This document shows positions 1 to 64,000 of a DNA stretch of 64,000 nucleotides, one piece after another. This stretch comes from Gemella massiliensis (GTDB taxonomy: Bacteria > Bacillota > Bacilli > Staphylococcales > Gemellaceae), in assembly GCF_900120125.1 (NCBI RefSeq), contig NZ_LT635546.1, positions 533,344 through 597,343 of the forward strand. The letters run 5' to 3'. The notes beneath the pieces are model-generated. The model ran no database searches. It saw only the letters and a program-made list of their open reading frames with translations, and was not told the origin of the DNA. The translations under genes and the position numbers were made by a program. The stretch's first letter is position 1, and every line of letters begins with the position of its first letter.

Positions 1-46
1 CTTTTTTGATTTGCTCGGCAAGTCTGTTGACCCTTACTTCTGACAT
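1..46 (-). CDS. rbfA: Ribosome-binding factor A, N-terminal fragment
   Basis: Only the first 15 codons are inside the window; they read MSEVRVNRLAEQIKK, which matches the conserved N-terminus of RbfA, a cold-shock 30S maturation factor that binds helix 1 of 16S rRNA. The start is an ATG at 46 preceded by GGAGG at 56-60. This ribosome binding site overlaps the infB stop codon, so translation is probably coupled to infB. The infB-rbfA order is the usual one in Firmicutes. The rest of the gene lies beyond the window edge. Confidence 0.85.
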   Translation of the reverse strand, partial: MSEVRVNRLAEQIKK

Positions 47-59
47 ATACTATTACCTC

Positions 60-2171
60 CTATTTTTTTACTTCTTCCATTATATATACTTCAAAGACAT
101 CTCCTTCTTTAATATCATTGAAGTTCTCTACAGTCATACCGCATTCATAGCTACTTTGAACCTCTTTAACATCATCTTTAAAACGTCTTAATGTATCGAT
201 TTCTCCCTCATAAATAACTACACTATCACGAATAACACGTACTTTCCCATCACGTGATACTTTTCCTTCTGTCACGTAAGCACCCGCAATAGTACCAACT
301 TTCGATACTTTGTACACTTGTCTTACTTCGGCAAGACCAATTACTTTTTCTACAAACTCCGGATCTAAAAGACCGGTCATAGCAGATTCAATTTCTTCAA
401 TCACTTTGTAAATAATACTGTGTAGACGAATATCAACTTGTTCAGTTTGTGCCATTTGTTTAGCATTATTATCAGGGCGTACATTAAATCCAATTACTAC
501 AGCTTTAGAAGCTATTGCTAATGTAATATCAGATTCGTTAATTGCTCCCACACCTGTGTGAATAATACGTACATTAACACCCTCTACATCAATTTTTGCA
601 AGTGACATGGCCAAAGCTTCCACAGAACCTTGCACATCCGCTTTAATAATAATATTAAGATCTTTCATTTCACCTTGTTTCATTTGTTCAAATAAGGTAT
701 CTAATGATACAGCAGAATTTGCTTGACGTGTTGTTTCAATATATTGTTGTTGACGAATTTCACCAATATGACGAGCAGTTTTTTCATCACCGAATACAAC
801 AAATCTATCTCCGGCATTCGGGACATCTTGAAGTCCTGTAATCTCTACCGGTGTAGACGGTTTTGCTGTTTGAATATTTTTATTACGATCATTAATCATA
901 GCACGAACACGACCAAAAGTATTACCGACAACCAACGGATCACCAACGTTTAGACTTCCGTTTTGAACTAATAACGTAGCTACTGCACCACGTCCTTTAT
1001 CTAATTTTGCTTCAATTACCGTACCTAGTGCAAGACGGTTTGGATTTGCTTTTAGTTCTTGCATTTCTGTTACTAATAAAATATTTTCTAACAATTCATC
1101 AATGCCGTCACCTTTTAGTGCAGAAATAGGCACAAAGATAGTATCTCCACCCCAATCTTCCGGAATTAAACCATATTCAACTAATTCATTCATTACACGA
1201 TCGGGATTAGCCTGCGGTTTATCCATTTTATTAACAGCCACAATAATAGGTACATCAGCTGCCTTTGCGTGATTAATTGCTTCAATGGTTTGAGGCATAA
1301 CACCGTCATCAGCGGCTACTACCAAAATAGTTACATCTGTAATTTTTGCTCCTCTTGCACGCATAGTTGTAAAGGCTGCATGTCCCGGTGTATCTAAAAA
1401 CGTAATCTTTTTATTTTTTGCTCGAACTTGATAGGCTCCAATATGTTGAGTAATACCGCCGGCTTCTCCTGCTGTTACATGAGTATTTCTAATAGTATCC
1501 AGTAATGTGGTTTTACCATGATCGACATGCCCCATAATTGTAACGATCGGTGCACGCTCTTTTAAATCTTTTTCTTCATCTTCCGCCTCAAAGTATAAAT
1601 CTAAATCTTCTTTATTAATTTCTACTTCTTCTTGAATTTCTTTACCGTAATCAATGGCAATTAATTCGATTTGTTCCAACGTTAATGATTGATTAATATT
1701 TGCCATTATTTTAAGTTCCATAAATAATTTTTTAATTAGTTCGGTTGAATTGATATTTAATATTGTTGATAATTCTCCAACTGTCATCCCATCTTTAACT
1801 AAGATTGTATCTTCAGAAATTGTTTCTTCTGTCGGTACTTCTATAATAGCCGGCTGTTGTTTTTGAGATTTTTTTATACGTTCTTTTTTATTTTTATTTT
1901 TTTTCTTTTTACTTTTTTTACCTTCTTGTTCTACTTGCTGGTTAATATTTTTTTGTTTGTTATTTTTCTTTTGAGGCTTGTTTTCTTTTTTATTCTGTTT
2001 TTTAGTATCTATTTTCTTTTTAAAAATACTGTCTAATTTCTCTAACCCCTCTTGTGTTAACATTGACATATGGTTAGATACTTCGATATTAGCCTCTTTT
2101 AGTATATTTATTAATTCTTTTGATTGTTTTCCGATTTCTTTGGCATATTCATATACTCTGACTTTTTTCAT
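60..2171 (-). CDS. infB: Translation initiation factor IF-2
   Basis: GTPase that places fMet-tRNA in the 30S P site and drives subunit joining. The 703-residue length is normal for Bacilli. An IF2-N domain spans about residues 1-52, then a very Lys/Asn/Gln-rich linker (53-110) and a second IF2-N unit (125-185). The G domain has GHVDHGKT (about 214), DTPGHAAF (about 260), NKMDKP (about 315) and SALKGDGI. Beta-barrel and C-terminal tRNA-binding domains follow. The ATG start overlaps the ylxQ stop codon by one base (TAATG), indicating translational coupling. It is the penultimate gene of the rimP-nusA-ylxR-ylxQ-infB-rbfA operon. Confidence 0.98.
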
Positions 2172-2482
2172 TACTGTCGTCCTCCTTCTTCCAATAATTG
2201 TTTAAACTTTTTTATAAATCCGTCATCTGTTATTCCTACAGCTACTCTATTATCACGACCGATAGCAGCACTAATTTGTTCCACTGTGAAAAAAGTTACG
2301 TTTTCTACTTTATAAAAATTTGATTTATCTTCTAATTTCTTTTTAGTGTTTGCCCCACAGTCTTTGGCAATAACTAACAATTTTATTTTTTTATTTTTAA
2401 GATTCTTTACTATTAAATCTTCTCCGGTAATAAGTTTTCCTGCACGTTGCATTAAACCTAATAAATTAAATACTTTGTTCAT
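2171..2482 (-). CDS. ylxQ: L7Ae-family RNA-binding protein YlxQ
   Basis: A 103-residue L7Ae/L30e-fold protein of the YlxQ group, always found between ylxR and infB in Firmicutes and thought to bind kink-turn RNA. The N-terminus ([15 protein letters not shown]) and the segment [18 protein letters not shown] are typical of the family. Both ends overlap the neighbours by one base (TAATG junctions at 2482 and 2171), so the three genes are probably translated in a coupled way. Its exact function in the cell is not established. Confidence 0.93.
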
Positions 2483-2769
2483 TATTTTTTTGGTATTGAC
2501 TTTCTATATATTAATCTAATAACTTCCTTATATATTGGTTCCATTTCTTCCGAGGTTGCACTGAAAAATTTTTCTAATTGTTTTTTTTCTTGTGCATTTT
2601 CGATTACTTCTAAATCTGATACAACATATGCACCACGTCCGGCTTTTTTACCTGTTGGATCAACGGAAATTTCCCCTTCTTTATTTTTTACTATTCTTAA
2701 TAACTCTTTTTTAGGGAACATTTCATTTGTTAAAATACATCTTCTTGTTGGAATTTTTCTCTTTTTCAT
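2482..2769 (-). CDS. ylxR: YlxR/RnpM (DUF448) RNA-binding protein
   Basis: A 95-residue DUF448 protein. The family is positively charged, and in B. subtilis it has been reported to bind and modulate the RNA of RNase P (renamed RnpM). Hallmarks seen are RRCILTNEMFPKKELLRIV, VDPTGKKAGRGAYV and a basic C-terminus. GAGGTGG lies just upstream of the ATG at 2769. It begins 13 bp after nusA and overlaps ylxQ by one base. Confidence 0.93.
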   Translation of the reverse strand: MKKRKIPTRRCILTNEMFPKKELLRIVKNKEGEISVDPTGKKAGRGAYVVSDLEVIENAQEKKQLEKFFSATSEEMEPIYKEVIRLIYRKSIPKK

Positions 2770-2782
2770 AGTACCACCTCAA

Positions 2783-3814
2783 TTATTCAACTGCTTTTAT
2801 ATCAATTTTCCATCCTGTTAATTTTGCAGCTAAACGGACATTCTGCCCTTTTTTGCCGATAGCTAAAGATAATTGATCTTCATTTACTTTAACATTAGCA
2901 ATTTTTTCCTCTTCATCAATAATAATTTCCTCAACATTAGCCGGAGCTAAAGCATTAGTGATAAATTTAATAGGATCCGAATCCCAAGTTATAATATCTA
3001 TTTTCTCACCATTTAATTCATCAACTATTATTTTTACACGTTCACCCTTATTTCCGACACATGATCCTACCGGATCTATGTTCTTATCTTCTGTATAAAC
3101 AGCGATTTTTGTTCTATCTCCTGCTTCACGTGAGATACTTTTAATTTCTACAACACCGCTGTAAATTTCCGGTACCTCTTGTTCAAATAGACGACGAATA
3201 AATTCCGGATGCGAACGTGATGCTAGTACATGAGGTTTACTTCCACGTGTTGGATTATCTACCTTGGCGATATATACTTTAATTGGTGATTGCGGAACAT
3301 AAATTTCACCTTTTACTCTTTCATTCTCTCCTAAAATAGCTTCAATTTTTCCGAGTTTCACATAAACATAACGTGTATCAATTCTATCGACTGTTCCCGA
3401 TAATATTTCTCCTTCATATTCACTATATTCTTTGTATAAAATTTCTTTTTCAGCCTCTCGTAATCTTTGTAATAGTGCCTGTTTTGCTGCTTGTGCACCC
3501 ACTCTGCCAAAATCATTAGGAAAATCTTCTTCTTCATAAATATCCCCTACTTCGTAAGCTGGATTTATTTTTAAAGCATCTTCTAATGAAAATTCAATTC
3601 TATCATCATATACTTCTTCAACAACATCTTTTCTTATAATAAATTTATAGTCACCAGTTGTTCTGTTAAAATCCACTCTAACATTTTTTGCTGCATTAAA
3701 ATTTTTCTTATATGCTGATAATAACGCTAATTCAATAGCCTCCACTAATATATCTTCAGAAATTCCTTTTTCTTGTTCAATTAATTTTATAGCTTTAAGC
3801 AAATCCTTGCTCAT
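2783..3814 (-). CDS. nusA: Transcription termination/antitermination factor NusA
   Basis: RNA polymerase-binding elongation factor that modulates pausing, intrinsic termination and antitermination. The 343 residues contain the NusA N-terminal polymerase-binding domain (about 1-130), an S1 domain (about 135-200) and two KH domains to the C-terminus, with GSCVGNKGERVKIIVDELNGE and LAIGKKGQNVRLAAKL as the KH signatures. It lacks the acidic repeats found in proteobacterial NusA, as usual for Firmicutes. AAAGGAG precedes the ATG at 3814. It sits between rimP and ylxR in the conserved operon. Confidence 0.98.
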   Translation of the reverse strand: MSKDLLKAIKLIEQEKGISEDILVEAIELALLSAYKKNFNAAKNVRVDFNRTTGDYKFIIRKDVVEEVYDDRIEFSLEDALKINPAYEVGDIYEEEDFPNDFGRVGAQAAKQALLQRLREAEKEILYKEYSEYEGEILSGTVDRIDTRYVYVKLGKIEAILGENERVKGEIYVPQSPIKVYIAKVDNPTRGSKPHVLASRSHPEFIRRLFEQEVPEIYSGVVEIKSISREAGDRTKIAVYTEDKNIDPVGSCVGNKGERVKIIVDELNGEKIDIITWDSDPIKFITNALAPANVEEIIIDEEEKIANVKVNEDQLSLAIGKKGQNVRLAAKLTGWKIDIKAVE

Positions 3815-3835
3815 TTTTTTATTCTCCTTTTTTTA

Positions 3836-4300
3836 TTAAAATTTAACAGCTAATCTAATTTTAGCAATTTTTTCATAATTAATCTTTGTTCTTTTTACAC
3901 GAGCCTTATCCTTATACTCAATCGCTATTTCATTATCAACGACTTCCAATATATCACCATAAAACTCTTTTTGATTATCAATTTTTTCGTAAGTTTTAAT
4001 ATAAACATGTTTTCCTACGGAATCAGCCACTTCCACTAAATTACGTAAATCTCTCTCTATGCCGGGAGAAGATACTTCCAAATAATATTTATCACTAATA
4101 AAATCTTCCTTATCTAATTCAAGCGCAAGCCGTTCACTCAATACTACACAATCATCAAGTGTAAGTCCACCATCTTTATCAAAGTAAACACGTAAGAAAT
4201 ACTCATTACCTTCCTTAACATATTCAACATCATAAAGAGAATATTCCGTATCTTTAGTTTGTTGTTCGGAAATTACTTTTACCTTTTCGACAATACTCAT
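3836..4300 (-). CDS. rimP: Ribosome maturation factor RimP
   Basis: Assists assembly of the 30S subunit. The 154 residues show the N-terminal alpha/beta domain (LRVYFDKDGGLTLDDC, LEVSSPGIERDL) and the C-terminal SH3-like domain. I place the start at the ATG at 4300 because AGGTGG lies about 7 bp upstream; an in-frame GTG at 4309 would overlap this site. First gene of the rimP-to-rbfA operon. The large intergenic repeat begins about 60 bp upstream, so the operon promoter must lie in this gap or within the repeat. Confidence 0.95.
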   Translation of the reverse strand: MSIVEKVKVISEQQTKDTEYSLYDVEYVKEGNEYFLRVYFDKDGGLTLDDCVVLSERLALELDKEDFISDKYYLEVSSPGIERDLRNLVEVADSVGKHVYIKTYEKIDNQKEFYGDILEVVDNEIAIEYKDKARVKRTKINYEKIAKIRLAVKF

Positions 4301-4363
4301 AATAACCACCTCTCAATCTTCATTTAACAATTTTTTCACTATATAATATACTGTTGAAATAAA

Positions 4364-4972
4364 TATATATTATTTTACAAATATTCCAGCAATGGTTAGC
4401 AGTGGTATGGACGCCTACAACTAACTTAGGTTAATTCGTAGAAGTAAGGTATGCAAGGCCACTCTAATCTTTACGAACAAAGTGAGTAAAAGATTAGCTA
4501 GTAGCTACTGCCACGGGTCAGCAGTTGACACTAACGTGTATCATCTACGCCTATGGCTTTGATGATACTAGTGTCTTTGCATACGTCACTTCTAATATTT
4601 ATGATGTGCAGATAGCACTCATAAATAAAGAATTGACGCATAAAATTCTCCAAGTAAAATGCTTTTAGCATTTTACCATTACTTACAAACATTGCTATTA
4701 GGTTCGTTGCTGTTCTTAGTGGTGGAATACTGGCTTCACCTGAGATTATAAGCTCAGGTGAACCTTAAGAAATCCACTGCATACGTTAGCAGTGGGAACT
4801 AAGAATTTCATCGTCACTACATTCCTTGAAATTCAAGTTCCTGTTGCATACTTTACTTCTAAGATTTATTCGTGCTAAAGGCACTCATAAACCTAAGAAT
4901 TAAAGAGAATTCTTAAGGTTGCCATACTACTATAAAATCAGCAATAAATAATATTTTGTATATAAATATATA
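4364..4972. repeat. Large structured intergenic repeat, copy 1 (full-size)
   Basis: A non-coding element of about 609 bp. Its two ends match, in reverse-complement order, the two ends of the shorter copy at 52943-53197, which defines the boundaries. The ends form imperfect terminal inverted repeats of about 45 bp (both contain an ATATATT stretch, a CAAATATT-like block and AGTRGTATGG). The inside has many short inverted repeats, for example AAGTAAAATGCTTTTAGCATTTTAC and TTCACCTGAG/CTCAGGTGAA, and two related modules at about 4578-4636 and 4844-4903. No ORF of useful size is present. It resembles a MITE-like or structured-RNA repeat. It lies between gloA and rimP, both on the minus strand, so it is just upstream of the rimP operon. 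Confidence 0.8.
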
Positions 4973-5089
4973 ATTTTTATCCAATATAAAAGAGCGGAGA
5001 ACTTTCAAAATTCACCACCCTTTCGGTAATTTATTTCAATACAAGTATAATTGTAACATAATAACATACAAAAATCAAATTTTTATATA

Positions 5090-5470
5090 TTATTCTGCAC
5101 GTATGACTTCAATTTTATATCCGTCCGGATCTTTTATAAAATAATAACTCGGAGGAAACCCCGGTAATCCTTTTAAATCAGTAACATCATACCCGGCTTC
5201 AACATGTTTTGCATGTAATTTTTCCAAATTATCAACAGATATGGCAATATGCCCATACCCATTACCTAAATCATATGAACCATGATCATAATTATATGTC
5301 AATTCCAACTCATAATTGGAATTAGGCAAAGTTAGATATACTAATGTAAACTTATATTCCGGAAAATCTCTTACTCTACTCTTTTTAAAATCAAATGCTT
5401 CTACATAAAATTTTATTGATTTTTCCAAATCAGCTACTCTGTAACAAGTATGAATCATTGTTTGTACCAT
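5090..5470 (-). CDS. gloA: Glyoxalase I-like VOC-family protein
   Basis: A 126-residue vicinal-oxygen-chelate protein resembling lactoylglutathione lyase, which converts the methylglyoxal hemithioacetal to a hydroxyacid. The two beta-alpha-beta-beta-beta modules are visible: HTCYRVADLEKSIKFYVEAF at the N-terminus and NGYGHIAISVDN in the second half. Potential metal ligands are His7, a Glu in NYELELTY, His in YGHIA and Glu in YKIEVIRAE near the end. AAAGGAG precedes the ATG. Firmicutes often lack glutathione, so the physiological thiol substrate is uncertain. It follows degV by 16 bp and probably shares its transcript. Confidence 0.8.
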   Translation of the reverse strand: MVQTMIHTCYRVADLEKSIKFYVEAFDFKKSRVRDFPEYKFTLVYLTLPNSNYELELTYNYDHGSYDLGNGYGHIAISVDNLEKLHAKHVEAGYDVTDLKGLPGFPPSYYFIKDPDGYKIEVIRAE

Positions 5471-5486
5471 GATAATACTCCTTTTA

Positions 5487-6362
5487 TTATAATATTGTCC
5501 ATCCTAAAGCAATCGAGCCAATTCCTAAATGTGTAGAAATAACAGGACTAATTTCACCTATTTCCGTTTCTACACCAACATAATTATCTTTAATATAATC
5601 CCTTATTTCTATTGCGTTATTTGGAGAATCAATATGAAGAATACATACTCGAATATTCTCTCCTTTATTCTCTTCATAGAATTCATCAAAAAGTTCTAAT
5701 ATTCTGGAAACTCCTTTTTTATAAGTACGAATTTTTTGGAATGGAACTATCACCTTATTTTCAAAATGTAAAATGGGTTTTACTTGTAACAAGTTTCCTA
5801 CCAAAGCTTGCGCTCCATTCAGGCGACCACCACGTTGAAGATGTGATAAATCATCAACCATAAAATATGCCTTAGAAATTTTTTTCATATCATTTAGTGC
5901 AGTAATTATTTCTTTAGGTTTTTTACCCTCTTTTATTAATTTAGCTGCTTTTATTGCGTAATACCCTTCCGGTAAACATGATATCTCTGAATCGAATGGA
6001 TAAACGTTAATGCCATCAACCATTAATCCTGCCACTGAATAAGAAGAAAATGTTCCACTAATACCGCTTGACAAGGCTATCGAAATGACATCTGTATATC
6101 CCTCTTTTTTTAATTTCTCCAAACAGGCTACCACTTCTCCTATCGCAGGTTGTGAGGTAGTAGGAAATGTGTTATTAGGATTTTTCAAATACTCATTATA
6201 TTTTTCCACAGGCATATCCACAATTTCTTTATAAGGAGTTCCATCTATAATTATATTAAGAAAAATTGTACGGATATCCAATTCTTTTTTTATTTCTTCC
6301 GGAAGATATGCCGTAGAGTCCATCATAATTGCTATTTTTTTCACTCTATTAGCGACTATCAA
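5487..6362 (-). CDS. DegV family fatty-acid-binding protein
   Basis: DegV/FakB-type proteins bind a fatty acid and present it to the kinase FakA. Of the 291 residues, IMMDSTAYLPEE at the N-terminus matches the D-S/T-x-x-D/L family start, with FPTTSQPAIGE and LSSGISGTFSSY forming the lipid head-group region and LQRGGRLNGAQA later. The reading frame opens with a TTG at 6362, about 11 bp after AAAGGA; no better start was seen. It begins 18 bp after nusG, on the same strand. A second DegV-family gene is at 20610-21449. The fatty-acid specificity cannot be told from sequence. Confidence 0.88.
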   Translation of the reverse strand: MIVANRVKKIAIMMDSTAYLPEEIKKELDIRTIFLNIIIDGTPYKEIVDMPVEKYNEYLKNPNNTFPTTSQPAIGEVVACLEKLKKEGYTDVISIALSSGISGTFSSYSVAGLMVDGINVYPFDSEISCLPEGYYAIKAAKLIKEGKKPKEIITALNDMKKISKAYFMVDDLSHLQRGGRLNGAQALVGNLLQVKPILHFENKVIVPFQKIRTYKKGVSRILELFDEFYEENKGENIRVCILHIDSPNNAIEIRDYIKDNYVGVETEIGEISPVISTHLGIGSIALGWTIL

Positions 6363-6380
6363 AAGATAGCTTTTCCTTTC

Positions 6381-6926
6381 CTAGAATTTTTCCACATTAT
6401 AAAGTTCTAATTCAACTTTAGTTTCTCTTCCCATAAGTTCAATCATAACATCAACCTTGTAGTTAGATAAATCCAAATGAACTACTTTTCCTTCCATATC
6501 TACAAATGGTCCGGAAATAACACGAACGTGATCTCCAATTTCTATATCTACATCTACTACACTAGATAATCCCATTTGTTGTAAAATAAAGTTAATTTCT
6601 TCCGGCAATAACGGGCTTGGTTTAGTTCCCCCACCATGTGAGCCGACAAAACCTGTTACCCCCGGAGTATTTCTTACAACAAACCAAGAATCATCTGTCA
6701 TTACAAGTTCTACAAGGACATATCCCGGAAAAGTTTTTCTATTAACTTCTTTTCTCTTCCCAGTCGGTGTAACAATAATTTCTTTTTCTTCCGGAACAAC
6801 TATTCTAAAAATTTTGTCTTCCATATTTAAAGATTCTACACGTTTTTCTATATTGTCTTTTACTTTATTTTCATATCCTGAATACGTATGAATAACATAC
6901 CATTCTTTTGTTACTGTATCGCTCAT
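6381..6926 (-). CDS. nusG: Transcription elongation/antitermination protein NusG
   Basis: Binds RNA polymerase and links transcription to Rho/ribosomes. The 181 residues have the NGN domain (WYVIHTYSGYENKVKDNIEKR at the start; FPGYVLVELVMTDDSWFVVR; NTPGVTGFVGS) and a C-terminal KOW domain (GDHVRVISGPFVDMEGKV, about residues 127-145). It lies 11 bp downstream of secE, the conserved secE-nusG pair. Upstream rpmG is not seen and the usual downstream rplK-rplA do not follow; instead a DegV gene does. Confidence 0.97.
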   Translation of the reverse strand: MSDTVTKEWYVIHTYSGYENKVKDNIEKRVESLNMEDKIFRIVVPEEKEIIVTPTGKRKEVNRKTFPGYVLVELVMTDDSWFVVRNTPGVTGFVGSHGGGTKPSPLLPEEINFILQQMGLSSVVDVDIEIGDHVRVISGPFVDMEGKVVHLDLSNYKVDVMIELMGRETKVELELYNVEKF

Positions 6927-6937
6927 AACAACCTCTC

Positions 6938-7111
6938 TTATCTGCTAAAATGTCTAATTCCAGCCGTTATCCCTAAATCAACTATGTAGCTGAACATCAT
7001 CAATATCCCAACTACAACTATAACTATCAATGTTTTTCTAACAAGTTCATTTAACGTCGGCCAACTAACTTTTTTCATTTCAGAAACTACATTTTTTAGA
7101 AATCTTACCAT
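6938..7111 (-). CDS. secE: Preprotein translocase subunit SecE
   Basis: Small single-span subunit of the SecYEG channel, 57 residues, with an N-terminal amphipathic helix, the conserved EMKKVSWPTLNEL segment and one transmembrane helix (IVIVVVGILMMFSYIVDLGI). I use the ATG at 7111, 9 bp after AAAGGAGGA; the longer frame begins with a GTG that abuts this site and is unlikely. It starts the secE-nusG operon behind an extended -10 promoter at 7153-7181. Confidence 0.95.
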   Translation of the reverse strand: MVRFLKNVVSEMKKVSWPTLNELVRKTLIVIVVVGILMMFSYIVDLGITAGIRHFSR

Positions 7112-7152
7112 TAATTGCACTCCTCCTTTTAGAAATTTTCCATATCTAATAA

Positions 7153-7181
7153 ATTATAACATAGTATAATCTATAAGTCCA
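7153..7181 (-). promoter_or_regulatory. Sigma-A promoter of secE-nusG
   Basis: On the minus strand: TGGACT (7176-7181), a 17-bp spacer, and TATAAT (7153-7158) with an extended -10 TGT immediately before it. Transcription should start near 7146, about 35 bp before the secE ATG. Confidence 0.7.
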
Positions 7182-7342
7182 TATATTCCAATCATATTAA
7201 ATCATCTACGCTGTGTAACATTATATCAAATTTTATAACTATTATCAACACGTTACTATAATAGTAAGTATAAAAATTTATTTACTAAATAATAATATTT
7301 CTTTTAAACACCATATTTCATCTATAATTATAAACTTTCTTT

Positions 7343-9079
7343 TTATTTCATCATACCCGCTTGCAGTTGATACATTTTATAATATATTCCTTGTTTTTCC
7401 AACAGTTGCTTATGAGTACCGGATTCAATAATTATACCTTTATCAAGTACATAGATACAATTTGCATCTTGAATAGTTGATAATCTATGTGCTATTGCTA
7501 TAGTAGTACGACCTTTTCTCATTTTTGCAAGTGATTGTTGAATTGTTTCTTCTGTTTCCGAATCAATATTAGCTGTTGCTTCATCTAATATTAAAATTTT
7601 AGGTTTAAGAGCAACTGTTCTTGCAAAAGCAAGTAATTGACGTTCCCCGCTGGAAAAAGTTGAGCCACGTTCCGCTACTTTATTTTGATACTTGTCAGGA
7701 AGTTTTTCTATAAATTCGTCGGCATCTACAAATTTAGCCGCTTCTTTCACATCAGTAATTGTTAAATTATCTTGATACATCTTTATATTACTCTCTATTG
7801 TTCCGTGATATAAAAAAGGTTCTTGCAACACTAAACCAATGTTTTTTCGCAATTCACTCATTGAATATTCTTTTATATTTTGTCCATCAATGAGTATTTC
7901 TCCACGATTAAATTCATAAAAACGTAAAAATAAATTTATTATCGATGACTTTCCTGAACCTGTTGAACCTACAAAAGCAATTGTTTCCCCTTTATTAACT
8001 TTAAATGAAATATTTTTAAGAACATCTTTCTTACCATCATAAGAAAAACTTACGTTTTTAAATTCGATGTTTCCGTATTTTATTTTATAATCTTTATCTT
8101 GTTGTTTGGGTTCAAAATCTTTATTGTCAATTAATTCAAATACACGTTTAGCTGAAATAATTGACGCTTGAAGAATAGAAAAATTTTGCATAAGTTCTAT
8201 TAAAGGATTAAACAACTGATTAGTATATTGTATAAAAGCATAAATCAACCCTGCGCTAAAAATTGAATTTTGCCATGTGAAACCGAAATAAGATAAAATT
8301 ACCGCATAAGCCAACACTTTAAAAAGTGCCATTGCCGGGCGCAGAAACAAAGTATCCACCACTAACCATTTGTCTGTATAATATAAATGTTCTCTATTAA
8401 TTTCTTCAAATTCGGATAGTAATCTTTTTTCCTGATTAAAAACCTGAACTATTCTCATTCCTTCTATGCTTTCAGACAATCTGCTATTTAAAGAACTTAA
8501 CTTTTCCCTTGTAATTGCTACTAATCTACCGGATATTCTTTGATAAAAATATATTGACCCTAACATTATCGGAATAAATATAATCATTAAAAGAGTAAGT
8601 CGAACACTTAATGCCAACATAGTGGTAATTGTCACAGTAAACATTAATATTGAATTTAAAAAATTAGAAAAAATGGTCCCGAACATATCAGCTACAGCTT
8701 GAGTATCATTCGTTACTCTTGATACTACAGCCCCAACTGGTGTTTTATCAAAATAAGCCATTCCAAGTTTTTGAAGATGTTCAAAACTTTCATTTCTTAA
8801 GTCTCTTACAACACTTTGAGCCACCTTTGCAAAGAAATATTCACCAGTAAAAGAAGCGATAACACGAAGTAAAAATAATCCATAGTAAACTATTAGAAGA
8901 TAAATCCCTGCTCCGGCTAAAGTTTTTGTTATGTAATTGTCTATGTAATATCTAGCAATCAGCGGAATTGCCGTTGTTATCAATGTTGTAGATAATATAA
9001 AAAATAATGCTATTAATGTTAAAACTTTATATCTTAGCATATAACCAAGCAATCTGAAAAATACTGATTTTGTTTTCAT
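7343..9079 (-). CDS. ABC exporter half-transporter, canonical-Walker-B subunit (BmrD/YheH-like)
   Basis: 578 residues: a six-helix exporter domain (about 1-320) and an ATPase domain. Walker A is GSTGSGKS and Walker B ends ILILDEAT with the catalytic Glu. The signature motif is degenerate, TFSSGERQL instead of LSGGQ. Together with the adjacent partner, whose Walker B ends in Asp but whose signature is perfect, this is the arrangement of a heterodimeric exporter with one consensus and one degenerate ATP site, as in BmrCD and LmrCD. The start overlaps the stop of the upstream half by one base. Substrates of the family are drugs and peptides; the actual substrate is unknown. Confidence 0.88.
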   Translation of the reverse strand: MKTKSVFFRLLGYMLRYKVLTLIALFFILSTTLITTAIPLIARYYIDNYITKTLAGAGIYLLIVYYGLFLLRVIASFTGEYFFAKVAQSVVRDLRNESFEHLQKLGMAYFDKTPVGAVVSRVTNDTQAVADMFGTIFSNFLNSILMFTVTITTMLALSVRLTLLMIIFIPIMLGSIYFYQRISGRLVAITREKLSSLNSRLSESIEGMRIVQVFNQEKRLLSEFEEINREHLYYTDKWLVVDTLFLRPAMALFKVLAYAVILSYFGFTWQNSIFSAGLIYAFIQYTNQLFNPLIELMQNFSILQASIISAKRVFELIDNKDFEPKQQDKDYKIKYGNIEFKNVSFSYDGKKDVLKNISFKVNKGETIAFVGSTGSGKSSIINLFLRFYEFNRGEILIDGQNIKEYSMSELRKNIGLVLQEPFLYHGTIESNIKMYQDNLTITDVKEAAKFVDADEFIEKLPDKYQNKVAERGSTFSSGERQLLAFARTVALKPKILILDEATANIDSETEETIQQSLAKMRKGRTTIAIAHRLSTIQDANCIYVLDKGIIIESGTHKQLLEKQGIYYKMYQLQAGMMK

Positions 9080-10824
9080 TATAGGTACTCTCCTTTCAGC
9101 TTTTCCTCTAGTTGCTGGTTATTGTACGTTTCTTTATACCAACCGTCTTTACTTAATAGTTCTTCATGTGTACCACGCTCAATAATTTCACCTTCATTCA
9201 TAACCAGTATTAAATCAGCATGAACCACCGCTGATAAACGATGAGCTGTAATTATCGTCGTCTTTCCTTTTCGTTCTTCTTTCAAATTATTTAAAATTAT
9301 ATTTTCTGTTTTAGCATCAACCGCTGATAATGAATCATCTAATATCAAAATCTCAGGATTCATTATTAAAGCCCTGCTCATTGCTAAACGTTGCTTTTGT
9401 CCACCGGAAAGTGAAATCCCTTTTTCTCCAATAATTGTATCAAAACCGTCAGTCATATTTACTATATCTTCATATACCCCACATAACTTTGCGACATTTT
9501 CTACTTGTTTATCCGTAAAATTATTATCCGCAAAACGAATATTTTCTTTAATACTCATGGCAAAAAGCATCTGTTCTTGAGGAACATAACCCATTAGGCT
9601 TCGTAAAACACTCAGTTTATACTTTTTTATATTGATACCATCTATCTTAATCTCACCCTTTTTTATATCATGCTCCCTTAGCAGTAATTTTAGTAAAGTC
9701 GTCTTCCCTGAACCCGTTACACCGACAATACCAAGTGTTTGTCCTTTATTTAAAGTAAATTTAATATTAGATAACACCTGTTTATCTGAATAAGAAAAAC
9801 TTTCTATATTATATTCTAATCTTATACCCTGCGGTTTATAACATACATCCTCTGTTTCTACGACATCACTTTGCTCAGCAAGTAAATTTTCTATACGTGA
9901 ATAAGAAACTTCTCCTCGTTCCGCTATATAAAATAAATAACCGATTGCTTGAAGCGGCCAAATAAGCATATCTAAATATGTTATAAATGTTATCAATTCT
10001 CCAACGGTTAAATTACCACGATGAATAAAAATTCCACCAAATACTAAAGTTAGCATATAAGAAAAACCAATAAATATCAAAACCATTGGACTGAACAAAG
10101 CACTATATCTGGCTGCTGTAACATTTTTATTAAATACCATATCATTTATTTCATTAAAAGATGCACTCTCACTTTTTTGATAACCGAAAGATTTTGTTAC
10201 CCTAACACCGGATACACTCTCTTGCACTTTATTATTTAAGTCTGAAAATGCTTCCTGTGAATCCTTAAAACTTCTATGACTTTTTGTTGCCAGTTTTCCT
10301 GTGAAATACGCTAAAAACGGGAGTGGAATAATCGCTATTAGTGTTAATTTAGCATTTAACATAAAAAACATTGAAAACAATGTAACAAGTGCTGTTATGC
10401 TTGCATCAACGGCAGACATAACACCCACACCACTCGCCATAGATACAGCATTTACATCGTTTGTTGCATGAGCCATTAAATCCCCCGTACGATATTTTTG
10501 ATAAAATGATGGTGACATTTTTGTAAAATGCTGAAATAATCTAAAGCGTAAAATTCTCGCAAGATTATTAGCAGCACCAAAAATACATATTCTCCATACA
10601 TATCTTAATCCATACATAATAAAGGCGGAAGCGATTAAATAAATTAAATTTACAATTAATTTATTAGACGTTAACGTTTTTTCTCCTATTGAATCTACTA
10701 CATTTCCAATTACTTTAGGAGGAATTAAATTAAAAATACTGACAAATCCCAGAGATAATATTCCGATTATATATCTTTTCTTTTCTAATTTAAAAAACCA
10801 ACTCAAACGTTTTGCAAAATTCAT
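9079..10824 (-). CDS. ABC exporter half-transporter, degenerate-Walker-B subunit (BmrC/YheI-like)
   Basis: 581 residues: exporter membrane domain (about 1-325), then ATPase domain with Walker A GVTGSGKT, signature ISLSGGQKQRL and Walker B ILILDDSLSAVDA. The residue after the Walker B Asp is Asp rather than Glu, a common feature of the non-catalytic site in heterodimeric exporters. It is the first gene of the pair; stop and start of the next gene overlap (TAATG). AAAGGAA precedes the ATG at 10824. There is no regulator gene next to the pair. Confidence 0.88.
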   Translation of the reverse strand: MNFAKRLSWFFKLEKKRYIIGILSLGFVSIFNLIPPKVIGNVVDSIGEKTLTSNKLIVNLIYLIASAFIMYGLRYVWRICIFGAANNLARILRFRLFQHFTKMSPSFYQKYRTGDLMAHATNDVNAVSMASGVGVMSAVDASITALVTLFSMFFMLNAKLTLIAIIPLPFLAYFTGKLATKSHRSFKDSQEAFSDLNNKVQESVSGVRVTKSFGYQKSESASFNEINDMVFNKNVTAARYSALFSPMVLIFIGFSYMLTLVFGGIFIHRGNLTVGELITFITYLDMLIWPLQAIGYLFYIAERGEVSYSRIENLLAEQSDVVETEDVCYKPQGIRLEYNIESFSYSDKQVLSNIKFTLNKGQTLGIVGVTGSGKTTLLKLLLREHDIKKGEIKIDGINIKKYKLSVLRSLMGYVPQEQMLFAMSIKENIRFADNNFTDKQVENVAKLCGVYEDIVNMTDGFDTIIGEKGISLSGGQKQRLAMSRALIMNPEILILDDSLSAVDAKTENIILNNLKEERKGKTTIITAHRLSAVVHADLILVMNEGEIIERGTHEELLSKDGWYKETYNNQQLEEKLKGEYL

Positions 10825-11271
10825 ATAATTCCTTTCAATAATGATACTTTAATCATTTCTTTAATATTTTAGTTATGAAAAAGATCATTTTAAACTAAGT
10901 TATTTGAAAATTGAACTTTCTAATCATGACTTATAGAATATTTAATATTTTCCAAATAACGTAATTTTTAATAATAATGTATCCATAATTATAGCACATA
11001 TTTATTTTGGTTTCATTAGTCTTTTTTAAAAAAAATTTACAATAGAAAACAAATAATTAATTCAGAAATTTATTATTAACTTTATATACTCTACACATAA
11101 TTAATAAAAATATTCATTATTCTATAATTTTTAATGTTTGTACCAAAAATACTTTATCTCCTTATAATATTATCACAAATTTTTTCTTTATTAAATGCTA
11201 TATATTTTTTATTGTAAGATTTTTAGTATCATATTATAATTATAAGTAATAATTATTGGAGGTAAACTATA
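10825..11271. other. AT-rich divergent intergenic region
   Basis: About 450 bp between the ABC exporter (minus) and the deoxyribosyltransferase (plus). No ORF with a ribosome binding site was found. An inverted repeat is visible: GTTATTTGAAAAT (10899-10911) facing ATTTTCCAAATAAC (10947-10960), 35 bp apart, upstream of the ABC operon; it could be an operator or RNA hairpin. The only clear promoter is the one for the plus-strand gene at 11212-11240. Confidence 0.5.
11212..11240 (+). promoter_or_regulatory. Sigma-A promoter of the deoxyribosyltransferase gene
   Basis: TTGTAA (11212-11217), 17-bp spacer, TATAAT (11235-11240). It is 31 bp upstream of the start codon at 11272, which has a strong TTGGAGGT site. 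Confidence 0.7.
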
Positions 11272-11724
11272 ATGAAATTATACTTGGCAGGTGCATTATT
11301 CAATGAGGCGGAAGTCGCTCAACGTCTTAAAGAAGGGCGTTTACTAAAAGAACATTTTAAAAATAAACTAACAATTTATAACCCTATTGAACAACCCTTT
11401 AACGAAAATAAACAATCGTTACCAACGCCACAAGATATTTTTACAGGAGATACTATAGCAGTAAAAGAATGTGATATTTTTCTTGCCGACGTTACAAATG
11501 AGGATAGTGGTGTAATGGTTGAACTCGGTTTAGCAATCGCCTTAGAGAAAAAAATTATCGCAATCAATTCTGATATAAGACTAAAATCTTCAAATAAATA
11601 TAATATCCCCAGCTACGCTATGAATCACTACGTTCTCGGCGGTATATTAAAACATGGTAAATTAGTATATAATTTCCAAGAAGCAATAGAGGAATTAGAT
11701 AACTTATTTTGCTTAAAAGCATAA
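11272..11724 (+). CDS. Nucleoside 2-deoxyribosyltransferase
   Basis: 150 residues of the NDT family, which swaps the base on 2'-deoxynucleosides (purine/pyrimidine salvage) through a covalent glutamyl intermediate. Seen are the N-terminal LYLAGALFNEAE, the Asp-containing CDIFLADV segment and SGVMVELGLAIAL, where the Glu is the expected nucleophile. Length fits the family (about 150-160). It is a single gene with its own promoter and converges on priA. Salvage enzymes like this typify host-associated Bacilli such as lactobacilli. Confidence 0.87.
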   Translation: MKLYLAGALFNEAEVAQRLKEGRLLKEHFKNKLTIYNPIEQPFNENKQSLPTPQDIFTGDTIAVKECDIFLADVTNEDSGVMVELGLAIALEKKIIAINSDIRLKSSNKYNIPSYAMNHYVLGGILKHGKLVYNFQEAIEELDNLFCLKA

Positions 11725-11747
11725 AACTAATAAATTTAATCTGGAAG

Positions 11748-11860
11748 TTAAAAATTTTAATAGAATTTGTTAAACGCAGCAGTTCATTGATTTGGGAGTT
11801 TACTTTAGTGAATTTTTCCCAAATCTAATAAACTGTGCGAAGTAATTCTTAAAAATTGAT
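11748..11860. repeat. Hairpin repeat family 2, copy A
   Basis: A long imperfect hairpin with arms CAGTTCATTGATTTGGGA (11780-11797) and TCCCAAATCTAATAAACTG (11817-11835), flanked by GTTAAAAATTTTAATAGAATTT. A related, reverse-oriented copy is at about 55049-55210. Both copies lie between convergent genes (here the deoxyribosyltransferase and priA), so the element may also serve as a transcription terminator. Confidence 0.6.
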
Positions 11861-11896
11861 TTCTAATAAAATTATAATTTTTTAATTACTAGCTAT

Positions 11897-14248
11897 TTAC
11901 ATATAATCTAACGCTGAATTATCTATTGTTATTGTTATTTTTTGTGTAGCATAACTTTCTTCAAAATAATTATTAATATACTTCAAAAGTGGATAAAGTT
12001 TTTTATAATCAACTTCTTGAAATCTAATAGCTATATTAAATTTATACTCGTTATTTATTTTATAAAATATACTTTTATTTGGTCCAAGAATATTTTTATC
12101 ACCGTATTTTTCTTTTAAAAAATTATAAATTGATTTTGCAACAAAACTCACCTTTTCTTCAGCATATCCTTTTATGGTAATAAACGAAATATTACAAAAC
12201 GGTGGATAATTTATTAATTTTCTCCTTTTTAATTCGTAATTATAAAAATCTTTATAATTATGTCTTATGGCAAAGTCAATAATACTACTAGAAACATTAG
12301 TCTGAAAGATTACTTCTCCCGCTTTTTCACTTCTCCCCGCTCTTCCTGCCGTTTGCACAAGAAGTTGGAATAGTTTTTCATTTGCTTTAAAACTGGGAAT
12401 AGCGATAAGAGAATCTATTGATAAAACTCCTACTAAGGTTATATTTGGAAAATCCAATCCTTTTGAAATCATTTGTGTACCTAAAAGTATGTCCGATTTA
12501 TACTCTCTAAAATCCGTAAGGAGTTTTTCGTAAGCACCTTTTTTTCCTGTAGTATCTGAATCCATTCTTGTAATTCTAACATCTTTTATATTTTCTCTTA
12601 AATATTCCTCAACACGTTGAATACCATAATTCCCGGATACAAGTTCTGGATTGTCGCAACATTTTTTTATATTTGCTATTTTTTTATGAAAACCGCAAAA
12701 ATGACATCTCAATGAATTATCATGCTTGTGATAGTTTAAACTTATATCACAATTTTCACAAGTGTACATATGACCGCAAGAAAAACAACGAATATAGTTT
12801 GTATATCCACGCTTATTCATAAGAAGTAAAATTTGTTCATTCTTTGAAATTTTTTCTTTTATTTTGTTCAATAGTTTTTTAGAAATTACCTCTTCTTTAT
12901 CATGAACATGAAGCACTTCTACTTTAGGCAATACATTATTAAACCTTTGTGTTAATGTTAATAAATTGTTAGGGTTGTTTTTTTCAAAACGATAATATAG
13001 ATCAATAGATGGTGTAGCACTGGCATACACTACACTACACTTATTATAAATCGCACGTTTCTTTGCAATATCCTTTGCTTCATAACGTGGATTGTCTGAC
13101 TGTTTATAACTATTCTCATGTTCCTCATCAATAATGATAAGCCCTAATTTTTCAAACGGTGCAAAAATCGCTGAACGGGTTCCAAGACAAATTTTCACCT
13201 TACCTTCTTTAATTTTCTTCCATTCCAAAAATTTTTCTCGTGCCGTCAGTCTTGAGTGAATTACCACAACATTATTTCCGAAAATCTTTTTAAATTTTTT
13301 CTCAATTTGTGGAGTTAAAATAATCTCAGGAACAAGAATTATAGCCTCCCTTCCAAGCTTTAAAACTTCCTCAACCAATTTCAAATAAATTTCTGTTTTT
13401 CCTGAACCGGTGATACCGTGAAGTAAGTATTCATTAAATTTATTTTTATCTAAATTACACTTAATTTTATTAAAAATTTCTTTTTGATAGATACTTAATT
13501 TATTTGAATTTATATAGTTGTCATCCATTTTTTCTTCTTTTTCAATTTCAACTATCTTTATAATATTATTATCTAAAAGCTTCTTAACTACTGAAACTCC
13601 GATATCCAAGATTTCCTTTACTTTATTTTTTTTAATCCTTTTATTTTGTTTTAAGTATGCCACTAAAATTTTCTGCTTTTGAGTGAGCTTCTTACCATGA
13701 TAATCTGCTAACTCCAAAAATAATTCAACTTCTTTATTATTATTTTCTTTTATTTTACTAATTAATTTTATAGCTTTTACCGATAATAAATATCCTATCT
13801 CCTGCTTGGAAAATAATTTTTCAAATTTTTTCTTTTCTATTAAATTATCTTTAAAATGTTTTCCATAATCTATTAAAAGAGTTTTATTAGCATCTAACAA
13901 CTCATAATATTCTATGTATTTATTTTTTAAAATAGTTGGCACTATAGTTTCAATAACTTGTATTCTGGTACAAAAAAGTTCATTAGCCATCACCTTTGAA
14001 AGAAGCAACATTTCTTTAGTTAAAATAGGAAAATTATCTTTCAAACGTTTTATATATTTAAACTCTGAAATTTCCCCATTGTAGCGTTCAAAAATATTTA
14101 TGACATATCCTTGAACTATTCTCGTACCAAAAGGAACTTCTACTCTGTAGCCTATAATGTCTTCTCCACGTAATTCTTCCGGAATTAAATAATAAAAGGT
14201 TCTATCTACATTATAAGCATTGACATCTACTATTACTTCTGCAAACAT
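11897..14248 (-). CDS. priA: Primosomal replication restart helicase PriA
   Basis: 3'-to-5' DNA helicase that reloads the replisome at stalled forks. The 783 residues contain the N-terminal 3'-DNA-binding domain, Walker A GITGSGKTEIYLK (about residue 281), DEEH box (IIIDEEHENSYKQ), and the zinc-binding cysteines CFSCGHMYTCENC and CHFCG between helicase lobes, followed by helicase motifs V-VI (QTAGRAGRSEKAG). GGAGG precedes the ATG. It follows coaBC by 63 bp, the common coaBC-priA order of Firmicutes; fmt and def do not follow here. Confidence 0.96.
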   Translation of the reverse strand: MFAEVIVDVNAYNVDRTFYYLIPEELRGEDIIGYRVEVPFGTRIVQGYVINIFERYNGEISEFKYIKRLKDNFPILTKEMLLLSKVMANELFCTRIQVIETIVPTILKNKYIEYYELLDANKTLLIDYGKHFKDNLIEKKKFEKLFSKQEIGYLLSVKAIKLISKIKENNNKEVELFLELADYHGKKLTQKQKILVAYLKQNKRIKKNKVKEILDIGVSVVKKLLDNNIIKIVEIEKEEKMDDNYINSNKLSIYQKEIFNKIKCNLDKNKFNEYLLHGITGSGKTEIYLKLVEEVLKLGREAIILVPEIILTPQIEKKFKKIFGNNVVVIHSRLTAREKFLEWKKIKEGKVKICLGTRSAIFAPFEKLGLIIIDEEHENSYKQSDNPRYEAKDIAKKRAIYNKCSVVYASATPSIDLYYRFEKNNPNNLLTLTQRFNNVLPKVEVLHVHDKEEVISKKLLNKIKEKISKNEQILLLMNKRGYTNYIRCFSCGHMYTCENCDISLNYHKHDNSLRCHFCGFHKKIANIKKCCDNPELVSGNYGIQRVEEYLRENIKDVRITRMDSDTTGKKGAYEKLLTDFREYKSDILLGTQMISKGLDFPNITLVGVLSIDSLIAIPSFKANEKLFQLLVQTAGRAGRSEKAGEVIFQTNVSSSIIDFAIRHNYKDFYNYELKRRKLINYPPFCNISFITIKGYAEEKVSFVAKSIYNFLKEKYGDKNILGPNKSIFYKINNEYKFNIAIRFQEVDYKKLYPLLKYINNYFEESYATQKITITIDNSALDYM

Positions 14249-14270
14249 ATGTGCCTCCTTTCTGATTATT

Positions 14271-14304
14271 AAACACCGAGCAAAAAATAAATTACCCGGT
14301 GTTT
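14271..14304 (-). terminator. Possible hairpin terminator between coaBC and priA
   Basis: AAACACCG (14271-14278) pairs with CGGTGTTT (14297-14304) around a 17-nt A/T-rich loop. The U-tract on the minus strand is short, so this may only attenuate read-through from coaBC into priA. Confidence 0.35.
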
Positions 14305-14311
14305 TAATTTA

Positions 14312-15478
14312 CTACTCAAGTATATTAACAAGTTCTTGTGCTATATTTTCTTTTGAAGTCGTATTTATTTTTTTTATATTTTCAAATTTATCAATTATAT
14401 ATACTTCATTATTATCTGAAGCAAATCCTATACCTTCTTTTGAAATATCATTAGCAACAATATAGTCAAGATGTTTTTTTATTATTTTTTCTTTAGCATA
14501 CTCCAATATATTATTAGTTTCGGCAGCAAAACCGACAACAATTTGTTTATCTTTTTTATTTTCTCCAACATATCTTAATATATCTTCCGTTCTTTTAAAC
14601 TCTATAGTTAAATTTTCGTTTTGTTTTTTTACTTTTTTATCATAAGTTACCACAGGTGTATAATCAGATACTGCTGCTGCTTTTATAACTATATCATATT
14701 CTAAAAAGTTATTTTTGACGGCTTCAAACATATCATGAGTATTAACTATTTTTATTATTTTTATATTTTTATTTATGGGGACATAATTCACACCGGTAAT
14801 TAGTAAAACCTCTGCACCGTGCTTAGCAAACGCTTCTGCAATAGCTATACCCATTTTACCGCTTGAAGGATTGGTAATACAACGAAACGGATCAATAAAC
14901 TCTTTGGTCGGTCCGGCAGTCACCAAAACCTTTTTATTTATTTTTTTCTCTTCTGAAAAAACACATTGGACTATTTTCTGGATATTAGGAAACTTTCCAC
15001 GACCGACATCTCCACACGCAAGAAGTCCTAAATCAGGTTCAATAAAGTTAAAACCAAGACTACTTAATTTTTTTATGTTTTCCTGAATAATAAGATTTGT
15101 ATACATATTTGTATTCATCGCAGGTGCAATATATACCTTGTTCAAATCTTTTACCGCAAGAATTAAAGAAGTCGCCAAATCGTCTGCAATGCCATTAGCT
15201 ATTTTAGAAATAATATTTGCCGTGGCAGGAGCAATAATAATTTTATCAGCCCATTTTCCTAAATCTATATGTTGAATTTCTTTCTCATTAACTTCGTCAA
15301 AAGTATCATCATAAACTCTATTTTTTGTCAAAGTTTGAAAAGGTAATTCCGTAACAAATTTCTTAGCATTATTCGTTAGAATAACTTTTACGTTATTTTC
15401 TTTTTTTATTAAACTACTTGATAAATCAATCGCTTTATAAGCAGCAATCCCACCAGAAACTATCAATAATATATTCAT
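14312..15478 (-). CDS. coaBC: Bifunctional phosphopantothenoylcysteine decarboxylase/synthetase
   Basis: Catalyses two steps of coenzyme A synthesis: ligation of cysteine to 4'-phosphopantothenate (CoaB) and decarboxylation (CoaC). The 388 residues begin with a flavoprotein CoaC domain (VSGGIAAYKAIDL; IAPATANIISKIANGIADDL; APAMNTNMY; flap Cys in LLACGDVGRGKFP). The CoaB domain follows with VTAGPTKEFIDPFRCITN and PSSGKMGIAIAEAF. The intact fusion is the normal bacterial form. AGGAGAG precedes the ATG. It sits 23 bp after gpsB and upstream of priA. Confidence 0.96.
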   Translation of the reverse strand: MNILLIVSGGIAAYKAIDLSSSLIKKENNVKVILTNNAKKFVTELPFQTLTKNRVYDDTFDEVNEKEIQHIDLGKWADKIIIAPATANIISKIANGIADDLATSLILAVKDLNKVYIAPAMNTNMYTNLIIQENIKKLSSLGFNFIEPDLGLLACGDVGRGKFPNIQKIVQCVFSEEKKINKKVLVTAGPTKEFIDPFRCITNPSSGKMGIAIAEAFAKHGAEVLLITGVNYVPINKNIKIIKIVNTHDMFEAVKNNFLEYDIVIKAAAVSDYTPVVTYDKKVKKQNENLTIEFKRTEDILRYVGENKKDKQIVVGFAAETNNILEYAKEKIIKKHLDYIVANDISKEGIGFASDNNEVYIIDKFENIKKINTTSKENIAQELVNILE

Positions 15479-15501
15479 CTTGCTCTCCTATAAAAATATC
15501 T

Positions 15502-15828
15502 TTAATATAAATCTTGCTCTTTACTATGCCCAGGTCCAAATACTGCTAACTCCAATTTTGATAATCGTTTTAATATATCAAGATTTGTTACTTGTTGCGG
15601 TCTTTCCTCTTTATTGGTGTTTTTAATAGCCTCTATTTTAATTTTCAAATTTTGATTTTCTATTTCCAACTCTTTTATCTTCGTCAATAACTTATCCAAC
15701 TTCATATAATCCTCAATGATTAAATCTAAATAATCATTAACGTCATCCTCACTATATCCTTTAGAACGGCTCTTTTTGAACTCTTTTTCGTAAATATTTT
15801 TCGCTGTCAAATTAAGTTCTACACTCAT
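15502..15828 (-). CDS. gpsB: Cell division/PBP-coordinating protein GpsB
   Basis: DivIVA-like coiled-coil protein that shuttles PBP1 between septum and side wall. Of 108 residues the N-terminal DivIVA domain (LTAKNIYEKEFKKS, GYSEDDVNDYLDLIIEDY) is followed by a coiled coil (about 45-75) and the C-terminal hexamerisation motif NLDILKRLSKLELAVFG, characteristic of GpsB and not DivIVA. It is 12 bp downstream of rsmE. In B. subtilis gpsB is beside other genes, so this linkage is not diagnostic. Confidence 0.93.
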   Translation of the reverse strand: MSVELNLTAKNIYEKEFKKSRSKGYSEDDVNDYLDLIIEDYMKLDKLLTKIKELEIENQNLKIKIEAIKNTNKEERPQQVTNLDILKRLSKLELAVFGPGHSKEQDLY

Positions 15829-15840
15829 CTTTTATCTCCT

Positions 15841-16593
15841 TTAATTATAAAATTCATTAAAATATGAAACACAACTAACCAAATATAATGGAGCTGTTTC
15901 AGCACGTAAAATTCTTTTTCCTAATCCTATAGTTTTATAATCAGCATTTCTAAAATTACTTATTTCATTTTCAGAAAGACCACCTTCACTACCAAAAACC
16001 GCAAGAATAGATTTTTTATTTAGATCGCTACATAATAAATTTTTTAAATTAATATTGTCATTATTAGTAGACTCCTTTTCATATGCTACTATCTTATAAT
16101 CCATATTTTTACCATAGCTAATTAATTCTTGCAAACCATCAACATAGATAATATTTGGTATTAAATTTCTTTTTGATTGTTCTGCTGCTTCTTTTATAAT
16201 TTTTTCCCAGCGTTGTATCTTATTTCCAATTTTATCTTTTTTTATTTTGGCAATATTTCTTTCGGAGTTAAACAGTACAATATTAGCAACTCCCAACTCT
16301 GTTAATTTTTGGATTAAGTATTCTATTTTATCATTTTTTAATGGTGGTATGGCAACTGTAATTTCTACCGTTAATTCATTACTTGTACATACTCTTTCAA
16401 AAGGTTCTACCACCACACCATCAATTTTACTATCTATAATATTACATATATACTTTATTTTTTCTTTAAATACAATATAAACTTTATCATTTTCTTTTTT
16501 TCTCATAATTCTTACAATATGATTACTATCGTTTTTAGATAAAGTATATCTCTCATGTTCATCAAATAATTCATCTACAAAATATTGTTGCAT
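15841..16593 (-). CDS. rsmE: 16S rRNA m3U1498 methyltransferase RsmE
   Basis: SPOUT-class methyltransferase, 250 residues. The PUA-like N-terminal domain (YFVDELFDEHERYTLSKNDS, IVRIMRKKENDKV) precedes the knotted SAM-binding domain with IQKLTELGVANIVLF, RWEKIIKEAAEQSKRNLIP and the knot motif AVFGSEGGLSENEI, then LGKRILRAETAPLY. GGGAGAAG precedes the ATG. It is first in the rsmE-gpsB-coaBC-priA set; the usual partner prmA is not present. Confidence 0.95.
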   Translation of the reverse strand: MQQYFVDELFDEHERYTLSKNDSNHIVRIMRKKENDKVYIVFKEKIKYICNIIDSKIDGVVVEPFERVCTSNELTVEITVAIPPLKNDKIEYLIQKLTELGVANIVLFNSERNIAKIKKDKIGNKIQRWEKIIKEAAEQSKRNLIPNIIYVDGLQELISYGKNMDYKIVAYEKESTNNDNINLKNLLCSDLNKKSILAVFGSEGGLSENEISNFRNADYKTIGLGKRILRAETAPLYLVSCVSYFNEFYN

Positions 16594-16674
16594 AACTTCT
16601 CCCGATAATTTTCTCTATATGTACAATTTTACTCCATTATAACATTTAAAGCAATATAATAATTTATTCTTAAC

Positions 16675-16703
16675 TTGACGGCTAATTTCAATTAGCTTAT
16701 AAT
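16675..16703 (+). promoter_or_regulatory. Promoter of the tetR-hydrolase operon
   Basis: TTGACG (16675-16680), 17-bp spacer, perfect TATAAT (16698-16703). The spacer is almost filled by the palindrome GCTAATTTCAATTAGC, so the promoter is built for repression. Confidence 0.85.
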
Positions 16704-16727
16704 ATAATTAGTTAATTCTGATTAGCC
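16680..16727 (+). promoter_or_regulatory. Twin operator for the TetR-family regulator
   Basis: O1 is the perfect palindrome GCTAATT-TC-AATTAGC (16681-16696), between the -35 and -10. O2 is a related imperfect palindrome AGTTAATTCTGATTAGCC (16710-16727) downstream of the -10, near the likely transcription start. Two spaced 18-bp sites are typical of TetR autoregulation. The regulator they serve is frameshifted. Confidence 0.75.
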
Positions 16728-16741
16728 AAAAGGAGAAGAAC

Positions 16742-17339
16742 ATGAATACAAAAGAAAAAATACTATCCGAAGCCTTGAAACTTTTTGCTCAAAAAGGTTA
16801 TTCTGACGTTTATGTCAAGGATATTGCGATGATGGTCAATATTAAGGCACCAAGTTTATATAAACATTTTAAAAATAAGCAGGAAATCTTCGATAGTTGC
16901 ATTAAAACCTTTTATGAAAATATGAGCAAAAAGAGGAATACACTTCTTTTACCTAAAAACTCTGTCAATAATGAAATATATTTACATAAAAGTCGAATGG
17001 ATATCATTCATATCGCACAAGAATTATTTGAATTTTATCTATTAGATGAGATTGCCTCAAACTTTAGAAAAATGCTTCTTATCGACCGCTATAAAGACCG
17101 CAACATTAATCGTCTATATGAATGACCCTATCACCTATCAGATAAAAGTGTTTTCTCTACTGCTAGCGGCAAATAAAATAAAATTTGGAAACGCAACAGA
17201 TATGGCAAATGCGTTTTTCTCACAAATCTATTTTTTACTTCAAAAATATGACGAAAAAAAAGATAAATTAGAAGACGCTAAAAAGGAAATCGAGACATTT
17301 ATAAATGTATTTTGTAATATTTGGGGGTTAGAGGAATGA
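16742..17339 (+). pseudogene. TetR-family transcriptional regulator, frameshifted
   Basis: The first frame (16742-17125, 127 codons) has a complete TetR DNA-binding domain: KILSEALKLFAQKGYSDVYV, an HTH in KDIAMMVNIKAPSLYKHFKN. It stops at TGA 17123. The C-terminal ligand-binding part continues in the next frame (NDPITYQIKVFSLLLAAN to IWGLEE, ending at 17339). Skipping one base near 17120 restores a normal protein of about 198 residues. The second part could also start at an ATG (17118) that overlaps the TGA (ATGAATGA), giving a split protein. AGGAGA precedes the first ATG. Alternatives are a sequencing error or a recent null mutation. Confidence 0.75.
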
Positions 17340-18247
17340 AATGGTTAAAATTCACACTACTATTTATTGTAATTTTAGTAATCTTATATGTGCTTAGTAC
17401 ATCATTACGTTTGAAAAGCGACCTAAAGGAAGCTATGAAAAAGCTGGACAATTACCATCCTAATCAAATGAACTTATCTTATGGAAATATTGAATATCTT
17501 GATATCGGAGCCGGAGAAACCTTACTTGTTTGTCATGGGATATTTGGCGGTTTTGATCAAGGCTATGAAAGTGTAAAAAATTTCTCTAACAATTACAGAA
17601 TTATTTCCCCCTCGCGATTTGGATACCTTAATAGCGATATATTAGGAAAGGGTACCCCAAAAGAGCAATGTAAAGCATATGTAGAACTTTTAGATAAACT
17701 AAATATTGATAAGGTATTTATTATAGGAGAATCTGCCGGAGGAACTGTAGCTATTCGATTTGCCCTAGATTATCCTAATAGATGTAAGGGACTTATTCTA
17801 TACAGCTCTGCAATGCCTGAAACAAAAAAACCGGAAAAAATAAACTTACATCAAGCTCCACCTGATTTTTTGTGCAATAATTTAGCCATGTATTTAATCA
17901 GCCCATTTTTTAAAAGCACAATGGGTATGGATAGCAGTGTGGTTAAAACAATGCTGCCAATTGATAAAAGAAGTGCAGGGGTTAAAATAGATGGTAAGAT
18001 TACAAATCCTGATATGCCGGTCAATTATGATGATTATCCCGTTGAAGCAATAAAAATTCCCGTACTGATTCTCCAAGCTAAAGATGACAAGCTAACAAAA
18101 TATGATAAATTTATTGATTCTGTTAAGAGATTTGATAATATCACATTAAAAATATTTGATAGCGGTGGTCATCTTTTAGTTGGTCATGATGAGGAAATAA
18201 GGAAAACTGTATCTCATTTTATTTATCAAGTAAATCAGAATAACTAA
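17336..18247 (+). CDS. Membrane-anchored alpha/beta hydrolase
   Basis: 303 residues. One N-terminal membrane segment (WLKFTLLFIVILVILYVLS) is followed by an alpha/beta-hydrolase fold: oxyanion HG in VCHGIFGG, nucleophile elbow GESAGG (Ser about residue 137), Asp in LILQAKDDKLTKYD and His in DSGGHLLVGHDEE. The ATG at 17336 overlaps the tetR-frame stop (ATGA); GGGGG lies 8 bp upstream. It is co-transcribed with the tetR gene and is presumably its target. The substrate (ester or lipid) cannot be predicted. If the repressor is truly broken the gene may be constitutive. Confidence 0.82.
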   Translation: MKWLKFTLLFIVILVILYVLSTSLRLKSDLKEAMKKLDNYHPNQMNLSYGNIEYLDIGAGETLLVCHGIFGGFDQGYESVKNFSNNYRIISPSRFGYLNSDILGKGTPKEQCKAYVELLDKLNIDKVFIIGESAGGTVAIRFALDYPNRCKGLILYSSAMPETKKPEKINLHQAPPDFLCNNLAMYLISPFFKSTMGMDSSVVKTMLPIDKRSAGVKIDGKITNPDMPVNYDDYPVEAIKIPVLILQAKDDKLTKYDKFIDSVKRFDNITLKIFDSGGHLLVGHDEEIRKTVSHFIYQVNQNN

Positions 18248-18408
18248 TTGATTTATAATAACCAACACAAAAGAAGATTGTACAAAAGTATAATTTTTTT
18301 ATTCTATGTCAATAAGCATATACTATTTACGCTTTTCCATTGTCTTTATAGCTTTGACAACACCTTTACATACTCACGCCATATTCATATATATACTATA
18401 TACAACCC

Positions 18409-18438
18409 AAAAAACTGCATCGAAGAGATGCAGTTTTT
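18409..18438. terminator. Bidirectional terminator
   Basis: AAAAAACTGCATC-gaaga-GATGCAGTTTTT: an 8-bp GC-containing stem extended by A/T pairs, with T-tracts on both strands. It ends mltG (minus) and the tetR-hydrolase operon (plus). Confidence 0.85.
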
Positions 18439-18445
18439 ATACTTA

Positions 18446-19585
18446 TTATCTATTAGTTGGGATATAACCATCTATATGTTCTTTTGCTAATTGTTCATGT
18501 TCTTCATAAGTTTTTGAAAAATAGGCTTTTCCATCTTTTGAGGCATGAAGGAAATATATATACTCTGTATCTTCAGCATTGTTTAACGCCTTAAACGATA
18601 CCAAACCAACAGAGGCGATAGGTCCCGGTGGTAAGCCTTTAGTAACATAAGTATTATATGGTGATTGAAGCATTAACTCTTTTTGCGTAGGTGCTCCTGT
18701 TAATTTATCTGCTGCATAATTAGCAGATGGATCTGTTTGAAGCAACATACCTCTTGATAACCTATTAAGAAATACACTTGCTATTTTAGTATTTTCTCCA
18801 TCTTTGGTAGATTCTTTTTCCAAAATACTCGCCATTGTAATATATTCATGAATGGATATTTGTTTATCTTTGCCTGCAATATTCCAAACACGTTTATTCT
18901 CTTTATACAATGGAACTATTTTTTCGTTAGCTACACTTATCATTTTGGTAATTAGAGTTTCTGCGGTTTCATTATCGTCCAAAGTATAAACAGCCGGATA
19001 TAAATAACCTTCTAAAGCATATTTTATATTTTTCCCATAAATATCATTCGTTATTAGTTCAGGAAATTTCTCTTTAAGTCTACCGATAAATTTTGCATCG
19101 TTTACTTTTTCTAAAAATTCTTCCGCATTTATTTTCTTAGTTTTTTCCAAATTTTGTGCGATTTTTAAAATACTATCACCTTCTATTACAGCAAAAGTAT
19201 TTCCGGCACGTGCCTTGTCTTTAGTTCCTAATTCTTCCATTATTTGAGATACACTCATACTTGGTTTTAGGTTAAACGTACCTACATAAAACGATAAACT
19301 CGGTTTCATCTTTGCGTATAACTTAAATATGGTAGCATCCCTTATTAACCCCTTATTTTTTAATTCTTCAGCAATTTTTTGACTTCCATAACTCTCTTTT
19401 ACTTCTATTTGAATATCGTTGTTATTATTTTTATCTACAGGTGTTAATCCATAATAAAAATATGAAAGAAAAGCAACCGCAGCCGCTAACAATAATGTGA
19501 AAAATACTGAAAGTATTCCCCCTTTTTTCTTTTTCTTATTTTTTTTTCTTAATTCGTTCCTGCGTCTTATTTTATCTTCTCTCAT
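18446..19585 (-). CDS. mltG: Endolytic murein transglycosylase MltG
   Basis: Membrane enzyme that cleaves nascent glycan strands and sets their length. The 379 residues have a Lys/Arg-rich cytoplasmic start (RRNELRKKNKKKKKGG), one transmembrane helix (about residues 23-46), a LysM-like part and the YceG catalytic domain. The catalytic Glu is expected in ITMASILEKEST. The PSANYAADKLTGAP and SPYNTYVTKGLPPGPIAS motifs are typical. It lies 3 bp after the DUF1292 gene and is last in ireB-ruvX-DUF1292-mltG, a gene order conserved in Bacilli. Confidence 0.95.
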   Translation of the reverse strand: MREDKIRRRNELRKKNKKKKKGGILSVFFTLLLAAAVAFLSYFYYGLTPVDKNNNNDIQIEVKESYGSQKIAEELKNKGLIRDATIFKLYAKMKPSLSFYVGTFNLKPSMSVSQIMEELGTKDKARAGNTFAVIEGDSILKIAQNLEKTKKINAEEFLEKVNDAKFIGRLKEKFPELITNDIYGKNIKYALEGYLYPAVYTLDDNETAETLITKMISVANEKIVPLYKENKRVWNIAGKDKQISIHEYITMASILEKESTKDGENTKIASVFLNRLSRGMLLQTDPSANYAADKLTGAPTQKELMLQSPYNTYVTKGLPPGPIASVGLVSFKALNNAEDTEYIYFLHASKDGKAYFSKTYEEHEQLAKEHIDGYIPTNR

Positions 19586-19588
19586 TTT

Positions 19589-19891
19589 TTACTCACTTTC
19601 GTCATAGTAGAAAGTATCCAATACTTCAGAAATCATATCATACTCTTCATCAGTTTCAACAGGTTCAAATCTCACATTGTCATCATCTTCTACGCAAATC
19701 ATAGGGAAAATGCTAATTTCTTCCTCATCAATAGTTTCTTCTTCTGCAAAAATATAATAAAGATTTCCATTAGTTGGGTTAGTAAATTCTAAAATTTTAC
19801 GATATTCTTTTTCTTCACCTTCCAATGTACTTAATGTATAAATTTCTTCCGTATTGTCTATACTAATTTTTTTAAAATCTTTTTCCTGCAT
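19589..19891 (-). CDS. DUF1292 family protein (YrzB-like)
   Basis: A 100-residue, strongly acidic protein of the DUF1292 family, with the family core YTLSTLEGEEKEYRKILEF and a typical YYIFAEEE strand. No catalytic residues are recognisable. It sits between ruvX and mltG as yrzB does in B. subtilis. Function is unknown; the fixed neighbourhood suggests a link to cell-wall growth or DNA metabolism. Confidence 0.88.
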   Translation of the reverse strand: MQEKDFKKISIDNTEEIYTLSTLEGEEKEYRKILEFTNPTNGNLYYIFAEEETIDEEEISIFPMICVEDDDNVRFEPVETDEEYDMISEVLDTFYYDESE

Positions 19892-19912
19892 AATAATTAC
19901 CTCGTTATTTTA

Positions 19913-20341
19913 TTAATTTAATTTATCCAAATAGGTTTGTAATATTAATACTGCCGCCATTTTATCAATAACATTTTTTCTTTTTTTTCTGGAAACATTC
20001 GCCTCTAACAGCACTCTATTAGCTCCCGTAGTAGTAAGTCTTTCATCTTGAAGTATAATTTCAACATTTTTTATTTTCTTTTTTAACACCTCTACAAAAT
20101 ACAAAGTTGCTTCTCCACGAAATCCAACAGAGTTATCCATATTTTTAGGTAAACCGACTACGATTTTTCCAACATTATACTCAGCTACCAGTTCTTTTAT
20201 TCTTTTAATCTTAAAATCTTTTATTTGTTCATTAATATTTATAGTTTCAACACCCTGAGCGGTAAAACCTAGTAAATCACTTACCGCAACACCAATAGTT
20301 TTAGAACCGTAATCAAGTCCCATTATTCTCTTATCTAACAT
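19913..20341 (-). CDS. ruvX: RuvX/YqgF Holliday-junction resolvase-like protein
   Basis: RNase H-fold protein of 142 residues implicated in 16S rRNA 5'-end maturation and/or Holliday junction resolution. Seen are [17 protein letters not shown] (first Asp), [17 protein letters not shown] and the [18 protein letters not shown] segment, with a final Asp-containing helix [23 protein letters not shown] overlaps the end of ireB and the ATG abuts its stop codon (TAGATG), so translation is coupled. Confidence 0.94.
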
Positions 20342-20596
20342 CTATGACTCCTGAATAAAAAAGTGTAATAAATATTCTAATAGATCATCCATTTCTATCA
20401 ATCTAATTTGCTCACGTGCATGATTATCCCTTGGAATATATATCGGATCTCCCGTTTTAATATATCCCATTAATTGATTTATAGGATCGTAGCCTTTCGA
20501 TTTTATTGTAAGAACAACATTTTTCAAAATAGAATGAATATCTTTTTTATCATACAAACTGTTGTCAAATAGTCTTGTTTCATCAAAATTCGTCAT
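20342..20596 (-). CDS. ireB: IreB family regulatory phosphoprotein (UPF0297)
   Basis: 84 residues. In Enterococcus IreB is a substrate of the Ser/Thr kinase IreK and affects cephalosporin tolerance. The family core is visible: ILKNVVLTIKSKGYDPINQL, GYIKTGDPIYIPRDNHARE and QIRLIEMDDLLEYLLHFF. It is shorter at the N-terminus-to-core spacing than nothing unusual for the family, and starts the ireB-ruvX-DUF1292-mltG group. The kinase gene is not in this window. Confidence 0.92.
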   Translation of the reverse strand: MTNFDETRLFDNSLYDKKDIHSILKNVVLTIKSKGYDPINQLMGYIKTGDPIYIPRDNHAREQIRLIEMDDLLEYLLHFFIQES

Positions 20597-20609
20597 AATC
20601 TACCTCCGA

Positions 20610-21449
20610 TTATACTAACTCTACAATAATCCCTACTGCTTTTTCCCCTGTATGAGTTGAAATAGCGGGCGTTGTAGTCATTATATCTTCATCTTTTACA
20701 ACATAATCTAACTCATCTTTAACTTCTTTTTTTATTAACTCAACATATTCATCTGCCAAAGCATTAGGTAGGCTTATTCTTTTAATAGATCGTTCACCTT
20801 TTTCATCTATTATTTTTTTTATTAAAGCATGTACTAATTTTTTTTTACCACGAACTTTGTCAACCGCAACCAGTTCTGTTTCCCTCAACTGTGTCAATAC
20901 TTTTATATTTAATAAACCTCCAATAAGGGCTGCCGATTTGCTAAGCCTCCCGCCTTTTACAAGATTATCCAAACTATCTATCGTAACAAAGGTTAATATA
21001 TTTTTCGCTTTTTCTCTAAGTTTTACAACCACTTTTTCCAGAGGAATGTTTTCTGAAAGTTCTTTTATGGCTTCTTCTAATAGATAAACCATACCTCGTG
21101 TCGTTGTTTTTGTATCAACCACATAAATATCTTTAAATTCTGCTCCTGCCGATAATGCCGTATTATATGTTCCGCTAAGTGCTGAAGATATAGTAAGAAC
21201 TAATAATTTATATCCTTCTTTTGTCCATTTTTCAAATACTTTCAAAAAACTCCCAAGCGCCGGTTGGCTGGTAGAAAATTCATTTGCTGTTCTCATTTTT
21301 ACTATATATTCATCATTGGCAATTGTTTTATAATTGTAGTCAACACCATCAATAGTCATTGTCAAAGGCACAACTTCAACATCATATTTATCAATCTCGT
21401 CAAAGGTTAAATCACTTGTTGAGTCAATAACTATTTTTACCTTTTCCAT
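20610..21449 (-). CDS. DegV family fatty-acid-binding protein (second copy)
   Basis: 279 residues with the DegV start IVIDSTSDLTFDEIDKYDV, head-group motif FSTSQPALGSFL and LTISSALSGTYNTALSA, and LVKGGRLSKSAALIGGLL. Like the DegV at 5487-6362 it should carry a fatty acid for phosphorylation by FakA. The ATG directly follows the folA stop (TAAATG), so it is probably co-translated with folA. Two or more FakB-type proteins with different acyl preferences per genome are normal in Firmicutes. Confidence 0.9.
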   Translation of the reverse strand: MEKVKIVIDSTSDLTFDEIDKYDVEVVPLTMTIDGVDYNYKTIANDEYIVKMRTANEFSTSQPALGSFLKVFEKWTKEGYKLLVLTISSALSGTYNTALSAGAEFKDIYVVDTKTTTRGMVYLLEEAIKELSENIPLEKVVVKLREKAKNILTFVTIDSLDNLVKGGRLSKSAALIGGLLNIKVLTQLRETELVAVDKVRGKKKLVHALIKKIIDEKGERSIKRISLPNALADEYVELIKKEVKDELDYVVKDEDIMTTTPAISTHTGEKAVGIIVELV

Positions 21450-21944
21450 TTATTTTCCCTCTTTTCTTTTGTAGTGTAAAAATGAATAGTTAAATTCATT
21501 ATCATCATCTTTTTTGAAATCTTCTTTTTCAATAAGTTCCCACTCTTCTAAAGAAAAATCCGGAAACTTCGTATCAGTATTTGTTACTGTTTCTACTTCC
21601 GTCACGAACATCTCGTCACAAACATCAAAATATTTATTATATATTGCTCCACCGCCAAAGATAAATACTTTTTCTGTTTTTATATTCTCAAGAATTTTTT
21701 TATCATCGCTAAAAACTTCTATATTTTTATAATTACCAAGTATTTCCGGATTTCTTGTTAAAACCCTGTTAACTCTATTAGGTAAGGCTCGCCCTATACT
21801 TTCCAGCGTCTTTCTTCCCATGATAATAGTCTGACCTGTTGTCAACTCTTTAACTCTCGACATATCATTTTTAATTCGCCAAGGAATAGTATTTTCATTA
21901 CCGATGCCTTTTTCTTTGTCATATGCCACTATTAACGATACCAT
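21450..21944 (-). CDS. folA: Dihydrofolate reductase
   Basis: Reduces dihydrofolate with NADPH. The 164 residues include the start VSLIVAYDKEKGIGNENTIPW, a Met20-loop region, catalytic acid in WRIKNDMSRVKELT, the NADPH motif GQTIIMGRKTLESIGRALPNR and FIFGGGAIYNKYF. It is 14 bp after thyA; dihydrofolate made by ThyA is the substrate, so pairing is metabolically sensible. Residues at the trimethoprim site cannot be judged for resistance from sequence alone. Confidence 0.95.
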   Translation of the reverse strand: MVSLIVAYDKEKGIGNENTIPWRIKNDMSRVKELTTGQTIIMGRKTLESIGRALPNRVNRVLTRNPEILGNYKNIEVFSDDKKILENIKTEKVFIFGGGAIYNKYFDVCDEMFVTEVETVTNTDTKFPDFSLEEWELIEKEDFKKDDDNEFNYSFLHYKRKEGK

Positions 21945-21958
21945 GATAACTCCCCTTT

Positions 21959-22891
21959 CTATACAGCAATAGGTGCTTTTATAAATGGATGACTTTCATA
22001 ATCAACAACTTTAACATCTTCTATTTTTAAATCAAAGATACTTTCAAAATCAGTAATTTCTAAACTTGGTAAAGGAAAGGGTGTTCTTGACATTTGTTCT
22101 CTTACCTGATCAAAATGATTATTATAAATATGAGCATCTCCCAATGTATGGACAAATTCTCCAACTTCCAATCTGCATTCTTTCGCAATTAAAATAGTTA
22201 GTAACGAATATGAAGCAATATTAAAAGGTACTCCTAAAAAAACATCACCACTTCTTTGATAAAGTTGACAACTCAACTTTCCATCATTCACATAAAATTG
22301 AAATAAAGAGTGACATGGTGGTAATGCCATGGTATCTACTTCTGCCGGATTCCAAGAAGAAACAATTAACCGGCGAGAGTTAGGATTTGTTTTAATTTGT
22401 TCTACAACATTTTTCAACTGATCTACTCCATTGAAATTTCTCCATTGCTTTCCGTATACATTCCCAAGATTTCCATATTTATCAGAAAATTTTTTATCAT
22501 TAAGTATTCTTTCTTTAAATAAAGCCATTTGCTCCTTGTATTGCTTATTAAAATCTGTATCAACTAGTGATTTATGCCCGAAATCTGTCATATCCGGTCC
22601 ATTATATTCATCACTTTCCACCCATTTTTTAAAAGCCCATTCATTCCAAATATTATTTTTATTTTCTAATAAAAATTTAATATTAGTATCTCCTTTTATA
22701 AACCAAAGAAGTTCCGACCATACTAAATTAAAATTTACTTTCTTAGTTGTAAGTAACGGAAAACCTTTTGTTAAATCAAACTTCATTTGATAACCAAATA
22801 TACTTTTTGTCCCTACACCGGTTCTATCCGATTTTTGCGTTCCTTTTTCTAAAATTTCTTTACATAAATCTAAATATTGTCTATCTGCCAC
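21959..22891 (-). CDS. thyA: Thymidylate synthase ThyA
   Basis: Methylates dUMP to dTMP using methylene-tetrahydrofolate. At 310 residues it is the longer form with the roughly 50-residue insertion seen in Lactobacillus and Staphylococcus enzymes. The catalytic Cys is in [30 protein letters not shown] and the [13 protein letters not shown]-like segment ([17 protein letters not shown]) bind dUMP. The start is a GTG at 22891 after TGGAG. It forms thyA-folA-degV downstream of the mntR gene, 12 bp away. Confidence 0.96.
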
Positions 22892-22903
22892 GCTTATTCT
22901 CCA

Positions 22904-23293
22904 CTATGCTTTATAATTATTTTCTTTTAAGTACGTCGCCAACTCTTTTATTTTTTCCAAAGAATCACGCCCTAAATGGTGTTCAATACCCTCTACTTCT
23001 TCATACACTTTTTCCTCATGAACACCGATTATTCGAAGAAAATCTTCCAAAAGTTCATGTCGTGTAAGAGCATACTCTCCCATATCATGTCCTTTTTTAG
23101 TAAGGGCTATCCCACGATATTTTTCATAAACTATATATCCTTCAACGTCTAATTTCTTCAACATTTTCGTTACTGTAGACGGATAAACATTCAAATGTTC
23201 TGCGATATCTGCAGATCGTGCATATCCTTTGTTCTGTACAAGCGAATATATTATCTCAATATAATCTTCCATTGTTGGAGTTGCTTTTGCCAT
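22904..23293 (-). CDS. mntR: Manganese-responsive DtxR-family regulator MntR
   Basis: 129 residues, close to Bacillus MntR in length and sequence. The winged-helix domain (YARSADIAEHLNVYPSTVTKML) is followed by the dimer/metal domain. Candidate Mn ligands are Asp and Glu in MEDYIEIIY, His in TRHELLEDFL, and Glu/Glu/His in VEGIEHHLG. It lacks the SH3 domain of larger DtxR proteins. MntR represses Mn uptake at high Mn; no Mn transporter lies nearby. It is placed between the Nif3-like gene and thyA. Confidence 0.92.
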   Translation of the reverse strand: MAKATPTMEDYIEIIYSLVQNKGYARSADIAEHLNVYPSTVTKMLKKLDVEGYIVYEKYRGIALTKKGHDMGEYALTRHELLEDFLRIIGVHEEKVYEEVEGIEHHLGRDSLEKIKELATYLKENNYKA

Positions 23294-23310
23294 ATATATA
23301 TATTTACCTC

Positions 23311-24087
23311 CTATAAAATTTTAAATGGTGATTTTTCAACTTCTGATTTTAAAGTCTCAACCTCTAATTTCAATATATGAGTTTGCAATAACTCTTTTAC
23401 CAAATGCTCTGAAAAATGACCAATATCTATTACATTTTTTTTCATTTCAATAGCGTCAAGTGCTACGTGATAGCCGACATCACCTGTTAAGTACACATCT
23501 ACTTCCGGTAAATCATAAATAAAATCACCACCGCTACCACCTAACAATGCTACTGTTTTTATATTTTTTTTATTACCTACTACTGCACTAACACTAGATA
23601 ATTCAAATTTTTCTTTTAAATAAAAAATAAATCTTTCAAAAGAAAGTTCTTTTTTTAAATCACCATATCTACCTAGTCCGGCATCGGTATCTAATTTGTG
23701 TTCAAAAAGAACTTTAATGTTATTTAACTCTAATTTTTTAGCTAAATAATCATTAAGCCCTAAACTTGCTGAATCCAAATTTGTATGAAATGAAATTACT
23801 GAAATATCATTCTGAATTAATAGTTTTATTATACTTGATTTAAAATCATCCGAAAAATTTAATGATTTTATCGGTTTAAAAATAAGCGGATGATGAGAAA
23901 CAATTAAATCTATTTTTTTTTCAATCGCTTCTTTTACCACTTGAGTCGTCACATCAAGACAAACCAATACTTTAGTAACTTCATTATTATAATCTCCCAA
24001 CATTAAACCAACATTATCCCATTTTTCAGCCAGTTCAACATTTGCAAATTTATTTAAATGATTAAAAACATCTGCTACAGTCGGCAT
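23311..24087 (-). CDS. Nif3-like dinuclear metal-centre protein
   Basis: 258 residues, the short form of the NIF3/YbgI/YqfO family that makes hexameric toroids. Metal-site motifs seen: LIVSHHPLIFKPIK (paired His), ISFHTNLDSA, and a C-terminal VIDIGHFSEHLVKELL. The internal PII-like domain of B. subtilis YqfO is absent. It was proposed to be a GTP cyclohydrolase-like hydrolase, but the biological role is unclear. Often next to trmK, which is not seen here. Confidence 0.88.
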   Translation of the reverse strand: MPTVADVFNHLNKFANVELAEKWDNVGLMLGDYNNEVTKVLVCLDVTTQVVKEAIEKKIDLIVSHHPLIFKPIKSLNFSDDFKSSIIKLLIQNDISVISFHTNLDSASLGLNDYLAKKLELNNIKVLFEHKLDTDAGLGRYGDLKKELSFERFIFYLKEKFELSSVSAVVGNKKNIKTVALLGGSGGDFIYDLPEVDVYLTGDVGYHVALDAIEMKKNVIDIGHFSEHLVKELLQTHILKLEVETLKSEVEKSPFKIL

Positions 24088-24270
24088 ATTTATCCTCCTA
24101 TTTCATTGTTCATACTATTATAACATTTTATAAAAAAATTTGCTAGAAGACAACTTAATTGTAACAAAAATAAAATATTTATATTATTTTATGAAAATTA
24201 ATCATAATTCTCCTTTATTACCATAAAATACCGTTAAAAATATTTTTGTGAATAAATATATATTAATAAT

Positions 24271-24309
24271 TAACTCCCCTAAAACTAATTTGTGTTTTAA
24301 GGGAGCTGT
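24271..24309 (-). terminator. Hairpin downstream of alr
   Basis: Stem AACTCCCCTAAAAC / GTTTTAAGGGAG with an 8-nt loop. It follows the alr stop codon; the minus-strand T-tract is weak (GTTAATTATT). Confidence 0.5.
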
Positions 24310-24318
24310 TGTTATATA

Positions 24319-25443
24319 CTATATTTCTTTATCGTTTGATAAATAGACACGTGGAACTCTTGTATGAATAGCACATAATATTTCGTAACTTATGGTATTT
24401 TGATAGTCTGCAAAATCATCAATAGATAATTTTTTATTATTGTATTCTCCAAAAAATAATACATCATCTCCTACCTTTATGTTTTCCGAACATCTAACCA
24501 TTAATTGATCCATACAAACTCGCCCGACAATTTCACAAAGCTCATCGCCCACTATTATCTTATACCCCTGAGCACGACGAAACAAACCGTCAGCATAACC
24601 TATTGGAATAGTTGCTATATATTCATCTTCTTTAGCTTCATATGTAGAACCGTAACCTACTTTACTTCCTTTTTTAATTCTTTTAACATGAGTTACTTTA
24701 CTAACAAGACTTGCGATCGTATCTAATTTTATACCGTATAATTTTTCTATATTACTACTCGGATATTCACCATAAAGAGATATACCCACCCTTACTAATT
24801 GATAATCAGCATGGCAATTATGATATTTTATTGTACCTGCTGAGTTATCTAAATGGATATAAGTAGGTTTTTTTGTAAAAGTAGATAGTAAATCATTAAA
24901 CTTATCTATTTGTTGGTTATCGTAGATATTATTTTCTCCATCTGCTTGTGCAAAATGAGAAAATACTCCTTCAAATATTATTTTCTCAGATTTTAAAAGA
25001 TTGTCAACATGTCTCAATTCTTCTTTATCAAAAATTCCGATTCTATTCATTCCTGTTTCCAGTTTTACATGTACTTTTAATTTTGAATTATTTTTTACAA
25101 CAGATATGGCTTGTGTTAACCAATCTTCCGAAGGACAACATAATGACACATTATTTTCAATAGCATAATTTACATTTAAAGGATTAGTTACACCTAATAC
25201 TAAAATAAGTCCATCTTTTATTTTTTTTCTTAATTCTATTGCTTCTTCTAATGTGGCAACTGCAAAATATCTTGCTCCATTATCATATAAAAGTTCCGAT
25301 ATTTTATCAGCTCCTAAACTGTATGAATTTGCCTTTACTACAGCAATAACTTTTTTATCACCTGCCAATTTAACAAATTTTTTATAATTATTTAAAACAG
25401 CGTCTAAATTAACAATTAATTTTGTGGGTCTATCATTTATCAT
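24319..25443 (-). CDS. alr: Alanine racemase
   Basis: PLP enzyme making D-alanine for peptidoglycan. 374 residues, normal length. The PLP-lysine segment reads VIAVVKANSYSLGA, whereas the usual consensus is VKANAYGHG, so the two residues after Tyr differ. Other motifs are typical: HVKLETGMNRIG, VRVGISLYGEYPS, KVGYGSTYEA with the catalytic Tyr, and the PIGYADGLFRRAQG and GRVCMDQLMV blocks. AGGAG precedes the ATG. It follows the SteT-like permease gene by 40 bp. Confidence 0.95.
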   Translation of the reverse strand: MINDRPTKLIVNLDAVLNNYKKFVKLAGDKKVIAVVKANSYSLGADKISELLYDNGARYFAVATLEEAIELRKKIKDGLILVLGVTNPLNVNYAIENNVSLCCPSEDWLTQAISVVKNNSKLKVHVKLETGMNRIGIFDKEELRHVDNLLKSEKIIFEGVFSHFAQADGENNIYDNQQIDKFNDLLSTFTKKPTYIHLDNSAGTIKYHNCHADYQLVRVGISLYGEYPSSNIEKLYGIKLDTIASLVSKVTHVKRIKKGSKVGYGSTYEAKEDEYIATIPIGYADGLFRRAQGYKIIVGDELCEIVGRVCMDQLMVRCSENIKVGDDVLFFGEYNNKKLSIDDFADYQNTISYEILCAIHTRVPRVYLSNDKEI

Positions 25444-25483
25444 TTTCTACTCCTATCTTGTATTAAATTATAACACAATTAAA

Positions 25484-26797
25484 CTATTTTTTAAATTTTT
25501 TATGTAATTCTTTATAGAATAATAAACCTATAACTGTAAGTCCTATTCCTCCTAATGCTAATGTAGTTTGAGAAATAAGAGTGCTTATTAAAGTATAACC
25601 TCCACCTAAAATAGCAATTATAGGAATAACCGGATATAACGGTACTTTATATGGGCGTTCTAAATCAGGATCTTTTTTTCGTAAAATTATTACAGCAAGA
25701 AATGTCGCAGTGTAAAAAAACCACATTACAAAAACTAAAAGATCTGTTAACATATCAAAACTTCCGGTTAACATCATAAGTCCCGCTAAAATTAAAAGTA
25801 ATATCCCTGAATTTACCGGAATAGCTTCTTTATTCAGTTTTGTCCAAATATTTTTAAAAGGAATTTGATCACTTTTTGCCATAGCATATGGAACACGAAT
25901 CCCAGCCATCGTAAAACCGTTAATCGCTCCGTAAACACTAATTAATATTCCTATTGTTAAAATTTTACCACCCAAACCGCCAAATAATTTGGCAGCCACT
26001 TCGCTTGCTACTGTTTGATTTCCTGAAATATGATCCAAAGGAAGACTTAATAAATATGCAACATTAATAAGTACGTATATAGCCATGACAACAGCTAATC
26101 CTAAAAAAATTGCTTTTGGTAAATCTTTTTTAGGATTTTTCATTTCTCCTGCCATACTACCCACATTCGTCCATCCTTCATAAGCGAACATGGCTGCAAG
26201 TAAAGCGCCGCCTAATCCTCCGGCAAAGGAAATATCCTTTCCTGCTTCTACCGGAAATAATTGTAGTGGTTGTGAATCCTTTTGAAAAAGACCGAAAAGT
26301 ATAATTGCAATTAATGGTATCAATTTACAAATAGTTGCTACCGTTTGGATAATACCACCTGTTTTTCCACCTAAAAAATTTAAAAACATCAAAGAAGCAG
26401 CTACCAAAAATGCGATCGGAATATGCCATACTTTATCTAAATTTAATAAGTTTAAAACTTGTGTTGAAAAAATAACAGAAAGGGCAGCTATCATTGCAGG
26501 AAAATAAATAACCGACTGTGCCCACCCTAGTAAAAAGGCAGCTGTCTTTCCATATGCTTTTTCTATCCAGACAACCATTCCACCTACTTCGGGTATAGAT
26601 GCGGCAAGTTCAGCTACGGTCAACCCCGCACAGATGGTAATTACCCCCGCTAAAATCCATGCAAGCAACCCTAAACTCATTGTGCCGGTAGTTTTATATA
26701 TAATAGCAGCTTTAAAAAATACCCCTGCTCCTATTACCGACCCTATTACCGTCATAAATGCCGGCAAAAATCCTATCGTTTTTTTTAATTCATTCAT
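25484..26797 (-). CDS. steT: APC-family amino-acid permease, SteT-like
   Basis: 437 residues and about 12 transmembrane helices. It closely resembles the B. subtilis serine/threonine exchanger SteT along its length: IGSVIGAGVFFKAA (TM1 substrate motif), WILAGVITICAGLTVAELAA and FLLGWAQSVIYFPAMIAAL. Serine/threonine exchange is therefore the best guess; the substrate has not been demonstrated. AAAGGAGG precedes the ATG. It may be co-transcribed with alr. A small hairpin, AATCGC-GTAAA-GCGATT, lies in the 5' region at 26826-26842. Confidence 0.85.
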   Translation of the reverse strand: MNELKKTIGFLPAFMTVIGSVIGAGVFFKAAIIYKTTGTMSLGLLAWILAGVITICAGLTVAELAASIPEVGGMVVWIEKAYGKTAAFLLGWAQSVIYFPAMIAALSVIFSTQVLNLLNLDKVWHIPIAFLVAASLMFLNFLGGKTGGIIQTVATICKLIPLIAIILFGLFQKDSQPLQLFPVEAGKDISFAGGLGGALLAAMFAYEGWTNVGSMAGEMKNPKKDLPKAIFLGLAVVMAIYVLINVAYLLSLPLDHISGNQTVASEVAAKLFGGLGGKILTIGILISVYGAINGFTMAGIRVPYAMAKSDQIPFKNIWTKLNKEAIPVNSGILLLILAGLMMLTGSFDMLTDLLVFVMWFFYTATFLAVIILRKKDPDLERPYKVPLYPVIPIIAILGGGYTLISTLISQTTLALGGIGLTVIGLLFYKELHKKFKK

Positions 26798-27209
26798 AAT
26801 ATAAACCTCCTTTAATTTTTTATGAAATCGCTTTACGCGATTATATTATATATTATTTTTCATAAAAAATAAAGTGAAATAGTTGAAAAAAATTTTATAT
26901 AACAGTTTTATAAATAAAAAATATAATATCCTTTAATTTGTTAGATATAGACTATTTACTATAATATAAAATAATAGTACAATTTATTAAATAACATATA
27001 ACATACATAAAATATTATGTAAATTATAAAACATTATTAATTTCATATCTTATTAAAAATTTTGAAATAAAATGTAATACATCTATTACTAAAATTATGT
27101 ATTAATATCATTTTTTATAACACTTTTTATTTACGGTTAAAAAATTATTTTAACTTACTTTAAAATATTTATGATATATTATTCTCAAAATTATACAAGG
27201 AGATAATAC
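26798..27209. other. AT-rich divergent intergenic region
   Basis: About 410 bp, over 80% A+T by eye, between steT (minus) and the VanZ gene (plus). It contains the perfect small hairpin AATCGC-GTAAA-GCGATT on the minus strand at about 26826-26842, between likely promoter sequences and the steT ribosome binding site. No ORF with a start site, no riboswitch and no convincing -35/-10 pair was found. Confidence 0.4.
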
Positions 27210-27758
27210 ATGAAAAAATTTTTAAACAGTAAATTAATAACATGGCTATTGTTGGGTATCTATTTGATAATATTAACATGGGTTATTTTAGCTAAAATGC
27301 ATTGGAGTTTACTAGAAAAAATTAATTTATCATGGATTTCTTCTCCACGTACTTTACTGCATCCGGGAGTGACGTGGACTGATATTAATCTTATACCATT
27401 TGCCGGTACAGCAATAGTTAACGGACATATTGATTATATTGAACCGATATTAAATGTAATATTCTTTATCCCCTTAGGTATGTTTATCAAAACTCTATAT
27501 CCTCATAGTAGTATTATCTCAGGTATATTTTATACTGTATCATTAAGTGCAATATATGAGATTTTTCAATATATTTTTGCAATCGGCTATGCCGATATTA
27601 CAGATATTATTACAAATACAACAGGCGGTTTTATTGGAATATGCCTTACTTTATTAATATCCGGAATTTTAAAACAACAGCATTTTCGAATTTTATTTAA
27701 CTGCACCGCACTTATTTGCGAAAGCTACATTATTTATTATATTTACTACATATTATAA
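27210..27758 (+). CDS. VanZ family membrane protein
   Basis: 182 residues with about five hydrophobic helices. VanZ-like features: the N-terminal helix WLLLGIYLIILTWVILAK, the conserved NLIPF element (INLIPFAGT), EPILNVIFFIPLGMFI and YEIFQYIFAIGYADITDIITNTTGGFIG, which is the strongest family signature. VanZ of vancomycin operons gives low teicoplanin resistance; this protein stands alone, so no resistance role can be inferred. AAGGAGA precedes the ATG. Confidence 0.85.
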   Translation: MKKFLNSKLITWLLLGIYLIILTWVILAKMHWSLLEKINLSWISSPRTLLHPGVTWTDINLIPFAGTAIVNGHIDYIEPILNVIFFIPLGMFIKTLYPHSSIISGIFYTVSLSAIYEIFQYIFAIGYADITDIITNTTGGFIGICLTLLISGILKQQHFRILFNCTALICESYIIYYIYYIL

Positions 27759-27793
27759 AAACAGCTAATGAATATCATTTCCATTAGCTGTTT
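27758..27793. terminator. Bidirectional terminator
   Basis: AAACAGCTAATG / CATTAGCTGTTT hairpin between the convergent VanZ (plus) and SDR (minus) genes. Confidence 0.8.
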
Positions 27794-27808
27794 ACTAAAT
27801 TTATACCC

Positions 27809-28552
27809 TTACACACGCTGTTTTGTCGGACGAATAATTACCTCATTCCATGCACTGTCTTCCGGTAAATCAATTGCTTGTTTTATTGACAATGCAACAC
27901 GCTCTACCGGAATAGCATAAGTATTATAAAAATCTTCAAAACCTGCCTTCATTTCTTTATCTGTTACACTACTTAACAAATTTGTATGTATTGCACCGGG
28001 CGAAATAACTGTTACTCTAATATTCAATTCGCTTTGTGCCATTTCATCACGTAAACTTTCACTAATTGCTCTTACAGCCCATTTAGAAGCTGAATATACA
28101 GCACCACCCGCATGAGCAAAATGACCTGCTACCGATGAAATATTAATAAATTGTCCTGAATTTTTCTTTACCATATATGGTAATGCCGCTCCAATACCAT
28201 ATAATACACCTTTAATATTAATATCAATTGTTTCGTCCCAATCCTTGATTAATTTTTTTTGTAACAATGACTGTGGCATAATTCCCGCATTATTTAACCA
28301 AACATCAATTTTTCCAAAAGTATCAATTGCTAATTTAGCTAAATTTTCTACTTCATCTACTTTTGTAACATCTGTTACCTGATAAACTGCTTTTCCTCCT
28401 AAACTTTCCACCTCACTAACTAACTTTTCTAACAATTCTTTACGACGTGCAGCTAAGACAATTTTATGTCCATCTTTAGCCAAAAATTGTGCCGTCGCTT
28501 TTCCTATTCCGCTGCTTGCTCCTGTTATTACAATTACTTTACTATTTGACAT
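27809..28552 (-). CDS. Short-chain dehydrogenase/reductase
   Basis: 247 residues of the classical SDR family. The cofactor motif TGASSGIGKATAQFL is at the N-terminus and AARRKELLEKL suggests NADP(H). The catalytic Ser is in INISSVAGHFA and the YxxxK in YSASKWAVRAISESL. The NAG motif (WLNNAGIMPQ) is present. Closest in style to the oxidoreductases linked to MerR and cupin genes in lactobacilli. AAAGGAG lies at the end of the small ORF before it. Last gene of the merR operon; substrate unknown. Confidence 0.88.
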   Translation of the reverse strand: MSNSKVIVITGASSGIGKATAQFLAKDGHKIVLAARRKELLEKLVSEVESLGGKAVYQVTDVTKVDEVENLAKLAIDTFGKIDVWLNNAGIMPQSLLQKKLIKDWDETIDINIKGVLYGIGAALPYMVKKNSGQFINISSVAGHFAHAGGAVYSASKWAVRAISESLRDEMAQSELNIRVTVISPGAIHTNLLSSVTDKEMKAGFEDFYNTYAIPVERVALSIKQAIDLPEDSAWNEVIIRPTKQRV

Positions 28553-28555
28553 ATT

Positions 28556-28651
28556 TTAATTCTCCTTTTTAAAATTTGTTACTTCATTTAAGATATTAAG
28601 AGCATTTAAACTACGAGGATACTCGATATATGTTCTGTAATTATTATTCAT
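28556..28651 (-). CDS. Short ORF of 31 codons between cupin and SDR genes
   Basis: Starts MNNNYRTYIEYPRSLNALNI and ends KKEN. An ATG at 28651 is preceded by TTTAGGAGAAG with good spacing. Its last codons contain the ribosome binding site of the SDR gene (AAAGGAG), and the stop lies 3 bp before the SDR start, which is the geometry of translational coupling. It has no recognisable domain. It may be a real small protein, a coupling ORF, or the remains of a decayed gene. Confidence 0.45.
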   Translation of the reverse strand: MNNNYRTYIEYPRSLNALNILNEVTNFKKEN

Positions 28652-28667
28652 AGTAACTTCTCCTAAA

Positions 28668-29060
28668 TTATAATTTATTATATTCACTATCTATCACTTT
28701 TTCTAGCCATTCAGCTGTACCTGTTGTTATAGCAACATGACTGAACCAACTATCTTTTGTTGCACCATGCCAATGTTTTATAGCGTCTTTTATAATGACA
28801 ACATCTCCTTTTGTTAATTTTTGTGCAGATTTATTTTCTTCTTGATACCAACCCTTTCCGTCTGTTACCATCAAAATCTGATACCCATTATGATGAATAT
28901 GCCAATCGTTTCTGCATGCCGGCTCAAATGTAACATTTGCTATTTTAACATCTATATCTTTGTCCGACACAAGCATATTTATATAACTTTCTCCTATAAA
29001 AAATTCTTTATAATTAATATTTTGGTTACCTAAATTAAATAATGGTTCAAATTTTTCCAT
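28668..29060 (-). CDS. Cupin-domain protein
   Basis: 130 residues from the ATG at 29060, chosen because GAGG is 8 bp upstream; an in-frame GTG at 29069 overlaps that site. The cupin barrel shows the metal motif start ACRNDWHIHHNGYQILMVTDGKGW and the second motif GDVVIIKDAIKHWHGA. This resembles the cupins annotated as carboxymuconolactone-decarboxylase-associated or quercetinase-like proteins found with MerR regulators. It is probably metal binding; enzymatic role unknown. It lies 21 bp after merR. Confidence 0.83.
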   Translation of the reverse strand: MEKFEPLFNLGNQNINYKEFFIGESYINMLVSDKDIDVKIANVTFEPACRNDWHIHHNGYQILMVTDGKGWYQEENKSAQKLTKGDVVIIKDAIKHWHGATKDSWFSHVAITTGTAEWLEKVIDSEYNKL

Positions 29061-29081
29061 TACACTCACCTCTATTCTTTG

Positions 29082-29462
29082 TTATATTTTTTTTAATTTT
29101 TTCTCCACCGGGATAACATGAGTTTTATAGTTTTTTATTTTATATTCCAAGTGATCTAAATTACGTTGAATTTCTTCTCTTTTTTCAAGCAATCTATTAT
29201 ATTCTTCTTCCAGTAACTCTATTCGTGCAGGGATTGTATGATCACCATGCCCAAAAAGATTAATATACTCTGCTAATTTTTCAATACTCATTCCCGCATT
29301 ACGAAAGTGTTTAACAAAATCAATCCAACGAATTTCTTCATCACCAAACTCACGAATACCTTTATCATTACGAGGTATTGGTGGTAAAATACCGATTCTC
29401 TCATAATAACGTATTGTATCCGTGCTGACACCACATAATTCACTTGCTTTTTTAATATTCAT
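29082..29462 (-). CDS. MerR-family transcriptional regulator
   Basis: 126 residues. The N-terminal MerR winged helix reads IKKASELCGVSTDTIRYYER, followed by GIREFGDEEIRWIDFVKHFR and a long dimerisation helix (about 80-120). The only Cys is in the HTH (residue 10); the Cys of aldehyde-sensing AdhR/NmlR relatives near position 52 is absent, so the signal is unknown. AAGGGGA precedes the ATG. It controls merR-cupin-smORF-SDR through the 19-bp-spacer promoter at 29626-29656. Confidence 0.9.
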   Translation of the reverse strand: MNIKKASELCGVSTDTIRYYERIGILPPIPRNDKGIREFGDEEIRWIDFVKHFRNAGMSIEKLAEYINLFGHGDHTIPARIELLEEEYNRLLEKREEIQRNLDHLEYKIKNYKTHVIPVEKKLKKI

Positions 29463-29625
29463 TATTATTTCCCCTTAATAAATTATAACTTCTCTGTAAC
29501 AAACATGTTTTCCCATTGATATTTTTATTATTACTACATATATCCCCCCAACACCTCTTAATACTATAGCGTTCCATTTATATTTGAATTTTTATTGTTA
29601 AGTTTATCAACTTAACTGTATTTTT

Positions 29626-29656
29626 ATTATATACCTTAGAGTTTACTCCAAGTCAA
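29626..29656 (-). promoter_or_regulatory. MerR-type promoter/operator
   Basis: On the minus strand TTGACT (29651-29656), a 19-bp spacer and TATAAT (29626-29631). The spacer carries the near-perfect palindrome CTTGGAGTAAACTCTAAG (29635-29652). The overlong spacer and the CTTGGAGT...ACTC(C/T)AAG dyad are the hallmark of promoters activated by MerR-family DNA distortion. Confidence 0.9.
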
Positions 29657-29727
29657 CAGTATTTTAAAATTTTTTTATACTGTTAATTATTACAATACAA
29701 AATGCTGAATTTAAAGGTTGTATAATA

Positions 29728-29771
29728 AATACGGGGCATGAAAAAAAATCCATACCCCGTATTGTTTTTTA
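29728..29771 (+). terminator. Hairpin with T-tract inside the left IS end
   Basis: AATACGGGGCATG pairs with CATACCCCGTATT, followed by GTTTTTT. It uses the terminal repeat as one arm. It would stop transcription entering from the left before it reaches the transposase gene, a known self-limiting trick of insertion sequences. Confidence 0.65.
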
Positions 29772-29839
29772 ATATACAAAAAGACAAATATCCAATATAA
29801 TTAAAGTGCAAAAAAATAAACTATGAAAGGATATCTGTC

Positions 29840-31241
29840 ATGAATAATTTTAACACAAAAACAAAAGAAATAAAAGAGGGAGAATTCATTAAAAACCTAC
29901 TACAAATAAAAGATAAAAATATAACTATTGAGAAAACACATAACGAAACTATAAAAAATAATCAAAAGTACTTTGTATTCAAAGGTACCTTAACATATAA
30001 ACCCAAGAAGTGTGAATGCTGTGGTTGTCTTAATAAAGGTTATACTGTAGTTAAAAACGGCTTTAATGAACTTACTAGAATTAATCTATTAAAAATATCA
30101 GGTATCCCTGCTTATTTGGAACTAAGAAAGCAACGTTTCAAGTGTAAAACTTGTAATAAAAAATTTGTAGCTACTACTTCTTTTGTAGATAAATACTGTA
30201 GTATTTCTAAAAATGTTAAGTTTTCTATAATGAGTGATTTAGCTGATACTTTATCTTTTAAACAAATAGCCAAAATGAATAATGTATCGGTTAATACTGT
30301 TATAAGAACTCTTTATAAATGTAAATCCCATGTAGACATTCTTAACTATAATACCTTACCTGAGTATTTATGCTTTGATGAGTTAAAGTTTACTAAAGAT
30401 AGTAAAAATGGTATGAGTTTTATTTTTTTAGATGCTTTAACTCATGAGATTATTGATATAGTTGATGGTAGAACTGAGTATATTTTAAATAATTATTTTT
30501 CCAGATTTTCTAAAGAGGCTAGAAGTAATGTTAAGGCTATTTGTATTGATATTTATACTCCTTATATGAAGTTGATTAGAAATAAGTTTCCTAATGCTGA
30601 AATTGTTATAGATAGGTTTCATATTATTCAAAATGTTAATAGAGAACTTTATTCAAAATGTTAATAGAGAACTTAATAGAACTAGAGTTAAGCTAATGAA
30701 TATTTACAAAAAACAAAAAGGTATTAATTATACTCTTTTAAAAAATAATTGGAAGTTAATATTAGAAGATGAAAGTAATGTTACTCATGGTAGGTTTTTC
30801 TTTAATAGGAGTTTTAGGAGTTTAGTTACTAGACGTGATATTTTAGATTATTTATTAGGATTAGATTGTATATTTAAGGCTAGCTATGAGAGAGTTCAGG
30901 ATATTAGATATGCAATAAGGTATAGAAATGAGTTGGAGTTTAAAGAATTAATTGAAAAATCTACTATCGATTTATCTGATGGTGTTAGTAAGGCTATTAA
31001 TACTATGAGAAAACATAAAGAGTATATGCTTAATAGTGTTAGGTATTCTATTTCTAATGGTTCTTTGGAGGGTATTAATAATAAGATAAAGGTTTTAAAG
31101 AGAGTTTCTTATGGTTATAATAGCTTTTATAACTTTAGATTACGCATTTTAGTTGTTTCTAGGTTATTTGTTTCTGAGTATAAAAATAATATTTCTTTTA
31201 AGGGCGTTTTGAAAAATGCCAAGCAACACTGCATTGCTTAG
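29840..31241 (+). pseudogene. ISL3-family transposase, disrupted by a 25-bp tandem duplication
   Basis: Two overlapping frames give the complete transposase: 29840-30664 (zinc-finger-like CECCGC and CKTCNKKF at the N-terminus, HTH around SFKQIAKMNNVSVNTVIR, DDE first Asp in LCFDELKF, second in CIDIYTPYM) and 30633-31241 (C-terminal part with the Glu region NGSLEGINNKIKVLKR). The break is a tandem repeat of ATTCAAAATGTTAATAGAG... at 30626-30650 and 30651-30675, differing at one base. Removing one 25-bp unit restores FHIIQNVNRELNRTR. So this copy encodes a non-functional transposase. Confidence 0.9.
30626..30675 (+). repeat. 25-bp tandem duplication in the transposase gene
   Basis: Units 30626-30650 and 30651-30675 are identical at 24 of 25 positions. 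Because 25 is not a multiple of three, the duplication shifts the reading frame. It is the sole visible defect in the element. Confidence 0.92.
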
Positions 31242-31293
31242 CATTTTATCCTTATTTTTTCTCATGCCCCGTATTTGACACAGAGCCAATTTA

Positions 31294-31332
31294 AAAGGAT
31301 TGAGTTCCGCTAATTGCAGAATTCAATCCTTT
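31294..31332 (-). terminator. Terminator of the M42 peptidase gene
   Basis: AAAGGATTGAGTTC / GAATTCAATCCTTT hairpin with an 11-nt loop, 20 bp downstream of the stop codon. The right target duplication of the insertion sequence overlaps its outer edge. Confidence 0.65.
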
Positions 31333-31352
31333 ATTTCTATTCTAAATTAAAA

Positions 31353-32390
31353 TTATTTTACCAAACTACTTCTCAAATATTCATCTACCATATCATATGT
31401 TGCCTTTATTGAATCAACATGAGTACGTTCATATGAGTGACTGGATTCTATCCCTGCACCTAACAAAGCATGTTTTACTTCTGCCCCTGCTCTCATTGCT
31501 GATGAAGCATCACTTCCATAAAATGGATAAATATCCAACTTAAACGGTATATTTTTCTCTTTTGCCAGAGCCACTAGATGCTGGCGAAATTCATAATGAT
31601 ATGGACCGCTTGCATCTTTTACACAGATAGATACAGTATATTCATCGGTTTGTTGATCATCACCAATTGCTCCCATATCAACAGCTAAATACTCCACCGC
31701 TTCTTTTGGAATGCTGGAGTTAGCACCATGTCCAACTTCTTCAAAACAACTAAACATAAAATGTGTAGTATATGGAAGTTCTATTTTTTCTTCTTTATAT
31801 TTTCTTAATAAATCAAGGAGTATTGCAGCACTAACTTTATCATCTAAAAATCTACTTTTTATAAAACCTGTTTCAGTAACTATTGTTCGTGGATCAAAAC
31901 TGATAAAATCACCTACTTCTATTCCTAACGCACGTGTTTGTTCAGCATTTGTTACTTTTTCATCAAGTCTGACTTCCATATTATCTTGAGTTCTCTCTAT
32001 TGTACCTGCCTCACGATACACATGACAACTTGTCTGATGAACCAAAATTGTTCCGCTGACAGTTTTATTATTGCTCGCTATATGAACCAGACAATTTTCA
32101 CCTTCTATCATATTCCAAGGATAACCGCCTATTTTATCAAGTTTTAAACGACCATCAGATTTTATAGCTCTTACGATGGCTCCTAATGTATCAACATGTG
32201 CCGTTATTACACGATGTTTACTATCATCTTTTCCACAAACTGTGACACTAACTCCACCTTTATTTGCTTTAGTAACGCTGTAACCTAGTTGCTCTATCTC
32301 ATCAACTAAATAATTCATTACATTTTTTGTGTAACCGGTCGGTGATGGAATACCGGTTAATTTTGTAATATAGTTAATAGTTTTTTTCAT
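31353..32390 (-). CDS. M42-family metallopeptidase (glutamyl aminopeptidase-like)
   Basis: 345 residues of the tetrahedral TET-type aminopeptidase family. Two-metal ligands and catalytic residues are seen in RVITAHVDTLGAIVRAI (His/Asp), SRFLDDKVSA (bridging Asp), FSCFEEVGHGANS (catalytic Glu-Glu) and EYLAVDMGAIGDD (Asp), with a C-terminal ESSHSYERTHVDSI (His). Close to B. subtilis YsdC/FrvX relatives. AAAGGGGGA precedes the ATG. It likely trims peptides in the cytoplasm. Confidence 0.9.
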   Translation of the reverse strand: MKKTINYITKLTGIPSPTGYTKNVMNYLVDEIEQLGYSVTKANKGGVSVTVCGKDDSKHRVITAHVDTLGAIVRAIKSDGRLKLDKIGGYPWNMIEGENCLVHIASNNKTVSGTILVHQTSCHVYREAGTIERTQDNMEVRLDEKVTNAEQTRALGIEVGDFISFDPRTIVTETGFIKSRFLDDKVSAAILLDLLRKYKEEKIELPYTTHFMFSCFEEVGHGANSSIPKEAVEYLAVDMGAIGDDQQTDEYTVSICVKDASGPYHYEFRQHLVALAKEKNIPFKLDIYPFYGSDASSAMRAGAEVKHALLGAGIESSHSYERTHVDSIKATYDMVDEYLRSSLVK

Positions 32391-32565
32391 GAGTTAATCC
32401 CCCTTTAATATACTCTATAAATGATTATACCATACTCTCATATTTTACCAAATATTTAATTTCAATAATTTATCATTATACTTAAAATACAAAATAATAT
32501 CTTAAGACTGTTTTAAATAACGTATTTACAATATTTTTTTATTATCAACTATAAGTTAAACAGTT

Positions 32566-34677
32566 TTATTCTAATTTTAATCCCGCTAACTTTTCTTTTA
32601 GTGAATTATTTTCTAATTTTTCCTGTTTCATATATTTTCTCTTATCTACTCTACTTGCCTTATCCTTTTTATTGGATTTAATTCTCTTATCTACTTCCTT
32701 TTGTTTTAAAGAATTTCCACATACGCAGCGATAAGTGGCGTTTTCTCCATTTCCAAATAATGTCATCTTTTTATGACAAGTATCACAACGTAAGTTTGTT
32801 AAACGACTAATAACTTTACGATTTCGACAATTTGGATTAGAACACTTCAACATATTAGTTCCCTTTTTATTGACTTCAAGCATAAAGTTTCCACATTCTT
32901 CACATTTTCTCCCACTAATATTATCATGCTTAAATTTATCTTCGCTTTCCTTTATTTCGGTAATACATTCTTTAGTATATTCTTTAATATTATGTAAAAA
33001 CTTATCTTTTGATAATTTATTTTTTGCGATATTATCAAGTTCTTTTTCCCATGTTGCCGTCAAAGACGGGCTTTTCAACTTCTTAGGAACTAAATTTAGT
33101 AATTGTTTTGCCTTATTTGTAGTTTTTATTCTACCATTATCAAGTATTAAATAATCGTTGGAGAATAGTTTTTCCAATATATCCGCTCTTGTTGCAACAG
33201 TACCGATACCATTAGTTTCTTTTAAAATCCTTCTCTCATTTTCATCATCAACAAATTCAAAAGGATTTTCCATTGCATAAATCAAACTACCTTCAGTATA
33301 ATAATTAGGCGGTGTTGTTTCCTTTTTTACAAACATTAAATTCTCCAATTTTACATTTTTTTCATCAATAGTTATTTTTTTATCTAATATTTCATCACTT
33401 GCTAATACTTTATATCCTAAGTTGATAGTTTTTATGCCCTTTGTTTGAAATTTCTTTCCCGATAAACTAAATCCATATGCTATTTCCTCATAGTGATAAT
33501 CCGGTAGCAAATTCTCTAAAAATCTTCGCACTACAAGGTTATAAATTTTTAATTCCACATCCGTTAATACTATATAATTTGGTCTTTCTTCTGTTGGAAT
33601 TATAGCATGGTGATCACTTACTTTTGAATTATTTATGATTTTTTTTGTATTAAAATTTTTTTCTTTTAATATTTTAGAAATTATTTCTTTATAATCTCCA
33701 CCTATTGCTTTTAATCTGTCTACAATAGTGGATTTCATGTCTGTTGTTAGGTATCTGCTGTCCGTTCTGGGATAAGTTAAAATTTTATGTCGTTCATAAA
33801 GATTTTGCATTATGTTTAGCGTTTGTTTAGGAGATAAACCAAATAAATTACTGGCTGTTTGTTGAATATCTGTAAGGTTATATAAAGGTTTCGCTGAAGA
33901 TTTTCTTTCTTTTATTTCCACTTTATCAAAATAAATTACTTTATTACGATTTTCTTTCACAAACTGTTCTGCTTTTTCTAAACTAAACTCACTTTCATTA
34001 CAGGTAAATTTTACACCTTCTATATTACATTCAAAAGTGTAGAATTTCCTTGATTTAAAATTTTTTATTTTTTCTTCTCTTGTTAAAACCATTTGAAGAG
34101 TAGGAGTTTGAACACGTCCACAGTTTAATGAAGCATTATATTTTAAAGTTAATGCCCTTGAAGCGTTGATTCCGAACAACCAATCAGCATTAGCACGTGC
34201 CAACCCTGAATAATATAATCCGAGATAGTCATTACCACTTTTTAAATTTTTAAAACCGTCTTTTATTGCTTTATCAGTAACCGAAGAAATCCAGAGGCGT
34301 TTTATATTTTTTTTAAAGTTGGCTTTTTCTAATATATACCTTGCAACCAATTCTCCCTCACGTCCAGCGTCAGTCGCAATAATCACTTCACTTACATCTT
34401 TTCTATTTAGTGCATTTTCTATTATTTTATATTGTTTAAAAGTTTTTTTTATAATTTCCGTTTTCATATGTTTTGGAATCATAGGAAGCTTTTCTAACCC
34501 GATATTATTAAATTCTTTATATTTATCCGGTGTTTGAAGTGTTACTAAATGCCCTAAAGCCCAAGTAACAATATATTTATCCCCTTCCAAACAACCATTT
34601 TTGTTATTTTTAGCACCGAGATTTCTGGCAATATCTCGTGCCACTGACGGTTTTTCGCATAATACTACACTTTTCAT
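32566..34677 (-). CDS. topB: DNA topoisomerase III
   Basis: Type IA topoisomerase for decatenation and recombination intermediates, 703 residues. TOPRIM domain from VVLCEKPSVARDIARNLGAK through VIIATDAGREGELVAR; catalytic Tyr in ILTYPRTDSRYL; and the GRVQTPTLQMVLTREE segment. The C-terminus has CECGN-type zinc motifs (CEECGNFMLEV, CSNPNC, CDTCHKKM) and a basic tail. AAGAGGA precedes the ATG. In Firmicutes topB occurs in core genomes and on conjugative elements; no element genes surround it here. Confidence 0.94.
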   Translation of the reverse strand: MKSVVLCEKPSVARDIARNLGAKNNKNGCLEGDKYIVTWALGHLVTLQTPDKYKEFNNIGLEKLPMIPKHMKTEIIKKTFKQYKIIENALNRKDVSEVIIATDAGREGELVARYILEKANFKKNIKRLWISSVTDKAIKDGFKNLKSGNDYLGLYYSGLARANADWLFGINASRALTLKYNASLNCGRVQTPTLQMVLTREEKIKNFKSRKFYTFECNIEGVKFTCNESEFSLEKAEQFVKENRNKVIYFDKVEIKERKSSAKPLYNLTDIQQTASNLFGLSPKQTLNIMQNLYERHKILTYPRTDSRYLTTDMKSTIVDRLKAIGGDYKEIISKILKEKNFNTKKIINNSKVSDHHAIIPTEERPNYIVLTDVELKIYNLVVRRFLENLLPDYHYEEIAYGFSLSGKKFQTKGIKTINLGYKVLASDEILDKKITIDEKNVKLENLMFVKKETTPPNYYTEGSLIYAMENPFEFVDDENERRILKETNGIGTVATRADILEKLFSNDYLILDNGRIKTTNKAKQLLNLVPKKLKSPSLTATWEKELDNIAKNKLSKDKFLHNIKEYTKECITEIKESEDKFKHDNISGRKCEECGNFMLEVNKKGTNMLKCSNPNCRNRKVISRLTNLRCDTCHKKMTLFGNGENATYRCVCGNSLKQKEVDKRIKSNKKDKASRVDKRKYMKQEKLENNSLKEKLAGLKLE

Positions 34678-34818
34678 CTATATATCCTCTTTTATAAAAT
34701 TTATTTTTATTAATTATTATGAACCATATTTAGATACTACAACAACCTTATTTTGTTTTCTATTCTAATTTTTTCTAAAACTATTACTATAAAAAGACTA
34801 TCTTAAAATAATAAGAAT

Positions 34819-34854
34819 GGTGAATTATATTGAATTTAAACATAATCATTCACC
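34819..34854 (-). terminator. Possible terminator downstream of mtrB
   Basis: GGTGAATTAT / ATAATCATTCACC hairpin about 95 bp after the mtrB stop codon, with only a broken T-rich tail. The remaining 34678-34947 stretch shows no gene. Confidence 0.35.
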
Positions 34855-34947
34855 AAAAATATTTTCATCATAATGAAAAATATTAAATCCTAATTTTTAA
34901 GTTAGCCTTATCTTATCACTGTAATTTCTACACTATAAAAATTTTAA

Positions 34948-35151
34948 TTACTCTGAAATTACTTGATCAAGGGTTGATACTATTCTTGCCCGACCTTTTA
35001 TTTTGAAATTTTTAATATTATCAAAAATATTCAAAATAATTACCTCGCCTTTATTTAAAATCTCCAAAGATTCTTCATTGTTTATTTTCTTGGTAATAAC
35101 TTTAACATTATCCACTTCGGCTCTTATTATTATATAATCAGCTTGTTTCAT
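34948..35151 (-). CDS. mtrB: TRAP-like RNA-binding attenuation protein
   Basis: 67 residues, aligned by eye to B. subtilis TRAP (75 residues): the NKGEVII strand, FKIKGRARI and the preceding ADYIIIRAEVDNVKVI. TRAP forms an 11-mer ring that binds (G/U)AG repeats when loaded with tryptophan. The RNA-binding triad appears retained as Lys34, Lys50 and Lys52 (for Lys37, Lys56, Arg58). The loop that binds tryptophan is 3 residues shorter and lacks the Gly/Thr-rich sequence, so tryptophan binding is doubtful. It follows folE (mtrA) by 12 bp, the exact mtrAB arrangement of Bacillus. GGGTGA precedes the ATG. Confidence 0.82.
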   Translation of the reverse strand: MKQADYIIIRAEVDNVKVITKKINNEESLEILNKGEVIILNIFDNIKNFKIKGRARIVSTLDQVISE

Positions 35152-35163
35152 ATTTTCACCCTA

Positions 35164-35724
35164 TTACAGTTTAATTTTATATTGAATATCTTTTACTAAA
35201 TTGTTATCTTCTAAAAATACCCCTGTTTTTTTACTGGTTACCGTCTTAGAACCTATTTTTTTTATTCCCCTCATAGCCATACACATATGCTCCGCTTCTA
35301 TAACAACATAGACACCTTTAGGGTGTAGTTGTTCTTCCATTGCATTTACTATCATGAGGGTCATATCCTCTTGAATTTGCAAACGACGACTTGCACTTTC
35401 AACAAGACGTGCTAATTTACTAAGTCCTGTTATTTTTCTATTTTTAGGAACATATGCTATATGACATACTCCATAAAATGGAAGCATATGGTGTTCACAT
35501 AGTGAATAAAATTGAATATCTTTCACTAATATAGGTTCATCGTTATCTGATTCGAAAAATGTATTAATTTCCTCTTTGGGATCTACATTCGTCTTTGATA
35601 ACAATTCTTCATACATTTTTACACAACGTTTTGGTGTATCCATAAGTCCCTTTCTTGTAGGATCTTCTCCAAAGTTTTCTAATAAAGTTTTTATAAGTTC
35701 CATTGACTGTTCTTTATTCTTCAA
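35164..35724 (-). CDS. folE: GTP cyclohydrolase I
   Basis: First enzyme of folate synthesis, 186 residues. Zinc ligands are in SLCEHHMLPF (Cys, His) and AEHMCMAMRG (Cys); TRKGLMDTPKRC, YVPKNRKITGLSKLARLVE and QIQEDMT are family blocks. I chose the TTG at 35724: GGAGG ends 6 bp upstream, while the in-frame TTG at 35730 abuts that site. It is first in the folE-mtrB pair, as mtrA-mtrB in Bacillus. Confidence 0.95.
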   Translation of the reverse strand: MKNKEQSMELIKTLLENFGEDPTRKGLMDTPKRCVKMYEELLSKTNVDPKEEINTFFESDNDEPILVKDIQFYSLCEHHMLPFYGVCHIAYVPKNRKITGLSKLARLVESASRRLQIQEDMTLMIVNAMEEQLHPKGVYVVIEAEHMCMAMRGIKKIGSKTVTSKKTGVFLEDNNLVKDIQYKIKL

Positions 35725-35833
35725 AACCAACCTCCAAATTTTTTATGATAACACTATTTTACCACAAAAACGACTAATTCAATAGAGAAATATTTTCTGT
35801 TCTTAAACCAGAAAGTTGCTAATTTGACAAAAT

Positions 35834-35869
35834 AAAAAGCCTAAAATACAAACTATCTTAGGCCTTTTT
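35834..35869 (-). terminator. Terminator of hup
   Basis: AAAAAGGCCTAA / TTTAGGCTTTTTATTTT on the minus strand, a strong hairpin with U-tract 13 bp after the hup stop codon. Confidence 0.85.
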
Positions 35870-35881
35870 ATTTATTTCCTA

Positions 35882-36154
35882 TTATTTTACTGCATCTTTA
35901 AGTGCTTTACCAGCTTTGAATGCAGGTACTTTACTAGCTGCAATTTCAATTACTTCATTAGTTTGTGGGTTACGACCTTTACGAGCAGCTCTTTCTCTTA
36001 CTTCAAAGTTACCAAATCCAATAATTTGAATTTTTTCACCTTTAGCTAGAGTTTCTTCAACTGTTTCTACGAATGCTTCGATAGCTGCAGTTGCTTGTTT
36101 TTTTTGTAGTCCTGATTTCTCAGCTACTTTTGAAATTAATTCTGATTTATTCAT
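35882..36154 (-). CDS. hup: DNA-binding protein HU
   Basis: 90-residue nucleoid protein. Typical features: [44 protein letters not shown] (the DNA-binding arm with its conserved Pro), and the final [17 protein letters not shown] precedes the ATG. Its own promoter (36205-36233) and a GAAA-tetraloop hairpin in the leader suggest a highly expressed single-gene unit. Confidence 0.97.
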
Positions 36155-36179
36155 TAATCCTTTACCTCCGTTTTTGAGT

Positions 36180-36233
36180 AGCGGTTTCCCGCTTCACTTA
36201 TTAAATATTACCATATTACCAAGTAATAATCAA
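36180..36233 (-). promoter_or_regulatory. hup promoter and leader hairpin
   Basis: TTGATT (36228-36233), 17-bp spacer, TAATAT (36205-36210) with TGG before the -10 giving an extended -10. The leader then has AGCGG-GAAA-CCGCT (36180-36193), a stem closed by a GNRA tetraloop, 25 bp before the start codon. Such a 5' hairpin could stabilise the mRNA. Confidence 0.65.
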
Positions 36234-36354
36234 GTTTTTATTAAAGAAAAATGGCGAAAAATATGTTTTTACATGATTTTATTTAATTTAGCATCATTTT
36301 TTATTTTATTTGTTAATAAATTTTCATTAAATCCAACTTCTTATACCTAGAAAA

Positions 36355-37365
36355 TTATTCAAATCTATTTAATTCTTCACTAGCTACATTTTTCATCAAA
36401 TTTTTAGCACAATCATTTATTGACAAATCTTCATACAATACTTTATAAATATTTTCTGTTATAGGCATATAAACATTATATTTTTTTGCAAGTTGATAGC
36501 AAACTTTTGTAGTTCTAACTCCTTCTGCCACCATATCTAATTTAGCAACTGCTTCTTCTAATGTATATCCCTTACCAATTAAATAACCACAATTATAATT
36601 TCTTGAATGTTTTGAAGTACACGTTACAACTAAATCTCCGATACCGCCAAGTCCTAAGAAAGTCATCTGTTTTGCACCTAGTTTTGTCCCAAGACGTGTT
36701 ATTTCTATTAATCCGCGCGTAAGTAAAGCGGCCTTAGCATTATCTCCTAATTTCATTCCGTCTATTATTCCACAACCAACTGCAATAATATTTTTTAAAG
36801 CACCACCCACTTCTACACCGATAATATCTTTATTGACATAGATTCTAAAATATTTATTATGAAAAATTTTCTGAGCTAATTTATTTAATTTATCATTTTT
36901 AGAAGCTATAGCCACAACGGTAGGATTTCTTAAAACTAATTCTTCCGCGTGTGACGGTCCGCTTAAAACTCCGACACCTTTTAATAAATTACTATCTATC
37001 TCATCTTCTATTACTTCTGACATACGTTTATTAGTTTCCATCTCCAACCCTTTTGAAACATGAATAATATACTTTGGAATATCTAAATAAACATTTATTT
37101 TTTTCATTGTCTCTCTCATTGCTTTTGTTGGAACTGCTATTACTAATACTTCACCAAACTTTACCGCTTCTTCAAGATTACTGGTAGCGATAACATTTTC
37201 AGGTAACTTTATATTTTTTAAATATCGTTTATTAGTGTGTTCAGTATTTATTTCATCCCTTGTTTTCTCATTTCTCGAATACAGTCGAAGTTCGTGTCCG
37301 TTATCAACTATCGCCTGTGACAATGCTGTTCCCCAGCTTCCAGAACCTATTACTGATATTTTCAT
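36355..37365 (-). CDS. gpsA: Glycerol-3-phosphate dehydrogenase [NAD(P)+]
   Basis: Makes sn-glycerol 3-phosphate for phospholipids. 336 residues from the ATG at 37365, chosen because GTGAGGA lies 7 bp upstream; a TTG further upstream has no site. Motifs: dinucleotide loop VIGSGSWGTALSQAI, HVSKGLEMETNKRM, GVLSGPSHAEELV, catalytic Lys in GVEVGGALKNIIAVGCGI, and FLGLGGIGDLVVTCTSKHSRN. der lies further along the same strand as in Bacillus (der-gpsA-hup neighbourhood), though interrupted here. Confidence 0.95.
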   Translation of the reverse strand: MKISVIGSGSWGTALSQAIVDNGHELRLYSRNEKTRDEINTEHTNKRYLKNIKLPENVIATSNLEEAVKFGEVLVIAVPTKAMRETMKKINVYLDIPKYIIHVSKGLEMETNKRMSEVIEDEIDSNLLKGVGVLSGPSHAEELVLRNPTVVAIASKNDKLNKLAQKIFHNKYFRIYVNKDIIGVEVGGALKNIIAVGCGIIDGMKLGDNAKAALLTRGLIEITRLGTKLGAKQMTFLGLGGIGDLVVTCTSKHSRNYNCGYLIGKGYTLEEAVAKLDMVAEGVRTTKVCYQLAKKYNVYMPITENIYKVLYEDLSINDCAKNLMKNVASEELNRFE

Positions 37366-37488
37366 ATTATTTTCCTCACTAATTTTATTCAATAACTTTT
37401 ATATTAAATTTATTATATCAGAAAAAATGAAATTAATCACTAACTAAATATGGTTATATAATAGGGAAAAAGTTTTTCACTTTTTAGT

Positions 37489-39345
37489 TTATTTTTTTAT
37501 TAATAATCTAAATGAATTTAATAACGCTATTACCGTCATTCCCACATCGGAAATTATTGCTTCCCACATAGTTGCTATACCAAATGCACCGAGCGTTAAA
37601 AATATAACTTTTACTAAAATAATCGCTATAATATTTTGGTAGGCTATATGACGTGTTTTTTTCGCTATATTAATCGCTGTAATAATTTTTGACGGTTTAT
37701 CTTCCATTAGCACTACATCTGAAGTTTCAACAGCAGCATCGCTCCCTAAACTTCCCATTGAGACACCTATATCAGCTCGTGCTAGAGTTGGTGTATCGTT
37801 AATACCATCTCCAATAAACATAACTTTTTTTCTATTATTAATTTTTATTTTTTCAAATATTTCCAACTTATTCTGTGGCAATAATTCAGCATAAACTTCA
37901 TCTATATTCAACTGTTTCGACACGTTTTCAGCTAATATTTTATTATCTCCGGTTAACATTATTGTTTTTATTTTTTTATCTTTCAAAGAATCTATGAATT
38001 TTTTGGTGTCTGCTTTTATTTTATCAGCTATAACTATGCTACCGATAAATTCATTGTTTTTAGCAATATATACTATTGTACCTAATGAATTATTTTTTTC
38101 AAAGACAATTTTATTTTTAATCATCAACTTATCATTACCAACTAATATGTTATCACCATTATACGATAAAGATACGCCATAACCACTTAACTCTGTATAA
38201 TCTTTTATTAAATCTTCATTGATTTTTAATGTAGTATAGTTTTTTATTGATACTGCTATTGGATGATTAGAATAATATTCTCCTGCTACTGCTAATTTTA
38301 GCAACTCTTCTTTTGTTGTATTTTTTACAGTGATTGCTACTACACTAAAAACTCCTTCGGTTATTGTTCCCGTTTTATCCATTACAACTGTTTCTATTTT
38401 TGTCAATAAATCTAAATAATTACTTCCTTTTACTAAGACCCCTTCTTTCGAAGCTAATCCCAATCCGCTGAAATAAGTTGTTGGAATGGATACTACCAAT
38501 GCACAAGGGCAGGAAATAACCAAAAACATACATGCTCTATACAACCAAGTATCTATATTAAAATTCTCTAAAATTAACAAAGGTATCACAATTAATAATA
38601 ATGCCCCAATAACAACAAGCGGTGTATAAATTTTTGAAAATTTTGTAATAAATTTTTCTGAAGGAGCTTTTTTGTTCGCTGCCTCCTCTACCAATTTTAA
38701 TATTTTCATAATAGAAGAATTTTGAAAAGTATTTATTACTTTTACTTCAATAACGCCGTGATAGTTAACATATCCTGCTAAAACTTTATCATTTTCTTTA
38801 ACACTGCACGGTATTGATTCTCCTGTTAAAAAAGAAGTATCAACGTTTGAACTGCCGGAAACAACAATACCGTCTAATGCAATCTTTTCTCCAGCTTTTA
38901 TTACTATAACGTCTCCTATTTTTATATCTTCCGGTTTTACCGGAACTACCCCATTTTTTTTTTTAAAATTAGTAATATCCGGTCTTAATTTTAATAAACT
39001 CTTTATTGAATTCCGAGATTGTTCACTTGCATAATCGGCAAATATTTCACCTAATTGATAGAATAACATAACCGCTACCGCTTCTGAATATACTCCTATA
39101 TAAATTCCACCAATTGTTGCTATCGCCATTAGAAAATTCTCATCAAAAAAATTACCTTTAATAATGTTTTTTATTGATTTATATAAAACATCATACCCTA
39201 AAATAAAATATACTAAAAGTAGTAATAATAAACTGTAATTATTATTACTAAATAACCCCGCTGTTATAAATATTAGTATCCCTACAACAAATCTCAATAC
39301 ATTATAAGATATTAAAAATTTTATAATATCCCTTTCCTTTTTCAT
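37489..39345 (-). CDS. cadA: P1B-type zinc/cadmium-translocating ATPase
   Basis: 618 residues from the ATG at 39345 (GTGAGG is 8 bp upstream). Exports soft divalent metals. Seen: SGSSNVDTSFLTGESIP (actuator TGE), the membrane metal motif SCPCALVVS (CPC, P1B-2 type), phosphorylation site DKTGTIT, NHPIAVSI (HP motif) and MFIGDGINDTPTLARADIG. The usual N-terminal CXXC heavy-metal domain is missing; the protein starts with the first membrane helices. It follows the ArsR-family repressor by 16-25 bp, and the repressor's alpha5 zinc-site motif suggests zinc as main substrate. Confidence 0.9.
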   Translation of the reverse strand: MKKERDIIKFLISYNVLRFVVGILIFITAGLFSNNNYSLLLLLLVYFILGYDVLYKSIKNIIKGNFFDENFLMAIATIGGIYIGVYSEAVAVMLFYQLGEIFADYASEQSRNSIKSLLKLRPDITNFKKKNGVVPVKPEDIKIGDVIVIKAGEKIALDGIVVSGSSNVDTSFLTGESIPCSVKENDKVLAGYVNYHGVIEVKVINTFQNSSIMKILKLVEEAANKKAPSEKFITKFSKIYTPLVVIGALLLIVIPLLILENFNIDTWLYRACMFLVISCPCALVVSIPTTYFSGLGLASKEGVLVKGSNYLDLLTKIETVVMDKTGTITEGVFSVVAITVKNTTKEELLKLAVAGEYYSNHPIAVSIKNYTTLKINEDLIKDYTELSGYGVSLSYNGDNILVGNDKLMIKNKIVFEKNNSLGTIVYIAKNNEFIGSIVIADKIKADTKKFIDSLKDKKIKTIMLTGDNKILAENVSKQLNIDEVYAELLPQNKLEIFEKIKINNRKKVMFIGDGINDTPTLARADIGVSMGSLGSDAAVETSDVVLMEDKPSKIITAINIAKKTRHIAYQNIIAIILVKVIFLTLGAFGIATMWEAIISDVGMTVIALLNSFRLLIKK

Positions 39346-39370
39346 TACAGTCACCTCACTTATTAATTTC

Positions 39371-39655
39371 TTATTTATGACTAATATGTTCTAAAACATT
39401 TTCCAATATTTCATAAACGTGTTTATCACTGAGTGAATAAAATACTTCTTTTCCTTCTTTTTCAGCTTTTACAATATTCCCCTTTTTTAACTGCTGAAGA
39501 TGATAAGAAGTGTTAGCCACAGTTTCATTTATAATTTCAGCTATATCTTGAACACAAAGTCTTTTTTTCATTATTAAATAAATAATATCAATTCTCCTTT
39601 TATCAGCTATTAGGTTTAAAAAATTGTATACTTTATCTCGTTCTTCTAAATTCAA
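39371..39655 (-). CDS. ArsR/SmtB-family zinc-responsive repressor (CzrA-like)
   Basis: 94 residues. Winged helix with LCVQDIAEIINETVANTSYHLQQL as recognition helices (split motif). The C-terminal alpha5 helix carries Asp-x-His-(10 residues)-His-x-x-His (SDKHVYEILENVLEHISH), the zinc site of CzrA/SmtB. Only one Cys of the CadC-type ELCVC motif remains, so it is more like a zinc/cobalt sensor than a lead/cadmium sensor. Start is a TTG at 39655 after AGAGG. Represses itself and cadA from the operator at 39717-39736. Confidence 0.87.
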   Translation of the reverse strand: MNLEERDKVYNFLNLIADKRRIDIIYLIMKKRLCVQDIAEIINETVANTSYHLQQLKKGNIVKAEKEGKEVFYSLSDKHVYEILENVLEHISHK

Positions 39656-39693
39656 AATAATACACCTCTACATTCAAAATTCTATTTGAGTAC

Positions 39694-39736
39694 ATTTTAT
39701 CATACCCCCTCTAAACATTCAAGTGTATTTTTGAAT
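39694..39736 (-). promoter_or_regulatory. Promoter and ArsR-type operator of the metal-efflux operon
   Basis: Minus strand: TTGAAT (39717-39722), 17-bp spacer, TAAAAT (39694-39699) with an extended TGA. The -35 is half of the inverted repeat ATTCAA-8 bp-TTGAAT (39717-39736), matching the TGAA/TTCA half-site pattern bound by SmtB/CzrA proteins. Binding would block the -35 element. Confidence 0.7.
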
Positions 39737-39798
39737 ATAGAAATCATTACTATTTAGCATAAATTATTTTATTAATATATCTTTTTTATGAAATATGC

Positions 39799-39804
39799 TA
39801 TAAT
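39799..39804 (+). promoter_or_regulatory. Extended -10 promoter of the small-protein cluster
   Basis: TGC-TATAAT; no convincing -35 element (the region 17 bp upstream is AT-only). It lies 28 bp upstream of the first start codon, which has TTAGGAGA. Confidence 0.55.
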
Positions 39805-39832
39805 GAAAGAAAATATTTTAGGAGATTAGATT

Positions 39833-40036
39833 ATGAAATGGTTTGAGATAATTTTAATAGACGGAAATCGCGGATTGATAAATTTAAACAATGTAATTGA
39901 TATTTGGAAAGACTATGATGCCGAGTACGCAACTTTATCACAGGTTAATGGAGATGATATAGAAATTCCCGCCTCTGAATATGATAGAATAAAACGTGCT
40001 TTGGAATTAAAAGGATATGTTTTAGGAGGTTTATAA
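39833..40036 (+). CDS. Uncharacterised 67-residue protein
   Basis: I do not recognise it. It is soluble and acidic with a beta-rich first half (WFEIILIDGNRGLINLNNVI) and a C-terminal helix (IPASEYDRIKRALELKGYVL). It has a good AGGAGA site and its own extended -10 promoter, so it is very likely real. It is followed closely by two more short genes, one membrane-anchored and one secreted, and probably forms one transcript with them. Similar short proteins with an IPASEYDRI-like tail suggest an OB or PH-type small fold, but this is only an impression. Confidence 0.7.
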   Translation: MKWFEIILIDGNRGLINLNNVIDIWKDYDAEYATLSQVNGDDIEIPASEYDRIKRALELKGYVLGGL

Positions 40037-40041
40037 TAATT

Positions 40042-40248
40042 ATGACTCGATTTTTAAAAATCTTTATAACCTTAACTATTATCACTGCTATCGGTTTAGG
40101 GATTTTCTACTACATAAATAACAGTTCAAAAGATAATAATACTGTTGATGATAAAACTAATATTGAAACAACGGTAAAAAGCGAAACAGGTTCACAAGAA
40201 GATGTTGAGGGTACCGTTGTTGCTAAACGTAGTACAGAAAATAATTAA
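40042..40248 (+). CDS. Small single-span membrane protein with acidic tail
   Basis: 68 residues. A positively charged start (MTRFLK) and one transmembrane helix (IFITLTIITAIGLGIFYYI) are followed by about 40 mostly polar residues rich in Asp, Glu, Thr and Asn. Positive-inside rule places the tail outside. The ribosome binding site AGGAGG lies within the last codons of the preceding gene. Function unknown. Confidence 0.68.
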   Translation: MTRFLKIFITLTIITAIGLGIFYYINNSSKDNNTVDDKTNIETTVKSETGSQEDVEGTVVAKRSTENN

Positions 40249-40263
40249 AAGGAGTTTTACAAT

Positions 40264-40866
40264 ATGAAAATCAACTTTAAAAAAATATTCGGAGTATTAT
40301 TGACCGGTGTTCTTATCTTTTCTTCTATTAACACTTTTACTACTAATATTATTGAAGCGAAAGGCAGCACTGTTAAACCATCTTCTATTAAATCCAGTAG
40401 TAAACCACGTACTTCCGGCAGCTCTAAAAGCAGTAAGCCGAAAGGTAAGACTTCAAGTAAATCTACCACTTCGACAAAAAGAAATTTTTCTAAAAGCTCT
40501 AAAGGAAGTTACAACCATAATTACAACAGTTATAATAATCAAAATTACAAAAAACAATATACAGATTATCTAAACAATAACTATCGTTCTAGCGGATTTT
40601 TCTCAGGTAACAGTATAACAAATATGCTACTTTGGTACACTTTATTCCACCATTCAACAACTCCACACACCAAAGTTCATGCCAGCGATCAACAAAAAGA
40701 ACTTGTTGATAATGTAAAGGATAGCAAAGTTCCTGTTTATATGCTAGAAATAAAAACAAAAGAAGGGGAAACAAAATACATTTCAGTTACAAAAGAACAA
40801 TATGATAAAGTAAAAGAAGGAGATAATATTTCTCTTAAATCAGGACACTTAGAAATTAAAAATTAA
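40264..40866 (+). CDS. Secreted low-complexity protein
   Basis: 200 residues. Signal peptide (MKINFKKIFGVLLTGVLIFS, cleavage probably near IIEAKG). Next comes a Ser/Lys/Thr-rich basic segment (about 35-85), an Asn/Tyr-rich stretch (about 85-112), a hydrophobic segment NSITNMLLWYTLF, and a charged beta-rich C-terminal domain of about 60 residues (VPVYMLEIKTKEGETKYISV, EQYDKVKEGDNISL). No lipobox, LPXTG or repeats. AAGGAG precedes the ATG. Could be a wall- or surface-associated cationic protein; I do not recognise the family. Confidence 0.72.
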   Translation: MKINFKKIFGVLLTGVLIFSSINTFTTNIIEAKGSTVKPSSIKSSSKPRTSGSSKSSKPKGKTSSKSTTSTKRNFSKSSKGSYNHNYNSYNNQNYKKQYTDYLNNNYRSSGFFSGNSITNMLLWYTLFHHSTTPHTKVHASDQQKELVDNVKDSKVPVYMLEIKTKEGETKYISVTKEQYDKVKEGDNISLKSGHLEIKN

Positions 40867-40895
40867 TTAAATAAAAATTTTCCCCGATATATAGT

Positions 40896-40944
40896 AAAGC
40901 TATATTGTTAATTATCTTTATTGAATAATTAACAATATAGCTTT
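40896..40944. terminator. Perfect 20-bp hairpin between convergent genes
   Basis: AAAGCTATATTGTTAATTAT and its exact complement flank a 9-nt loop, at the meeting point of the secreted-protein cluster (plus) and der (minus). Plus-strand tail is TATAAAATTTTT. Mostly A/T pairs, but the perfect length argues for a bidirectional terminator. Confidence 0.7.
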
Positions 40945-41029
40945 ATAAAATTTTTCTATCTAATTTGATATTGACATTTAGTATTAATATTTAGTATTTA
41001 ATTTTTATAAAATCCCTTTCTAAATTCAA

Positions 41030-42337
41030 TCAATTTCGTTTTCTTGTTAATAATTTAATTGGAGTTCCTTCAAAGTTGAATGAATCTCTTATTCTATTTT
41101 CTAAAAATCTCTCATAAGAAAAGTGCATTAATTCCGGATAATTAACAAAAAATACAAATGTCGGTGGGTTAATAGCAACCTGAGAAGCATAAAAAATATT
41201 TAGACGTTTCCCTTTGTCCATTGGAGTAGGGTTCATAGATACCGCATCTACAACAACTTCATTAAGTGTTGAAGATTGAATACGGCGTTGTCTATTTTCA
41301 TAAGATTCTTTTATCAATGGAAAAATATTAAATACTCGTTGTTTAGTTTTTGCTGAAACATAAATGATTTTAGCATAATCTAAATATGCAAAACTATCAC
41401 GAATTTTTTCATTAAATTCGTTCATAGTTTTATCATCTTTAATTATCGCATCCCATTTATTAACAACAATAATAACACCTTTACCTGATTCATGAGCATA
41501 TCCTGCTACTCGTTTATCCTGTTCAATTATTCCCTCTTCTGCATTTAAAACTACCAAGACAACATCAGAACGCTCAATTGCTTTTAACGAACGTAATACT
41601 GAATATTTTTCACAATTTTCATATACTTTACCACGTTTTCTTATTCCCGCTGTATCAATTACTACATATTCATCACCATCATGAACAAAATCGGTATCAA
41701 TCGCATCACGTGTAGTTCCTGCTATTTCAGAAGCTATAACACGCTCTTTCCCTAAAATAACGTTAATCAAACTTGATTTTCCTACATTTGGTCTTCCTAT
41801 TAATGAAAATCTGATTTTTTTATCCTCTATTTTTTCGTCAACTACTTTGAAATTTTTACAAACTTCATCAAGTAAATCTCCTATACCCAAGCCGTGTGAA
41901 CCTGAAATCGGGAACGGCTCTCCAAATCCTAGTGAATAAAAATCATAAATCATGTGATTCATATCAAAATTATCAATTTTATTAACGGCAAGTATTACAG
42001 GTTTATCAGTTTTATATAACAACTTGGCTACTTCTTCATCGTCGGCAGTAACACCATCACGTCCATTAGTTAAGAAAATAATAACATCCGCCTCATCTAT
42101 CGCTAGTTCCGCCTGTGCTCTAATTTGTTTTTGAAAAGGTGTATTTTCCAATTCAATCCCACCTGTATCAATCATAAAGAATGAATAATTTAACCATTCT
42201 GCTTTTGAGTATATTCTATCACGAGTTACACCCGCAACGTCTTCTACTATCGAAAGACGATCACCTATTATTTTATTAAAAATAGTAGACTTTCCTACAT
42301 TTGGTCTTCCAATAATAGCTACTGTTGGTTTTGCCAT
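41030..42337 (-). CDS. der: Ribosome-associated GTPase Der (EngA)
   Basis: Tandem-GTPase 50S assembly factor, 435 residues. First G domain: [21 protein letters not shown]; second: [24 protein letters not shown]. The C-terminal KH-like domain holds [20 protein letters not shown] and [11 protein letters not shown] use the ATG at 42337 (AAGGAGGA 9 bp upstream); an upstream in-frame start would add 15 residues without a site. It is downstream of rpsA, as in Bacillus ypfD-der. Confidence 0.97.
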
Positions 42338-42380
42338 TACACAATTCCTCCTTAGCTTTTTTACAAAATATCTTCCATTC

Positions 42381-42428
42381 AAAAAATAATAGCAATAGAC
42401 AAATTTTTAATCTACTGCCATTATTTTT
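42381..42428 (-). terminator. Hairpin between rpsA and der
   Basis: Imperfect stem AATAATGGCAGTAGA / TCTATTGCTATTATTTTTT on the minus strand, ending in a T-run. Likely attenuates rpsA transcription before der. Confidence 0.6.
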
Positions 42429-42445
42429 AATCATACTTGTTAAAA

Positions 42446-43654
42446 TTAAAGTTCAATTTCTTTAAATTTATCTGCAACGCTGAATGAAGTATCCTCATCT
42501 TTTAAATATGAAGTGTCAAATTCCGACTCTTTCTCCTCTTTAGGCGCAACCGGTTTTTCTATTAAATCTTTAATTGTTAAAGATAATCTTTCATTTTCAA
42601 AGTCTACATCTAATACTTTAACATTTACTTTATCACCGGCTTTTAATACATCTGTCACATTATTTACTCTTTCATGAGAAATTTGTGAAATATGTACTAA
42701 ACCTTCAACATCTTCCATCACTTCAACAAATGCACCGAAATCAGTTGTATTACGAACAATACCCTCTAGTACATCGCCTACTTTTATTGTGCCACGTGCA
42801 ATTTCCCATTGTGTTGGCAATAATGCTTTTGCTGATAGAGAAACTTTACCTTTTTCTTTATCAAGAGAAATAATCGCCACTTTTATAACATCACCGACGC
42901 TTACTACCTCTGATAATTCATTAAAACGTTTGTGTGATACTTCTGAAATATGTAGTAACCCGTCAATTTCTCCAATATTAACAAATGCACCGAAACTTGC
43001 AAGTCTTCTCACCGTTCCTTCTACAACATCACCTACTTTCAAGTTTTCAAATGCTTCTGCTAATTTTCTAGCTGCTTCCTCTTCTAAAATAGCTTTTCTA
43101 TTTAAGATAATTTTATTTTTAGATTTATCCACTTCTTCAATTTTAAAAGTGAACTCTTTCCCAACGAAATCTGATAAATCTCTTCTAAATCTAATGTCAA
43201 TATAAGAACCCGGAATAAATGCACGTAGTCCATCCACCTCAGCCAATAAACCACCTTTAGTTTGTGCAGAAACAGTTGCAGTAACATATTCCCCATTTTC
43301 GAATTTTTCTAATATCTGTTTCCATGATAACTCTATAAGTTTTCTATACTCAGCATTTTCTAAAATTCGATGAGATAAATAAATTACTCCCGGTACATCT
43401 TCTTTTCTTTTTTCACGATCAACACGAATACCTGTTACCTGTGCTTCTATTTCATCACCAACTGATAATACTTCTTCAATATTTTCAAACGGCTTTCTAG
43501 TGATCTGATTTCGTAAAATAACGCAGTCATATTGTGCCCCTGCAACATCTACATACACTTTATCTTCATCAATTTTAGATACTGTACCAGTTACTTTATC
43601 TCCTTTTTTTAACATTTCTGAACTGTTTAATAATTCCTCAAATGAAGTTGTCAT
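42446..43654 (-). CDS. rpsA: 30S ribosomal protein S1 (four-S1-domain form)
   Basis: 402 residues with four S1 domains starting near residues 17, 105, 190 and 275 (for example GDVVEGTVRRLASFGAFVNI and GDVLEGIVRNTTDFGAFVEV). Gram-positive S1 homologues have four domains instead of six; this form (YpfD type) is not essential for translation in B. subtilis. A strong promoter (43696-43724) and an excellent ribosome binding site CAGGAGGA suggest high expression. Located upstream of der. Confidence 0.94.
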   Translation of the reverse strand: MTTSFEELLNSSEMLKKGDKVTGTVSKIDEDKVYVDVAGAQYDCVILRNQITRKPFENIEEVLSVGDEIEAQVTGIRVDREKRKEDVPGVIYLSHRILENAEYRKLIELSWKQILEKFENGEYVTATVSAQTKGGLLAEVDGLRAFIPGSYIDIRFRRDLSDFVGKEFTFKIEEVDKSKNKIILNRKAILEEEAARKLAEAFENLKVGDVVEGTVRRLASFGAFVNIGEIDGLLHISEVSHKRFNELSEVVSVGDVIKVAIISLDKEKGKVSLSAKALLPTQWEIARGTIKVGDVLEGIVRNTTDFGAFVEVMEDVEGLVHISQISHERVNNVTDVLKAGDKVNVKVLDVDFENERLSLTIKDLIEKPVAPKEEKESEFDTSYLKDEDTSFSVADKFKEIEL

Positions 43655-43695
43655 TACTTCTAATCCTCCTGTGCTTACAATACATACTATCCTAT

Positions 43696-43724
43696 ATTAT
43701 ACATCAAAACTAAACTATTGTCAT
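43696..43724 (-). promoter_or_regulatory. rpsA promoter
   Basis: ATGACA (43719-43724), 17-bp spacer, TATAAT (43696-43701). It begins 11 bp upstream of the trmD stop codon end, so rpsA has its own promoter after the rimM-trmD pair. Confidence 0.8.
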
Positions 43725-43734
43725 TCTTTTTACG

Positions 43735-44466
43735 TTAATTTTTTAATTCTTTTTTTATTTGTTCAAGAAGCATTTCTTCTTCAGTGTCTAATTCATAGGT
43801 TTCTAACAAATCCGGTCTTCTTAAATAAGTTCGTTTCAGACTTTCTTTTTTACGATATATTTCTATATTTTTATGATGTCCTGATGTCAATATGCCCGGT
43901 ACTGACATTCCTTTATAATCTTTTGGTCTGGTATATTGCGGATATTCTAATAAACCTGTTGAAAATGAGTCATCTTTATGCGACTCCTCCTTTCCTAATA
44001 CATTCGGTACTAATCTGACTATACTGTCAATCATAGCCATAGCTGCGAATTCTCCACCCGTCAAAATAAAATCACCAATAGATAGTTCGTCAGTTACCAA
44101 ATATTCCCTAATTCTTTCATCATATCCTTCATAATGCCCACAAATAAATATTAGGTGATCTTCTTTTGATAATTCTTCAGCTTTTTTTTGATTAAATCTT
44201 TCTCCTTGCGGACAAAGTAATATTATTCTAGTTTTAGAATGTTTTCTTAAACTTTCTACAGCATTAAATATCGGTTCCGGTTTTAATACCATTCCTTGTC
44301 CTCCGCCAAATGGATAATCATCTACCTGATTATGCTTATTACCGGAAAATTTTCGATAATCAACTGTATTTATATTTACTAAATTTTTTTCTCTCGCTTT
44401 TCCTAAAATTGAATGATTTAATGAATCAAACATATCCGGAAATAAAGTTAATATATCTATCTTCAT
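43735..44466 (-). CDS. trmD: tRNA (guanine37-N1)-methyltransferase TrmD
   Basis: SPOUT methyltransferase that makes m1G37 and prevents frameshifting. 243 residues: [35 protein letters not shown], the knot with [31 protein letters not shown], and [19 protein letters not shown]. The ATG overlaps the rimM stop by one base. The usual flanking rpsP and rplS genes are absent here. Confidence 0.97.
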
Positions 44467-44975
44467 TAATCAATTAATCCTTCCATTAATTCGATTTCAA
44501 TTTTTTTATTTATTACATCAATATTTTTTACTACGTCTTCAATATAAGGTATAAGAAATTCTTTCCCGTTTTCTGCTTTTACTACCCAAACATCATTAGC
44601 TCCCGGAGTTAAAATCTCGGATATTTCTCCTAATTTTTCTCCATGTTCATCATATACCCTACAACCTATTATTTCATAAAAATAAAATTCATTTTCCTTT
44701 AGTTCATCGATATTTTCAGAATCAATTTTTATTTGCATATTTTTCAATTTTTCCGCTTCTTCTATTGTGTCAATCCCCTCAAATTTAACTAAAAGTGAAT
44801 TTTTATGATTTCGATAGTTTTCTACTGAAACTTCCCTAATCACCCGATTACCTTGGGTAATAAGAAGCTTACTTCCTTTTGAAAAACGTCTTTTTTCAAA
44901 ATCAGTAGAAGAAATTACCTTAACTTCTCCTTTTAGTGAATGGGTATTTACTATTTTTCCTACTTTTAAACGCAT
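44466..44975 (-). CDS. rimM: 16S rRNA-processing protein RimM
   Basis: 30S assembly factor, 169 residues. The N-terminal beta-barrel starts [19 protein letters not shown]; the C-terminal PRC barrel has [16 protein letters not shown] and the NDVWVV and [20 protein letters not shown] segments. AAAGGAGA precedes the ATG. It forms a coupled pair with trmD. The phosphonate-type transporter genes end 85 bp upstream. Confidence 0.96.
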
Positions 44976-45060
44976 TAAAATCTCCTTTAATATTTATTAT
45001 ATCAATGTTAAATAATATTTTTACAATAGTAATCTATGCCTTAGTTGTCACAACATAATG

Positions 45061-46623
45061 CTATCTTTTTATTTTTTCTCTTATAATAGATGATATATTT
45101 TCTACTATAATTATCGCCGTACAAAGTCCAATTAATAATGTTGATATTCTGTTCCAATTCCTATATTCTATATTATTAACTAATAACTGACCTATTCCAC
45201 CTGCTCCAACCATACCAAGTATTGTTGAATTTTTTATATTCATTTCAAATCTATATAAACTAATTGTTACAAATTCCGGTAGATAACCGCTAAAAATTAT
45301 CTTTATATAACTAATAAAATTACCCAGCCCTATACTTTTTGTTGCTAATAATATATTACTATTTATTCCCTCTAATATTTCACTATACATTTTTGTTACA
45401 ACTCCTACAGTGTAAATATATAGAGCAAAAAACGAACTAATAGTTCCGGGCCCAAAGCCTCTAAAAAATATTAGCGCTATAATAATAGGAGGAAATGTTC
45501 TTAAAACATTAATAACAACTTTAAAAATTATCGCTTTATATTTTCCAAATAAATTTGTTGATGCTAAATATGAAGTAAATATTGCCGTTAGACTTGCAAG
45601 TAAAGTTGCAACAAATGCTATCTCTATACTTGTCAATAATGCAAAAAACATTTTTGAAAAATAAGAAATATCCGGATTAAATAATTCCTTAAATAACACT
45701 TTTAGTTGACCTAATCCTAATAAAAATCTCTCTTTTGTTATTGTTAAGAAATTTATTACATAAATTAATGAACTAATTATTACTATCGGTATTAATATTT
45801 TTTCTATTTTTTTTCGTAAAAAATATTCTTTTTTTGATAAATTATTTTTATCTTCCATAGTTCTGAAGTAATAACTAATTAAATCTATAATAAAAATCAA
45901 AAGTACTAAAATTATAATTATCAATGATACTCTATCATAACGTAAATGATTTAGCTCCGTCCATAATCTTTGACCAATTCCACCCGCTCCGACCATGCCC
46001 AAAACACTGGCTCCACGAATACCGGATTCCAATATTAAAAAATAAATTGAAAATATCGCCGGTTTTATATTAGATAGCAAGGCTGTTTTATAAATAGCAA
46101 ATCTTGAAACTCCAAGGCTTTTCATCGCCTCTATATGTTTTATATCCACTTCCTCCGCATATTCTTTTAAAAGCTTAGTTGCAGTTAAAAAACTGATAAT
46201 ATAAATGCTTAAAAACCCACTAAAATTTCCTGTGCTAAAAAGACTTACTAATATAGCTGCCACTATTAAAAATGGTATTGTCCTAAAAATCGAGAACACT
46301 GCACTTAATATTTTAGGTAATATTTTTATATTAAACAAAATATTTGTTAATAACGGGAGAATAAACAAAGCTGTAAACAGTGCTAAAATTGATGAAAATA
46401 CCGCAATGTTCAAAGTTTCTAAAATCGGTTCATAAAGGCTACTAAGTATACTTAAATCTAGTGGATACATTCTTGACAATAAATTTTCAACTCTAGAAAA
46501 TCCTAAAGAAAAGCTTTTAGCATCATAATTTAGTATAGAAATAGCTATACCGATCAATAATATTGAGTTCAAAATAACACTTTTTATTTTTCTTTTAATG
46601 ATATAATTCTTTAAGTTCATCAT
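45061..46623 (-). CDS. phnE: PhnE-type ABC permease, double-length fusion
   Basis: 520 residues consisting of two permease domains in tandem. Each ends in a PhnE-like loop: residues near 195-225 contain LGMVGAGGIGQRLWTEL and residues near 475-500 LGMVGAGGIGQLLVNNI. About 12 transmembrane helices. In most bacteria PhnE1 and PhnE2 are separate genes or a homodimer; the fusion gives both halves of the channel in one chain. It overlaps phnC by 29 bp and has no clear ribosome binding site, so it is probably translated by coupling. Substrate probably phosphonate, phosphite or a similar small anion. Confidence 0.85.
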   Translation of the reverse strand: MMNLKNYIIKRKIKSVILNSILLIGIAISILNYDAKSFSLGFSRVENLLSRMYPLDLSILSSLYEPILETLNIAVFSSILALFTALFILPLLTNILFNIKILPKILSAVFSIFRTIPFLIVAAILVSLFSTGNFSGFLSIYIISFLTATKLLKEYAEEVDIKHIEAMKSLGVSRFAIYKTALLSNIKPAIFSIYFLILESGIRGASVLGMVGAGGIGQRLWTELNHLRYDRVSLIIIILVLLIFIIDLISYYFRTMEDKNNLSKKEYFLRKKIEKILIPIVIISSLIYVINFLTITKERFLLGLGQLKVLFKELFNPDISYFSKMFFALLTSIEIAFVATLLASLTAIFTSYLASTNLFGKYKAIIFKVVINVLRTFPPIIIALIFFRGFGPGTISSFFALYIYTVGVVTKMYSEILEGINSNILLATKSIGLGNFISYIKIIFSGYLPEFVTISLYRFEMNIKNSTILGMVGAGGIGQLLVNNIEYRNWNRISTLLIGLCTAIIIVENISSIIREKIKR

Positions 46624-47329
46624 TCGTTACACTTTCTGTATAATTGTAAAACAAAATCTTACCATCTTTTAATCCTAAAATTTTATTACTATATTTTTTA
46701 GCAAGGACTATATCATGCAGATTTATCAATACTGTTATGTTTTTTTCTTTATTTAATTTCTGAAAATTATCCATTATTATACTAGTATTTTTTTCATCAA
46801 GACTGCTCACCGGTTCATCTGCCAGTAAAATATTCGGTTCTTGTGCTAGAGCCTTTGCTATGGCTACACGTTGTTTTTGCCCACCGGATAAATATTTTGA
46901 TTTTTTAAATATTTCTTCATTTAGCCCAACTTGTGTTAAATATGTTATTCCTTGTTCATATTCTTTTTTAGTATAGCCGGACATCAATTGAATAAAAGAT
47001 TTTTTAGCAAGATATGGTGTTAAAACGTTATCTATTGTGTATAAATTATCTAATGTATTATAATCTTGAAATATAAAAGCTATCTTTTGTCTAAATTTTT
47101 TTAATTCATTTTTATTAAATTTTGTAATATCGTTATTATTTATTATTATTTTTCCACTAGGTACATTTAAGAGATTCAAGCATCTAAGGAGCGTTGATTT
47201 ACCTGCACCGCTTTTCCCAACTATTGCAACAAAATCTCCCTTGTTTATAGAAAAATTCAAATTGTCCAAAACTTTCTTTTCTCCATAGCTAAATGATAAA
47301 TTTTCTATTTTTATTTCTTCGTTAACCAA
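46595..47329 (-). CDS. phnC: PhnC-type ABC transporter ATPase
   Basis: 244 residues: Walker A IVGKSGAGKSTLLRCL, Q-loop in IAFIFQDYNTLDNL, signature YLSGGQKQRVAIAKA, Walker B ILLADEPVSSLDEKN, and the H-loop VLINLHDIVLAKKY, all typical for PhnC. Start is a TTG at 47329 behind GAGGTGA; this start codon is unusual but the best-spaced. No substrate-binding protein (phnD) gene flanks the pair, although one is expected for an importer. Confidence 0.86.
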   Translation of the reverse strand: MVNEEIKIENLSFSYGEKKVLDNLNFSINKGDFVAIVGKSGAGKSTLLRCLNLLNVPSGKIIINNNDITKFNKNELKKFRQKIAFIFQDYNTLDNLYTIDNVLTPYLAKKSFIQLMSGYTKKEYEQGITYLTQVGLNEEIFKKSKYLSGGQKQRVAIAKALAQEPNILLADEPVSSLDEKNTSIIMDNFQKLNKEKNITVLINLHDIVLAKKYSNKILGLKDGKILFYNYTESVTNDELKELYH

Positions 47330-47533
47330 TAAATCACCTCATTTACTTCTTACCGTACTAAAATTTAAGATAAAATTTCTTGTTACAATTATAACACTTT
47401 CTTAAATAATTTTCAGCATCTATTTGTTATAGTAACATCGCTATTATTAGCACTAACAAAAAATATAATATTTTTCATGAATTTTCAACATTAGTTATTA
47501 ATAATATGAATTTTAATAATATTTGTCTAATAT

Positions 47534-47560
47534 AAAAAGGAATAACTCTTCGTTACTCCT
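47534..47560 (-). terminator. Terminator of ylmH
   Basis: AGGAGTAAC-gaaga-GTTATTCCTTTTTATA on the minus strand, immediately at the ylmH stop codon, one mismatch in the stem and a run of five T. Confidence 0.75.
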
Positions 47561-48329
47561 AAATTACTTTACCTATTGTAATTCTATACTTCAAAGATTT
47601 TTTATTTTGAGTTTTTTCTTTTATAATAAATCTTCCATATTTTCTAATAGAAATTATGTCACCTACATTACAAGATTTTTCTCCATTTTTTGCTACAACA
47701 TGATTTAATTTTATAAAATCTTGAATCAAAAATTCTTTCACTTTACTGCGTGACTTATTGGTTATTTTTGCTACAATACTATCAAGTCTGAACGAGGAAC
47801 TGACTATTTCAAAATTTTCAAATTTTTTCTCAAACTTAACATCTAACATATTCACTTTCTTTAATGTTATATTAATCTTTCCGATTTTTGTTAGATTCAT
47901 TATAACAAAATCTGAAATACTACTATCCACAAAAATATAAAGTGTATTTTCTTCTACAATAACGTCTCCAAATCTATTAAAATTTATTCCAAGATTGTGG
48001 ATAGCACCTAAAACATCTTTATGTCTAATTGTGTTAAATTTATTATTATATGTTGCTCTTAAACAAGTTATCTCAAAATCAACATTATAATATTCGTTTG
48101 CTACCAACTTTGCTTTTTTTCTCTCTAAATTAACAACTCCACCGAAAAATTCTACTTTTAATTCCGGATAATTATAAATTATTATTTTTTCTAAAATAAT
48201 TTGCTCAAATTGAGTTAGAAAAAAGGTAACCTTATTTCTATTGTTGAAGAAATCGATTGTTTGTAATAGATTTTCCGCCGTTTCTATTTCTTCTTTTGAT
48301 GCTGAATATAAAAAATTCAAATTTTTCAT
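47559..48329 (-). CDS. ylmH: S4-domain RNA-binding protein YlmH
   Basis: 256 residues. The central YlmH domain is followed by a C-terminal S4 RNA-binding domain (RLDSIVAKITNKSRSKVKEF, FIKLNHVVAKNGEKSCNVGD). YlmH was recently tied to ribosome-associated quality control as a back-up of RqcH; note that rqcH is about 5 kb away. Last gene of sepF-yggT-ylmH, the usual cell-division cluster order; divIVA is not present after it. Confidence 0.9.
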   Translation of the reverse strand: MKNLNFLYSASKEEIETAENLLQTIDFFNNRNKVTFFLTQFEQIILEKIIIYNYPELKVEFFGGVVNLERKKAKLVANEYYNVDFEITCLRATYNNKFNTIRHKDVLGAIHNLGINFNRFGDVIVEENTLYIFVDSSISDFVIMNLTKIGKINITLKKVNMLDVKFEKKFENFEIVSSSFRLDSIVAKITNKSRSKVKEFLIQDFIKLNHVVAKNGEKSCNVGDIISIRKYGRFIIKEKTQNKKSLKYRITIGKVI

Positions 48330-48336
48330 AATTCAC

Positions 48337-48612
48337 CTAAGAAAATATAAATCCTAAAAGTAATCGTCTTAATATATCCAATGCAATAAAAGCTATGATT
48401 GGAGAAATATCTAATATTCCAAACGGTGGAATAAGTTTTCTAAAAATTTTCAAGTATGGTTCACAAAGTTTTTCCAAAAATTCCACTATAATATTATTTC
48501 TAAATTGTGGAAACCATGATGATAATATATATGCCAGTATACAGTATTCATAAAAATTAAATAAATAATTAATAAATCTATATACCCAAAAATATTCTGT
48601 TAAACTTAGCAA
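48337..48612 (-). CDS. yggT: YggT-family membrane protein (YlmG)
   Basis: 91 residues, two hydrophobic segments with the family motif EYCILAYILSSWFPQFRNN and LCEPYLKIFRKLIPPFGILD. Related plastid proteins affect nucleoid and membrane organisation. Start is a TTG at 48612, 8 bp after GGAGAG. It is 2 bp downstream of sepF and 7 bp upstream of ylmH. Confidence 0.9.
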   Translation of the reverse strand: MLSLTEYFWVYRFINYLFNFYEYCILAYILSSWFPQFRNNIIVEFLEKLCEPYLKIFRKLIPPFGILDISPIIAFIALDILRRLLLGFIFS

Positions 48613-48614
48613 TA

Positions 48615-49040
48615 TTAATACTCTCCTTCGTAAAAATCTCCCGATACATCAATACCGTTAGGTACACATAAATAAATATCTTCACCTATAGTTTTTAATT
48701 TTGCATTTAGCGCATAAATACCACCCGATACAAAATCTAATAATCTATCAGCTGTTTCTACATCTAGTTTGCTTAAATTAATAATTACCACTTTATTTTT
48801 TTTTATATCATCAATAATATCTTTACTATCCGCAAATACTAGCGGTTCTGTTAATATTACATTATTCATTTTACCGGTTATTGGATTAGATGTCGCTTTA
48901 TTCACTGAATTCTCCTTTGAAATTCTTTGTTTTGGTTGTTCTTTTTGTAATTCTTTTTGAATTGTTTGTTCCTCTTTTACATCATCTTCGAAATCTTCTT
49001 CACTCACAAACAGGTTATTAAATTTTTTTATCATACTCAT
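48615..49040 (-). CDS. sepF: Cell division protein SepF
   Basis: Z-ring membrane anchor, 141 residues. An N-terminal amphipathic membrane-targeting helix (MSMIKKFNNLF) and an acidic/Gln-rich linker precede the SepF fold (ILTEPLVFADSKDIIDDIKK, NLSKLDVETADRLLDFVSGG, VCVPN-type ending YLCVPNGIDVSG). GAGG lies 9 bp before the ATG. First gene of sepF-yggT-ylmH; ftsZ and ylmE are not adjacent. Confidence 0.93.
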   Translation of the reverse strand: MSMIKKFNNLFVSEEDFEDDVKEEQTIQKELQKEQPKQRISKENSVNKATSNPITGKMNNVILTEPLVFADSKDIIDDIKKNKVVIINLSKLDVETADRLLDFVSGGIYALNAKLKTIGEDIYLCVPNGIDVSGDFYEGEY

Positions 49041-49077
49041 AATATCAAACCTCTATTTAGTTATATTTAACTGTATA

Positions 49078-49106
49078 ATTATATCATAATTTTCATTATT
49101 TTTAAA
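49078..49106 (-). promoter_or_regulatory. sepF promoter
   Basis: TTTAAA (49101-49106), 17-bp spacer, TATAAT (49078-49083) with a TGA extended -10. Confidence 0.65.
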
Positions 49107-49124
49107 CCGATATATTCGTTATAA

Positions 49125-49165
49125 TACACAAAGAACCTTAAAGTTGATTAAAACTATAAGATTCT
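49125..49165 (-). terminator. Possible terminator of the AI-2E-family gene
   Basis: AAAGAATCTTA / TAAGGTTCTTT stem (with G-U pairs) just after the stop codon; weak T-tract (TGTGTAT). Confidence 0.45.
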
Positions 49166-49174
49166 TTACTTTGT

Positions 49175-50329
49175 TCACTCATAATATTTATTATATCTAC
49201 TTCGAAGAGTATTTATTAATTTAGTTATTAATACTTTTAAAATTGAATAAATCGGTATTCCTAAAATAGCACCAACTACTCCGAGTATATTGACACCTAT
49301 TAAAATAACGAAAATAACTGTAAGTGGGTGCATATCCATACTTTTCCCCATGATATTTGGTGATAAAATATTCCCTTCAACAAATTGCACTATTCCCCAA
49401 ATAACCAACATTTTCAAAACCATTATACCACTGGTTGAAGCTGCAACCAACATTGCAGGAATTATCGCCATAATAGGTCCTAGATAAGGAACAATACTTA
49501 AAAATGCGGCTATCGTTGCCAACGAAAAAGCGTAATGCAAGCCGATAATATTATACCCTATATAAAGCATAACTCCCAAACATAATGAAACCGTCATTTG
49601 ACCTTGGATATAAGAACCAACCTTATCATCAATTTCATCTATTGTTTCCGAAATTGATTTTTTCAATCTGTTAGGCATAGAATTTATCAAATAAATTTTA
49701 AATTTTGCGGCATCTTTTAATAAAAAGAATAACACAAAAGGAAAAGTCATAAGCACCGAAGCAGTTGATGATAATGAAGAAGCAATACTTTGAGCAACAT
49801 TTGTCACTATTGTTACAGCTTGTGCACTAATTTTTGCAGTATTCAAATTGGAACTAATATATTCATTCACCGCTTTTACATAGGTATTTTCTGAATTAGT
49901 TGCAAGATACCCTCGAACTATTTCTATATATTTAGGTAATGAGCTTACTAAAGCCTGAGTTTGTTCAACAATTATCGGAACTACTCCAATAATTACCACT
50001 AAAATTACCAAAACACCTACAAATATAGCAAGCAAACTAGCGATAAAGCGTGGCATTTTTCTAGAAAAAACATTTACCAACGGATTTAATATGTAATAAA
50101 ATGCATAAGCTAAAATAATTGGAGTTGTAATACTTGATACTATGGCTTTTATAGGTGAAAAGATATATGATATTTCAGTATATAAGTATATTGCTATCCC
50201 TAACAATATAACTACTATTAAAATATACAAAATAAATTTTCCACCTAAAAATGCCAATAATCTATCTTCTCTGGAGTTTTCTACTATTTCTTTATTTTTC
50301 TTTATCTCTTCTTTAATCTTTTCTTTCAT
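49175..50329 (-). CDS. AI-2E (PerM) family transporter
   Basis: 384 residues, about eight membrane helices. Family blocks seen are LAYAFYYILNPLVNVFSRK, YLGPIMAIIPAMLVA, FVEGNILSPNIMGKSMDMHP and GVVGAILGIPIYSILKV. A charged N-terminal extension precedes TM1. Members include the autoinducer-2 exporter TqsA and the Na+/H+ antiporter-like proteins of Bacilli; the substrate here is uncertain. GGAGGA precedes the ATG. Confidence 0.88.
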   Translation of the reverse strand: MKEKIKEEIKKNKEIVENSREDRLLAFLGGKFILYILIVVILLGIAIYLYTEISYIFSPIKAIVSSITTPIILAYAFYYILNPLVNVFSRKMPRFIASLLAIFVGVLVILVVIIGVVPIIVEQTQALVSSLPKYIEIVRGYLATNSENTYVKAVNEYISSNLNTAKISAQAVTIVTNVAQSIASSLSSTASVLMTFPFVLFFLLKDAAKFKIYLINSMPNRLKKSISETIDEIDDKVGSYIQGQMTVSLCLGVMLYIGYNIIGLHYAFSLATIAAFLSIVPYLGPIMAIIPAMLVAASTSGIMVLKMLVIWGIVQFVEGNILSPNIMGKSMDMHPLTVIFVILIGVNILGVVGAILGIPIYSILKVLITKLINTLRSRYNKYYE

Positions 50330-50343
50330 AAAATCCTCCTTCG

Positions 50344-50550
50344 TTATTTTATTAAGTGTAATGACAATTCATATATTGTCATTATTGCATTATAACCTAA
50401 ATATCCTATAGCGAACGACACTAGACTGATTAAAATTTTTATTTCCTTTGTACTATTTTTTTTAAAGAATTTACCAAAATCTAATTTCATTAAGCTAAAG
50501 TTACTAACTAAAATCATTATAAATAACAATGTTAATTTTATAAAATTCAT
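50344..50550 (-). CDS. DUF1146-like small membrane protein
   Basis: 68 residues with two membrane helices (KLTLLFIMILVSNFSLM and LISLVSFAIGYLGYNAIM) separated by LDFGKFFKKN, which resembles the LxFEKxLRKN element of DUF1146 (YwzB) proteins. AAAGGATAAA lies before the ATG. Located between the AI-2E transporter and corA. The assignment rests on a short match by eye. Confidence 0.6.
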   Translation of the reverse strand: MNFIKLTLLFIMILVSNFSLMKLDFGKFFKKNSTKEIKILISLVSFAIGYLGYNAIMTIYELSLHLIK

Positions 50551-50573
50551 ATTTTATCCTTTATATCTAATAT

Positions 50574-51527
50574 CTATTTGAACATATCAAGCCAACCTTT
50601 TTTCTTAAATATCCATAACATTCCAATAGCAATTATCAGCATAACACCGCAGATTAAAAAGTAGCCATATTCCCACTCTAACTCCGGCATATTTCTAAAG
50701 TTCATTCCATAAAGACCAACTATAAATGTCAACGGCAAAAATATTGTTGAAATAACAGTCAGCATCATCATAATATTATTAGACCTAAATGAGTTATAAG
50801 TCATATAATTTTCTCTAATATCACTGGCAAGTTCTCGTGTTGCTTCAATAATTTCTGTTTGTTGAACAAGGTCATCATAAATATCGTGAAAATATTTTCT
50901 GTCGTTATCGGTCATTTCAACACGACGGGATACTAAAAATCTATGGAGTAACTCACGCATCGGCAATAAACCACGTCGCAGTTTTAACAAGTCACTACGA
51001 AGCTCAAAAACCTCGTCCATTATTTTACTGCCGGCATTATATGAGTCGTATTCTTCAATTTCATCAAGACGATTTTCTATTTTTGCAATAATTGGAATAT
51101 ATCCTTCCACTATTTCTGATACCAACATATGCATCACATGAAGTGGTGAATATTGTGCACCACGCTGTAAGATTTTCGGAATAATTTTATTAATATATCG
51201 TATATGTGAGAGGTGAAAAGTTACAATATAATTTTTTCCGACAAACATATTTATTGTTTCATAGTCATCATCAATATTTTTCAAAACATGAGATACTAAA
51301 AAGATTTGTTGTCGTGTTATTTCAATTTTTGGTCGTTGAAGCAATGTCATACAGTCTTCAATCAACAATTCGTGAAACTTAAAAAATGTAGACAATAGGG
51401 TTATCTCACTTCGTGTCGGTGTGTCAAAATCAACCCAATACCAAGCAATATCTTGATCATTAAGTCTTGCCAATTTGACATCTGTTAAGATATTTCCTTT
51501 TTTATCTACTGCTAGTGTTTTTAACAT
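50574..51527 (-). CDS. corA: CorA magnesium/cobalt channel
   Basis: 317 residues: a large N-terminal cytoplasmic domain, a long stalk helix (about 210-270) and two C-terminal membrane helices. The selectivity motif GMN is in GLYGMNFRNMPE, followed by the basic tail WIFKKKGWLDMFK. GAGAGGTGA precedes the ATG. Imports Mg2+ down its gradient as a pentamer. No Mg-riboswitch could be placed in the short leader. Confidence 0.93.
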   Translation of the reverse strand: MLKTLAVDKKGNILTDVKLARLNDQDIAWYWVDFDTPTRSEITLLSTFFKFHELLIEDCMTLLQRPKIEITRQQIFLVSHVLKNIDDDYETINMFVGKNYIVTFHLSHIRYINKIIPKILQRGAQYSPLHVMHMLVSEIVEGYIPIIAKIENRLDEIEEYDSYNAGSKIMDEVFELRSDLLKLRRGLLPMRELLHRFLVSRRVEMTDNDRKYFHDIYDDLVQQTEIIEATRELASDIRENYMTYNSFRSNNIMMMLTVISTIFLPLTFIVGLYGMNFRNMPELEWEYGYFLICGVMLIIAIGMLWIFKKKGWLDMFK

Positions 51528-51596
51528 TAGATCTCACCTCTCTTATATTATTTTCACAACTACAATAATATCATAATTAATGAAATTAGTAAATTT

Positions 51597-52346
51597 TTAT
51601 TTAATATTATTTGTAATATGATTCATAATTATTCCGGCAGCAACTGCCACATTTAAACTTTCGGCTTCTCCTGTCATTTTTATTTTTAAAAGATTATTTA
51701 CCTTTTCCAAGATATTGTTATCAACCCCTGCACCCTCATTACCAAAAATAACAGCAATTTTCTCTCCTACATCATTAATATCTTCCAAATATTTATTACC
51801 TTTTAAAGATGTAGCATGTAAATCAAAACCTTTCATTTCACCAATAAGATTTTCCAAAACTATATTTTCAAAACAATCAATATGAAACTGACTTCCTTGT
51901 GTACTACGAAGAACTTTTTGCCCATATAAACTTGTCGTTTTGTTCCCCAAGACTACACAATCAAAACTAAAAGCATCCGCTGTTCTTATAATAGTTCCCA
52001 GATTCCCAGGATCTTGTACCCTATCCAAAATAAGAACCCTATTATAGCAATTAATATCCAATTCTTTTTTTTCTATACTACATACAGCAATTACCCCTTG
52101 AGAAGTCACTGTTTCTCCCAGTAATTTTATAACACTGTCCGAAACTACCACAAATTCTTTTGAATAATTTAATTCTTTTTTATTAAAATTTTCTGAAATT
52201 ATTATTTCTTCTACAACATTAGCCTTTAATGCTTCTTTTACCAGATGAATTCCTTCTACCAAATACTTATTATATTTTTTTATATTTCTATTTTTTTTTA
52301 ATTTTTGAAGTTCTTTTATTTTTTTATTATTGCCTGATGTTATCAT
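51597..52346 (-). CDS. TrmH/SpoU-family RNA 2'-O-methyltransferase
   Basis: 249 residues from the ATG at 52346, chosen because TGGAGAAAATA gives a correctly spaced site; an upstream ATG at 52358 lacks one. N-terminal substrate-binding domain (KYNKYLVEGIHLVKEAL) and SpoU knot: RVQDPGNLGTIIRTADAF (motif 1), IAVIFGNEGAGVDNNIL (motif 2) and MTGEAESLNVAVAAGIIM (motif 3). Resembles YsgA/RlmB-type enzymes in Firmicutes; the modified nucleotide is not predictable. Confidence 0.92.
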   Translation of the reverse strand: MITSGNNKKIKELQKLKKNRNIKKYNKYLVEGIHLVKEALKANVVEEIIISENFNKKELNYSKEFVVVSDSVIKLLGETVTSQGVIAVCSIEKKELDINCYNRVLILDRVQDPGNLGTIIRTADAFSFDCVVLGNKTTSLYGQKVLRSTQGSQFHIDCFENIVLENLIGEMKGFDLHATSLKGNKYLEDINDVGEKIAVIFGNEGAGVDNNILEKVNNLLKIKMTGEAESLNVAVAAGIIMNHITNNIK

Positions 52347-52465
52347 TATTTTCTCCATGGTATTATTAAATAAAATGTCTAACTTTTACTATTATAATCA
52401 ATATTGAATAAAATTACAAACTATGATATAATTTTTTTATTAATAATACGTAAAAGGAGTTTATT

Positions 52466-52849
52466 ATGTCAATTTGGATATCAACACTAATAGTACTGTT
52501 TGTCATCGGCTTAATTGCATTATTTAATTATCTAAGATTGAACAGAGCTGTTACTAAGCTACCTTATGTTGAATTTAGACAAAATCTTAGAAAAGTTCAA
52601 TTAGTTGATGTAAGAGAAAAAGAAGATTTTAAATATGCTCACATTAACGGAGCTAGAAATATGCCGCTTTCTCAATTCAATTTTTTATATACTTCTCTTA
52701 GAAAAGACCAACCTATTTATCTTTGTGATAAAAACGGAACTATGGCACCACGTGCTGCCCTTACACTAAAGAAAAATGGTTATACTAATGTCTTTATGTT
52801 AAAAAATGGTTTACAAGATTGGAAAGAAAATCTTAAAACAAAAAGATAA
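52466..52849 (+). CDS. Membrane-anchored rhodanese-like protein
   Basis: 127 residues. One N-terminal membrane helix (ISTLIVLFVIGLIALFNYL) and a rhodanese domain: LVDVREKEDFKYAHINGARN, the candidate active-site Cys in PIYLCDKNGTMAPRAA, then GYTNVFMLKNGLQDW. It is the YqhL/YgaP-type single-domain form with the Cys loop CDKNGT. Probably a cytoplasm-facing sulfurtransferase. AAAGGAG precedes the ATG. Confidence 0.88.
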   Translation: MSIWISTLIVLFVIGLIALFNYLRLNRAVTKLPYVEFRQNLRKVQLVDVREKEDFKYAHINGARNMPLSQFNFLYTSLRKDQPIYLCDKNGTMAPRAALTLKKNGYTNVFMLKNGLQDWKENLKTKR

Positions 52850-52854
52850 CCATA

Positions 52855-52884
52855 AAACCGGTATCAAACGATACTGGTTTTTTT
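52855..52884 (+). terminator. Terminator of the rhodanese gene
   Basis: AAACCGGTATC-aaac-GATACTGGTTTTTTT, a strong stem with seven T. Confidence 0.9.
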
Positions 52885-52942
52885 GTCGTTACAGTAATAT
52901 ACATTCACTGTTTTATATGTTATAATCTTATGTAAAATTAAC

Positions 52943-53197
52943 TATATATTTATATACAAAATATTATTTGTTGCTGATTCTATAGTGGTGTGGCAACCTT
53001 AAAAATTAACCTTTGAACAGCAACTAACTTAATAGCAATGTTTGTAGTGGTAATAGTAAAATGCTAAAAGCATTTTACTTGGAGAATTTTAGACCTTGGC
53101 TAAAATTCTAGCCGAAAAATCCACCCACGTAGTGGGTTAGTTGTAGGCGTCCATACCACTACTAACCATTGCTGAAATATTTGTAAAATAATATATA
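52943..53197. repeat. Large structured intergenic repeat, copy 2 (shortened)
   Basis: About 255 bp, reverse-complementary in orientation to copy 1 (4364-4972). Its left end (TATATATTTATATACAAAAT, TTGCTGATT, TAGTGGTGTGGCAACC) matches the reverse complement of the right end of copy 1. The block TAGCAATGTTTGTA...AAAATGCTAAAAGCATTTTAC...GGAGAATTTTA matches the middle, and the right end (AACCATTGCTGAAATATTTG) matches the left end of copy 1. About 350 bp of the centre is missing relative to copy 1. It lies between the rhodanese terminator and rqcH. Confidence 0.82.
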
Positions 53198-53240
53198 AAT
53201 TTTACACACTAGTTTAAATAAATACCTATAAGGAGAAGTT

Positions 53241-54896
53241 ATGGCATTCGATGGTTTTTTTACACGAAAAATAATTAATGAATTATCTCAAAATCTTATT
53301 CAAGCTCGTATCAATAAAATTAATAATATCTCAAATGACGAATTTATCTTTTCTATTAGAAAAGGAAAAAATTTAAAATTATTTTTATCGGCAAACTCAT
53401 CAAGTTCCCGTATTCATTTTACTAATATCCAATACGAAAATCCTTTAACACCATCTAATTTTTGCACCGTATTAAGAAAATATCTTACCAATGGAATAAT
53501 TTCAGATATTACCCAAGTCAGTAATGATAGAATTATCAAAATTAGAATTAAAAACTTTGATGAACTTGGTTATGAAAAACATTATATTTTAATAGTGGAA
53601 TTAATGGGTAAACACTCTAATATTATTCTTACTAACGAAGATGAAATAATCATCGAATCATTAAATAACAGCTATAGCCTAGAATACAAACGTTCTACTA
53701 TAGCCAATATTAGATATACTCTACCCCCAACCGATAAAAAATTAAATCCTTTTGATTTTGAGAATTATACAAAATTAAACCCTAAAAATGAAAATAAAAA
53801 ATTTCTCATCCAAAACTTTTATGGTGTTTCTTCTTTGCTTAATAATTATATTTTACAAAACTACCCGAACGACATGATAAACGGTCTAAAAGTCTTGTGT
53901 AATTCCTTTAATACCGACTTTAGACCTAGTATAATTAATAATAAAAAAGATTTTTACTACTTCGATATTACCAATACTAATGAAACAACTTTTAAAACAT
54001 TATCAGAATTATTAGATTTTTACTATATGGACTTAGTTAAGAAAGCTACTAATAAAAATACTGATAAAAAATTATTCGATTTCATAAAAAATAAACTTAA
54101 CAGACTTAACAATAAATTAAAAATTTTACAAAATGAGTTGGATATTGCAAGAAATAAAGATGATTTCAAATTAAAAGGACAACTTCTAATTGCAAATATT
54201 TATTTATTTAAAAATAATGTTCCCGAAATTGTTACTGTTCAAAATTTTTACAGTGAAAATTTAGAAAACATTAATATTAAATTGGATACAACGCTATCGA
54301 TCGAGCAAAATGCCGAAAAGTATTTTAATCTATATAAAAAAAATATAAGAACAATAGAAAATCTGGAAAAACAAATCGCTCTTACTAATGAAGAAATAAC
54401 CTATTTTGATACTATAAAATTTCAAACGGAAAACGCCGATAAGACAGAACTTGTTGAAATTAAGGAAGAGCTTATTAATGGCGGCTACTTGAGAGAAAAA
54501 CAAATACAAAAGAAAAAAAATAAACAAAAGTATTTTACCATTGAAAATAATGGTATTACAATTTATATTGGAAAAAATAATATTCAAAATGATACTATAA
54601 CAAATAAATTAGCCCATAGAAATTACTTATGGTTTCATGCCAAAGATATCCCCGGAAGTCATGTAGTAATTTTTTCAAATAACCCTGATGAAGAAACTAT
54701 CAATATAGCTGCTAACTTAGCAGGTTATTATTCTAAATTCAAAAATGAAACAAACATTGATGTTGATATGACTTTAATAAAAAACGTTAAAAAAATTTCC
54801 GGTGCTAAACCCGGATTCGTAACCTATACAGGACAAAAAACATTAAAAGTTAAAATTGATAAATTATTAATTAATAAGTTAATAAACTCTAAATAA
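53241..54896 (+). CDS. rqcH: NFACT-family quality-control protein RqcH
   Basis: 551 residues, full length. N-terminal NFACT-N domain (AFDGFFTRKIINELSQNL), helical middle with coiled coils (about 285-410) and the C-terminal NFACT-R domain (NDTITNKLAHRNYLWFHAKDI, PGSHVVIFSNNPDEETINIAA, KPGFVTYTGQKTLKVKID). RqcH adds alanine tails to stalled nascent chains on 50S subunits. Historical name fibronectin-binding protein FbpA/PavA, because surface-binding homologues were described. AAGGAGA precedes the ATG. Confidence 0.93.
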   Translation: MAFDGFFTRKIINELSQNLIQARINKINNISNDEFIFSIRKGKNLKLFLSANSSSSRIHFTNIQYENPLTPSNFCTVLRKYLTNGIISDITQVSNDRIIKIRIKNFDELGYEKHYILIVELMGKHSNIILTNEDEIIIESLNNSYSLEYKRSTIANIRYTLPPTDKKLNPFDFENYTKLNPKNENKKFLIQNFYGVSSLLNNYILQNYPNDMINGLKVLCNSFNTDFRPSIINNKKDFYYFDITNTNETTFKTLSELLDFYYMDLVKKATNKNTDKKLFDFIKNKLNRLNNKLKILQNELDIARNKDDFKLKGQLLIANIYLFKNNVPEIVTVQNFYSENLENINIKLDTTLSIEQNAEKYFNLYKKNIRTIENLEKQIALTNEEITYFDTIKFQTENADKTELVEIKEELINGGYLREKQIQKKKNKQKYFTIENNGITIYIGKNNIQNDTITNKLAHRNYLWFHAKDIPGSHVVIFSNNPDEETINIAANLAGYYSKFKNETNIDVDMTLIKNVKKISGAKPGFVTYTGQKTLKVKIDKLLINKLINSK

Positions 54897-55226
54897 TTAG
54901 TTATTATTACAATTTAAATCGATTATTGAAAATTTCTTAGCTTTATTCTAATAACCTATTTTTCTTAGAATTAGGAAAATTTTCAGAATAAATTCATAAT
55001 ATTATCCGGTGTATCTCTATACATTAGTTCATTAATTTACAAAAAGGAGCGACCCTACAAAATCGATTTCCAACGAAATTGCGATTTTGTAAGGTTGCTT
55101 CAATACAGTTTATTAGATTTTGGAAAATAAATCTCTTTAAAACTATTATCAAATCAATGAACTGCTACGTCTAACTACTAATAGGTAAATTTTATTAAAA
55201 TTTTTACTTTTAGGCTAGTCCCTAAC
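54897..55226. other. Convergent intergenic region with hairpins
   Basis: 330 bp between rqcH (plus) and the DedA fusion (minus) with no ORF. The first half is AT-rich, with a short inverted region around 54926-54985 (GAAAATTT ... AAATTTTC) that may end rqcH transcription. The second half is the family-2 repeat annotated separately. Confidence 0.5.
55049..55210. repeat. Hairpin repeat family 2, copy B
   Basis: Contains two nested inverted repeats: GCGACCCTACAAAATCG / GCGATTTTGTAAGGTTGC (about 55049-55099) and CAGTTTATTAGATTTTGG (55106-55123) / CAAATCAATGAACTG (55150-55164). The second hairpin and the flanking TAAAATTTTTACT match copy A at 11748-11860 in reverse complement. Like copy A it is between convergent genes. 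Confidence 0.6.
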
Positions 55227-56537
55227 CTATTCTATTACATTTACTGTTAATTGCTCAAGATATTTTTTAAAAGTTCTATTGATATCTTCATCTATTCCTT
55301 TTGTCGCTTTTAAATCTACAAACAATTCTACTTTTTCATTATAATTTTGAATCATTATTATATTACTAAGAACACAGATATTAGAAACCAAACCACACAG
55401 CTCTACCTCTTTATAATCACTACGTGATACATAATTTGCAAGGTCAATACTTCCAAAGGTCGTTTTATTAAATACTTTTTTAGCGTCTTTTTCAAAATTT
55501 GCTACTTTACCATATAAACCATGACCATCAGTATCTATAATGCAGTGTTCAATCGGAAGATGTTTTCCCTCTCGTGTAGTTAAATAGTTTGTATAGTGAG
55601 TGTCTTTTGTGAAGATAATATCTTGCCCTGATTTCTTATACTCTTCTATTTTTTTAACTATTATCTCATCTAACTTTTCTGCCGTTTCAAAGCCTAAAGC
55701 CCCATCTACAAAATCTTTTTGATAATCAACAACTACCAACAATTTTTCGCTGGTATCGTGTTTCAAACAAACTCTTATGTATGCTAAAAAAGTAATAATT
55801 GCTAAAGCTCCTAAGCAGTAAAAAACAGTTGACATAATTAATTTAGGGTGTCTATGTGAATTAAAAATAATAAAATAAGATATTATTGCCAAAAATATTA
55901 TTACTAATACTGTTATAAATTTTATTCTTTTTTTAAAATATATGCTAAAATCTTTTTTCCCTAATTTTCTATAGATTAGATAAATAAATAACGCTATTAA
56001 ACCTATAATAATTAACATAGATCCATATCTATGCATTAATCTGAACGCATGGTGTGCACTTGGTCCTAACACATATCCTAATGATATAAACACTACTACC
56101 CAAAATATTCCTCCAATTGTTGAATAAGTATGAAATTTTTTCCCATTCACCCTTGAAATTCCGGAAAAATATCCCATTATATGACGAACTCCGGGTAAAA
56201 AATATGCAATTATTATTACAATATTACCATATTTATTGAAAAAATCTGAAGCTTTTGTCATTCGATAAGGAGTCAACCCTATATATGATCCGCACTTATC
56301 TACAGCTTTTGTACCAAGACGTCTTCCGATTTCGTAGGAAAACTGCATTCCGATTACTGTTCCCAATGCACTAGCCGTTATCATTCCAATATAACTGGCA
56401 TGTCCGCCGTAAGCCATTATTCCGGCAAATAACATCATCGTTTCTCCCGGAAGCGGTAAGGCAGCAAACTCTAATATTAATGAAATAAACAATATCAAGT
56501 ATACATGTTCTGCTAATAGTTTAAATAGCATTTCCAT
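55227..56537 (-). CDS. DedA-family membrane protein fused to a nicotinamidase-like cysteine hydrolase
   Basis: 436 residues in two parts. Residues 1-195 are a DedA/SNARE-associated domain (EFAALPLPGETMMLFAGIMA, YFLPGVRHIMGYFSG, the ISRVNGKKFHTYSTIGG block). Two further membrane helices (about 205-255) lead into a complete isochorismatase-fold hydrolase at 265-436. Its expected catalytic triad is present: Asp271 (VVVDYQKDF), Lys358 (VFNKTTFGS) and Cys388 (GLVSNICVLSN), with metal ligands Asp312 and His314 (KDTHY). The hydrolase part resembles Firmicute nicotinamidase-like amidases. The frame is continuous with no stop or odd base use, so the fusion is real in this sequence. AAGGAG is 12 bp upstream of the ATG. 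Confidence 0.88.
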   Translation of the reverse strand: MEMLFKLLAEHVYLILFISLILEFAALPLPGETMMLFAGIMAYGGHASYIGMITASALGTVIGMQFSYEIGRRLGTKAVDKCGSYIGLTPYRMTKASDFFNKYGNIVIIIAYFLPGVRHIMGYFSGISRVNGKKFHTYSTIGGIFWVVVFISLGYVLGPSAHHAFRLMHRYGSMLIIIGLIALFIYLIYRKLGKKDFSIYFKKRIKFITVLVIIFLAIISYFIIFNSHRHPKLIMSTVFYCLGALAIITFLAYIRVCLKHDTSEKLLVVVDYQKDFVDGALGFETAEKLDEIIVKKIEEYKKSGQDIIFTKDTHYTNYLTTREGKHLPIEHCIIDTDGHGLYGKVANFEKDAKKVFNKTTFGSIDLANYVSRSDYKEVELCGLVSNICVLSNIIMIQNYNEKVELFVDLKATKGIDEDINRTFKKYLEQLTVNVIE

Positions 56538-56772
56538 TTATAAACTATACTCCTTTTTCTTTTTATATGACTAAGATTATACCATATTTAAAATTTTACA
56601 GCAAATTTTAACCTTTATTATAAATATAAAACAATTTATATAATTTTCAAAGATTAATTTAATATAAAATAAATTCAATTTACAAATAATGAAATTATAT
56701 GGATTTTTTTAATAATTCATTGATAAATATACCATCTTGTATTGCTTAAATAAATTATACAATCAATTTATC

Positions 56773-57486
56773 TTATATTAGCGGTTTCTTATTAGGAATT
56801 CCTGCTTTACGCGGATACTTATTCGGCGTTTCTTTTACCTTTCTTATTTCAAGAATATGTCGCTTTTCACCTTCTATTTTAAAATCAATATCTTTTTCTA
56901 ATTTTCCTCCAAGCACCTTAAATGTATTTATAGCTTCAGATACTTCTTCATCTGCCTTTTGTGCTTTTAAGCTGAGAAAGTATCCACCTTTTTTTACTAG
57001 AGGTAAACACAACTCTGCCAGAACATTAAGTCTTGCCACAGCACGTGCTGTTACAATCTCAAAACTTTCCCGATATTTTTTATTTTGTCCCACTTCTTCC
57101 GCTCTCGCATGAATAAAGTGACAGTTTTCTAAATTTAATTCTTCCCTTAAAAGTTCTAAAAATTTTATTCGTTTATTCAATGAGTCAATTATTGTAACTT
57201 TCAAATGTGGGTATATAATTTTAAGCGGAATTGATGGAAAACCTGCTCCACTACCAACATCACAAATATTTTCTATATCATTATAATCTCTATAAAATGC
57301 TAGAGAAACTGAATCATAAAAATGCTTTGTATAAAATTCTTCTTCTTCCGTTATTGCAGTTAAATTAATTTTTTTGTTCCATTCAATCACCAATTTATAA
57401 TATTTAGTAAACTGATTTTTTTGAATATCGGTTAAATTAATACCATGTTCATTAATCAGTTTATTAAAAAATTGCTCTTTATTCAT
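56773..57486 (-). CDS. rsmG: 16S rRNA m7G527 methyltransferase RsmG
   Basis: Class I methyltransferase (GidB), 237 residues. SAM motif [16 protein letters not shown], acidic loop [36 protein letters not shown], and the basic C-terminal [18 protein letters not shown] that contacts rRNA. The start codon overlaps the mnmG stop (57479-57486), the classical gidA-gidB pair. noc and parA-parB, often downstream, are not seen. Confidence 0.96.
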
Positions 57487-59365
57487 TACTTCTTGCTCCT
57501 CTACATTGTTCCAAGTATATTAGTAATATTGAAATATCCGCCGGATTTACCCCTGAAATTCGTGATGCTTGCCCTATTGTTAGTGGTAACACTTTTTTTA
57601 ATTTTTCTCTTGCTTCCAGTGCAAGGCTTGGTACTTCATCATAATCCAGATTAGTTGGTATTTTCATCTCATTCATTTTTTTTAATTTTTCTACCTGTTG
57701 CAATGATTTTTTAATATAGCCTTCATATTTAACTTCTATTTCTACTTGCTCTATTACTTCTCGTGATAATATAACTTTTTGATTTGCTAAATACATTATA
57801 TCAACATAGCTTAACTCCGGACGTTTTAACATATCAAGCGCTAATATTCCATCACGTATTTCTGCACTGTTTAATTCTTTAAGTTTTGACAACGTTTCTT
57901 GTGTTGGTGTTATTCTAAAAGTTTTTAATCGCTCGATTTCAGCAACTACCATTTTACGTTTTGCAACAAATTTTTCATAACGTTCTTTAGTTATCAAACC
58001 ATATTGATAAGCCTTTTCTGATAACCGCATATCAGCATTGTCGTGTCGCAATAATAAACGGTGTTCTGCTCGTGAAGTAAGTAGTCTGTACGGCTCATTT
58101 GTTCCCTTAGTCACCAAATCATCAATTAAAACTCCGATATAAGCCTCATCGCGTCCTAATATCATCGGTTCTTCTCCTAATACTTTACACGCTGCATTAA
58201 TACCTGCTATTATCCCCTGACCTGCTGCCTCTTCATAACCGCTGGTTCCATTTATTTGTCCTGCGGTAAATAATCCATTGATTAACTTTGTTTCTAATGT
58301 TGGCCATAATGTAGTCGGATTAACGGCATCATATTCAATAGCATAACCATTACGCATAAGAACGGCATTTTCCAATCCTGCAATTGAACGTACCATATCA
58401 CGTTGCACATCATTAGGTAATGAAGTTGATAAACCTTGAACATAAATTTCTTTTGTATTACGACCTTCAGGCTCTAAAAATAGTTGATGGCGTTCCTTAT
58501 CGTTAAAGCGAACATACTTATCCTCAATACTTGGACAATAGCGTGGTCCTGTTCCTCTTATCATACCTGAATACATCGCTGAACGTCCTAAATTTCTATC
58601 AATAATCTCATGTGTAATTTTATTAGTATATGTTAACCAACACGGAACTTGATCTTCAACGAATTCTGTTGTTTCATAACTAAAAGCATGCTTAACATTG
58701 TCACCGGGTTGAATTGTTGTTTTTGAAAAATCTATGCTATCTGCATTTACACGTGGCGGAGTTCCGGTTTTAAATCTCACCATTTCAAAACCCAGTTCTT
58801 CTAATTGCTTAGCTAAATCAATAGACGGCATCTGATGATTTGGACCTGATGAATACTTAATATCGCCAACAACAATTTCTCCTCGTAAATATGTTCCTGT
58901 AGTAATAACTATAGTTTTTGCTTTATAGCATGTACCTAACATCGTCTTTAATCCAATAACTTTATTATCTTCTATAATTAGTCCTTTAACCATTGCTTGT
59001 TCAATATCTAAATTTGGTGTATTTTCTAATAAGCGTTTCATTTCCAATTGATATTGTGCCTTATCTGATTGAACACGTAATGCTCTTACCGCCGGTCCTT
59101 TAGCTGTATTTAACATTTTACTTTGGATATTTGTTTTATCAGCAATACGTCCCATTACACCACCCAAAGCATCCACTTCTCTTACGACAATACCTTTTGC
59201 CGGACCTCCAACACTTGGATTACATGGCATAAAACCAATTGTGTCAAGGTTAATAGTTACCATTAACGTACTAACCCCTTTTCTACTTGCAGCATGTGCC
59301 GCTTCAATACCTGCATGTCCTCCACCAATAACAATCACATCATATTCTTTTAAAAATTCAGTCAT
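57479..59365 (-). CDS. mnmG: tRNA uridine 5-carboxymethylaminomethyl enzyme MnmG
   Basis: FAD enzyme that with MnmE modifies wobble U34. 628 residues from the ATG at 59365, picked for TGGAGG 7 bp upstream (an upstream frame extension has none). FAD motif [41 protein letters not shown], the catalytic [14 protein letters not shown] and C-terminal MnmE-binding helices (LLIYLEQCR). mnmE is usually just upstream but is not in this window. Confidence 0.97.
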
Positions 59366-59609
59366 AGTACCTCCATATATTTTAACGTAATTGCAAAATA
59401 ATGCTTTGACCAAAATTTTGATTGATTACTAAATTTTTACTTTATTATCTTATCACAACAACACTAAAAACACTAATAAAACACATATATAACTGCAAAT
59501 TCTTCTATACATTTATTATATGTTTAAAATATAAGTAGAATTTTATACATATGAAATAAGCCTTTAATAATTATCTAAATTAAAATTATATTTCTTTATA
59601 TCAAAAAAA

Positions 59610-59647
59610 TATAATTTAACCAAGAAACCTTTCTTAGTTAAATTATA
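59610..59647 (-). terminator. Long hairpin downstream of the flavodoxin gene
   Basis: TATAATTTAAC-c-AAGAAA / TTTCTT-a-GTTAAATTATA, 17 bp paired with one C-A mismatch and a minimal loop, 16 bp after the stop codon. Confidence 0.7.
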
Positions 59648-59662
59648 TTAGTTGTTACAATA

Positions 59663-60106
59663 CTATAAGGCAGCTGAGAAATCTTCAATAAATTTCTCTA
59701 TATTTTCAAAGTCTTCATCAGTATCCGCCTCAATTTCAATTTTTAAATTTTCTGTAGGATTAGTTGCACCGGTTTTCTCTATTTGCTCGTCAAACTGATC
59801 TACGCAAACACAATATTGTTCATAAATTGTATCTCCAGTACCAATTACACCGTAAATTTTTCCGGAATAATCTTTCTCTCCAATCGCTTCAAAAAATTCT
59901 TCCATTTCGTCCGGAAGTTCACCTTCACCATAGGTATATGTTGCAACTATAAAAGCATCCGCATCATCCAGAAAATCAAAATCTTCCATATCTTCTATAA
60001 ATAATTTTTCAACTTCTATCCCTTTTCCCTCAAATTTTTCTATTATTAAGTCTGATAACATCTCCGTATTTCCTGTCAGACTGGCATACACTAATTTAAT
60101 ATTCAT
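59663..60106 (-). CDS. Flavodoxin
   Basis: 147 residues, short-chain electron carrier that binds FMN. Phosphate-binding loop YASLTGNTEMLSDLI (T/S-x-T-G-N-T), an acidic surface, and the isoalloxazine region with VATYTYGEGELPDEMEEFF and GTGDTIYEQYC. Very acidic C-terminus. AAAGGAG precedes the ATG. It is 13 bp upstream of a FemX-like gene end-to-start, so they may be co-transcribed; the link is probably incidental. Confidence 0.93.
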   Translation of the reverse strand: MNIKLVYASLTGNTEMLSDLIIEKFEGKGIEVEKLFIEDMEDFDFLDDADAFIVATYTYGEGELPDEMEEFFEAIGEKDYSGKIYGVIGTGDTIYEQYCVCVDQFDEQIEKTGATNPTENLKIEIEADTDEDFENIEKFIEDFSAAL

Positions 60107-60119
60107 AAATTAAACTCCT

Positions 60120-61355
60120 TTATTTTCTTTTGTTTTTTATTTTTATTAATTTTTTTCTAATTTTTAACGCCGTTTCAAACAAAATATAAATCGGTCTATT
60201 TACTACATAGGTAAACACACCCTCATATTCAACACACTCGCCACCTAATGATTTTTTAAAAGTATAAAGATTATCATTTATACTTTTCACTCCGCCAAGA
60301 TTATATGATACACAGCCACGTTTGCGAGCATTTTCCATAGCTTTATAGTTCATGTAAATATTCGGCTGTAAATATCTAAATTTATTAGAAGAAGCCGCAT
60401 ATAAATAATATGATTTTTTACCACAATAAAGAACTAAACACCCCGAAAGATAAATACTATCTGATTTATATTTTAAAATTTCTTCAATATCCTTATTTAA
60501 ACTATTAATTTTATTTCTTATTTCGGTTATTGTTGTTTCCCAAACTTCTTTTTTCTTTTCATCAAGCGATTTATTCACTTTTTTTTGCAAACCGGCTATC
60601 TCTTTTTCCAATAATTTTATATTGTTCTCTATATTATTTTTGAATGTATTTGCGTCTAAACTTATTAAATAAAAATCTACATCATTATCCCTTTTGAAAA
60701 ATTCTATTATATTCTTATAATATTCATTGTTGCGTAACGAAATACCATTTCTTTCACTTGTTTCATCAGACAACTGAGTAAATATGTCAACCTTTTCCAA
60801 TCCTGCATTCTCTATTTTTAATTGTGCTTTTTCTGCTACTCTTAATAATCTTTCAGTTTTTTTATTTAAGTATTCTCTTGTATCGGTTTCTAAATCTTTA
60901 AAATGTACAATCATATCATATTGAGTCTGATATGGAAAATCTTTTTCCTCGTGACCGCGAACTTTAAAACCTTGATTTTTTAAATCATCTACTAAGATTT
61001 TAGAATTATTACGCAATACGTTTGTTTCAAAGTCAATTAAAATAGCATGATGTTTTTTACATAACTTTTTGACTTCATTAATAATTTTCATATTTAACTC
61101 ACTATTTTTATTATCACCTGTATATCCTTTAGGTATATAGGCAATAGTGTATTTTCCTAAACCTAATCGTCTGAATAACACTAAACAACTAGCCACTACT
61201 TTATTATTATTTTTTATCGCTATTTTCTCGAAGTACCATTCATTAACAGATTTTACCTCACCCCACGAAGCAAGTTGTAATAATTCACCTGTTGAATGTT
61301 CTTTTACAAAACTATCAAATTTTTTATTATCAATATCCAAATCTATTTCGAACAT
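60120..61355 (-). CDS. FemABX-family peptidoglycan interpeptide-bridge transferase
   Basis: 411 residues. Two GNAT-like domains separated by a coiled-coil (about 225-290), the FemA/FemX/MurM plan. Blocks include GELLQLASWGEVK, YTIAYIPKGYTG, YDMIVHFKDLETDTREYLNKK and SYNLGGVKSINDNLYTFKKS near the end. These enzymes add Gly, Ala or Ser from aminoacyl-tRNA to the lipid II stem peptide; which residue is added cannot be told here. AGGAGAG precedes the ATG. Confidence 0.9.
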   Translation of the reverse strand: MFEIDLDIDNKKFDSFVKEHSTGELLQLASWGEVKSVNEWYFEKIAIKNNNKVVASCLVLFRRLGLGKYTIAYIPKGYTGDNKNSELNMKIINEVKKLCKKHHAILIDFETNVLRNNSKILVDDLKNQGFKVRGHEEKDFPYQTQYDMIVHFKDLETDTREYLNKKTERLLRVAEKAQLKIENAGLEKVDIFTQLSDETSERNGISLRNNEYYKNIIEFFKRDNDVDFYLISLDANTFKNNIENNIKLLEKEIAGLQKKVNKSLDEKKKEVWETTITEIRNKINSLNKDIEEILKYKSDSIYLSGCLVLYCGKKSYYLYAASSNKFRYLQPNIYMNYKAMENARKRGCVSYNLGGVKSINDNLYTFKKSLGGECVEYEGVFTYVVNRPIYILFETALKIRKKLIKIKNKRK

Positions 61356-61585
61356 TATACACTCTCCTAACTCAATATATTATGCCACAAACTACTTTAT
61401 AGTTTATTATATCAAAAAAAATAATAACTTCCAATAATATTATTATAATAAAAATTAAATCTTAAGATAAATATTATTATTGTTACTCACTAATTTTTCT
61501 ATATTTTGTAGACAACTAAATCGAATAATTATATTTACATAATTCAAATTATTTTATTATAAATTTAAAACTTAGTGCAAAAAAA

Positions 61586-61614
61586 TTGCAATTTGATAAA
61601 ATGTGTAGTTTAAT
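61586..61614 (+). promoter_or_regulatory. Promoter of the cystine-transporter transcript
   Basis: TTGCAA (61586-61591), 17-bp spacer, TTTAAT (61609-61614). An alternative extended -10 (TGATAAAAT) lies inside the spacer. TGCAA-AAAAA-TTGCA (61576-61590) is a small inverted repeat at the -35 and might be an operator. The rest of 61356-61585 is AT-rich and shows nothing else I can support. Confidence 0.5.
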
Positions 61615-61649
61615 AATATGTATCATTTTAGAAAATGGAGGTAAAAGTT

Positions 61650-61697
61650 ATGGAGAATGGGTTTACTCGTTCCCATCATATCTGTAGATGCTTGTAA
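61650..61697 (+). CDS. Cysteine-containing leader peptide (15 codons)
   Basis: MENGFTRSHHICRCL, then TAA. It has a strong ribosome binding site (ATGGAGGTAAAAGTT) and ends 60 bp before the transporter gene. It has two Cys codons (UGU and UGC) near its end and two consecutive His codons. The stop codon sits at the base of a 10-bp hairpin (61692-61721). This fits an attenuation leader or a translational-coupling ORF, but no T-tract follows. Translation is inferred, not shown. Confidence 0.6.
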   Translation: MENGFTRSHHICRCL

Positions 61698-61749
61698 AAT
61701 TCAATAATAAAAATTTTACAATATTTATGAGCTACAGCTCAACAGGAGG
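61682..61749 (+). promoter_or_regulatory. Leader RNA structures before tcyP
   Basis: Hairpin 1: TTGTAAAATT / AATTTTACAA (61692-61701, 61712-61721). Hairpin 2: TGAGC-TACA-GCTCA (61728-61741), immediately before the ribosome binding site AGGAGG (61744-61749). CTACAG (61732-61737) in hairpin 2 is also complementary to CTGTAG (61682-61687) around the leader Cys codons, so two mutually exclusive pairings are possible. Confidence 0.45.
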
Positions 61750-61756
61750 ATAAACA

Positions 61757-63157
61757 ATGGGAAATAAATTTACATTTTTTGAGAAATTTCTAATGATTTC
61801 TACAAAAGAAACACTATTATTTTTACTTATACTTTTTGCATTATTTTACTTTATGTACTATCTTGCTAAAAAGAGAGTTAGTTCTTCTAAAAGAACATTA
61901 TTAGCAACAGCCATAGGACTTATTTTAGGGATTATTATCCAAGCATATTCCGGTTTTAGTGATGATCCAATTAAAATAAAATATGTTGCTGAAACTACCA
62001 AATGGTATTCACTATTTGGAAACGGTTTTATTGATTTAATTAAAATGCTGATTATTCCACTGGTATTAGTATCAATTATCAACGTTATTGTTAATATCAA
62101 TGCAAACACAGATGTTAAAAAATTGACAAGACTTACTCTTATTGTTACTTTGGGTATGGTTGCTATCAGTTCCATCGTAGGTTTTGTAATTTCTACCATC
62201 TTCAAACTTGGTAGCAGTTCTATAGCACTTGGTAGTGGAGATAGTAAAATTAAAACTGTCAAAGATGTAGTTACCATTATTAGAGAATTAATACCATCTA
62301 ATCCAATTAAGGCAATGGCAGATTTTAACGTAATAGGCATTGTTATCTTTGCGATGTTTATCGGTATCGCTGCACGTTATATTCAAAATAAAAACGAGGA
62401 GAAAGTTAGTACTTTTGTTGACTATATTGCCAATCTTCATGCAATAGTATCTCGAATGACCGTTATTGTTATAAGATTGTTACCTTACGCAGTTATCCCT
62501 CTACTTGCCAACACCATTGCACAACGCGGACTAAAATCTATAAAAGATGTTTTATTATTTATAGTTTTACTATATGTAGCAGTAGTAATCCAATTTATTA
62601 TTCAAGCATTTATTCTTGTACTACATGGAATCTCACCGATCACATATTTCAAAAAAGCAAGCAAACCTCTTTTACTTGCATTTACATCCCGTTCCAGTGC
62701 CGGCACTCTTCCCTTAACAATCAGTACCCTCACTAAAAATATGGGAGTTAATCAATCAACGGCAAATTTTGTTGCCTCATTTTCATCAACGGCAGGAATG
62801 CAAGGTTGTGCCGGTATTTATCCGACAATGCTGATAGTATTCTTAGCTAATGCTAATGGCATTACTATTGACGCTACTGTATTTATTATGACAATTATTG
62901 TTGTAACACTGGGATCTGTCGGTATCGCAGGTGTACCCGGTACTGCAATAACAGCTGCCAGCGTCAGTGTTAATGGTGTTGGATTTGGCGCATTATTCAA
63001 CCAAATTAATCCTATTTTAGCTGTCGATCCTATCTTAGATATGGGGCGTACTTGCCTTAACGTTAGTGGAGGAATTAGTAATTCTATTATTGTAGATAAG
63101 CATTTAAAACTTTTTAATAAAAAAGCCTTTAATAGTTTTGAAAAAATAAACGAATAA
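61757..63157 (+). CDS. tcyP: L-cystine:cation symporter (TcyP-like)
   Basis: 466 residues, dicarboxylate/amino-acid:cation symporter family with about eight helices and two re-entrant loops. Length and sequence follow B. subtilis TcyP: LAFTSRSSAGTLPLTI, GCAGIYPTMLIV, GVPGTAITAASVS-type HP2 and DPILDMGRTCLNVSGG. It differs from glutamate transporters by the Gly/Cys pattern in these motifs. AGGAGG is well spaced. Terminator follows at 63167. The Rrf2 gene lies convergent and may be related to sulfur control, but that is inference. Confidence 0.86.
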   Translation: MGNKFTFFEKFLMISTKETLLFLLILFALFYFMYYLAKKRVSSSKRTLLATAIGLILGIIIQAYSGFSDDPIKIKYVAETTKWYSLFGNGFIDLIKMLIIPLVLVSIINVIVNINANTDVKKLTRLTLIVTLGMVAISSIVGFVISTIFKLGSSSIALGSGDSKIKTVKDVVTIIRELIPSNPIKAMADFNVIGIVIFAMFIGIAARYIQNKNEEKVSTFVDYIANLHAIVSRMTVIVIRLLPYAVIPLLANTIAQRGLKSIKDVLLFIVLLYVAVVIQFIIQAFILVLHGISPITYFKKASKPLLLAFTSRSSAGTLPLTISTLTKNMGVNQSTANFVASFSSTAGMQGCAGIYPTMLIVFLANANGITIDATVFIMTIIVVTLGSVGIAGVPGTAITAASVSVNGVGFGALFNQINPILAVDPILDMGRTCLNVSGGISNSIIVDKHLKLFNKKAFNSFEKINE

Positions 63158-63166
63158 AAAACAAAA

Positions 63167-63200
63167 AAATCTCTTAAGTAATCTTCAACTTAAGAGATTT
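63167..63200. terminator. Bidirectional terminator
   Basis: AAATCTCTTAAGT / ACTTAAGAGATTT, 13-bp perfect stem with T-tracts on both sides, between tcyP (plus) and the Rrf2 gene (minus). Confidence 0.88.
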
Positions 63201-63215
63201 TTCATTATCTTCATA

Positions 63216-63719
63216 TTACCCTTTAAAATAAACGTTTACTCGTTTGAACTCTTCTTCCCAATTATTCCAATCAAGTTTTACTTTTGAATTTTCTCCTAGA
63301 ATATCACTAACAACATTTTCTATAGTAATACCCTCAAGAGCTTCTTTTATTGATTTGTTTATCGCATCTACTTTTTTCAAATATTCTTCATAGCGTTTTT
63401 CTAAACCTAAAGCACCTTCGAATATTTTAGAAACATAATCTGTTTTTAAAACAAAAATTTCTACATCACCATTCAGGGCGACATAAATATCATATAAAGA
63501 AATTCTTTTCCCGCTGCGATATTTATAACCCCCACCTACTCCTGTATTCGCTTTTACCAATCCATGTAGAACTAATCTTCTCATAATTTTTTTCAAATAT
63601 GTTGGTGATATATTAAGTCTATGACTTATTTCCCTTGAATTAAGAAAAACATGCTTGTCTTGGGTATATAACATAACCATTATACAAATGGCTTGCTCTG
63701 TACTCTTTGTCAAATGCAT
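63216..63719 (-). CDS. Rrf2-family transcriptional regulator
   Basis: 167 residues. The Rrf2 winged helix at 1-85 (STEQAICIMVMLYTQD, SREISHRLNISPTYLKKIMR, GLVKANTGVGGGYKYR) is followed by a longer C-terminal half. It lacks the three-Cys Fe-S cluster of IscR/NsrR, so it would sense protein-protein or small-molecule signals, as the cysteine-metabolism repressor CymR does. Its position convergent to a cystine transporter makes CymR-like function plausible, though not shown; at 167 residues it is longer than CymR (about 138). Confidence 0.82.
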   Translation of the reverse strand: MHLTKSTEQAICIMVMLYTQDKHVFLNSREISHRLNISPTYLKKIMRRLVLHGLVKANTGVGGGYKYRSGKRISLYDIYVALNGDVEIFVLKTDYVSKIFEGALGLEKRYEEYLKKVDAINKSIKEALEGITIENVVSDILGENSKVKLDWNNWEEEFKRVNVYFKG

Positions 63720-63768
63720 AAAACTTTACCTTTTTCCCTTCATAAAAATTTATATTTAATCTACTACA

Positions 63769-63797
63769 ATTCTATTCTATATTATCCAAAATGTCAA
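63769..63797 (-). promoter_or_regulatory. Promoter of the Rrf2 gene
   Basis: TTGACA (63792-63797), 17-bp spacer, TAGAAT (63769-63774). The consensus -35 lies 3 bp after the stop codon of the upstream gene. Confidence 0.75.
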
Positions 63798-63800
63798 ATA

Positions 63801-64000
63801 TTATCTAATTTTTTCTCCCCAATATTGATAATAAGTGCACTCTATCGATCCATTAAATAACTTTCTTCGTTTTGTAGCTTTCTTACCATATAAATACTCA
63901 AACTTTTTATTGGATGTAAGCAGATATAACGACCAATAACGTCTATCCTTTAATGCTTCTCCTAAATATTTATACATTGCTTCTACTTCTTTTTTTTCAC
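63801..64000 (-). CDS. RlmL/YpsC-type RNA methyltransferase, C-terminal fragment
   Basis: The last 65 codons (63801-63998) are inside the window and read EKKEVEAMYKYLGEALKD near the edge, then WSLYLLTSNKKFEYLYGKKA and RKLFNGSIECTYYQYWG. This ending (THxxFE-like, FGRKAxKRRKLYNG) is typical of the THUMP-domain 23S rRNA guanine-N2 methyltransferases RlmL/YpsC. The catalytic and THUMP domains are outside the window. TAA at 63801. Confidence 0.78.
   Translation of the reverse strand, partial: EKKEVEAMYKYLGEALKDRRYWSLYLLTSNKKFEYLYGKKATKRRKLFNGSIECTYYQYWGEKIR

Follow-up and report, generated by a model that had tools for sequence, protein, structure and literature searches.

A TRAP (MtrB) orthologue of Gemellaceae, encoded behind folE, with a shortened tryptophan loop and most canonical RNA-contact residues replaced

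The window analysed here, a 64-kb stretch of the Gemella massiliensis genome, carries on its minus strand an open reading frame (34948..35151; ATG at 35151, stop at 34948) that encodes a 67-residue protein and starts 12 nt downstream of the stop codon of folE (mtrA), the gene for GTP cyclohydrolase I (35164..35730, minus strand; PF01227, 229.9 bits). Upstream of folE lie hbs, encoding HU (35882..36154, minus strand), and, beyond it, gpsA (36355-37392, assigned from sequence). The order gpsA-hbs-folE-TRAP is found in all 15 Gemellaceae genomes, with folE always adjoining the TRAP gene, although the gene 3' of TRAP differs among species. A terminator-like hairpin (35834..35868, minus strand) occupies the gap between hbs and folE, so that folE and TRAP probably form their own transcription unit and are probably co-transcribed. 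The preliminary description of this DNA had placed the frame directly behind folE in mtrA-mtrB order; both position and order are confirmed, and folE follows the HU gene as in the B. subtilis arrangement hbs-mtrA-mtrB. The protein is identical to the G. bergeri copy and shares 85-88% identity with those of four further Gemella records. Elsewhere in the window (29840-31241), two overlapping frames in different registers resemble a single transposase interrupted by a shift of frame.

The Gemella protein is a genuine TRAP/MtrB orthologue. It scores 32.1 bits against Pfam PF02081 (TrpBP/TRAP; curated cut-off 21.3) and matches TRAP chains of the PDB by sequence with E-values down to 2.9e-5, whereas its score against NF009724, the equivalog model of tryptophan-activated TRAP/MtrB, is 30.1 bits, far under the cut-off of 117. 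The monomer was predicted with a pLDDT of 88.8, or 84.5 when Gemellaceae sequences only were used as input, and the predicted models have the seven-stranded TRAP fold. Comparison with TRAP structures, which the preliminary description had suggested, returned TRAP for all top matches (TM up to 0.84), with a Z-score of 8.7 for the predicted model compared with 6.0 for the best unrelated chain. Family score, fold match and the gene order in 15/15 genomes thus bear out the earlier assignment as a TRAP homologue. Among the structure matches was PDB 9be8, a T49A/T52A mutant of the A. halodurans protein, indicating that both threonines had been singled out by other workers.

Every one of the 15 Gemellaceae genomes holds a single copy above the PF02081 cut-off; none of the 142 other Staphylococcales does. 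Across the Bacilli sample, TRAP was detected in 273 of 399 genomes, G. massiliensis included, with E-values of 4e-24 or better for all matches outside Gemellaceae and of 6e-8 to 3e-5 within the family. Of 398 Bacillota genomes searched with a profile built from the Gemellaceae sequences, about 60 gave TRAP matches, with scores far weaker than those of the profile's own members, and the 11 best of these matches all retained the GLTRG...EKLD loop with some conservative changes (e.g. D29E, H33N and T52S/V-type). The degenerate form therefore appears, among the Bacillota TRAPs sampled, only in Gemellaceae. A search of viral contigs found no relative, and no paper on TRAP in Gemella was among those that a literature search listed. 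The gene has been inherited vertically within the family. Identity between Gemellaceae and canonical TRAPs is 34%, against 85% within the canonical set; for FolE the corresponding values are 52% and 80%, and because FolE has also diverged, the faster evolution of TRAP relative to its neighbour is only partial.

The divergence includes the tryptophan pocket, in which residues 25-32 (BC loop) and 47-52 (DE loop) hydrogen-bond the bound tryptophan (PMC3506605). Canonical TRAP has a Kd for L-tryptophan of 2.8-6.9 uM (PMC3435397). In the Gemella protein the BC loop, canonically GLTRGxDTRFHH, is replaced by a shortened stretch between VI and KGE (codons 20-33; 35053..35094, minus strand), which combines a three-residue deletion with replaced residues in 15/15 Gemellaceae, and the DE loop Q47-F-T-E-H-T52 is replaced by NIFDNI (codons 41-46; 35014..35031, minus strand). 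We aligned the Gemellaceae proteins with 22 canonical TRAPs, which are the best-scoring ones and hence a biased sample, and in which G23, L24, T25, R26, G27, D29, T30, F32, H33, H34, K37, D39, Q47, F48, T49, T52, S53, A54 and R58 are invariant. All of these are replaced in Gemellaceae, apart from D39 in a single copy and T30 likewise in a single copy; the sequence with T30 has a further deletion, around which the alignment is uncertain. At T25, G27, D29, T30, Q47, T49 and T52 the family has K, N, E, E, N, a variable residue and I, respectively; positions 47 and 52, which are Gln and Thr in 22/22 canonical TRAPs, are Asn and Ile in 15/15 Gemellaceae. What the preliminary description had noted on this side was right throughout: a VI-to-KGE spacing of 14 instead of the 17 residues of B. 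subtilis, no Gly/Thr-rich tryptophan loop, and a following strand without the pocket Thr/Gln residues (Gln47, Thr49 and Thr52).

On the RNA side, the contact residues of TRAP are F32, E36, K37, D39, K56 and R58 (PMC3184956, Table 3; roles in PMC4854314), and just E36 and K56 remain in the family. F32 falls within the deletion. Position 36 is Glu in 14 copies and Asp in one, Ile takes the place of K37 in 15/15, and Asn that of D39 in most; all 15 copies keep K56, and R58 has given way to Q, K, I, V or S. In G. massiliensis, codons 30-31 (Glu-Ile; 35059..35064, minus strand) keep Glu36 and put Ile in place of Lys37, and codons 50-52 (Lys-Ile-Lys; 34996..35004, minus strand) keep Lys56 and have Lys at the Arg58 position, which is variable in relatives. 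Judged by alignment, the K37/K56/R58 triad is not conserved. Of the basic triad proposed earlier (Lys34, Lys50 and Lys52), only Lys50 stands, as Lys56; Lys34 corresponds to Lys40, the Lys37 position being Ile31, and Lys52 sits at the unconserved Arg58 position. E36 can potentially hydrogen-bond to K56 as well as to the RNA base (PMC4854314), so retention of both is by itself no proof of RNA binding and may have structural reasons. Within Gemellaceae, conservation at the pocket and RNA positions does not significantly exceed that of the remaining protein, and there is thus no positive sign of a new site under special constraint.

A genome search for leader arrays of (G/U)AG triplets, also suggested in the preliminary description, was run with the five-triplet pattern KAG-N2-KAG-N2/3-KAG-N2/3-KAG-N2-KAG, which is blind to longer spacing or another triplet, so that divergent sites could escape it. 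No array was found in the G. massiliensis genome, and the longest KAG chain within the window is three. The 15 Gemellaceae genomes together gave three isolated matches, each located within a reading frame or at its end and none of them common to two genomes. The same pattern matched in 29 of 32 genomes with canonical TRAP. As a positive control, in 15 of those 32, counted from coordinates, TRAP and an array share a contig and are 7-22 kb apart, which is roughly the position of the trp operon in Bacillus, and in two (G398 and G414) arrays directly abut or precede trpB homologues. A reversed-pattern control for KAG is not independent, GAG being identical backwards; an AG-only array pattern gave six matches and its reversed control also six, nearly all within reading frames, including the only match in G. 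massiliensis. Both (G/U)AG and AG arrays are at chance level in Gemellaceae.

We then considered how the tryptophan genes of these bacteria are controlled. A trpB exceeding the family cut-off was found in five Gemella genomes, and none in G. massiliensis. Rfam RF04312 and a leader peptide such as MKQTTTLNSWQNWRR, read from the sequence, stand ahead of trpB in the Gemella genomes that have it. In G. massiliensis a weaker RF04312 match (43.8 bits, under the gathering score; C6:174107-174210, locus L068 1501-1604) and the leader peptide MRLYQVDVLQLNIRWQSH precede a gene for a TrpX-type tryptophan transporter, whose TrpX match is below the equivalog cut-off, the frame scored being a fragment of a gene that reads in two frames. 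These trpX and trpB leaders with their attenuator-like motif are consistent with ribosome-mediated attenuation, and RF04312 (trpB motif), an orphan riboswitch candidate, may be a leader-peptide tryptophan attenuator instead of a riboswitch, a mode of control that its authors left open as a possibility (PMC11109978). Separately, we observed that a short leader frame with one or two tryptophan codons precedes RF04312 in every Gemellaceae case examined (loci L068, L021-L025 and L056-L075) and in the sole strong match outside Gemellaceae (L127), with endings WQ(N/S)WRR, WQWRR or RWQSH. The TrpX-like substrate-binding gene itself (L068 381-1389) reads as two overlapping frames in different registers, which reflects either a genuine frameshift or an error in sequencing.

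The loop deletion, the pocket changes in 15/15 genomes and the presence of another control element on the tryptophan genes give good support to a loss of tryptophan sensing. The preliminary description had envisaged a ring that still binds RNA and senses another ligand or none; its second part agrees with this loss, whereas continued RNA binding is weakened, with two of six contact residues left (E36 and K56) and no (G/U)AG array in the genome. The gene is not decaying, since it is under purifying selection in the family: pairwise dN/dS is 0.00-0.33 for unsaturated pairs and about 0 among G. haemolysans-like genomes, and 26 columns are invariant among the 11 distinct Gemellaceae sequences. We therefore put first, at roughly even confidence, a repurposed TRAP ring without tryptophan gating or canonical (G/U)AG recognition. 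The protein would still assemble as a ring that is not switched by tryptophan and would act, constitutively or differently gated, on another target. The likeliest kind of target would be RNA with a different sequence preference, to which we assign about an even chance, and toward which we lean over a protein partner (most obviously FolE), the main but more tentative alternative, solely because Glu36 and Lys56 at the base-binding site are retained. New regulation by this protein is plausible.

A ring devoid of any RNA binding might instead act by contacting a protein, one example being the FolE multimer, whose gene lies immediately upstream and which the ring might partner or regulate. We regard this as possible but doubtful: the loss of K37 and R58, the variability of K40 and E42, the change at D39 and the lack of (G/U)AG arrays in G. 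massiliensis all fit it, as does adjacency to folE in 15/15 genomes despite the varying 3' gene, but that adjacency is an ancestral trait, seen as hbs-mtrA-mtrB in Bacillus, and is therefore poor evidence of interaction, and Glu36 and Lys56 are kept. We know of no TRAP-FolE complex. Less probable still is that the ring answers a new small molecule, possibly pterin- or GTP-related as the folE linkage suggests, or binds FolE, the tryptophan-RNA switch having become a folate-pathway regulator. It is rather unlikely that the changed pocket locks the RNA-binding state, so that near-canonical RNA is bound constitutively without tryptophan; retention of Glu36 and Lys56 would suit such a protein, yet Lys37 and Arg58 are lost, (G/U)AG and AG arrays occur at chance only, and the genome's single AG-array match lies in a reading frame. 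A normal, merely drifted TRAP that still binds tryptophan and (G/U)AG RNA would explain the preserved fold and synteny and the family score above the cut-off, but is very improbable given that the tryptophan-loop residues and most of those contacting RNA, which do not vary among 22 canonical TRAPs and can still be recognised in 11 more from Bacillota, are replaced in 15/15 copies, that G. massiliensis has no target array, and that the tryptophan genes carry leader-peptide elements. A relic kept by chance once the trp operon was lost, as the lack of trpB above the cut-off in G. massiliensis and several relatives might suggest, is the least credible reading, since the gene is intact in 15/15 genomes with dN/dS well under 1, persists in small genomes of 1.1-1.3 Mb, bears identical changes in trpB-positive and trpB-negative Gemella species, and has strong TRAP counterparts in some other genomes without trpB over the cut-off (G197, G217 and G503).

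TRAP, a ring of 11 or 12 subunits that shuts down tryptophan genes in Bacillus, is a classic RNA-binding regulator, and its contact residues hardly vary among the Bacillota TRAPs sampled. Gemellaceae, having kept the gene, its place and its predicted fold while exchanging the ligand contacts and most RNA contacts, would serve as nature's own test of how the function of a ligand-gated RNA-binding ring can change, and their proteins should not be annotated as tryptophan attenuators. With TRAP/MtrB of Bacillus (PF02081, NF009724) the Gemella copy has in common the fold, the position behind hbs-folE and the length class, and the residues Glu36, Lys40 (13/15), Gly41, Lys56 and Gly59 are common to the Bacillus and Gemellaceae proteins. 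The Gemellaceae copies, at 24-43% identity to canonical TRAP, differ in a BC loop that is three residues shorter and replaced, in the replacement of Gln47, Thr49 and Thr52, and in the loss of Phe32, Lys37 and Arg58. The RF04312 trpB motif lies upstream of trpX and trpB in genomes that also carry the Gemellaceae TRAP, and differs from TRAP control in being a cis-acting RNA behind a tryptophan-codon leader peptide, without a TRAP-site array.
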